32,517 bases of DNA, taken from assembly GCA_024224155.1 (NCBI GenBank), contig JAAENP010000293.1, positions 1 to 32,517 of the forward strand, read 5' to 3'. Source of the DNA: a bacterium (GTDB taxonomy: Bacteria; Acidobacteriota; Thermoanaerobaculia; Multivoradales; JAHEKO01). Position numbers and translations under genes: made by a program. The notes beneath the pieces were generated by a model. The model was not told the DNA's origin. It saw only the letters and a program-made list of their open reading frames with translations, and did no database searches. How positions within the stretch are numbered: the stretch's first letter is position 1; every line of letters starts with the position of its first letter. Below are positions 1 to 32,517 of this stretch, in pieces.

Positions 1-3000
1 AACACGGCGACCTTGACCTGCACGGGCGCAACCGGCGTGGTCTCGGATAGCGATACCGCGACGCTCACCTGCCAGGAGCCGGCGTTGGAGGTGACCAAGG
101 AGTGCACGGCGGACCGGGACGATGAAGGCAACTTCATCTACACGGTAACCGCGACGAACCCGGCGAACCCGGACGGCGCGACACTCGACAACTGTGTGTT
201 GAGTGACCCGACGGCGACGTGTGATCCGCTGTCGACGACCGGTCCACTGGCTCCGGGTCAGAGCGCGACGACGAGTTGCACGAGTCCGAACGGGACCAAC
301 ACGGCGACCGTGACCTGCGACATCGTGGATGCGTTCTTCCCGGACGGGTCTCCGAAGACGGTCAGTGACGAGGACTCGGCGACGTGCGACGACGTCCAGG
401 TGGACAAGCAGGTTTCCTGCGACGCGGGCCTTACCTGGAACGACGTCGGCTTTGCCGACGGCGTGATCGAGGGCTGCATCGGTTGGTCGAGAGTGGGCGT
501 ATGGTCGGGAGTGGGCGTAGCGGACGAGATCAAGTTTCGCTATAGGGCCAGGAACACCGGTGGCGGTGCTCTGACCAGCTGTGTGTTGACCGACTCGAAC
601 GGCGTGGTGATCGCGTTGCCGACCCCGGTGGGCGATCTGGCGGTGGGCGAGGAGCGGGACATCTTCATGACGAGTGTGTTGGAGTGCAACGACCAGCTTC
701 TGCTGGGTGAGCCGAACACGGCGACACTGGTCTGCACGGGCGGGACCGGTCAGGTGTCGGATGACGACACGGCGACGGTCGAGGCTTGCCAGGAGCCTGC
801 GCTGGACGTGACCAAGGTGTGCTCGGCGGATCAGGATCCGCAGGTCAACTTTGTCTACACGGTGATCGCTACCAACCCGGCGAATGCAAACGGCGCGACG
901 CTCGACAACTGTGTCTTGTTTGATCCGGCCGCGACCTGTGATCCGTTGTCGACGACAGGCCCGCTGGCCCCGGGCGACAGCGCCACGACGACTTGCACCA
1001 GCTCGAGCCTGACCAACACGGCATCGGTGACCTGCGACATCGTCGGTGCTTTCCAACCCATCGTGCCCTGCGATGATCTCAGCTTGAGCGACGACACCGT
1101 GACCGACACCCAGGCGCACTCCACTTGCGGCACCCTCGACGCCGGCCCGAACTACGCCGTAATGGGCCCGGACGGGAACCTGACCCTCACCGCCGGCACC
1201 GCCGTTGTCCTCAACAACGGTTTCGAGGTCGGTGTTGACGGCACTTTCATTGCCGGGAACGATGCGGCGCTGCTTCGTAAGCCGAAGACGATCTCGGCCA
1301 CGGCAACGGCGACGTGTGACGACGACGAGGTGGACAAGAAGGTTTCGTGTGACGGTGGTCGGACCTGGCACGATGTCGGCTACAACGACGGCGTGATCGA
1401 GGGTTGCACCGGCTGGTCCGGTGATGGAGTTGCCGATGAGATCAAATTCCTGTACCGGGCTCGAAATCCCGGTGCCGGTGCTTTGACGGACTGCGTATTG
1501 ACGGACTCGAACCTGGTCGTGATCCCGGTGCCGATTCAGGTCGGCGCCCTGCCGATCGGCTTCGATGGCTTTATTCACCAGACCACTGTGCTCGACTGCG
1601 ACGAGGTTCTTCTCGGTGGCGAGCCGAACACGGCGACTCTGGTCTGCACGGGCGCGACCGGTCAGGTCTCGGATAGCGATACCGCGACGCTCACCTGCCA
1701 GGAGCCGGCGGTCGATCTGGTCAAGGAGTGCGCGGCGGACGTGGATCCTGAGACGGGTAAGTTCGTCTACACGGTGACGGTGACCAACACCGGCGAAGCC
1801 GACCTGGCCATCTGCCAGGTGACGGATACCACGGCTTCAGGCTGCGACACCACGATCTCCTCCCTGGCGCCCGGCGCTGCGGAATCGATCGAGTGCCTGA
1901 GTCCGATTGACACCAACACGGCGACGGTCACCTGCGACATCGTGGGTGCGTTCTTCCCGGACGGTTCCCCGAAGACCGTCACCGACGAGGACTTGGCCGA
2001 GTGCGAGGTGTGCCCGCCCAAACTCACCTTCGAGGAGTTCCAGAAGGGCGACATCATCACGAATCAATACGCCGGTATCGGCCTTACCGTGACCACGAGC
2101 GATCCGGTCAACCACCCGGCGATGATCTTCGACACCTTCAATCCGACCGGTGGCGACTTCGACCTCGGCACGCCCAACACTGACTTCGGTGGCCCTGGTA
2201 TTGGCTCCGGTGGCGGCTTCGGCCAGCCCGGTCAGAACTCCTTGCCGCTCGGCAAGATTCTCATCCTCTCCGAGGACAATGACCCCACCGATCCCGATGA
2301 CGATGCCGGCCCCGGCACCATCATCTTCACCTTCGATCATCCGGTGCCGCTGACTTCGGTCGGGATCCTCGATATCGACAACGACGAGGAGATGGGGACG
2401 GTGACCGCGTACGACGCCGAGGTCGGCGGCGGCGTGATCGCAACCGCGGACATGCAGACCCTGGGCAACAACAGCTACCAGGATGTGCCGCTCGAGGCCA
2501 ACGGCGTGCGGCGCATCGAGGTGCACTTCCCGTCGAGCGGTGCGGTGAGCTCGATCGTTTTCTGTCCCGAGTTCTGCGTCGAGGAAGCCATCAACGATCC
2601 GCGGGTCAGAGTGCAAGCTGCCGGCCACGCGTTCTGGCTGCCCGGAATCTCGGACGACTTCATCTTCGAGCCGGCCGGTGATTTCATCCCCTTCGACGAC
2701 GGCACGGCTTTAATGACCGGCACGATTCGCAACCTGAACAACCTCAACGAGGCGTTCGAGGTGGACGTCCAGTTGTCGGGTCGCGTTGACCCCCCAGGTG
2801 TGCCCCCAGGCAGTCCCAAGAAGGAGCTGCTGGACAGCGCGTACTCCGAGAATGGGGGTCCGATCGACACATCGACCTTCTCCTACTACACGGGCTTGAC
2901 CGGAATCCTCACCGGCATCGATGACTTCCAGGGGGCCGTGCTCCAAATCGACCGAACAGGACCGGCCTTCCAGATCGGCAAGGGAGCCAACAACAAGAAC

Positions 3001-3657
3001 ACCAATTACGGCGCCTCGGCCTGGTTCGACTGGGTCGTGTTGAGTCAGCCGGATGACACGAGCGTCGTGTTGCCCGACGGTCAGGGAGACATCAACGTCG
3101 ATATCCCGTGCGAGTGCTTCGACACTGAGTGCGTGCCTATGAAGTACGTGGACGACTTCGAGAGCGGCACCTACTCCGGCGGTACCGGTATGTGGATCGG
3201 ACCATGGATCGAGAACGATCCGACCGGCAGTGATCAGAGCGCGACCGAGGGTAACGTCCAGGTGAAGGAAGGCGATCTCAGGCTGGATAACTTCAACTAT
3301 CAGAATCCCGCGGCAGGGGATCCGTTTGCTTACCGAACTCTTGATCTTTCCGGCAAGGTAGAGGCCTGGCTCAAGTTCTACTGGCACCTCGGTTGGTGGG
3401 TGGATTCGAGTGACGCGGCTGTGGTCGAGGTTTCCACCGACGGAGCCAACTTCACCGTGGTCAAGACGATCACTGGTCACACCGGAATGGCGGACGGTTG
3501 GGAGTGGATTGATATCTCGGACTACATCTCGCCCTACACCACGATTCGCTTCCGGATCTCGAACAAGTATGGGGGCGAGGAGGAGTTCTTCTTCGTCGAC
3601 TCCATCAAGATCCTAGGTAAGTGTGTGCCGGATCAGTGTGTAAAGCCGCACTCTTGA
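1..3657 (+). CDS. Large Cys-rich secreted repeat protein, 5'-truncated by window edge
   Basis: The frame is open from base 1 and the first residues (NTATLTCTGATG) match an internal repeat (NTATLVCTGATG), so the true start and signal peptide lie upstream. About 1218 residues are visible. Residues ~1-670 are long Cys-rich repeats resembling DUF11-type beta-sandwich domains, each with CQEPA, a VTK/VKEC strand, NTATVTCDIV and a VSCDxGxTWxDVG segment. The repeat starts lie near 70, 787 and 1696. A 3-coathanger-like module interrupts the second unit. Residues ~674-857 look like a carbohydrate- or anchor-type beta-sandwich (ITNQYAGIGLTV). Residues ~1049-1205 (YVDDFESG onward) resemble a MAM/jelly-roll domain. 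No C-terminal sorting signal or membrane helix is visible. The likely role is extracellular adhesion or matrix structure; this is inferred from architecture only. Confidence 0.8.
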   Translation, partial: NTATLTCTGATGVVSDSDTATLTCQEPALEVTKECTADRDDEGNFIYTVTATNPANPDGATLDNCVLSDPTATCDPLSTTGPLAPGQSATTSCTSPNGTNTATVTCDIVDAFFPDGSPKTVSDEDSATCDDVQVDKQVSCDAGLTWNDVGFADGVIEGCIGWSRVGVWSGVGVADEIKFRYRARNTGGGALTSCVLTDSNGVVIALPTPVGDLAVGEERDIFMTSVLECNDQLLLGEPNTATLVCTGGTGQVSDDDTATVEACQEPALDVTKVCSADQDPQVNFVYTVIATNPANANGATLDNCVLFDPAATCDPLSTTGPLAPGDSATTTCTSSSLTNTASVTCDIVGAFQPIVPCDDLSLSDDTVTDTQAHSTCGTLDAGPNYAVMGPDGNLTLTAGTAVVLNNGFEVGVDGTFIAGNDAALLRKPKTISATATATCDDDEVDKKVSCDGGRTWHDVGYNDGVIEGCTGWSGDGVADEIKFLYRARNPGAGALTDCVLTDSNLVVIPVPIQVGALPIGFDGFIHQTTVLDCDEVLLGGEPNTATLVCTGATGQVSDSDTATLTCQEPAVDLVKECAADVDPETGKFVYTVTVTNTGEADLAICQVTDTTASGCDTTISSLAPGAAESIECLSPIDTNTATVTCDIVGAFFPDGSPKTVTDEDLAECEVCPPKLTFEEFQKGDIITNQYAGIGLTVTTSDPVNHPAMIFDTFNPTGGDFDLGTPNTDFGGPGIGSGGGFGQPGQNSLPLGKILILSEDNDPTDPDDDAGPGTIIFTFDHPVPLTSVGILDIDNDEEMGTVTAYDAEVGGGVIATADMQTLGNNSYQDVPLEANGVRRIEVHFPSSGAVSSIVFCPEFCVEEAINDPRVRVQAAGHAFWLPGISDDFIFEPAGDFIPFDDGTALMTGTIRNLNNLNEAFEVDVQLSGRVDPPGVPPGSPKKELLDSAYSENGGPIDTSTFSYYTGLTGILTGIDDFQGAVLQIDRTGPAFQIGKGANNKNTNYGASAWFDWVVLSQPDDTSVVLPDGQGDINVDIPCECFDTECVPMKYVDDFESGTYSGGTGMWIGPWIENDPTGSDQSATEGNVQVKEGDLRLDNFNYQNPAAGDPFAYRTLDLSGKVEAWLKFYWHLGWWVDSSDAAVVEVSTDGANFTVVKTITGHTGMADGWEWIDISDYISPYTTIRFRISNKYGGEEEFFFVDSIKILGKCVPDQCVKPHS

Positions 3658-3674
3658 GGTGGCGTCGAAGGTAT

Positions 3675-3704
3675 TTGACACGGCGTCGGTCCGACACTTA
3701 GAGT
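3675..3704 (+). promoter_or_regulatory. Candidate sigma70-like promoter with an inverted repeat in its spacer
   Basis: TTGACA (3675-3680) is followed after 18 bases by TAGAGT (3699-3704, 4 of 6 matches to TATAAT). The spacer contains the perfect inverted repeat GTCGG-T-CCGAC (3685-3695), a plausible operator. It lies about 60 bases upstream of the IPTL-CTERM gene. Confidence 0.4.
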
Positions 3705-3765
3705 AAGTTGATAGCTGGATTCAATCGCCCTGAGCAAGGGATAAGCCAAGAAGGAGGCTTGAAGT

Positions 3766-4488
3766 ATGTTGGCGAAGACTGAGGCTAAGATCGGCTTCTC
3801 AGCGCTATCGCGGTTCGTAATGAGCAGCTGCCTGCTGCTGGCGCTGGCCGCGGGCTCACCGCTGTCGGCGGCTGAGCTTCCAAGCCAGCAGGTTCCTTTG
3901 GCCTGTCAATCGAACATCACGATCGGCGAGTCGGTCGATCCGGTGGACAACACTCTCTTTCACGTAATCCTTACGGTTGCGAACGTCGAGTCCTCGGACG
4001 CCGGCGATGTTCCCCAGACCCAGCAATTCCCGTTTGTCCGCTTCTTCCCGTCCTGTAGCGCCATCCCCTGTACGCCCGCTCCCGGGGTCGACGTTGTCGC
4101 GGGCTCCGAGTCCTCCAACTGTCCGCAGGCCCTCAATGCGCCGATAGCGGGCGCTGGCTTCGTCGACTTCACTTTCACCCCCACGCTGGAGCTGGGACCC
4201 AACGCAGCGCCGGGCATGGGGTTCGATACCTTCTGCGACATACTTGTCGATGTGCGGGTGAATCCGGTTCCGGCGGTGGCGACCACGTTCAACATGGAGG
4301 GCACGACGACCGGCGCGTGTGTGAGCTTCGATGGGAGCTCGAGCGGGAGCGGCAGCGATGACATCATGTTCGTTCCGGCGGTGCCTACTCTCGGAGAGGC
4401 GGCTCTGGCGGTCCTGGCGCTCCTCCTGATCGTCGGCTCTCTCGTCATCCTGCGGCGAAGGTGGCAGTCGTCTGAAGCGGCCCCATAG
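3766..4488 (+). CDS. Secreted protein with IPTL-CTERM-type C-terminal sorting signal
   Basis: 240 residues. The start is fixed by a strong ribosome binding site, AAGGAGG at 3751-3757, eight bases before ATG. An N-terminal signal peptide (hydrophobic core CLLLALAAGSPLSAA) precedes a mature domain with several Cys pairs, probably a beta-sandwich. The C-terminus has VPTLGE, then a hydrophobic helix, then an Arg cluster (LRRRW). This is the three-part plan of the IPTL-CTERM variant of PEP-CTERM tails, which are processed by exosortase/archaeosortase-type enzymes. No sortase gene is in the window. The mature domain is not one I recognise. The gene follows the giant repeat protein in the same direction but has its own promoter candidate, so it is probably a separate unit. 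Confidence 0.85.
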   Translation: MLAKTEAKIGFSALSRFVMSSCLLLALAAGSPLSAAELPSQQVPLACQSNITIGESVDPVDNTLFHVILTVANVESSDAGDVPQTQQFPFVRFFPSCSAIPCTPAPGVDVVAGSESSNCPQALNAPIAGAGFVDFTFTPTLELGPNAAPGMGFDTFCDILVDVRVNPVPAVATTFNMEGTTTGACVSFDGSSSGSGSDDIMFVPAVPTLGEAALAVLALLLIVGSLVILRRRWQSSEAAP

Positions 4489-4497
4489 GGCCACTTT
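4479..4497 (+). terminator. Weak intrinsic terminator overlapping a stop codon
   Basis: GGCCC (4479-4483), loop CATA, GGGCC (4488-4492), followed by ACTTTT. The stem is short but wholly G:C. It spans the TAG of the IPTL-CTERM gene and sits between convergent genes. Confidence 0.4.
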
Positions 4498-4510
4498 TCG
4501 GAGGCGCGAG

Positions 4511-6469
4511 CTATTCGAGAGTCACGGTCAGCGTGGCTCCGGAGGAGACCATGAAGCCGTCGTTGAGCACGACAATGTCGCCGGCCCGGAGCGTGGCGTT
4601 GGCGCCGGACATGACGTTGACCGTGGGCCCGGCCGAGATCGAGATACAGGCTTCGGCCAGGTAGGTCGAGTAGATCGTCTCGCCGATGATGTCGAGGTGC
4701 ACCGGCAGGGTGCAGGGAGCGATGATGTCGACGGTGTCGCTGGCCTCGACCAGTGAGCCGTCCAAATCACCGACCTCGGCGACGTTGAGAACGTTGTCCG
4801 CCGGGGTCACGCCGCTGCCAACGGAATAGGTCACGGTAACGGTCTCGAACGCGCCCGCGGCGAGGGTCGGGAAGGTACAGTCGACGAACTGGCCGCTGGA
4901 AGCCGCGCATTGTGCTGCCGGCGACACCGAGTTCACCGTCAGGCGGCCGTCGACGGCGTCGGTTATGCGCACCGTGGACGCCGGGCCGGAACCGTCGTTG
5001 GTCACGGTCAGCGTGAAGGTGTGTGCTGAGGTGCCGGTTTCGACGGCGTTGTCGCCAAAGCTCTTGGCGAACGAGAGGATCGGACCGCCGACCTGGAGGG
5101 CCCACAGCTCGCGGCCCAGGAGAGCGTCGTTGGCCGCGAAGAAGACCATTGAGGGTGACGCGGTCGGCTCGGTGGGACTCGAGCCCGTCGCCCCCAGGAT
5201 GAGATCGTCCACGATATCGGTTCCCCCGGCTGTACCGTTGCTCTTCCAGAGCTCGCTGCCGGCCAGCCCGTTATCGGCGACGAAGTAGAGCATGTCGTCG
5301 ACGCTCTTCAGCTCGGAAATCCCGGAACCCGCCGCGCCCGGGTTGATGTCACGAATCAGATAGGTCCCGCCACCGGTGCCGTTCGAGCGCCAGAGCTCGT
5401 GGCCGACGAGTCCATCATCGGCGGCAAGATAGAGCAGGCTTCCGGCGACCGTGAGGTGCGTGGGGCTCGAAGCGGCGGCTCCGGGGCGGATGTCCTTGAC
5501 CCGGACAGTGCCCGCGAGGCTGCCATCGCTCTTCCAGAGCTCGCTACCGGTGGCTCCGTCATTGGCCACCAAGAAAAGCTCGTTGCCCAGGGCGACGAGT
5601 GACGAGGGGGCGGACGAGCCTGGCCCCGGGTAGATATCCTTGACCCCCAGAGTCCCGCCGGTGGTGCCGTCGGTCTTCCACAGCTCGATGCCGCTGAAGG
5701 TCCAGGCCGCGAAGAAAAGCGTGTTACCGACAGCAGTGAGCTCGTGTGGGATGGAGGAGCCGGCGCCGGTGTTGATGTCCTTGACCAGTACGGTACCGGC
5801 GGCGGTGCCGTTGCTCTTCCAGAGCTCACTGCCGTAGGGACTGACACCCGCCGAGAAGTAGACGCTGCTTCCCATCGCCGTGATGGAGCTGATGTTGCTG
5901 CCGGAGCCGGGTGCGAGGTCTTTGACGAGCACTGTGCCGGCCGCTGTGCCGTTGCTCTTGAACAGCTCGTTTCCGAAGACCGGGTCATTCGCTCTGAAAA
6001 ACAGGGTGCTGCCCGCCGCCTCCAGGAACGCCAGTCCGGAGCTGCCGGCACCGGGTACGATGTCCTTGACCAGCACTGTCCCGCCGGCGGTGCCGTTGCT
6101 CTTCCAGAGCTCCTGGCCATGGACACCATTGTCGGCTCTGAAAAAGACGTTGCCGTTGACGACCGTCAGCAGGCTCGGCCCCGAGCTGCAAGCGTCCGGG
6201 CAGATGTCTTTGACCAGAACGGTACCTTGAGTGGTGCCGTTGGATTTCCAGAGCTCGACGCCGTTGACACCGTTGTCGGCTGCGAAGTAGGTAAGGCCCC
6301 CCATTTCCACGAGCTCGGTCGGCGACGAAGTTCCGGACGCGTTGATGTCTTTGACCAAGAACGGCAAGGAATCCGCGGACAGCGCAACCCCACCGGCAAG
6401 GACGAGGCCAGCCAAGCAGGCGCTGGCGAGCCCGAGTAGTCGCAGTCGGTCGGTGCCAGATCCCCTCAT
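4511..6469 (-). CDS. ELWxxDGT-repeat secreted protein with DUF11-like and 3-coathanger-like C-terminus
   Basis: 652 residues with an N-terminal signal peptide (LLGLASACLAGLVLAGGVALSA). Residues ~30-430 hold eight clear repeats of about 48 residues carrying ELWKSNGT/ELWKTDGT followed by GTVLVKDI, plus a degenerate last copy (ELWALQVGG). These are the ELWxxDGT repeat family, probably a beta-propeller. Next comes a DUF11-like Ig domain (FAKSFGDNAVETG to SVGSGVTPADNV). The last ~67 residues are a 3-coathanger-like module (two Cys, ATLRAGDIVVLNDGF). Repeats of this family occur in exported proteins of unknown function; I infer a surface role. The gene is convergent with the IPTL-CTERM gene and divergent from the M15 peptidase gene. 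Confidence 0.85.
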   Translation of the reverse strand: MRGSGTDRLRLLGLASACLAGLVLAGGVALSADSLPFLVKDINASGTSSPTELVEMGGLTYFAADNGVNGVELWKSNGTTQGTVLVKDICPDACSSGPSLLTVVNGNVFFRADNGVHGQELWKSNGTAGGTVLVKDIVPGAGSSGLAFLEAAGSTLFFRANDPVFGNELFKSNGTAAGTVLVKDLAPGSGSNISSITAMGSSVYFSAGVSPYGSELWKSNGTAAGTVLVKDINTGAGSSIPHELTAVGNTLFFAAWTFSGIELWKTDGTTGGTLGVKDIYPGPGSSAPSSLVALGNELFLVANDGATGSELWKSDGSLAGTVRVKDIRPGAAASSPTHLTVAGSLLYLAADDGLVGHELWRSNGTGGGTYLIRDINPGAAGSGISELKSVDDMLYFVADNGLAGSELWKSNGTAGGTDIVDDLILGATGSSPTEPTASPSMVFFAANDALLGRELWALQVGGPILSFAKSFGDNAVETGTSAHTFTLTVTNDGSGPASTVRITDAVDGRLTVNSVSPAAQCAASSGQFVDCTFPTLAAGAFETVTVTYSVGSGVTPADNVLNVAEVGDLDGSLVEASDTVDIIAPCTLPVHLDIIGETIYSTYLAEACISISAGPTVNVMSGANATLRAGDIVVLNDGFMVSSGATLTVTLE

Positions 6470-6745
6470 GACGTCCTCAGACTAAAAAGATCCGGCCTGA
6501 ACCGCTGTGAAAAGGCTCACAGGGAGCGCCGAAAATGCTGCAACGAAAGACAGTAATAATGTAAGTGATACTTGATCATTTTCGGGGTCGAGGAAGGCCC
6601 GTGCGGGGCGTGGCCGAAGCCGACTCGCAGAGTTCGTAATGCGGCTGCGGAGCGCTTCACAGAGCGGGCTCCGCGCGTGTGATAATAGTGTATTGATCGG
6701 ACTTTAGCGACATTCAGCGTGATTCTCGCGAATGGAGTTCCCGGG
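6470..6745. other. Divergent intergenic region, longest gene-free stretch
   Basis: 276 bases between divergent start codons. It holds the CRP-like palindrome, an AT-rich patch around 6550-6592, and an extended -10-like motif TGTGATAAT (6678-6686) that could drive the peptidase gene. No -35 match is convincing. I see no credible small gene in it. Confidence 0.4.
6505..6522. promoter_or_regulatory. Perfect CRP/FNR-like palindrome
   Basis: CTGTGA (6505-6510), six bases, TCACAG (6517-6522). TGTGA-N6-TCACA is the core consensus of CRP-family regulators. It is centred about 44 bases upstream of the ATG of the ELWxxDGT gene and about 230 bases upstream of the divergent peptidase gene. No CRP-family gene is in the window. 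Confidence 0.45.
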
Positions 6746-7642
6746 GTGAATCGAAGGGCGTTTCTCAAAGCCATACCACTTGGTCTTACCGCGGCCGCCG
6801 GGGCGCGCTACTGGGTCGGAGGGGCGAATCCGGCGGGTGCACTGCGCTACTGGCTCGATTCCGCCCTGCGGAGCCCCCCCCGCCCCCCGGTCGTCGACCC
6901 CGTCACCGACGAAGGCGCGGCGCCCAGGGTTTCGCGCCTCGAGAAGACCAAGGACTTCGACCGCGCCTACGAGGATGACTTCCTGGTGGAAGAAGCCCGT
7001 TTTCAGACCCTGCTCTCGGTGGTCGCGCGCATCGGGCGAACGCAGCAGCTGGTGGGGCACGGCAACTTCAACCTGCTGTCGTTCGATCAGATGCTGAGCT
7101 TCGCCGGCAACTTCCCCGAGATCGGAGAGTTCCCGCGCGCGGAGCTGGATTACCGCGAGGGGCTGTTCTTCGCGGACGCCACTCGCTACGGTTTCTTCGG
7201 CGAAAAGGTCATCCACGATCTGACCTCGGCGATACCGAGGAAAGATGTCGTCAAGATCGCCGGCAGCGGTCACTATCTTCTCAAGGGCGAGCCGGTCGAC
7301 AAGTTCCGGCGCATCCGCAAAGACATCGGCGACAGCATCACGTTGACCTCGGGTGTCCGTGGGCTGGTCAAGCAGTATCAGCTCTTTCTCGCCAAGGCCG
7401 TCGTGACGAACGGCAATCTCTCGCAAGCGTCGCGTTCTCTGGCCCCGCCAGGCTACTCATTCCACGCTCGCGGAGATTTCGACCTGGGCAAGGTCGGTTT
7501 CGGCCTCGACAACTTCACCGAGTCCTTCTGCGAGACCGACGAATACCGCAAGCTCATCGATCTCGGATACGTCGGCATTCGATACACGCCGAAGAATCCA
7601 TTCGGCGTGCGCCACGAGCCCTGGCACATCAAGATCGCGTAG
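6746..7642 (+). CDS. Tat-exported M15-type (D-Ala-D-Ala carboxypeptidase-like) peptidase
   Basis: 298 residues from GTG at 6746. I chose this start because GGAG (6734-6737) lies eight bases upstream and it gives a twin-arginine signal (NRRAFLKAIPLGLTAAAGA); an in-frame GTG at 6719 would add nine residues. The C-terminal third carries the M15 zinc motifs in variant form: S238-F-H240-A-R-G243-D-F-D246, then E291-P-W-H294 near the end. The H-to-D spacing is one shorter than VanY's HxxGxAxD. I recall this same variant in related M15 proteins of Gammaproteobacteria. The probable role is trimming peptidoglycan stem peptides in the periplasm. It is head-to-tail with the FG-GAP gene, so the two may be co-transcribed. 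Confidence 0.75.
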   Translation: MNRRAFLKAIPLGLTAAAGARYWVGGANPAGALRYWLDSALRSPPRPPVVDPVTDEGAAPRVSRLEKTKDFDRAYEDDFLVEEARFQTLLSVVARIGRTQQLVGHGNFNLLSFDQMLSFAGNFPEIGEFPRAELDYREGLFFADATRYGFFGEKVIHDLTSAIPRKDVVKIAGSGHYLLKGEPVDKFRRIRKDIGDSITLTSGVRGLVKQYQLFLAKAVVTNGNLSQASRSLAPPGYSFHARGDFDLGKVGFGLDNFTESFCETDEYRKLIDLGYVGIRYTPKNPFGVRHEPWHIKIA

Positions 7643-7700
7643 AGGGGGTGTGGCGGAAAACATTGCCGGCATCTCCCCGGCCGTAGTAGACCTATGGCGG

Positions 7701-10700
7701 ATGTCTCGGTTTGTGGCCTCGGGCCGCTTGTTTCTCGCGTTGATGGTCGGCGTCGCCGCCTCGCTGGCGCTCGTCTCGTCTCTCGAGGCCGCCCTGGCGT
7801 TCAGCAACGTAGTCATTGATTCGTCCAATCCGACGAACCCTCACTGCAAGACCCTGGGCGACATCGACGGTGACGGCTTTCTAGACGCCGTAGCGGCCAG
7901 CTCCAGCGGCGCGGGCATGTTCTGGTACGAGTACCCAACGTGGACGAAGCACACGATTCGGGCGTCCGGGTCCTGGACCACCGACATGCAGGTCGGAGAC
8001 ATCGATGGCGACGGGGATCTCGATGTCGTGATCCCGGATTCGAGCGCCATCAAGTGGTACGAAAACCCGCGGCCCGGCTTCGATCCGAGGACCGCGACCT
8101 GGACCGAGCATACGATCGGCGTGGCGGGAGCCAACCATCACGACGTCGAAGTTGCGGACATGGAGCCGGATGGGGACTTGGACGTCGTGTCGCGAAAGAA
8201 GAACGGCAACGATACGTCCTTCTGGCGCCAGGGTCCTGCCAACGTCTGGACCAGGGTCTCGCTGCCGTCGGCCGCCGGCGAAGGTACGGCCCTGGGGGAC
8301 CTCGACGGCGATGGCGACCTCGATGTCGCCCACAACGGATTCTGGGTCCGCCAGGGGACGCCGACGAGTTGGACCTCGCACACCATCGACACCAACTGGG
8401 CGAGCGACGTAGGTGTGACCATCGCGGACATCGATGGCAATGGCGACCTGGACGTCGTTCTCGGTCCGTCCGAGAGCGCGGGCCGTTTGTCCTGGTACGA
8501 GGCCATCGATCCGGTGGCCGGTCCCTGGGTCGAGCATCCGATCGATCCGTCGGTGACCTTCCTTCATACCTTCAAGACCGCCGATATGGACCACGACGGC
8601 GATCTCGATCTGGTGACGGCCGAGATGCATCAGTCGTCCGATCCGGACGAGGTTTCGATCTACTTCAACGAGTCGAACGGCACTTCGTGGTCGCAGCAGG
8701 TTGTGGCCGAGTCGGGGTCGCACAATGTTCGAGTGGGCGACATCGGCAGCGACGGCGATCTCGACATCTTTGGCGCCAACTGGAATGACGGCGCCCCCAA
8801 CTCGGCGGTGATCGAGATGTGGGAGAACACGACGTCACCGCTGCCGCTCGGTACCTGGCAGCGTCACATCCTCGAGACCTCGCTGCCGTGGAACGCGGTC
8901 TTCGTCTACGGGCGGGATTTGAACGGCGACGGCCTGCTGGACCTCGCAACCGGCGGCTGGTGGTATCCGAACCCGGGCAACCTCGGCGGCGCCTGGACGC
9001 GGCAGTCGATCGGAGCGCCGCTCCACAACGTCGCTGCTGTCCACGACTTCGACAACGACGGGGATCTAGACGTTTTCGGGACCGACGGCCAGCCTGGCGG
9101 CGAGGACTTGTCCTGGGCGCGCAACGACGGCACGGGCACCTTCACCAACTTCGACATCACCAACATGGCAACCGCGGGCGACTTTCTCCAGGGCGTCAGC
9201 CTCCATCAGGTGATCGCTGGCGGCCAGGAGGAAATCATTCTCTCGTGGCACAACGGCGGCTCGGGCACCGCCATGCTCTCGATCCCCGATGACCCGACAA
9301 CGGCCGCCTGGCCGCTGACCGTTCTGAGTGCTACCACCAATCAGGAGCAGGTTCCCACTGGTGATCTGGACGGCGACGGGGACCTCGACATCCATCTCGG
9401 CACGTCCTGGCTGCGGCAGGACGCCGGCGGGGTCTTCTCGACCCAGAGCGGCATTACCCTGAGCGGTGGCGGCGTACCCGATCGGGTGGTCCTGGCCGAT
9501 CTCGACGATGACGGCGATCTGGATGTGGTGATCGGAGTCGAGTTCGCCTCGACTCTGGTCTGGGGCGAGAACGACGGCGCCGGCGGCACCTGGACCGAGC
9601 ACGCCATCGCCACCGACTTCGACTACTTCAGCGTCGACGCCCGGGACGTCGACGGCGACGGCGACATCGATGTCGTCGGTGGCGCTCACCAGGGCAGCGG
9701 CGAGGTCTCGATCTACGCCAACAACGGCACCGGAACGGCCTGGACCACCCACGTGGTCGATAGTGGGACCTCGGCGGCCGTCGATCATCATGACGGCACC
9801 ATCCTGGTCGACATGGACCTCGACCGAGATCTTGACATCGTCTCGGTCGGCTGGACCAAGCGAAGTCTGGTGATCTACGAGAACCTGGCGATCGACGATG
9901 GCCCGATGATCGATACGACCCCGCCGGCGATCGCGTCGGTTTCGGCGCACGGCATTCCAACCCGAGTCGTGGTCGACTTCAGCGAGCCGCTGGAAGCGGT
10001 AACGGCCCAGAACGCGGCCAACTACGCCATCTCGAATGGCGTTGCTGTGACCGGCGCCGTGCTGGCCGCCAACCAGCAGGCGGTCACGCTGACCACTACG
10101 GCTCTCACCTCGGGCGTCGACTACCTCCTGACGGTCAACGCCGTCCAGGATCTGGCCGGGAATCCGGTCGTCCCGGGCTCGACCGCGCCCTTCGCGCTCG
10201 GCGCGGGCGATCCGACGGCCGGCCTGGTCGCCTGGTGGCCGTTCGACGAGGGCGAGGGGACGGTCGCGATCGACGCCTCGGGCGGCGGCCACACCGGTTT
10301 CTTGACCAACGGGCCCCAATGGAGCGCGGAGCCGTCGGGCTCGGCCCTCGCCTTCGATGGCTCGAACGACTACGTCGACGCCGGCAGCTTTGACGTCTCG
10401 GGCTCGGCCCTGACCCTTGCCGCCTGGGTCTACGCCGAGAACCTGGCCAATTGCTCGTCGAACGATTGCCGCATCCTCTCGAAGTCCACCGGTACCGCCG
10501 AGGCCGACCACTACTTCATGTTGAGCACGATCTCGGGTGGCGGGGGGAGCCGGCTCCGGTTTCGTTTGAAAACCGGCGGCACGACCACGACCCTGATCGC
10601 CTCGAGCGGCGACCTGCCCGAGAACGTCTGGATACACGTCGCGGCGGTCTACGACGGAGCCCCGGACACGGAGACTATGGAGCTCTTCCTCGACGGCGTG

Positions 10701-11684
10701 TCGGTCGGCAGCACGGCGAAAACGGGCAGTCTCAGTGTGAGCCCGGCGGTGCCGGTGTGGATCGGAGGCAACCCGACCGAGCCGACGAGCAAGCCCTGGA
10801 AGGGCAGACTCGACGACGTCAGGGTCTACGATCGCGCGCTTTCGGCGTCCGAGCTCGCCGCCCTGCCGCCGCCGAGCGAGCAGGGGATCTTCGCCGATGG
10901 GTTCGAATCCGGAGATGTCTCAGCCTGGAGCCGGACCCGAATCGGATCGCTCCAGGTTCTGAGCGACGCGGCGAGAGTCGGCACGCGCGGTCTGCGGGCC
11001 AAGGCCGGGACCAGCTGCGCGGCGGCGGATTTCGTGACCATCGAGCCGCCGACCACCACCCTCCAGGGAGCTCATGAAGCCTGCCGCGAGCTCCTGGTGC
11101 AGGGCGTAGAAGTCGTCGCACCCGGGGCGACCCTCCGGGCCGGGGAGGCGATTGCACTTGGGCAGGACTTTATTACGAGCGCCGACCTGACCGTCGAGAT
11201 CGACCCGCTTCTCACACCGCTCGCCTGGATACGAGACACGTCTCCGGGCGGCGAGACCGCGTACACCGCCGAATTCGACATGCGCCTCGACGGTCTGACG
11301 CTCGGCGGGGCAGACCGCCTCGAAGCCCTGGTCGCTCGGTCGGCGACCGGCGAGGTGAGCTTCCGGATGGTTCTGCAGTCGGACGGTGCCGGCGGCCACG
11401 AGGCCCTGCTCGAGGCTCGACGAGACGACGGCTCGGTTGCGGCGACTTTGTCCGGTCAGGAGGCGGCGATCGGCGCGGGCTGGCACCGCGTGCGGCTCGA
11501 GTGGCGGGCCGGAGCGGGAACCGGCGCGCTGGCGCTCTTTCTGGATGGCGCGGCCTCCGGCGAGCTTACCGGCCTGGTCAACGGCACTCGCCGGGTCGAT
11601 ACGATCGATTGGGGAGTCGTCGCCGGATCCCTCGCCGGGGCATCGGGCTCGATCGACCTCGACGGCTTCGCGTCGTGGAGGTGA
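7701..11684 (+). CDS. FG-GAP/VCBS, SbsA-like Ig and LamG secreted protein with nested 3-coathanger-like module
   Basis: 1327 residues from ATG 7701, which places a clean signal peptide at the N-terminus (FLALMVGVAASLALVSSLEAALA). An in-frame GTG at 7650 would add 17 residues. Residues ~35-735 contain about 13 Ca-binding-type DxDGDGDLD motifs typical of FG-GAP/VCBS repeats, probably one or two beta-propellers. Residues ~738-834 (DTTPPAIASVSA to LAGNPV) are an SbsA-type Ig domain. Residues ~841-1055 are a LamG/concanavalin-like domain (GLVAWWPFDEGEG). From ~1064 a DGFESGDVSAWS-type domain follows, split by a 3-coathanger-like insert at ~1102-1175. Likely an extracellular glycan-binding or adhesive protein. 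No anchoring tail is visible. It ends one base from the convergent dctP stop. Confidence 0.85.
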   Translation: MSRFVASGRLFLALMVGVAASLALVSSLEAALAFSNVVIDSSNPTNPHCKTLGDIDGDGFLDAVAASSSGAGMFWYEYPTWTKHTIRASGSWTTDMQVGDIDGDGDLDVVIPDSSAIKWYENPRPGFDPRTATWTEHTIGVAGANHHDVEVADMEPDGDLDVVSRKKNGNDTSFWRQGPANVWTRVSLPSAAGEGTALGDLDGDGDLDVAHNGFWVRQGTPTSWTSHTIDTNWASDVGVTIADIDGNGDLDVVLGPSESAGRLSWYEAIDPVAGPWVEHPIDPSVTFLHTFKTADMDHDGDLDLVTAEMHQSSDPDEVSIYFNESNGTSWSQQVVAESGSHNVRVGDIGSDGDLDIFGANWNDGAPNSAVIEMWENTTSPLPLGTWQRHILETSLPWNAVFVYGRDLNGDGLLDLATGGWWYPNPGNLGGAWTRQSIGAPLHNVAAVHDFDNDGDLDVFGTDGQPGGEDLSWARNDGTGTFTNFDITNMATAGDFLQGVSLHQVIAGGQEEIILSWHNGGSGTAMLSIPDDPTTAAWPLTVLSATTNQEQVPTGDLDGDGDLDIHLGTSWLRQDAGGVFSTQSGITLSGGGVPDRVVLADLDDDGDLDVVIGVEFASTLVWGENDGAGGTWTEHAIATDFDYFSVDARDVDGDGDIDVVGGAHQGSGEVSIYANNGTGTAWTTHVVDSGTSAAVDHHDGTILVDMDLDRDLDIVSVGWTKRSLVIYENLAIDDGPMIDTTPPAIASVSAHGIPTRVVVDFSEPLEAVTAQNAANYAISNGVAVTGAVLAANQQAVTLTTTALTSGVDYLLTVNAVQDLAGNPVVPGSTAPFALGAGDPTAGLVAWWPFDEGEGTVAIDASGGGHTGFLTNGPQWSAEPSGSALAFDGSNDYVDAGSFDVSGSALTLAAWVYAENLANCSSNDCRILSKSTGTAEADHYFMLSTISGGGGSRLRFRLKTGGTTTTLIASSGDLPENVWIHVAAVYDGAPDTETMELFLDGVSVGSTAKTGSLSVSPAVPVWIGGNPTEPTSKPWKGRLDDVRVYDRALSASELAALPPPSEQGIFADGFESGDVSAWSRTRIGSLQVLSDAARVGTRGLRAKAGTSCAAADFVTIEPPTTTLQGAHEACRELLVQGVEVVAPGATLRAGEAIALGQDFITSADLTVEIDPLLTPLAWIRDTSPGGETAYTAEFDMRLDGLTLGGADRLEALVARSATGEVSFRMVLQSDGAGGHEALLEARRDDGSVAATLSGQEAAIGAGWHRVRLEWRAGAGTGALALFLDGAASGELTGLVNGTRRVDTIDWGVVAGSLAGASGSIDLDGFASWR

Positions 11685-11685
11685 G

Positions 11686-12687
11686 TTAGCGCTTCGAGCG
11701 GATGCGCTCGACCAGGTCGCCGTAGCGGCCGGCGTGCTTGTCGTAGACCGGCTCGACGGCTTGGCGAAAGGCCTCGGGATCGTCGACCTCGTTGATCACC
11801 GAGCCGGCCTCGGTGACCGCTTGCGCGGCCTGCTTGCGGTAGTCGGCCCAGAACCGCCGCTGAGCTAGGGCCGAAGCTTCGGCCGCCGCGCGCAGGGCCT
11901 TCTGCTCATCGACCGATAGCTCCTGCCAGCGCTCGCGGGAGACCAGCACCACGTCGGGGATGATGGCGTGGCGGTCGGCCGAGTAGAAGCCGGCGGCTTC
12001 GAAATGGCGCTCCGATCGATACGACGGCAAGTTGTTTTCGGCACCATCGATCGCCCCGGTGTGGAGGCTGGTGTAGACCTGCTTGAAGCCGAGGGCCACG
12101 GGCGAGGCTCCCAACGACTCGACCAGGTCCCGCATCATCTCCGAGCGTTGGACGCGGATCTTGAGCCCGACAAGATCTTTGGGCCGGTGAATCGGTCGCG
12201 TGCGGTTGTAGAAGGAGCGCGCGCCGGCGTCGTACCAGGCGAGCGGTACGAATCCGGCCTCGATCAGACCGGCCGAGATCTCGTCGCCGATCTCACCCTC
12301 GAGGACTGTCCAGAGATGGCCGCTGTCACGGAACAGGAACGGCAGGGCCAGCACGCCCGCGACCGGCGCGAATTCCTGAAGCGGCGCCGCCGAGGCGCAG
12401 ACCATCTGAAGCGCGCCGAACCGCAGCTTCTCGAGCGTTTCTTTTTCATTGCCGAGAACGCCCCCGAGCTGCAGGTCGAGCTCGACGCGGCGGGCGAGCG
12501 TAGGATCGGCGGCTACCAGCTCGGCGAACCGGACCAGACCGCGAGCGGTGGGGTAGGTCTCGATGTGGACGTTCGAGAGCACCCAGGACTCGGGCCCATC
12601 CTGCGCGGTCGGGGAGCAACCCCCAAGTCCCAGAGCGGTCATCAGGCTGCCGAATCCGATCAGGCTGGCCAGCCCGAGACGAATCAT
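11686..12687 (-). CDS. dctP: TRAP transporter substrate-binding lipoprotein (DctP family)
   Basis: 333 residues. The N-terminus is a lipoprotein signal with lipobox LGGC, so the protein is probably tethered to a membrane on its periplasmic side. DctP hallmarks are GLKIRVQRSEMMRDLVESLG, a YTSLHTGAIDGAENN segment and W-x-L-S near the end. It captures a carboxylate-bearing ligand and delivers it to DctQM, driven by an ion gradient. The KIRVQ/IDGAENN pattern is shared with many sugar-acid and C4-dicarboxylate binders, so the exact ligand cannot be read from sequence alone. It is the last gene of a dctQ-dctM-dctP unit, 16 bases after the dctM stop. Adjacent to it across dctQM is a kinase with a uronate-kinase-like change, which favours a uronate ligand by context. 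Confidence 0.85.
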   Translation of the reverse strand: MIRLGLASLIGFGSLMTALGLGGCSPTAQDGPESWVLSNVHIETYPTARGLVRFAELVAADPTLARRVELDLQLGGVLGNEKETLEKLRFGALQMVCASAAPLQEFAPVAGVLALPFLFRDSGHLWTVLEGEIGDEISAGLIEAGFVPLAWYDAGARSFYNRTRPIHRPKDLVGLKIRVQRSEMMRDLVESLGASPVALGFKQVYTSLHTGAIDGAENNLPSYRSERHFEAAGFYSADRHAIIPDVVLVSRERWQELSVDEQKALRAAAEASALAQRRFWADYRKQAAQAVTEAGSVINEVDDPEAFRQAVEPVYDKHAGRYGDLVERIRSKR

Positions 12688-12703
12688 TGATCCGCGCCCG
12701 TCT

Positions 12704-14005
12704 CTAGGTGCTCCGAGCGATCCAGTCGGGAAGCCACAACGAGAGCTCGGGAATGAAAGTGACCAGTAGCAGGACGACGATCATGACCAGATAGAACGGC
12801 ACCAGAGCCCGAGAGGTCGATTCGATCGAAGTCTTGCCGATGGCGCATCCGACGAAGAGTGTACTGCCCACCGGCGGCGTGCACAGCCCGATCCCCAGAT
12901 TCAGGAGCAGGATGATTCCGAACTGGATCGGATCGAGTCCCAGGCCTTCGGCGACCGGCAGCAGAATCGGCGTCAGGATCACGATCAGCGCCGCCATGTC
13001 CATGATCGCACCCAGGGCGAGCACGAGGACATTGAGAATCAGCAGAAGCGCGACTCGACTCGCCGGCAGGGCCGACAGCCACTCGGCCAGAAGTCGCGGC
13101 ACGTGCAGGTACGTCAGTGCCTCACCGAAGGCCGCGGCCGCGCCGATCAGGATCATCACCATGCCGGAGGTGCGGACCGCGCGGCGCAGGATGCCGCCGT
13201 AGGCGCGCAGGTCGAGCGATCGATACACGAACGACGAGACCATCACCGACCAGACCACCGCGATCACCGCCGACTGATGGGCCGGCGCCCAGCCCAGGGT
13301 GAGCGGCACGAGGATGATGAACGGAGTGAGCAGTGCCGGCAGCGCGGAGGCGGCGGCGCGCAGGGCATGTCGAAGGCTGAAGCTCTTGCCCTTCGGGTAG
13401 CCGCGGCGCTTCGCCACCCACGCCGAGAGGATCATCAAAGACAATCCGACCAGGATTCCCGGCACATAGCCGGCGAGAAAAAGGGCTTGGATCGAGACCG
13501 TGCCTCCCGCCGCCAGTGAGTAGAGGATGGCGTTGTGAGAGGGCGGCAGGATGATGCCCTGGGTCGACGAGGCGACCGTCACGGCGACCGAGAAGTCACG
13601 ATCGTAGCCGCGCTCGGCCATCGTCGGTATCAAAACCGGTCCGATGGACGCGGTGTCGGCGACGCTCGAGCCCGACATGCCGCCGAAGAACAGCGAGGCC
13701 ATGACGTTGACCATCGCCAGGCCTCCGCGTACGAAGCCGATCAACGCGTTGGCGAGGTCGACCAGCCGGCGGGCCATCCCGCCGGTGCTCATGATCTCGC
13801 CGCATAGGATGAAGAACGGAATCGCGAGCAGCGTCGGCTCGGCGATCTGGGTCGCGATCTTCTGGACCACCGAGAGCGCCGGGAGTCCCGAAGCGAAGAA
13901 GAAGACGAAGGCCGAGAGTCCGAGGCTGAAGGCCACCGGTACCCTGAGGACCAGCAGGAGCGCGAAGCAGCCGAAAACCAGGAGCGCGAGTGCGGGGTCG
14001 CTCAT
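12704..14005 (-). CDS. dctM: TRAP transporter large permease subunit
   Basis: 433 residues from ATG at 14005 (MSDPALALLVFGCF). Its start codon overlaps the dctQ stop by four bases (ATGA), a translational-coupling arrangement, so I rejected the upstream in-frame start at 14140. The protein is almost entirely hydrophobic, with about a dozen predicted helices. Family segments include PFFILCGEIMSTGGMARRLVDLANALIG, GGMSGSSVADTASIGPVLIPTM and LNLGIGLCTPPVGSTLFVG; only their positions matter here, near residues 50-80, 95-120 and 350-370. It forms the ion-coupled translocation channel with DctQ. Confidence 0.9.
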   Translation of the reverse strand: MSDPALALLVFGCFALLLVLRVPVAFSLGLSAFVFFFASGLPALSVVQKIATQIAEPTLLAIPFFILCGEIMSTGGMARRLVDLANALIGFVRGGLAMVNVMASLFFGGMSGSSVADTASIGPVLIPTMAERGYDRDFSVAVTVASSTQGIILPPSHNAILYSLAAGGTVSIQALFLAGYVPGILVGLSLMILSAWVAKRRGYPKGKSFSLRHALRAAASALPALLTPFIILVPLTLGWAPAHQSAVIAVVWSVMVSSFVYRSLDLRAYGGILRRAVRTSGMVMILIGAAAAFGEALTYLHVPRLLAEWLSALPASRVALLLILNVLVLALGAIMDMAALIVILTPILLPVAEGLGLDPIQFGIILLLNLGIGLCTPPVGSTLFVGCAIGKTSIESTSRALVPFYLVMIVVLLLVTFIPELSLWLPDWIARST

Positions 14006-14508
14006 TCGACCGGCGGCAGCGCGGCGTCTGCCGGTCGTGCGCTGGCTCCGCTGGCGCCGGAGATCGCCTGTTGCAAGCCGAGCCAGGCGATCAGGCCCCC
14101 GGCGACGACCGCGGGCTGGTAATGGACCGATGCGCTCCATCCGGTCCCCGGTAGCGTGTTTTGAACAGCGAGGACCAGGCGCGCGCCGTAGATCGCGAGC
14201 AGGACTCCGAACGCCGCATTGGCAACGCCGGGAGCCCGCGCCAGCGTCGGTTGCCAGCGAGCGGGCAGGCTACGGGCGACGAGATCGACGGCGAGGTGAA
14301 GACCTTCGGCCAGGCAATAGGCGGCGGCCAGAAGCGCCAGCCAGACCACCAAGACGCCTTGGATTTCCTCGATCGCGGCAAAAGACCTGCGCCAGAGCGT
14401 CCAGGCGAAGAGCTCGAAAGCCGCGTTGAGTGTCAACAGGCCCAGCAGGCCGGCGCAAACCGGCTCGAGAACTCGGACCAGCCTGCTCGAGCTCGCTCCT
14501 TCCAACAT
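14002..14508 (-). CDS. dctQ: TRAP transporter small permease subunit
   Basis: 168 residues with four hydrophobic segments, the usual DctQ size and topology. A conserved-looking WRRSFAAIEEIQGVLVVW region links helices 1 and 2. It is the first gene of the dctQMP unit and overlaps dctM by four bases. It has no obvious Shine-Dalgarno sequence. A minus-strand promoter candidate lies just upstream, giving a very short leader. Its start codon is about 43 bases from the start of the divergent sugar kinase, so the control regions of transporter and kinase must overlap. Confidence 0.85.
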   Translation of the reverse strand: MLEGASSSRLVRVLEPVCAGLLGLLTLNAAFELFAWTLWRRSFAAIEEIQGVLVVWLALLAAAYCLAEGLHLAVDLVARSLPARWQPTLARAPGVANAAFGVLLAIYGARLVLAVQNTLPGTGWSASVHYQPAVVAGGLIAWLGLQQAISGASGASARPADAALPPVE

Positions 14509-14522
14509 GGTCGTCGTTGGTT

Positions 14523-14550
14523 ATTCTATCGGCCTTATGGTCGGCGTCAG
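14523..14550 (-). promoter_or_regulatory. Candidate promoter for dctQMP
   Basis: Read on the minus strand, CTGACG (14550-14545), 16 bases, TAGAAT (14528-14523). The -10 matches five of six consensus bases, the -35 four of six. Transcription would begin about eight bases before the dctQ ATG, giving an almost leaderless mRNA. It lies inside the divergent transporter/kinase gap. Confidence 0.3.
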
Positions 14551-14551
14551 G

Positions 14552-15781
14552 ATGGATGCGCGGTCGCGTGTGCTGGAAGGCTTTCGGCTTCGCTTCGGCG
14601 GCGAGCCCGAGTGGCTGGTTCGGGCGCCGGGCCGGGCCAACATCCTCGGAGCCCATATCGACTACAGCGAAGGCTGGGTGCTGCCGGGGGCTCTCGATCG
14701 TTCGGTTTGGCTAGCGTGTCGTGCCGCAGCCGGGGGAGAGAGGAAGACCTCGGTGATTCGAGCCCTCGACATCGACGCGGGCGCGGAGTCGGGCGCGGAT
14801 GCCGAGCTCGACGCCGAGTGGTTGCCTGTGCCGGTCGCGGAGAGGGACATCGAGCACCAGGGCGGGAGCTCGAGCTGGCTCGATCTTCCGCGAGGCGTTG
14901 CCTGGGCCCTGGCGAGAGCCGGGCATCAGGTGCCGCCGATCGAGGCGGCCTTCGCCAGTGACCTGCCGATCGGTGCCGGCGTCAGCTCCTCGGCGGCGGT
15001 CGAGGTCGCCTTTCTGATGGCCTGGGAGGCGGCGGCCGGCATCACGATCGGCGGCGTCGAGCGCGCCCGAGTGGGGCGTCGCGTCGAGAATGACTATCTC
15101 GGCGTACGCTCCGGAATCATGGACCAGTTCACCTCGATCCACGGCCGGTCCGGGCATCTGATTTTGCTGGATTGTCGCGACTTGAGCTTCGAGCAGGTCC
15201 CGCTGCCCGGTGAGGTTGCCATCGTGGTTGCCGACACCGGGGTTCGCCGCACGCTGGTCGACTCCGACTACAACAGCCGCCCCGACGAATGCCGGCGGGC
15301 GGTGGAGCGGCTGCGCGAGTTTCTGCCGGGGATTAGGACCTTGCGCGACGTCACCCTCGCCGATCTGGAGCAGCACGGGGCGGCGCTGTCGTCGACCCTG
15401 CGCAAGCGCGCGCGCCACGCGGTGGGGGAATGCCGCCGTGTGCTCGACGGCGCCGAAGCGCTTCGAAGCGGAAATCTGCTCCGGTTCGGCGAATTGATGC
15501 GTGAGTCTCACCAGAGCTCCCGGGACCTGTACGAGGTCTCGATTCCCGAGCTCGATGCGTTGGCCCATGCCGCCTGGTCCTCGCCGGGCTGCTACGGCGC
15601 GCGCCTGAGCGGTGCCGGCTTCGGCGGCTGCGTTATCGCGCTGGTCGAGGCCGACGCCGCCGGCGAGGTCGAGCGTCGTCTCTGGCGTGACTTCGAGCGC
15701 GCCTTCGGTCGGTCCTGCGCGACCTTCGTCTCCGGATTCGGCGAGGGCGCCGCCCTCGAGCCCATCGATCCAGGAGACTGA
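14552..15781 (+). CDS. GHMP sugar-1-kinase, galactokinase family, with Glu-to-Ala change in the sugar site
   Basis: 409 residues from ATG 14552, which aligns with the usual galactokinase N-terminus; ATGs at 14537 and 14507 are alternatives, and none has a good ribosome binding site. Family features are all present: PGRAN at 26-30, the phosphate loop LPIGAGVSSSAA at 139-149, GIMDQ with catalytic D191, DTGVRR and Y240, and LSGAGFGGC at 352-360. The signature GEHTDY reads GAHIDY here, so Ala34 replaces the Glu that contacts galactose (Glu43 in human GALK1). R28, H35, D37 and Y240 are kept. I recall plant galacturonokinase having GAHID at this position. The enzyme should transfer ATP phosphate to the C1 of a hexose-type sugar. 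A uronic acid is the inferred substrate, galactose the alternative. Confidence 0.8.
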   Translation: MDARSRVLEGFRLRFGGEPEWLVRAPGRANILGAHIDYSEGWVLPGALDRSVWLACRAAAGGERKTSVIRALDIDAGAESGADAELDAEWLPVPVAERDIEHQGGSSSWLDLPRGVAWALARAGHQVPPIEAAFASDLPIGAGVSSSAAVEVAFLMAWEAAAGITIGGVERARVGRRVENDYLGVRSGIMDQFTSIHGRSGHLILLDCRDLSFEQVPLPGEVAIVVADTGVRRTLVDSDYNSRPDECRRAVERLREFLPGIRTLRDVTLADLEQHGAALSSTLRKRARHAVGECRRVLDGAEALRSGNLLRFGELMRESHQSSRDLYEVSIPELDALAHAAWSSPGCYGARLSGAGFGGCVIALVEADAAGEVERRLWRDFERAFGRSCATFVSGFGEGAALEPIDPGD

Positions 15782-15805
15782 GTATCGAGGGACCGGAAGG
15801 GTATC

Positions 15806-15835
15806 GGGGACAGTCACCGCCGACGGTAAGCGGCG
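15806..15835 (+). repeat. GGGGACAGTCACC element plus small hairpin
   Basis: GGGGACAGTCACC occupies 15806-15818 and recurs exactly at 17452-17464. Directly after it CGCCG (15818-15822) pairs with CGGCG (15831-15835). It has no T-run, so it is not a clear terminator for the kinase. It looks like half of a REP-type palindrome. Confidence 0.5.
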
Positions 15836-15858
15836 CAGGGGGGATTGGCCGGAAGCGC

Positions 15859-15906
15859 TTGACAAGGGGTATATATCGGAGTACTATATATCTAGATTCG
15901 ATATAT
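15859..15906 (+). promoter_or_regulatory. Promoter and probable PadR operator
   Basis: TTGACA (15859-15864), 17 bases, TACTAT (15882-15887). A perfect inverted repeat, ATATATCG (15871-15878) and CGATATAT (15899-15906), is centred on the -10. The TA-rich palindrome stands out in GC-rich surroundings and overlaps the polymerase site, as expected for autorepression by the PadR protein encoded 20 bases downstream. Confidence 0.7.
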
Positions 15907-15926
15907 AGAGACTCGAAAGGTAATCC

Positions 15927-16280
15927 ATGCACGCCCCAAAAGCCACGGTCGAGATCCAGAACCTATCTCGCGACTGCCACCAGGCGCTGATTCTGGCCAT
16001 CCTCTCGTCGGGGCCACATCACGGCTACCAGTTGGCCCTGGAGCTGGAGGAGAGAAGCGATGGCGCCTTTCGCTTCAAACACGGGACCCTCTATCCGATT
16101 CTGCACCGGCTCGAGCTCGAGAGTCTCATTCAAGGGGAATGGTTGGATGAACAGAGCAAGCGCAAGCGCAAGCGCTACGCCTTGACTCGAGCCGGGCGGA
16201 AGCGCCTGGCCGAGCGAGTCGAGGCCTGGCGAGGCTTCTTTTCCCGTTTCTTTTCGATCGTCGAGGAGGCAAAGTCATGA
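15927..16280 (+). CDS. PadR-family transcriptional regulator
   Basis: 117 residues, typical of short PadR (subfamily 2) proteins. The winged-helix domain covers nearly all of it: LILAILSSGPHHGYQLALEL at ~21-40, then FRFKHGTLYPILHRLE, which is the PadR recognition-helix signature (GTLYPxLxRLE), and a basic wing (SKRKRKRYALT). It ends in an amphipathic dimerisation helix. AAAGG precedes the ATG by a few bases. Its ATGA overlap with the next gene indicates translational coupling to a membrane protein. PadR proteins usually repress their own operon and respond to a small ligand or envelope stress; here the palindrome over the -10 is the likely site. Confidence 0.9.
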   Translation: MHAPKATVEIQNLSRDCHQALILAILSSGPHHGYQLALELEERSDGAFRFKHGTLYPILHRLELESLIQGEWLDEQSKRKRKRYALTRAGRKRLAERVEAWRGFFSRFFSIVEEAKS

Positions 16281-17017
16281 GTCGATTCGCCGAAGTTCTG
16301 AGACAGGTCAGTGCCGAGCTGGATCTGCCCCAGCCGACAAAGTCGCGGATCCTGCTGGAGATGGCCGGAGACCTGGAGGATCTTTATCAACATCACCTGA
16401 GCCGGGGCCTTGACGAGGCCGCGGCCGCGCAGAGTGCGGAGGAGGCGTTCGTAGCTTCCGACGAGGCGCTCAAGCACCTGGCCCGGATTCATGAGTCGGG
16501 GGCTCGGCTCTCCGATCGAGCAGCTCGACAGGTCGGAACGCTGTGGGAGAAGGCGCTGCTCGTGATCTGGGTGCTGGCGGTGATTCTGCTCGTCGGCAAG
16601 GTCGCGACGGAAGAGCGGTTTTTCTACATGGTCAGTCCGTTCGTGTGGCCGATCGTTGCTCTGGCGGTCGCCGCCTTCGCCTTCAGCATGTGGAAGCTCT
16701 ACGAGCTGTTCTTGAGAAAGCCGCCCGATGTTCGCCGGCTACGCTCGGGGCTGAATACCTTGCTGTTTCTTTCCGCGGTTACCTTGGCGGTGTCGGCGTC
16801 CGGGTATCTCTACAACCTGCGCTGGCTCGCCTACAACTCCTATGAAAGCGCTCCCGAGGTGATCTTCAGGATGGCCGGTACCTGGTTCTTGGCGACCTCG
16901 TCGATGGTGATCCTGGGCCTCTCGACCGCCACCTTCACGGCTCTGATGTGGTTTCTGCTGGCGAACCTGGTGGCACGCTTCGAGCGTCGTGAAGTCAACG
17001 CCCTCCTCGCACAATGA
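16277..17017 (+). CDS. Four-helix membrane protein with N-terminal soluble helical (HAAS/permease-prefix-like) domain
   Basis: 246 residues. The first ~75 residues form a soluble helical domain (EVLRQVSAELDLP, ILLEMAGDLEDLY, EEAFVASDEALKHLARIH) resembling the small prefix domains that are paired with PadR regulators in many bacteria. Four hydrophobic segments follow at roughly 93-110, 118-148, 162-182 and 200-232. The start overlaps the padR stop by four bases. I infer that it is the target or sensor controlled by the PadR protein, but the biochemical role is unknown. No transport or enzyme motif is visible. Confidence 0.7.
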   Translation: MSRFAEVLRQVSAELDLPQPTKSRILLEMAGDLEDLYQHHLSRGLDEAAAAQSAEEAFVASDEALKHLARIHESGARLSDRAARQVGTLWEKALLVIWVLAVILLVGKVATEERFFYMVSPFVWPIVALAVAAFAFSMWKLYELFLRKPPDVRRLRSGLNTLLFLSAVTLAVSASGYLYNLRWLAYNSYESAPEVIFRMAGTWFLATSSMVILGLSTATFTALMWFLLANLVARFERREVNALLAQ

Positions 17018-17041
17018 TTCCGGACGATCAAGGAGACGATT

Positions 17042-17446
17042 ATGATCAAGTTCCTATCCGAAGCGGGCCCCTTCATTTTCCTGCAAGCCGCGCTGGCTTT
17101 GGTGATTCTGAGTCTCACCCTGATCAATGCCGTGCGTTTGGCGCTTCGCAGCGGTGAGCGCGCCGCCGCGGTCGGCCGCAGCATCGATGCCATCTTGTTC
17201 TGGGGCAGCCTGACCGCGATCTTCGGCTTCCTGGGCCAGTGGGTCGGGCTCTACAGAGGAGCCAACGCGATCTTTGACCACGGCGCGGTCAACCCGGCAC
17301 TCGTGGTGCTGGGCCTCGGCGAGTCCCTGAACACATCCGTCGTCGGCATGTTCACTTTGGTGATTGCGGCGTTCCTGTGGTTTTGTCTGCGTTCGTGGAT
17401 GCGCGCACGAGTGGCAGTTGGCGGCAACCTTTCTTCAAGTATTTGA
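17042..17446 (+). CDS. Small membrane protein resembling MotA/TolQ/ExbB channel proteins
   Basis: 134 residues with three hydrophobic segments: FIFLQAALALVILSLTLI, AILFWGSLTAIFGFLGQWVG, and TSVVGMFTLVIAAFLWFC. The LGLGESLNTSVVGMFTLVIA segment resembles the last helices of ExbB/TolQ proteins, but the protein is shorter than that family and has no ExbD-like partner nearby. AAGGAG upstream of ATG 17042 supports the start. It is the third gene of the PadR operon, 24 bases after the previous gene. It may form an ion channel or simply be an orphan membrane protein; confidence in the family is moderate to low. Confidence 0.6.
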   Translation: MIKFLSEAGPFIFLQAALALVILSLTLINAVRLALRSGERAAAVGRSIDAILFWGSLTAIFGFLGQWVGLYRGANAIFDHGAVNPALVVLGLGESLNTSVVGMFTLVIAAFLWFCLRSWMRARVAVGGNLSSSI

Positions 17447-17451
17447 AGTTT

Positions 17452-17531
17452 GGGGACAGTCACCAGTGACGGTCCCTACTATTCAGTAGCTACCGGAGGG
17501 GTAGTGGCTGCGAGGGGTAGTGACTGTCCCC
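17452..17531. repeat. REP-like inverted repeat with internal direct repeats
   Basis: GGGGACAGTCAC (17452-17463) and its exact reverse complement GTGACTGTCCCC (17520-17531) enclose 56 bases. Inside are a small hairpin CTACT-ATTC-AGTAG (17476-17489) and two direct copies of GGGGTAGTGrCTG (17498-17510 and 17514-17526). It lies between the PadR operon and the convergent nucleotidyltransferase gene and could also stop transcription from both sides. Confidence 0.65.
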
Positions 17532-17536
17532 GGTCT

Positions 17537-18355
17537 CTAATCGGTTGGGCTCGGGGCCAGGTGACGGGCCCAATAGCCGTTGGCGGCGGCGTAGCCGGCG
17601 GGGTAACCCACGTCGAAGAGCGGCAGGGACAGCAGGCATCCGAGCGCGCCCTTCTCCTCGATGATCGCTTGATAAACGGGTACTTCGTCGAGCTCGGCCT
17701 GCGAGCCGTTGTTATCGCCACCGGGCCGAAACCGCTTCATGTACTCGAAGACCTGGGCGTGACAGATGTAGCGGCCGCAGGCTCGGACAACGGTCGCGCC
17801 TTCTTCGATCGCCAGCCGGCCGGGCCTCTTGTCACGCAAGTGCGAGATCTCGAGCACGCCCGCAGCCTTGCGCTCGAAGTCGATCAGACCGCAGTTGCCG
17901 AACTGGCCGCTGTGGGAATGGTCGAGCTCGAGCGCGCCGATGACGTCTCGGCCGTTTCTTGCGTAGAGGCTCACCATGCGCGAGAGACTGTGCTCGCGGG
18001 ATAGCAGGACGTTGTCCGGCAGAAGCAGCGCAAAGGGCTCGCCATCGGTGAAGTCACGGCACTGCCACATCGCGTCGGCGAGGCCTCGCTGCACGTCTTG
18101 CGTTACGTACTGAAAGCGAACACCGAGCTCGGAGTCGAGGCCGCCGTCGGCGAGGTACTCGAAAAGGAGTCCCTTGGTGGGACTCAGCACGATCGCGAGC
18201 TCGGTGAGCCCGGCCGCGGCGGCCTCCTCGATGACCCATTGAATAGCGGGCTTGCTGCCCACGGGCAGGAGCTCCTTGGGGACGACGCGCGAGACCGGCT
18301 CCATGCGGGTTCCCAGGCCGGCGGCGGGGATGACCGCCTTCGTCACTGCGCTCAT
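17537..18355 (-). CDS. GalU-like nucleotidyltransferase (UTP-sugar-1-phosphate uridylyltransferase family)
   Basis: 272 residues from ATG 18355; the in-frame upstream extension to 18427 is tandem-repeat DNA and was not used. The nucleotide-binding signature is AAGLGTRMEP with VVPKELLPVGSKP close behind, the GalU pattern. Also present are IVLSPTKGLLFEYL, the QDVQRGLADAMW loop and the FALLLPDNVL metal-site segment. GalU enzymes make UDP-glucose from UTP and glucose-1-phosphate; related enzymes use other sugar-1-phosphates. The protein is slightly shorter at its C-terminus than standard GalU. It lies on the minus strand about 1.8 kb from the sugar kinase, so any link with that kinase is by proximity only. 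Confidence 0.85.
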   Translation of the reverse strand: MSAVTKAVIPAAGLGTRMEPVSRVVPKELLPVGSKPAIQWVIEEAAAAGLTELAIVLSPTKGLLFEYLADGGLDSELGVRFQYVTQDVQRGLADAMWQCRDFTDGEPFALLLPDNVLLSREHSLSRMVSLYARNGRDVIGALELDHSHSGQFGNCGLIDFERKAAGVLEISHLRDKRPGRLAIEEGATVVRACGRYICHAQVFEYMKRFRPGGDNNGSQAELDEVPVYQAIIEEKGALGCLLSLPLFDVGYPAGYAAANGYWARHLAPSPTD

Positions 18356-18396
18356 CGGGGGAGGATACTTCGATCGGCCGATCCCGCCTATCGATC

Positions 18397-18441
18397 TTGG
18401 ACTGGCCGAGGTTGGTTTGCCCGACATTGGGCTGGCCGACG
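18397..18441. repeat. Three-unit 15-bp tandem repeat
   Basis: Units start at 18397, 18412 and 18427 and share the pattern TTGGnyTGsCCGAsr; a degenerate fourth begins at 18442. The array lies just upstream of the nucleotidyltransferase start in the divergent gap (18356-18598). It is unlikely to be coding, although it is open in some frames. Confidence 0.6.
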
Positions 18442-18598
18442 TTGAGCTAGAATGCTCCGCAAGTCATTCTGAGTGGCGCCTTCCGGCGGTTGCCATGGCA
18501 ATCGCCATAGCCTGGCCTGCTCTGCATGCTCGCCCGCCCGGGTGACCCCGGGCTCGAAACCACATCGCCGGAGTCGATCCGGTTGAAAGGAGTCATAG

Positions 18599-19411
18599 AT
18601 GAAGCGAAACTATCTACTCGTGGCGCTCGCCGCCGTCCTCTTGCTGCCGGCCGCCGGCCTTGCCCAGGACGGACCGGTGATCTGGGTCTCGTTGCTCAAG
18701 GCCCAGCCCGGCCAGGGCGAAGCGCTGGTCCAGATGCTGGTCAAACACGACGCACCTTTGCTCGACAGGCTGGTTGAGGAAGGCGCGGTTCTCGAGTGGG
18801 GCGTGGGCATGCCCATCGTCCACCACGGCAACGACCCGTACTCGCACGCCGAGTGGGTGACATTCGCCGATTGGAGCGGCGTCGACAAATTCATGGCCGG
18901 TTTCATGGCCTCGATGCAGTCGATGAGCGCCGAGGAGCGCGCCGCCACCGAGGCGGAATGGGATCAGAACGTGGTACCGGGCTCGCACTCCGACGCGATT
19001 CACCGCGGTCTCCGCGGCAAGCCCGGAAACGGGCGCCCCGCCTATCTGCGCCTCGGCTATTACAAGGTCAAGCCCGGGCACGATTCGAACGCCCTGGAAC
19101 TCTGGGACAAAGTGGCGGCGCCCCTCTATGAAGGCCTGGCGGCCGACGGCACGGTCATGGGATATGGGCTGTTCACCCACGAGGTGCCCGGTGACTACTC
19201 CTGGACACACGGCAGCTGGTACACCATGCCGAGTCTGGCGACGCGGGATGCGGTGCGGGCGGCGCAAGCGGCGCAGGCCGCGGAGCGCTCTGAGGAGGAG
19301 CTAGCCGAGATTCAGCAGAGCTTCGCCGAGGACTTCGAGCCCGAGACCCATTTCGAGAGCATCGTGATGGTGGTCCACTACAAGTCCGCCGTCAGACCCG
19401 GCGACGAATAG
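18599..19411 (+). CDS. Secreted protein with tandemly duplicated alpha/beta domain
   Basis: 270 residues. AAAGGAG shortly upstream supports the ATG. A signal peptide (LLVALAAVLLLPAAGLAQ) precedes two similar halves. The first runs from VIWVSLLKAQPGQGEALVQM to FMAGF, the second from YLRLGYYKVKPGHDSNALEL to RAAQ. Both have a strand, a K-x-KPG/QPG turn, a helix with L-W/L-V spacing, then a G-YG/WG strand and a W-containing strand, suggesting two ferredoxin-like (dimeric alpha-beta barrel) folds. No catalytic motif is evident and I do not recognise the family. A strong hairpin follows it, so it is probably monocistronic. Confidence 0.7.
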   Translation: MKRNYLLVALAAVLLLPAAGLAQDGPVIWVSLLKAQPGQGEALVQMLVKHDAPLLDRLVEEGAVLEWGVGMPIVHHGNDPYSHAEWVTFADWSGVDKFMAGFMASMQSMSAEERAATEAEWDQNVVPGSHSDAIHRGLRGKPGNGRPAYLRLGYYKVKPGHDSNALELWDKVAAPLYEGLAADGTVMGYGLFTHEVPGDYSWTHGSWYTMPSLATRDAVRAAQAAQAAERSEEELAEIQQSFAEDFEPETHFESIVMVVHYKSAVRPGDE

Positions 19412-19442
19412 AGTCCGGCCGATCCACCGATACGGTCAAAGG

Positions 19443-19483
19443 GGAGCCGGGTCCGGTGACTCGGCTCCTCGTGGCGCTCTTTT
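19443..19483 (+). terminator. Strong hairpin, candidate intrinsic terminator
   Basis: GGAGCCG (19443-19449) pairs with CGGCTCC (19462-19468). A G.T wobble and an inner GTC/GAC pairing extend the stem to about 11 pairs around loop CGGT. TTTT at 19480-19483 lies 11 bases after the stem, later than ideal, so termination is plausible but not certain. Confidence 0.5.
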
Positions 19484-19514
19484 GTTCGCCGGGCGAATGG
19501 TAGCCTTGCTTGCC

Positions 19515-20417
19515 ATGCGCATTCGATTGGATTCGGTCGAGACGACCGCCCGGGCGCTCGCCGAGCACGAGTACATCGCCGACACCGGCCTCTCGACCAG
19601 CCTCTTTTTGGCTCTCGAGATGGGCAAGCCGCTGTTTCTCGAAGGCGAGCCCGGCGTCGGCAAGACCGAGGTCGCCAAGGTCCTGAGCCGCGTCTTCGAC
19701 ACGCCGCTCATCCGCCTGCAGTGCTACGAGGGGCTGGATATCAGTCAGGCCGTCTACGAGTGGAACTACCCGCGGCAGCTGCTCGAGATCCAGGCTCGAC
19801 GGGGCGGTGCCGAGGGCTCCCCGAGGCCGGCCGTCTCGACCACCAAAGACATCTTCACCGAGGACTTCCTGCTCAAGCGGCCCCTGCTTCAAGCCATCGA
19901 CCAGAGCCACGACAGCGCGCCGGTTCTCCTGGTCGATGAGCTGGATCGGGCCGATGAGGAGTTCGAGAGCTTTCTGCTCGAGCTCCTGTCCGACTTCCAG
20001 ATCACCATTCCCGAGATCGGGACCCTGCACGCCGAGCACCGGCCGATGATCGTGATCACCTCCAATCGCACGCGTGAGATTCACGACGCACTCAAGCGGC
20101 GCTGCGTCTATCACTGGATCGACTATCCCTCGCTGGAGAAAGAGATCGAGATCGTGAGGCGCAAAGTGCCGCAGATCGAGGAGCGGCTGAGCCGTGACGT
20201 CGTCGCCTTCGTTCAGAAGCTGCGCGAGCAGGACCTTTACAAGCTCCCCGGCGTGGCGGAGACGCTGGACTGGGCGGCGGCGCTCGAGCACCTGAACACT
20301 CGCGAGCTGACGCCCGACGCAGTGGTTTCGACCCTAGGCCTGCTACTCAAGTACCAGGACGACGTCGACAAGCTCAAGGCCGAGGCCCCCGGCGTCCTCG
20401 AACAGGCCCTTGGCTAG
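19515..20417 (+). CDS. coxD: MoxR-family AAA+ ATPase, CoxD-like
   Basis: 300 residues from ATG 19515; an earlier in-frame start at 19482 lies on the terminator tail and was not chosen. Walker A is GEPGVGKT at 44-51 and Walker B VLLVDELDR at 137-145, followed by the MoxR-typical ADEEFESFLLELL. An ITSNRTREIHDALKRRC sensor/arginine-finger region follows. MoxR ATPases pair with VWA proteins to remodel or load cofactors into enzymes. In carboxydotrophs CoxD works with CoxE to build the Mo/Cu site of CO dehydrogenase. Its last eight bases overlap the coxE-like gene. Confidence 0.85.
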   Translation: MRIRLDSVETTARALAEHEYIADTGLSTSLFLALEMGKPLFLEGEPGVGKTEVAKVLSRVFDTPLIRLQCYEGLDISQAVYEWNYPRQLLEIQARRGGAEGSPRPAVSTTKDIFTEDFLLKRPLLQAIDQSHDSAPVLLVDELDRADEEFESFLLELLSDFQITIPEIGTLHAEHRPMIVITSNRTREIHDALKRRCVYHWIDYPSLEKEIEIVRRKVPQIEERLSRDVVAFVQKLREQDLYKLPGVAETLDWAAALEHLNTRELTPDAVVSTLGLLLKYQDDVDKLKAEAPGVLEQALG

Positions 20418-21672
20418 CCGGACGGAGGGGGCGAGGCCGATTCTGGCCAACCTCCTGCTGTTCGGACGGGCTCTGCGGGCCGCCGGCCTTCCGGTGACTC
20501 ACAGCCAGTCGCTCGACTTTGCGCGGGCTCTCGAGCTGGTCGACGTCGGCAGCCGCGATCAGGTGTTTCATGCGGCGCGCTCCTTCCTGGTCAATCGGCG
20601 AGAGGAGCTCGAGTTGTTCGAGCTGCTCTTCAATCGGTTCTGGCGCTCGCGAGGCTCCGATTCCGCTGCCGCTTCGGCCAAGGGCCAGAGCACGACGCCC
20701 CAGCCTCGACGCGATCGGGACAGACTCCGCCCCCTGGGCAGAGTCGACTATTTGGCGGCCGCCTCAGGACAGGCCGACGCCGAGATCGACCTCCGCGAAC
20801 GGGCCCAGACGTTCAGCGACCTGGAAGTCCTGCAGCGCAAGGACTTCTCCGAAATGTCGGCTGCCGAGCTGGAGGAGCTGCGCCGCCTCATTCTGGAGAT
20901 GCGGTGGCGGGCCAGCCTGAGGCGGACGCGGCGCTGGAGCGCAGACTCGCGTGGGACGCGCCTTCACCTCGGGCGAGTCCTGCGAGAGGCCGCTCGGCAC
21001 GGTGGAACGCCCTTGCGCCTGGCGCGGCGCCGGCGCAAGACCAAGCGCCGGCCGATAGTTCTTCTGGCGGACATCAGCGGCTCGATGGAGAAGTACTCGC
21101 GCATCATCCTGCAGTTCTTCTACGGTGCCTTGCACGGCTTCGGCGCCGGCGACGTCGAATGCTTTGTCTTCGGCACGCGACTGACGTGCATCACGTCCTC
21201 CCTTCGCATTCGCAACGTCGATCGAGCTCTGGAAGATGCGTCGGCCGAGATTCTGGACTGGTCCGGAGGCACCCGCATCGGCGAGAGCCTGGGAGTCTTC
21301 AATCGCCATTGGGCGCGGCGCGTGCTGCGTCGCGGCGCGGTCGTCATTATCGTTAGCGACGGCTGGGAGCGTGGCGACGTCTCGGTCCTACGTCGCGAGA
21401 TGCGGCATCTGCATCATCGTTCGCATCGGCTCATCTGGCTCAACCCTCACGTCGGCCGGCCCGGCTACGAGCCGCTGGTCGAAGGCATGGTGGGGGCCCT
21501 GCCGTTCATCGATGACTTCTTGCCGATTCACAATCTCGAGTCGCTTCGGGCGCTGGGCGATGCTCTGGCCGAGCTGCCGGCGCGAAAGAGGCTCAGCAAC
21601 TCCTATCGGCCCGCGAAGCTCAAGCCCGCTTCCAGCAGAAGCCAGACCAACCCCAGACCCGCTGTGAGGTAG
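20410..21672 (+). CDS. coxE: VWA-domain protein, CoxE-like
   Basis: 420 residues from TTG 20410, overlapping the previous gene by eight bases. The N-terminal half is helical and rich in Arg/Glu. The C-terminal VWA domain has the MIDAS motif D221-I-S-G-S225-M, then GGTRIGES and IIVSDGWERGD, as in CoxE proteins. CoxE is the metal-binding partner of the CoxD ATPase. The extreme C-terminus (SSRSQTNPRPAVR) is low-complexity and overlaps a possible antisense small gene. Confidence 0.85.
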   Translation: MASRTEGARPILANLLLFGRALRAAGLPVTHSQSLDFARALELVDVGSRDQVFHAARSFLVNRREELELFELLFNRFWRSRGSDSAAASAKGQSTTPQPRRDRDRLRPLGRVDYLAAASGQADAEIDLRERAQTFSDLEVLQRKDFSEMSAAELEELRRLILEMRWRASLRRTRRWSADSRGTRLHLGRVLREAARHGGTPLRLARRRRKTKRRPIVLLADISGSMEKYSRIILQFFYGALHGFGAGDVECFVFGTRLTCITSSLRIRNVDRALEDASAEILDWSGGTRIGESLGVFNRHWARRVLRRGAVVIIVSDGWERGDVSVLRREMRHLHHRSHRLIWLNPHVGRPGYEPLVEGMVGALPFIDDFLPIHNLESLRALGDALAELPARKRLSNSYRPAKLKPASSRSQTNPRPAVR

Positions 21673-21710
21673 AGGATCGCTACGATCCGGTCTTGTCGAG
21701 TGGATTTCAT
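21603..21710 (-). CDS. Possible 35-residue single-helix membrane protein
   Basis: Minus-strand ATG at 21710 preceded by GAGGAAGAACAGG. The product begins MKSTRQDR and continues with one hydrophobic helix (IVAILYLTAGLGLVWLLLEAG), ending SFAGR. Basic N-terminus plus single helix is typical of small membrane proteins. It overlaps the 3' end of the coxE-like gene by 70 bases in antisense, so it may be chance; no homologue is known to me. Confidence 0.35.
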   Translation of the reverse strand: MKSTRQDRIVAILYLTAGLGLVWLLLEAGLSFAGR

Positions 21711-21881
21711 CCTGTTCTTCCTCTCACCGCTTCCTCTGTAAGTACCATTACCGCTGGCACTCGATTCCTGACAGAAAGTTGCGACATGACGGGGTCTTTC
21801 GGCGCGACTGTGTGCGGGAGCTGTGGTACTTTGCCGCGTCGGTCGCAACTCGCCGACATCGCTGACAGGAGGACACCGTTC

Positions 21882-22490
21882 ATGAAGGTCGCCGGTGAAT
21901 ACACCTTTGACGCATCTCCCGCGGACGTTTGGAAAGGGCTGATGGATCCCGAGGTCCTGGCTGCCACCATGCCCGGCTGCGAGAAGCTCGAGCTGGTCGG
22001 AGACAACGAGTACGAGGGCGAGCTGAACATCAAGGTCGGACCGGTGCAGGGGCGTTTCAAGGGGCGGATCGAGCTCGAGAACATCGATGCGCCCCATAGC
22101 TATGACATGAAGGTCAATGGCCAGGGCGCCCAGGGCTTCGTCCAGGCGACGGCGCACGTCGCGATCAGCCCGGCGGAGGACAAGACCCGGATGACCTACG
22201 CGGGCGACGCTCAGATCGGCGGCCGGATAGCGGGCGTCGGTCAGCGCTTGCTCGACAGCTCGGCGAAGGCCATCATCAGGCAAAGCCTCGGCGGGCTCAA
22301 CACCGTGCTCGGGGGCGCGGGTACGACCGAAGCAACCACGGCTTCGCGGGCTCCCACGGCGGCCCCGTCCCAGGCCGAGTTCGCCGCGAACGTGGCCAAG
22401 GAAGTCGCCAAAGACCTGATCCCGAAGCCGGTCTGGATCGTGCTCGCCCTTTTGCTCGGGGCAACCATCCTGTATCTGCTGCTTTCTTGA
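21882..22490 (+). CDS. coxG: SRPBCC protein, CO dehydrogenase subunit G (CoxG) family, with C-terminal membrane anchor
   Basis: 202 residues from ATG 21882, with AGGAGG shortly upstream. Residues 1-150 match the CoxG SRPBCC fold: KVAGEYTFDASPADVWKGL, DPEVLAATMPGCEKLE, the VGPVQGRFKGRIEL strand pair, and a GGRIAGVGQRLLDSSAKAI helix. A Thr/Ala-rich linker (~150-175) leads to one C-terminal helix, WIVLALLLGATILYLLLS, so it is a tail-anchored protein. In Oligotropha CoxG recruits CO dehydrogenase to the membrane. It follows coxDE with a ~209-base gap. Confidence 0.85.
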   Translation: MKVAGEYTFDASPADVWKGLMDPEVLAATMPGCEKLELVGDNEYEGELNIKVGPVQGRFKGRIELENIDAPHSYDMKVNGQGAQGFVQATAHVAISPAEDKTRMTYAGDAQIGGRIAGVGQRLLDSSAKAIIRQSLGGLNTVLGGAGTTEATTASRAPTAAPSQAEFAANVAKEVAKDLIPKPVWIVLALLLGATILYLLLS

Positions 22491-22515
22491 GGCCGGCCTT
22501 CACGCCGCCGCGCTC

Positions 22516-23643
22516 TCAGCCGCTCGAGGCTTCGACCTGAGGGCGGTTGTCTGCCGTGAGGTCTACCCACGTCGACTGCGAGCTGTACAGAAGGAGCGCT
22601 CGCCGCTCGCCGATGCTCCGGTACCAGATGGGCAGAAAGGCCTCCAGATCGAGGACCATGTCGTGAATGGCTCCGGCGAGCTCGCCGAGCTGAGCCCCAA
22701 TGCCGGCATGAACGTGCAGCAGGTCGGTGACCGATTGCTCACGCTGCGGCCACGACGCCGGCGTCGTGGCCTTGATGCGCTCGCTGACGTCTCGCCCGGC
22801 CTGGTAAAGGGCCGTCAGCTGGTGAAACTTGGCCGGCAACTGCCGGGCGTAGAGGTCGAGGAGCTCCATCTCGTCGAATCGAATGCCCCGGAGCGCCAGG
22901 ATCTCGTTGAGCTTGGTGGCGAGGTCGCGCAGAAGCTCCACGAAATCGCGCATGCTCGTCCAGGCGGTTTCCGACGGCAGCACCTGCTCTTTCTGAAGCC
23001 GCTTGATCATGGGCAAGATCGTGTCGGTCGACTCCTGGCGAACTTCGCGCACGTAGTCGGCGAGGTTGGCGACGCCGCGGTAGAGCCACTCGGCCTCTTC
23101 GACGTCTCGCGGAAAGCGCCGGGAGAGAAAGTAGTCTCGATCGAACTTGCTCCGCGGGTCGGCCTCCATGAGCCGGCCGAAGGTCTCCTGAAGAAACGCA
23201 TGGAGCTTCCCGATCGTCACACAGAGGAGCTTGCGCATTCCGACCAAGCCGTCCTTCGGGAGCTGGGCAGAGTGCCGGTCTATGGTGCTGAGAGTGGTGC
23301 CGGCCAGAATCTCGAAAGAAGCACGGGTCTCGCGGCGCGCCTCTTCCAGCCTCGGCACGACCGACGGCTCGTCCAGGAGCGGTCCGAGGTGGTTGCGAAT
23401 CGCGTCGACGATCTCCCGCACCCGGCGCCAGATCTCCTGCAAGCGATCGGGAGAACAATGGAGGATCGCATAATTGCTGTCCAGAACCTCGTCCAGCATC
23501 CGAATGCAGCCCAGGATCGATTTGATCCTCGCGTTCTGGATCCGGTTGCGTTCGAGCGACCACTCGACGACCGTGACCTCGTCGGGCAGGGCGACGGTCC
23601 GGTTCCCGACAATGATCAGCTGTTCTGGGCGTGGCTCTTTCAA
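22516..23643 (-). CDS. Uncharacterised all-helical protein
   Basis: 375 residues from TTG 23643, with GGGGAG six bases upstream. The sequence is helical, rich in Leu, Arg and Glu, with heptad-like stretches (RRVREIVDAIRNHLGPLL, ELLRDLATKLNEILALR). It lacks a signal peptide and any enzyme motif I recognise. An N-terminal strand-like stretch (QLIIVGNRTVAL) precedes the helices. It is convergent with coxG and on the same strand as, and downstream of, the ferredoxin gene. I do not recognise the family. Confidence 0.65.
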   Translation of the reverse strand: MKEPRPEQLIIVGNRTVALPDEVTVVEWSLERNRIQNARIKSILGCIRMLDEVLDSNYAILHCSPDRLQEIWRRVREIVDAIRNHLGPLLDEPSVVPRLEEARRETRASFEILAGTTLSTIDRHSAQLPKDGLVGMRKLLCVTIGKLHAFLQETFGRLMEADPRSKFDRDYFLSRRFPRDVEEAEWLYRGVANLADYVREVRQESTDTILPMIKRLQKEQVLPSETAWTSMRDFVELLRDLATKLNEILALRGIRFDEMELLDLYARQLPAKFHQLTALYQAGRDVSERIKATTPASWPQREQSVTDLLHVHAGIGAQLGELAGAIHDMVLDLEAFLPIWYRSIGERRALLLYSSQSTWVDLTADNRPQVEASSG

Positions 23644-23709
23644 ACGCGGGCTCCCCGGCCGTTCGTGTTCACTCTAAAAGGGAACGGCCCGCCGGTGCAG
23701 TGACGCGTT

Positions 23710-23973
23710 TCACGCCGGCGGCTCCGTTCTCGCGACGCCGAAGGCCGCGTAGTTACGATCAATCCATTCTTCGAAGAATTCGGGCACCTTGGCTTCGGCG
23801 TAAATCGCCTGGACCGGGCAGACATCCACGCACAGGGCACAATCGATACATTCGGTCGGGTGAATCAGCAGCGTGTCCCAGTCTTCGCGATCGTAGATGC
23901 AGTCTACGGGGCAGACCTCCACGCAGGATTCGTCCTTCGTGCCGCGACATGGTTCGGTGATGATGAAGGTCAT
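23710..23973 (-). CDS. fdxA: Seven-iron-type ferredoxin
   Basis: 87 residues. Cys positions are 9, 17, 21, 25 and 42, 45, 48, 52. C9-x7-C17-x3-C21-P and C42-x2-C45-x2-C48-x3-C52-P match the Azotobacter FdI pattern, where C9, C17 and C52 would hold a [3Fe-4S] cluster and C21, C42, C45 and C48 a [4Fe-4S] cluster, leaving C25 free. It is a soluble electron carrier; its partner is not in view. It starts 20 bases from the divergent ArsA-like gene, so the two share a control region. Confidence 0.9.
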   Translation of the reverse strand: MTFIITEPCRGTKDESCVEVCPVDCIYDREDWDTLLIHPTECIDCALCVDVCPVQAIYAEAKVPEFFEEWIDRNYAAFGVARTEPPA

Positions 23974-23993
23974 CGGCGTTAAGCTCAGATTAC

Positions 23994-24860
23994 ATGATGC
24001 TCTCGCCCGATCTGGAACTGGTCATCGTCACCGGCAAGGGTGGCGTTGGCAAGACCACGGTTGCGGCGGCGCTGGCCTGGCGGATCGCCCGGAGCCGGCG
24101 TGTGATGCTGCTCGAGGTGGACCCGCGCGAAAGCGCCCACCGCCTGTTCGACGTGCCGCCCTCGGGCGGCGAGCCGGTCAAGGCCGGCGAACGCCTGGAG
24201 CTGCTTCATGCGCGCTCGAGACAGGTGGTCGACGAGATCGTCCAGGACAAGCTCAAGGTCGCACCGCTGGTGCGGCGGCTCCAGGCGAGTCCGATCTACG
24301 AGCATTTCATCGACGGCGCTCCGGGCCTCAAGGAACTGGCGCTGCTCCGCTATGCCCATAGCCTGGTCAAGGGGGCGAAGCGCAAGCGCCGAGCCGATTG
24401 CGTGGTCCTCGACTCGCCGGCAACCGGACACGCTCTGGCTCTCCTGTCGGCGCCGGTCCTGGCGGCGGAAGCCATTGGCGCGGGTCCGATCGCGGCGCTG
24501 GCGCGCGAGGTCGCCACCTGGCTGAGCGCCGAGACCACCGGGCTGGTTTTGGTAACCCTGGCCGAGGAGCTTCCGGTCACCGAGACCCTCGAAGCCGCCG
24601 ACGCGCTCGGCGAGGTTCTCGGCAAGCCGCCCGAGGCCTGGATCGCCAACGCCCTCTACCCCGAGGTCCCCGCCCAGCTCGAGAGTAACGACTCGGTCAC
24701 CGAGCTGTGGCGGCGGCGGCGCGCGGTCAACGAGCGCGAGCTGGCCCGGCTCGCGCGAGCGGTGGGCGAACCCGTGGTCTCTTTGCCGCTCCTGCCGATC
24801 GACGAGGGCAGCCGTCTGGTCGCGGCGCTCTCGAGAGAGCTCGAGGCAAGCGATGAGTAG
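23994..24860 (+). CDS. ArsA/Get3-like P-loop ATPase, first of a pair
   Basis: 288 residues. The deviant Walker A is G14-K-G-G-V-G-K20-T, with the signature lysine (K15) that reaches across the dimer. Switch I reads LEVDPRESAHRLF and switch II DSPATGHALALL, close to the ArsA pattern DTAPTGHTLRLL. Family members bind ATP as dimers and deliver substrates such as tail-anchored proteins (Get3) or pump arsenite (ArsA). No arsenite-binding Cys triad is visible, so arsenite transport is unlikely. It overlaps the next gene by eight bases, suggesting a heterodimer. Confidence 0.85.
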   Translation: MMLSPDLELVIVTGKGGVGKTTVAAALAWRIARSRRVMLLEVDPRESAHRLFDVPPSGGEPVKAGERLELLHARSRQVVDEIVQDKLKVAPLVRRLQASPIYEHFIDGAPGLKELALLRYAHSLVKGAKRKRRADCVVLDSPATGHALALLSAPVLAAEAIGAGPIAALAREVATWLSAETTGLVLVTLAEELPVTETLEAADALGEVLGKPPEAWIANALYPEVPAQLESNDSVTELWRRRRAVNERELARLARAVGEPVVSLPLLPIDEGSRLVAALSRELEASDE

Positions 24861-25923
24861 ATCCGGCCCGCTGGCGGAGCTGCCGAGGCGACTGGTCTTC
24901 GTCGGCAGTGGAGGAGTGGGGAAGACCACCCTGGCGGCCGCTCTGGCGGTTCACTTCGCGGCTCATGGCGAGCGCACGCTGGTGATGACCTTCGACCCGT
25001 CGCTCCGCCTGAAGGACGCCTTGGGAATCGGCGACTCCGGCAAGGGTGACAACGTCGACGCTCAGGAAGGTCAGGTTCGAGTCGAGTTCGAGTCCAAGGC
25101 CGGCGGTGAGCTCTGGGCGCATCTTCTCGATGCGCGCCGAACCTTCGACCGCCTGATTCACCGCTACGCACCGGACGTCGCATCGCGAGATCGCATCCTT
25201 TCGAACCGCTTCTTCCGGCACCTGGCCGGGCGCCTGGCGGGCATCCTCGAGTACATGGCGGTGGAGAGGCTCTATGAGGCGGTCAGGTCGGAGCGGTTCG
25301 ACCGGATCATCCTGGACACGCCGCCCACGCGTGAGGCCCTCGAGTTTCTCGACGCGCCCCAGCGGATCGTCTCGTTTCTCGACAGCGGCGCCCTGCGCAT
25401 GGCTCTCAAGCCCTGGTTCGACGAAGACGGTCGCTTTCGCCCGAAGTCCTTGCCGGGCCTGGGGATGCCGCTCGAAGCTCTTCTCGATCGCATGGTCGGT
25501 ATCGACCTGCTGCGCGATATGGCCGAATTCTTTCAGGCCTTCGCGCCGCTCTTCGACGGCTTTCGCGAGCGCGCGCTGGAGGTGGACGGGCTCCTGCGTT
25601 CGAGCGACACCGGGTTCGTGCTGGTCACGGCGGCGGCCGAGCGCAATCTAGCCGACACGATGTTCTTCGCGCGCAATCTGACCGAGCGTTCCCACGAGCT
25701 GGTTGCGGTCGTCGCCAACCGGGTTCATCCCGCCGCCGAGGACGAAGACCTCGAGCTCATGCGCTGGCTCGGCGAGCGCGACCAGAAGGGCGTCGCCCAG
25801 CTGAGAGACCTGCTGGCCGACGGGCCGGCGGTGGTGTCTCTGCCGCTTCTGCCGGCCTCCCCCGCCGATATTCCGCGTCTGGAGGCCCTGGGTAAGCGGA
25901 TGGAAGCTGCCTGGTTCGAGTGA
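24853..25923 (+). CDS. ArsA/Get3-like P-loop ATPase, second of a pair
   Basis: 356 residues from ATG 24853. Walker A is G18-S-G-G-V-G-K24-T: the catalytic lysine is kept but the intersubunit signature lysine is replaced by Ser19. Switch I is TFDPSLRLKDALG and switch II is DTPPTREALEFL. A long helical region (residues ~170-260) could form a substrate groove or lid. I recall a paired Get3-like heterodimer in mycobacteria with similar organisation. Here the pair precedes the PHA genes but is separated from them by a strong promoter. Confidence 0.85.
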   Translation: MSRSGPLAELPRRLVFVGSGGVGKTTLAAALAVHFAAHGERTLVMTFDPSLRLKDALGIGDSGKGDNVDAQEGQVRVEFESKAGGELWAHLLDARRTFDRLIHRYAPDVASRDRILSNRFFRHLAGRLAGILEYMAVERLYEAVRSERFDRIILDTPPTREALEFLDAPQRIVSFLDSGALRMALKPWFDEDGRFRPKSLPGLGMPLEALLDRMVGIDLLRDMAEFFQAFAPLFDGFRERALEVDGLLRSSDTGFVLVTAAAERNLADTMFFARNLTERSHELVAVVANRVHPAAEDEDLELMRWLGERDQKGVAQLRDLLADGPAVVSLPLLPASPADIPRLEALGKRMEAAWFE

Positions 25924-25959
25924 CTTAGAGAGAGATTGCCGCAGCGCGTCAAAAAATAC

Positions 25960-26015
25960 TTGACATTTATGCCGCGGCGCGGTATAAATTCTCCACGGCT
26001 TGCCGCGCAGCGGCA
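25960..26015 (+). promoter_or_regulatory. Strong sigma70-like promoter and leader hairpin before phaR
   Basis: TTGACA (25960-25965), 17 bases, TATAAA (25983-25988). Downstream is the perfect hairpin TGCCGC-GCA-GCGGCA (26001-26015), a possible operator or leader structure. TTGCCGC also occurs at 25937, so copies flank the promoter. PhaR proteins bind TGC/GCA-type palindromes, so autoregulation is plausible. Confidence 0.65.
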
Positions 26016-26039
26016 GATCTCCCAAAGAAAGGTCCGATC

Positions 26040-26564
26040 ATGGTTCGAATTATCAAACGCTATGAGAGCCGCAAGCTCTACGACACCGAGGAAAGCCGGT
26101 ACGTCTCACTGGACGAGATCGCGGGCTTTGTGCGCGACGGCCAGCAGGTGCGGGTGATCGACAACTCCTCCCAGGCGGACGTTACGCCGCAGATGCTGAC
26201 CCAGATCATCCTCGGCGAGGGTCGCAACGGCCGCAGCCAGATCTCGACCGAGTTTCTCCACGATCTGGTTCGGGCCGGAGAGCGCGCGCTTTCAAACGGC
26301 GTCCAACAGGTGCAGCACGGCGTCGATCGACTGCTCGAGGCTTCGGTCGAAAAGATCGGCCCCATCCGCCGGGCGCGAGAGGAAATGACCCATCTGCGGT
26401 CACGGCTCGAGGAGCTCGAGCTGTCTCTGGCTCATCTGGAAGAAGGCCAGCGATCCTCCGAGCTCGAGTTCGAGACGCCGGCGAAGAAGACCACTAGAAA
26501 GAAGACCGCGACCCGCAAACGGGCGCCCCGAAAGACCAAGATTGAACGAGCGAAAAAGGCCTGA
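26040..26564 (+). CDS. phaR: PHA accumulation regulator (PhaR-type repressor) with basic tail
   Basis: 174 residues. The N-terminal ~60 residues are the PHB/PHA accumulation regulator DNA-binding domain (IIKRYESRKLYDTEESRYVS, LDEIAGFVRDGQQVRVIDN). The central part contains TQIILGEGR and a helical stretch. The final ~35 residues are Lys/Arg-rich (KKTTRKKTATRKRAPRK), like histone H1 tails. PhaR represses phasin and its own gene and leaves DNA when it binds nascent PHA granules. AGAAAGG just upstream supports the ATG. A phasin gene follows directly; the PHA synthase is not in the window. Confidence 0.85.
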   Translation: MVRIIKRYESRKLYDTEESRYVSLDEIAGFVRDGQQVRVIDNSSQADVTPQMLTQIILGEGRNGRSQISTEFLHDLVRAGERALSNGVQQVQHGVDRLLEASVEKIGPIRRAREEMTHLRSRLEELELSLAHLEEGQRSSELEFETPAKKTTRKKTATRKRAPRKTKIERAKKA

Positions 26565-26634
26565 AGAAGAAAGCTGACGATTGCACCCGCGACTAGTTCG
26601 CGCCGGTGCTTTGCGATACGAAAGGAGTATCAAC

Positions 26635-27069
26635 ATGACCAAGAACACCAACAAAGTACAGAAGGAAGTCCTCGAGTCCGCCAACAAGATCTGGCTGGCC
26701 GGTCTCGGCGCACTGTCGGTTGCCGAAGAAGAGGGCAGCAAGCTCTTCAAGACCCTCGTCAAGAAGGGTGAGGGTTTCGAGAAGCGCGGCAAGAAGCGGT
26801 TCGAGAAGGTGCAGCACACCGTCGAGGATCAGGTCGAGGCCGCGGTGGAGAAGGCCGACAGCGCGTTCGGCAAGTTCGGCAAGGGCTTCGATGGCAAGGT
26901 CGCCGACACGCTCAACAAGCTCGGCGTTCCCAGCCGGATGGAGATCCAGAAGCTGACCCGCCGCGTGGAGCAGCTGACCAGGAAGGTCGACGGACTCAGC
27001 AAGAAGCCGAAGGCAAAGCCCAGAACTGCCAAGAAGACCACCCGCACTCGCGCTTCCAAGACCGCCTAG
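26635..27069 (+). CDS. Phasin-family PHA granule protein with histone-like tail
   Basis: 144 residues from ATG 26635, with GAAAGGAG upstream. The N-terminal part carries the phasin motif IWLAGLGALSVAEEEG followed by a long amphipathic helix (residues ~30-90). A leucine-zipper-like stretch with QKLTRRVEQLTRKVDGL comes next, then a Lys/Ala/Pro tail (KPKAKPRTAKKTTRTRAS). This is the PhaF-like plan: granule binding plus non-specific DNA binding, which distributes PHA granules with the nucleoid at division. It lies 70 bases after phaR, probably in the same transcript and under PhaR control. Confidence 0.85.
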   Translation: MTKNTNKVQKEVLESANKIWLAGLGALSVAEEEGSKLFKTLVKKGEGFEKRGKKRFEKVQHTVEDQVEAAVEKADSAFGKFGKGFDGKVADTLNKLGVPSRMEIQKLTRRVEQLTRKVDGLSKKPKAKPRTAKKTTRTRASKTA

Positions 27070-27105
27070 GCGGCAAAGCCCAAGTGAAGCGAGGGAGCGC
27101 TTAGG

Positions 27106-28356
27106 TTGCCTGCGAGAGAAGCCAAGATCGGTCTGGCTCTGGCTGGCGGAGGACCGGAGGGCGCGATCTACGAGATCGGCGCCCTCCGGGCTCTCGAAGA
27201 AGTCCTGGACGGGCTGGACCTCAACAACCTCCACGTCTACGTAGGCGTGAGCGCCGGCTCTTTTCTGGCCGCGAACCTGGCCAACAACTTGACCCCGGCG
27301 GAGATGTGCCGCGCCATCGTCAAGCAAGAGCCCCAAGAACACCCCTTCAACTCACAGAAGTTCCTTCGGCCTGCGGTTCTCGAGCTGATCGGCAGGGGAG
27401 CGACCCTGCCACGGCTCGTCTGGGAGGCGCTTTACGATTACTGGCTCCACCCCGAGGATAAGAGTCTTTTTGATTCGATGACTCGCCTGGGGAGGGCTCT
27501 GCCGGTCGGCATTTTCGACAACAAGCCCATCCGCCGCTACCTCGAGCGGATCTACCGCATCAAGGGGCGGACCGACGACTTCCGTAGGCTCGACAAGCAG
27601 CTCTTCGTGGTCGCGGTCGATCTGGATTCGGGAGAGGCGATTCGATTCGGCAGCAAGGGCTACGACCACGTGCCCATCTCGCGCGCGGTGCAGGCGTCGA
27701 CGTCGCTACCGGGGCTCTATCCTCCGGTCGAGATCGACGGCCGTCACTGCGTCGACGGTGTGCTCAAGAAGACGCTTCACGGCTCGGCCGCTCTCGATGC
27801 CGGGGCCGACCTTCTGATCTGCATCAACCCGATCGTGCCGGTGGATACCCGCCGTGCCGTCGAGACCGGTGTCATGAGGCGCGGCAAGCTGATCGACCGC
27901 GGTCTGCCGACGGTCTTCTCGCAGACCTTCCGAACCTTGATCCACTCGCGTCTCGAGGTCGGCCTATCGCGTTACGAGGACCTCTACGACGGCGCCGAGG
28001 TCGTACTTCTCGAGCCGCGCCGAGACGACTACCGGATGTTCTTCACCAACATTTTCAGCTTCTCGTCTCGCCGCTGGGTCTGCGAGCACGCTTATCAGGC
28101 CACTCGCCGGGAGCTCTACTTCCGGCGCGAGGAGCTGGCGCCCAAGTTCGAGCGCCGTGGGATTCGCTTCCGGACCGACGTACTGGAGCAGGATCGCGAT
28201 CTGTGGAGCGGCGTCGGGCTGCCCAAGCTCAGCGTCTCGGCCGAAACCGGGCGCAAGCGCAAACCGGCGCGACCGGCGTCCGAAGTCGAAGCCATTCTGA
28301 GCGACCTCGACGCGGCCCTCGATCGACTCGAAAACCACGTCCTAGAGATTAACTAG
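27106..28356 (+). CDS. Patatin-like phospholipase-family protein
   Basis: 416 residues from TTG 27106, with GAGGGAG eight bases upstream. The patatin core has G47-V-S49-A-G51 (nucleophile Ser49) and a catalytic-type Asp217 in DGV. The oxyanion motif reads GGGPEG at 14-19, where typical patatins have GGGxRG, so the Arg is replaced by Glu. The C-terminal ~200 residues lie outside the usual core (RRELYFRREELAPKFERRG). Its position after phasin suggests lipid- or PHA-surface hydrolysis, as in patatin-type granule enzymes, but this is inference. It lacks a signal peptide, so it is cytoplasmic or granule-bound. Confidence 0.8.
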   Translation: MPAREAKIGLALAGGGPEGAIYEIGALRALEEVLDGLDLNNLHVYVGVSAGSFLAANLANNLTPAEMCRAIVKQEPQEHPFNSQKFLRPAVLELIGRGATLPRLVWEALYDYWLHPEDKSLFDSMTRLGRALPVGIFDNKPIRRYLERIYRIKGRTDDFRRLDKQLFVVAVDLDSGEAIRFGSKGYDHVPISRAVQASTSLPGLYPPVEIDGRHCVDGVLKKTLHGSAALDAGADLLICINPIVPVDTRRAVETGVMRRGKLIDRGLPTVFSQTFRTLIHSRLEVGLSRYEDLYDGAEVVLLEPRRDDYRMFFTNIFSFSSRRWVCEHAYQATRRELYFRREELAPKFERRGIRFRTDVLEQDRDLWSGVGLPKLSVSAETGRKRKPARPASEVEAILSDLDAALDRLENHVLEIN

Positions 28357-28359
28357 CTC

Positions 28360-28410
28360 GGGGACACCGATCGGGGACACCTTTGCCCTCGAGCGAAGCG
28401 AAGGGTCTCG
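28360..28410. repeat. GGGGACAC pair and Cys-free REP-like remnant
   Basis: GGGGACAC occurs at 28360-28367 and 28373-28380, followed by CCCTCGAGCGAAGCGAAGGG-type palindromic sequence. It lies between the patatin-like gene and the convergent GVG-repeat gene. It resembles the elements at 15806, 17452 and 29146. Confidence 0.45.
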
Positions 28411-28429
28411 ACCGAACTCCTTCTGGTTC

Positions 28430-29089
28430 TCAGTCCAGCCGCACAGTCACTTCGCCCACCCCGACATCCACCTTGATCCGCTTGTCCCCCTCGCCTTCGG
28501 CCCAGTAGACCTCGCTACCCACAAGAAACGAGCGCCGCCCTTCGACGCGCCGGGCGTCGCCATAGATCTCGGCGTCGCCCACCCCGACGTCCAGGCTCAC
28601 CGAGCGCAGGTGATCGGGCTTGGTGTCGATGGTCACCTCGCCGACTCCCAGCTCGAGATCGAGGTTGCCGCGCAGGCCCTCGATGTTGACTTCACCGACG
28701 CCCATGTCGAGGTCGAAGTCGAGCTCGGCGGGAATCGTGAGAAAGGCCTCGACTTCGATTCGACCCTTGCCCCACTTCGGGTAGCCCTCGAGCTCGATCG
28801 TCAAAACGTCGCCCCGGGTGCGTTCCGAAAGCTCGAGACCGTCCAGAGCCTCGCGGCAGTCCGGCCGGTCGCGTTTGCATTCGGCGAGAATCTCGACCTT
28901 GAATTTCTTGCCGGGCGAGGCGGTGACTTCCAGCTCGGCCGCCGAAATGTCGAAGCGGACCGCCTCCAGATCGCCCGCCGTCCAAACGGCCTTGATTTCC
29001 CGTTCGGCATCCGCGGCGGCCGCCGGCCGGGCGAGCATCGGCAGCGCCGGCAATGCCAGGGCCGCGAAGATCGGAATGAGTTTACGCAT
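28430..29089 (-). CDS. Exported GVG-repeat protein (DUF4097/adhesin-like)
   Basis: 219 residues from ATG 29089; AAGGAG nine bases upstream decides this start over the ATG at 29107, whose codons contain that site. A signal peptide (IPIFAALALPALPMLARPAAAA) precedes a beta-rich body. GVGEV/GVGDAE recurs four times (LDMGVGEVNIEG, LELGVGEVTIDT, LDVGVGDAEIYG, VDVGVGEVTVRLD) about every 22 residues or more, as in beta-solenoid DUF4097 proteins. Two Cys in AECKRDRPDC may pair. The function is unknown; such proteins are often paired with envelope sensors. Confidence 0.75.
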   Translation of the reverse strand: MRKLIPIFAALALPALPMLARPAAAADAEREIKAVWTAGDLEAVRFDISAAELEVTASPGKKFKVEILAECKRDRPDCREALDGLELSERTRGDVLTIELEGYPKWGKGRIEVEAFLTIPAELDFDLDMGVGEVNIEGLRGNLDLELGVGEVTIDTKPDHLRSVSLDVGVGDAEIYGDARRVEGRRSFLVGSEVYWAEGEGDKRIKVDVGVGEVTVRLD

Positions 29090-29145
29090 CTCCACTGTCT
29101 CCTTCATCCATAGCTTACGCCTCGGCGCGGCCGTTTGTTTCCTTT

Positions 29146-29219
29146 ATCGGGGACACGATTCCCTCGTGTCCCCTCCCAACTGGCATCGGGGACATGATTC
29201 CATCGTGTCCCCTCCCAAT
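29146..29219. repeat. Two tandem REP-like palindromes
   Basis: Two 35-base units (29146-29180 and 29185-29219) differ at only a few positions. Unit 1: GGGGACACGA (29149-29158) pairs perfectly with TCGTGTCCCC (29164-29173) around TTCCC. Unit 2: GGGGACATGA (29188-29197) pairs at nine of ten with TCGTGTCCCC (29203-29212). They sit in the purA upstream gap. Confidence 0.8.
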
Positions 29220-29290
29220 TCTTTGGCCACTTCTAGCCCATCTGTTACTGTCTTAAATGCCCAAGTCTGGCGACGAAAGCCCCCATCACG

Positions 29291-30616
29291 ATGTCCAACA
29301 CCGTTATTACCGGAATGCAGTGGGGAGACGAGGGCAAGGGCAAGATCATCGACCTTCTGTGCCCGGCCTTCGACGTGGTCGTGCGCTTCCAAGGCGGCAA
29401 CAACGCCGGCCACACGGTCAGATTCTCCGATAGCCACTTCGCCCTGCATCTGATCCCCTCGGGAATCCTCACCCCCGGCATGCGCTGTGTCCTGGGCAAC
29501 GGCATGGTGATTCCCCCCGATGCGTTCTTCGAGGAGCTGGAGGCCCTGGCCGAGGCCGGTGTCGAGATCGAGGGTCGGCTCTGGATCTCGGACCGCGCCC
29601 ACGTGCTGCTGCCGATCTACGCGGAGGTCGACAAAGTCCGCGAGACGCTGCGCGGCGCCGGCCAGATCGGGACCACCTCGCGTGGCATCGGGCCGGCCTA
29701 CGAAGCCAAGATCGCGCGCCGTGGCATTCGCATGTGCGACCTCTATTCCGATCGTCTCGAAGGACTGCTCGAGCACCTGAGCACCCGGCTCGGGCCCGAG
29801 CTGGGCGCCCTCGGACGGGGGAATGACGTCGCCGAGCTGCTCGAGCGCTGTCAAGGCTGGGCCGAGCGCCTCGAGCCGTTCGTTGCCGACACCGGACAGC
29901 TATTGAACGCGTGGATCGACGACGGCTCGAGCGCGCTCTTCGAGGGCGCCCAGGGCGTGCTCCTCGACGTCGACCACGGCACCTATCCCTTCGTCACCAG
30001 CTCCAATGCCACCGCCGGCGGCGCGGCCACCGGCTCCGGAGTCGCGCCGACCCGGATCAAGCGGTCGCTCGGGGTGCTCAAGGCCTACACCACGCGCGTC
30101 GGCAGCGGCCCGTTCCCGACCGAGCTGCCCGAAGGAGAGGCCGCCGCCGACTTCCTGCGCCAGCGCGGCAACGAGTTCGGCACCACCACCGGCCGGCCGC
30201 GCCGTTGCGGCTGGCTCGATCTGGTGATCGCCCGCTATGCCAGGAGGGTGAACGACACCGACGTTTTCGCTCTGACCAAGATGGATGTGCTCGATCGCTT
30301 CGACTCGGTCAAGGTGTGCGTCGCCTACCGGATCGACGGCGAGGAAGTCCGCGAGTTCCCCTCGGACCTCGGCAAGCTCGAACGCGCCGAGCCGGTCTAC
30401 GTCGAGCTTCCCGGCTGGAGCGAGGACACCGTCGGCAAGGTCGCCTTCGCCGATTTGCCCGAGAACGCCCGCAACTACGTGGCCTACCTCGAAGACGATC
30501 TGAAGGCGTCCGCGGCCATCGTCTCGACCGGTCCGCGGCGCGAAGAGACCATCGTTCGAGACGACTCCAAGCTCGCCGAGCTCACCCGCGGGCGCCTCCA
30601 GACGGAAGCCCGCTAG
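29291..30616 (+). CDS. purA: Adenylosuccinate synthetase
   Basis: 441 residues, the normal length for PurA. It converts IMP, aspartate and GTP to adenylosuccinate, the first committed step to AMP. The hallmark GMQWGDEGKGKIIDLL is at 8-23, with the catalytic Asp in WGDEGKGK and the His in the N-terminal NNAGHTV loop. The IMP-binding TTSRGIGPAYEAK, the TRVGSGPFPTEL loop and GTTTGRPRRCGW follow in order. The upstream Shine-Dalgarno is weak. The gene is monocistronic in this view and lies downstream of two REP-like units. Confidence 0.97.
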   Translation: MSNTVITGMQWGDEGKGKIIDLLCPAFDVVVRFQGGNNAGHTVRFSDSHFALHLIPSGILTPGMRCVLGNGMVIPPDAFFEELEALAEAGVEIEGRLWISDRAHVLLPIYAEVDKVRETLRGAGQIGTTSRGIGPAYEAKIARRGIRMCDLYSDRLEGLLEHLSTRLGPELGALGRGNDVAELLERCQGWAERLEPFVADTGQLLNAWIDDGSSALFEGAQGVLLDVDHGTYPFVTSSNATAGGAATGSGVAPTRIKRSLGVLKAYTTRVGSGPFPTELPEGEAAADFLRQRGNEFGTTTGRPRRCGWLDLVIARYARRVNDTDVFALTKMDVLDRFDSVKVCVAYRIDGEEVREFPSDLGKLERAEPVYVELPGWSEDTVGKVAFADLPENARNYVAYLEDDLKASAAIVSTGPRREETIVRDDSKLAELTRGRLQTEAR

Positions 30617-30652
30617 GGCGACGACGCCGATCTTGCGGCGCTCGCCGCCCTC

Positions 30653-30703
30653 CTAGTGAACCGCCTTCATGTCGAGAACGTGCTCGGTTCTTTCCTCAGG
30701 CAT
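30653..30703 (-). CDS. Possible 16-residue peptide gene with strong ribosome binding site
   Basis: On the minus strand, AAAGGAG sits six bases before ATG 30703. The frame reads MPEERTEHVLDMKAVH and stops at TAG (30653-30655). The leader is like those of genes at 18599 and 26635 here. The peptide is hydrophilic with no signal peptide. It lies 66 bases downstream of the VWA gene on the same strand and may be its co-transcribed partner. It could be a random start; I have no family for it. Confidence 0.35.
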   Translation of the reverse strand: MPEERTEHVLDMKAVH

Positions 30704-30769
30704 GGCAAGCTCCTTTCGGTCGTTCCATAGCCTAGACGATCAAACCTCTGCCGAGTCGACCCGACTCTT

Positions 30770-32517
30770 TCAGCCGCGCTGGTCGAGCAATCGAGCCTGC
30801 TCGGCGAGTTCGAGGAACTCGGAGCGGTAACCGCCGTCGTCCGAGGCGAGCGCGGCGCGGGCGCTTTCGAGCACCGACTCGTAAGAGGCATCGGCTTTGA
30901 GCTCCGAGTCGCGCAACAGCATCCCGAACTCGGCCACCGCGGCGGCGAAGCGGAAGTCTTCGCTGGCTCGGGCGAGTGGGATTCGCTCGTCCTCGAGAGG
31001 TCGCGACACCAACTGGCTGGTGTCCGAGTCCGGCGCTTTGTAGCGCAGCTTCACCGTCAGCAGCTCGTTCGACGAGCGGCCAACCCGGCTCAGGCGCGAC
31101 TCCTGGTACTTCAACTCGTCGATCCCCGCGAGTCTCTCGTCCGAGCCCGCGGGCACGATCTCGTAGAGCACGGTCACCGAGTGGCCGGCGCCGAGCTCGC
31201 CGGCGTCCTTGGTGTCGTCGTTGAAGTCCTGGTCTCTCAGGCGGCGGTTCTCGTAGCCGATCAGGCGGTAGCCCTTGACCCGCGCCGGGTTGAACTCGAC
31301 CTGGATCTTGACGTCTTTCGCGATCGTCAGAAGGGTCCCGCCCATCTCGCTCACCAGGACCTTCTTGGCCTCGAGGATGCTGTCGATGTAGGCGGCCGAG
31401 CCGTTGCCGTGGTCGGCGAGCTTTTCCATCTTGGAGTCCTTGTAGTTGCCGGTGCCGAAGCCCAGCACGCTCAGGAAGACGCCGCTTTCGCGCTCGCGCT
31501 CGATCAGACGGATCATCTCGGCGTCGCTCGAAGCTCCGATGTTGAAGTCGCCGTCGGTCGCGAGAATCACCCGGTTGTTGGCCTGCGGGTCGAAGTTGCG
31601 GCGCGCGGTCTCGTAGGCCAGGCGGATGCCGGCGCCGCCGGCCGTCGAGCCGCCGGCGCGGAGGCTTTCGAGAGCGCAGAGGATCTTGTCCTTGTCGCTC
31701 CCGGGCGTCGGCGGCAGCACCAGACCGGCGGCGCCGGCGTAGACGACGATCGCCACCCGGTCCTGCTCACGGAGGTTTTCGACCAGAAGCCGGAAGGCGG
31801 ATTTCAGGAGCGGTAGCTTAGCGGGGCTGTTCATCGAGCCCGAAACGTCGAGCAGGAAGACCAGGTTGTTGGGCGGAAGCTCGGCCGTGTCGACTCTGCG
31901 GCCCTGAAGGCCGATGTGAACCAGGCGGTGCTTCCGGTTCCAGGGTGCGACCGAGACCTCGGTGGTGATCGAGAAGGGGTCCTTGCCCTCGGGGTCGGGA
32001 TAGGAGTAGGTGAAGTAGTTTATGAGCTCTTCGATCCGCACCGCGTCGATCGGCGGCAGGCGATGCTCCTGTTCGATGAAGCGGCGCATGTTGGCGTACG
32101 AGGCCGTGTCGACGTCGATCGAGAAAGTCGAGAGCGGATTCTCGAGCGCCGACTTGAAGGGATTCTCGTCGATTGCGTCGTACGCTTCGGTGTTGAAGGG
32201 TGGAGGCGCGGTCTCGCCAGGGAAGGGGATCGGTCCTCCGACCCGAAGCGGCATCTCCAGGTAGGCGGCTTTGACCTTGTACGACCTCGGTTTGGGCAGG
32301 ACCTGATCCGTCTCCGGCGCCTGGAGCGCGAACGCGGGCTGCAGAGCGCAGTCCAGCCTCGTCGCGCGGCCGCCAGCGACGCGGATGCCCGAGAGCGTGA
32401 CCGACTCGTACCCCTGAGCGCGACAGCGCACCTTCCAGGTGCCGGGCGGAAGGCCCTCGAGCCGGAAGTTGCCATCGTTGGCGCTCGTCGCGCGCGACCG
32501 CGCGCCCTGGACCGAGA
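30770..32517 (-). CDS. YfbK-type VWA protein with carboxypeptidase-regulatory-like domain, 5'-truncated by window edge
   Basis: The frame stays open to the right edge, so the start lies outside. About 582 residues are visible. The first ~60 form a carboxypeptidase-regulatory-like Ig domain (DGNFRLEGLPPGTWKVRCRA). The YfbK-type block follows: NPLSTFSIDVDTASYANMRR, RIEELINYFTYSYPDP, then a VWA domain with MIDAS DVSGSMNS, and ATDGDFNIG. The C-terminal DUF3520-like region (VEFNPARVKGYRLIGYENR) ends in a helical tail. Proteins of this type are usually exported or membrane-linked; their function is unknown. The VWA fold suggests metal-dependent protein binding. Confidence 0.85.
   Translation of the reverse strand, partial: SVQGARSRATSANDGNFRLEGLPPGTWKVRCRAQGYESVTLSGIRVAGGRATRLDCALQPAFALQAPETDQVLPKPRSYKVKAAYLEMPLRVGGPIPFPGETAPPPFNTEAYDAIDENPFKSALENPLSTFSIDVDTASYANMRRFIEQEHRLPPIDAVRIEELINYFTYSYPDPEGKDPFSITTEVSVAPWNRKHRLVHIGLQGRRVDTAELPPNNLVFLLDVSGSMNSPAKLPLLKSAFRLLVENLREQDRVAIVVYAGAAGLVLPPTPGSDKDKILCALESLRAGGSTAGGAGIRLAYETARRNFDPQANNRVILATDGDFNIGASSDAEMIRLIERERESGVFLSVLGFGTGNYKDSKMEKLADHGNGSAAYIDSILEAKKVLVSEMGGTLLTIAKDVKIQVEFNPARVKGYRLIGYENRRLRDQDFNDDTKDAGELGAGHSVTVLYEIVPAGSDERLAGIDELKYQESRLSRVGRSSNELLTVKLRYKAPDSDTSQLVSRPLEDERIPLARASEDFRFAAAVAEFGMLLRDSELKADASYESVLESARAALASDDGGYRSEFLELAEQARLLDQRG

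Follow-up and report, generated by a model that had tools for sequence, protein, structure and literature searches.

The window, by which we mean the whole 32,517-nucleotide stretch of acidobacterial DNA analyzed here, carries a gene whose product probably is a galactokinase-fold sugar-1-kinase with a hexuronate as its substrate; D-galacturonate is the most likely one, and D-glucuronate is a possibility. The uronate reading of this predicted enzyme follows from an altered sugar-site motif, a uronate-type TRAP importer encoded next to the kinase, and the linkage and co-occurrence of the kinase gene with that of a nucleotidyltransferase. With a little less assurance, we favor the broader view that the gene represents an acidobacterial lineage of uronate-1-kinases that is fed by import, in which a TRAP importer, the kinase and the nucleotidyltransferase would act in turn to give an NDP-uronate. 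Such a lineage would be a bacterial counterpart of plant uronate salvage, mis-annotated as galactokinase and GalU. The features on which these readings are based are listed in Table 1.

Table 1. Features of the window that bear on the proposed uronate-1-kinase
Feature	Position	Strand	Evidence
Proposed uronate-1-kinase (GHMP kinase, galactokinase fold)	14552..15781	+	translation, Pfam, TIGR00131, tree, AlphaFold model
GAHIDY motif, residues 33-38; Ala34 codon (14651-14653) in place of galactokinase Glu	14648..14665	+	
Asp191 codon, catalytic aspartate, conserved	15122..15124	+	alignment
Tyr240 codon, sugar-site Tyr; Tyr or Phe in the clade	15269..15271	+	alignment
Ser323 codon, clade-diagnostic; Leu in 52/54 canonical homologues	15518..15520	+	alignment
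43-bp divergent intergenic region, dctQ start codon to kinase start codon	14509..14551	.	
DctQ, TRAP transporter small permease	14002..14508	-	PF04290
DctM, TRAP transporter large permease, ORF as listed	12704..14140	-	TIGR00786, PF06808
DctP, TRAP solute-binding protein, uronate type (R157, R178, N218)	11686..12687	-	
GalU-like sugar-1-phosphate nucleotidyltransferase	17537..18427	-	profile searches, alignments

A galactokinase-like protein with an altered sugar site

The kinase gene is translated from ATG to stop as 409 amino acids, with no internal stop codon. The protein matches the Pfam domains GalKase_gal_bdg, GHMP_kinases_N and GHMP_kinases_C, and it scores 270.6 bits against the TIGR00131 gal_kin model, for which the cut-off is 226.65. 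Because it passes this NCBI galactokinase model and has both the galactokinase signature and the GHMP domains, its automatic name would be galactokinase. Among solved structures, the human and Lactococcus galactokinases come nearest in sequence, and the AlphaFold model (pLDDT 87) superimposes on human galactokinase with a Z score of 48.6 and an rmsd of 2.4 over 377 residues. The GalK signature, the N- and C-terminal GHMP domains and the fold that define the galactokinase superfamily are therefore all present. The acidic residue expected of a functional galactokinase at the C6-facing site of GEHTDY is absent, and Ala34 occupies its place, as expected in the GAHID motif of a galacturonokinase (EC 2.7.1.44).

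Residues 32-42 of the protein read LGAHIDYSEGW, and in the alignment Ala34 takes the place of the Glu in GEHTDY of human galactokinase, which confirms the original prediction that this motif has become GAHIDY. The prediction also held that the remaining catalytic and sugar-site residues are kept. Alignments bear this out: R28, H35, D37 and D191 do not vary among clade members or among 54 canonical homologues, and residue 240 of the window protein is Tyr. The SSSAA and GAGFGG motifs are likewise intact. In galactokinase, the C1 hydroxyl is where the equivalents of Asp191 and Arg28 act; those of Asp37 and Tyr240 hold ring hydroxyls, and the C6 hydroxyl is contacted by the Glu of GEHTDY.

Position 34 in related kinases

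Relatives of the kinase were drawn from the class (149 genomes) and the phylum (396 genomes). Of the 34 genomes with a clade kinase, position 34 was read in all but G039, in which the gene is truncated, and G068 and G071, which were not aligned. In the alignments, this position is Ala, Gly or Ser in every readable homologue of about 46% identity or more; the exceptions to Ala within the clade are Gly in L002 and L070 and Ser in L036. The residue is Glu or Asp in all 54 canonical homologues, E. coli GalK included. Because every readable clade member has A, G or S and every canonical homologue has E or D, Ala34 is attributable neither to chance nor to sequencing error. The possibility that GAH is common in proven galactokinases, which would have undermined the original prediction, finds no support among the sampled homologues, in which the only proven bacterial galactokinase aligned is that of E. 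coli.

An unrooted tree (IQ-TREE, 78 rows) places the window protein inside an acid-free acidobacterial clade with support of 100/96, and the split from the E/D kinases is supported at 99/80. Position 34 changes once on this tree. Because the tree is unrooted, an acid-free ancestor and a loss of the acid would be equally possible, and repeated loss was considered and is unsupported, given the single change.

Residue 323, which did not figure in the original prediction, is Ser in 20/20 clade members and Leu in nearly all canonical homologues (52/54). Convergent evolution of a coupled A34-S323 pair is also unsupported, given that position 34 changes once. Since the change is shared by descent, S323 serves as a marker and gives no separate evidence that the pocket is coupled. 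Residue 240 is Phe in many clade members and Tyr in the window protein, so substrate specificity may vary within the clade. No relative of the kinase was found in a search of a viral collection. One further kinase (L125, 3496-5046) has GNHTDY, with Asn for Glu, and it shares the Ser of the window protein at position 323.

A TRAP transporter with a uronate-type binding protein

The genes dctQ, dctM and dctP are on the opposite strand, divergent from the kinase gene and 43 bases upstream of it; the true start of DctM is probably later than that of the listed ORF. The best matches of DctP in the PDB are 4ovq, 4n8y, 4x8r, 4p1l, 4pf8 and 4n15, among which 4ovq, 4p1l and 4pf8 are presumably hexuronate-bound. 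Of the others, the ligand is galacturonate in 4N8Y and glucuronate in 4X8R (PMC11668362), and a further TRAP binding protein, Bpro_3107 (4MHF), binds both (PMC7660916). Known glucuronate binders are marked by two arginines and one asparagine (PMC7660916), and judging by eye from spacing and from motifs in the alignments, R157, R178 and N218 of DctP stand at the places of this signature. DctP therefore combines the Arg/Arg/Asn residues of a uronate-binding TRAP protein with nearest similarity to uronate-bound structures. The model of DctP is poor (pLDDT 63), and its substrate was read from sequence evidence alone. The transporters represented by 4N8Y, 4X8R, Bpro_3107 and STM3169 resemble that of the window both in the sequence of the binding protein and in the signature. 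However, the links of STM3169 and its relatives are to uronate catabolism (PMC7660916), whereas those of the window transporter are to a 1-kinase and a nucleotidyltransferase.

The original prediction named a galacturonate-1-kinase. Its uronate part is supported by the linkage to the TRAP and nucleotidyltransferase genes, by the clade-wide loss of the acid and by the absence of GalT. The evidence stops short of galacturonate itself, because the nearest solved binding proteins include binders of galacturonate and of glucuronate. Perhaps, then, the substrate is D-glucuronate or both uronates, in which case the pathway would be the same and the protein would be a galactokinase-fold glucuronokinase. 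We regard this as rather unlikely, even though the structures nearest to DctP include glucuronate binders such as 4X8R. Phe240 in many clade members would also fit, and a Y250F variant of plant galacturonokinase reportedly accepts glucuronate. The window protein itself, however, keeps Tyr240 and a galactokinase-type pocket (R28, H35, D37, D191), and the known glucuronokinases of plants and fish (zebrafish) belong to a GHMP branch other than that of the galactokinase-fold window kinase. D-galacturonate therefore stays the preferred substrate.

Genes for galactose and uronate metabolism

GalT (PF01087) was not found in the window's genome or in any of the 34 genomes with a clade kinase, all of these being incomplete assemblies. 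Because some genomes with canonical GEH kinases are also without GalT, this absence was down-weighted as weak evidence. Kinases with E or D are within about 1 kb of GalT in G089, G090, G130, G131 and G134. This arrangement in the class argues against an ordinary galactokinase that tolerates Ala34 and whose product, galactose-1-phosphate, is turned into UDP-galactose by the nucleotidyltransferase without GalT. Such an enzyme would suit the match to the NCBI galactokinase model, the fold and the retention of most pocket residues, but it is improbable in view of the E or D in 54/54 canonical homologues and of the neighboring importer, since TRAP systems transport organic acids and this one has a binding protein of the uronate type.

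The missing acid at position 34 by itself predicts a C6 group that is different or negatively charged. The enzyme might therefore phosphorylate some other acidic or modified sugar, for instance mannuronate, guluronate, an N-acetylhexosaminuronate or a keto-deoxy sugar acid. The wider list of TRAP matches does hold binders of other sugar acids, for example 7BBR with 2-keto-3-deoxygluconate. However, the ten best matches of DctP (E below 1e-53) are presumably all hexuronate binders, as papers state for several of them, and binders of sialate and keto-deoxy acids come far lower in the list. We consider such a substrate still less probable than galactose, and a hexuronate remains the preferred reading.

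UxaC was not found in the window's genome, nor was UxuA in that genome or in the whole family, and there was thus no sign of the classical isomerase pathway for uronates. KDPG aldolase is present, which leaves room for oxidative uronate catabolism. Genes of the UDP-sugar dehydrogenase type occur in all genomes of the class and do not discriminate between them. Because these genes are universal, UDP-uronate could be formed without salvage, and salvage would be an addition to its supply, not the sole source.

The linked nucleotidyltransferase

The nucleotidyltransferase scores 127 bits against the GalU model TIGR01099 and does not reach the cut-off of 326.8. It belongs to a distinct group, with 46% identity or more among its members, while the next full-length matches reach at most 35%. 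The catalytic motifs GLGTRM, PDN and DVG are kept, the segment corresponding to VEKP of GalU is altered, and K-x-P-G-R-L is invariant in the group. It is a matter of speculation that the last two features would suit an acidic sugar phosphate. Between the kinase and the nucleotidyltransferase genes, the window has a PadR regulator and two unassigned small ORFs (positions 15927-17446), an insertion that the closest relatives, L001 and L009, lack.

Gene order and co-occurrence in relatives

The kinase, transporter and nucleotidyltransferase genes stay together through several rearrangements; the term operon refers here to close, co-directional genes as defined from sequence. In L001/L056, all three are grouped around one point, and in L067 they form a single co-directional row in the order nucleotidyltransferase, kinase, DctQMP. 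Adjoining, co-directional pairs of kinase and nucleotidyltransferase occur in L063, L064 and L069, and the two genes are convergent in L001, L009, L028 and L070. In L002, the kinase gene is divergent from the TRAP genes and has no close nucleotidyltransferase. The 43 bp between divergent start codons in the window would also accommodate a protein that has no kinase activity and senses sugar, as yeast Gal3 does, to control the transporter promoter, but this is very improbable because D191, R28, SSSAA and GAGFGG are intact and the kinase gene adjoins the nucleotidyltransferase gene co-directionally in L063, L064, L067 and L069.

An active kinase in a common pathway is the reading we prefer. Close homologues of DctP (56% identity or more) are present in 11/149 genomes of the class, and all 11 have a clade kinase. 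Close nucleotidyltransferases (46% or more) are also found in 11 of the 149, with a clade kinase in 10/11. Fisher p values are 2e-8 for DctP with the kinase and 1e-6 for the nucleotidyltransferase with the kinase, and both are overstated because related genomes were treated as independent. One close nucleotidyltransferase (48%; G062:C604:1505-2293) is in an assembly of about 1390 contigs in which a clade kinase was not found. In the genus g23, whose 20 genomes have GAH kinases of 55% identity, the importer and the nucleotidyltransferase were found neither nearby nor at the 56% and 46% thresholds used above, which counts against the proposed pathway, and the kinase neighbors (enoyl-CoA hydratase, GH20, amidohydrolase) gave no functional lead. 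The g23 enzyme has Phe240.

A proposed uronate salvage pathway

In the proposed pathway, the divergent TRAP transporter DctPQM would import the uronate. The kinase would then phosphorylate the anomeric hydroxyl by using ATP, with Asp191 and Arg28 acting as in galactokinase, and the lost acid at position 34 would leave space for the C6 carboxylate and spare it charge repulsion. The GalU-like nucleotidyltransferase would convert the uronate-1-phosphate into an NDP-uronate, probably the UDP form, which might be used in glycan synthesis or epimerization. We infer the substrate, the product, the nucleotide and the use of the pathway.

The usual view is that bacteria degrade uronates, through isomerase or oxidative pathways, and derive their UDP-uronates from UDP-glucose. 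If the proposal is correct, this scheme would gain a salvage branch, in which a bacterial kinase activates free uronate so that it can be used again. Automatic galactokinase names would be corrected across an acidobacterial clade that has a simple sequence marker, namely A, G or S at position 34 together with Ser323. The enzymes might also become a source for making UDP-uronates.

Comparison with known enzymes

The fold predicted for the window kinase is a known one, and the reaction proposed for it is known in plants. The nearest known enzyme, plant galacturonokinase (GalAK, At3g10700), makes GalA-1-P, from which a pyrophosphorylase gives UDP-GalA (PMC8636097). The plant and window enzymes are both GHMP sugar-1-kinases. 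However, the later step in plants is made by UDP-sugar pyrophosphorylase (SLOPPY), whereas the gene linked to the window kinase encodes a GalU-like enzyme, and plant GalAK salvages wall sugars, whereas the window kinase is linked to an importer. We take plant GalAK to have Ala in its GAHID motif, like Ala34 of the window kinase, and an A41E change reportedly abolishes its activity. Glucuronokinases from plants and zebrafish (GKUP) likewise represent a uronate-1-kinase step that is followed by a pyrophosphorylase, and in GKUP the glucuronokinase is fused to a nucleotidyltransferase domain of bacterial type (PMC3938481). A bacterial galacturonokinase or glucuronokinase was not found in the literature searched, in which the uronate-1-kinase step is reported in eukaryotes only; the importer-linked bacterial form was not found described there either.

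Galactokinase GalK (human GALK1 and E. coli) shares the whole fold and the catalytic residues of the window kinase and provides the closest solved structures. It differs in keeping Glu or Asp where the window protein has Ala34, in having Leu at the Ser323 site in most sampled sequences, and in being linked to galT in E. coli and in the five acidobacterial genomes mentioned above.

A second, distant group of GHMP kinases is also acid-free, with the motif (L/I/V)GAHVDHQ (L043, 4002-5198; L044; L045, 9205-10422; L046, 10229-11446). Residue 323 is Ser in 4/4 of these proteins, and in L043 and L045 they adjoin a different nucleotidyltransferase with a hexapeptide tail. Measured against a provisional plant GalAK sequence, identity is 38-41% for L043-L046, 33% for the window protein and 27% for E. 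coli GalK. This provisional sequence has A41, Y250 and A368, presumably the positions that were mutated in the plant enzyme. If it is right, L043-L046 may be closer bacterial relatives of plant GalAK, and the window clade may be a second acid-free branch nearer to galactokinase, which offers a lead.

In two genomes without PF01087 GalT, GEHTDY kinases are located beside a symporter that by eye is of the sodium:solute type and beside another NTP-transferase (L073, 9468-12485; L074, 5504-9104). Perhaps these loci represent a GalT-free galactose route.

Other genes in the window

Genes for a MoxR-like AAA ATPase, a VWA-domain protein and a CoxG-like protein occur in a row at 19482-22490 and resemble accessory genes of carbon monoxide dehydrogenase; by eye, no large dehydrogenase subunits were noticed nearby. 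At 23994-25923, two adjacent ORFs that by eye resemble ArsA/GET3 ATPases are located upstream of ORFs for a PHA-regulator-like and a phasin-like protein.
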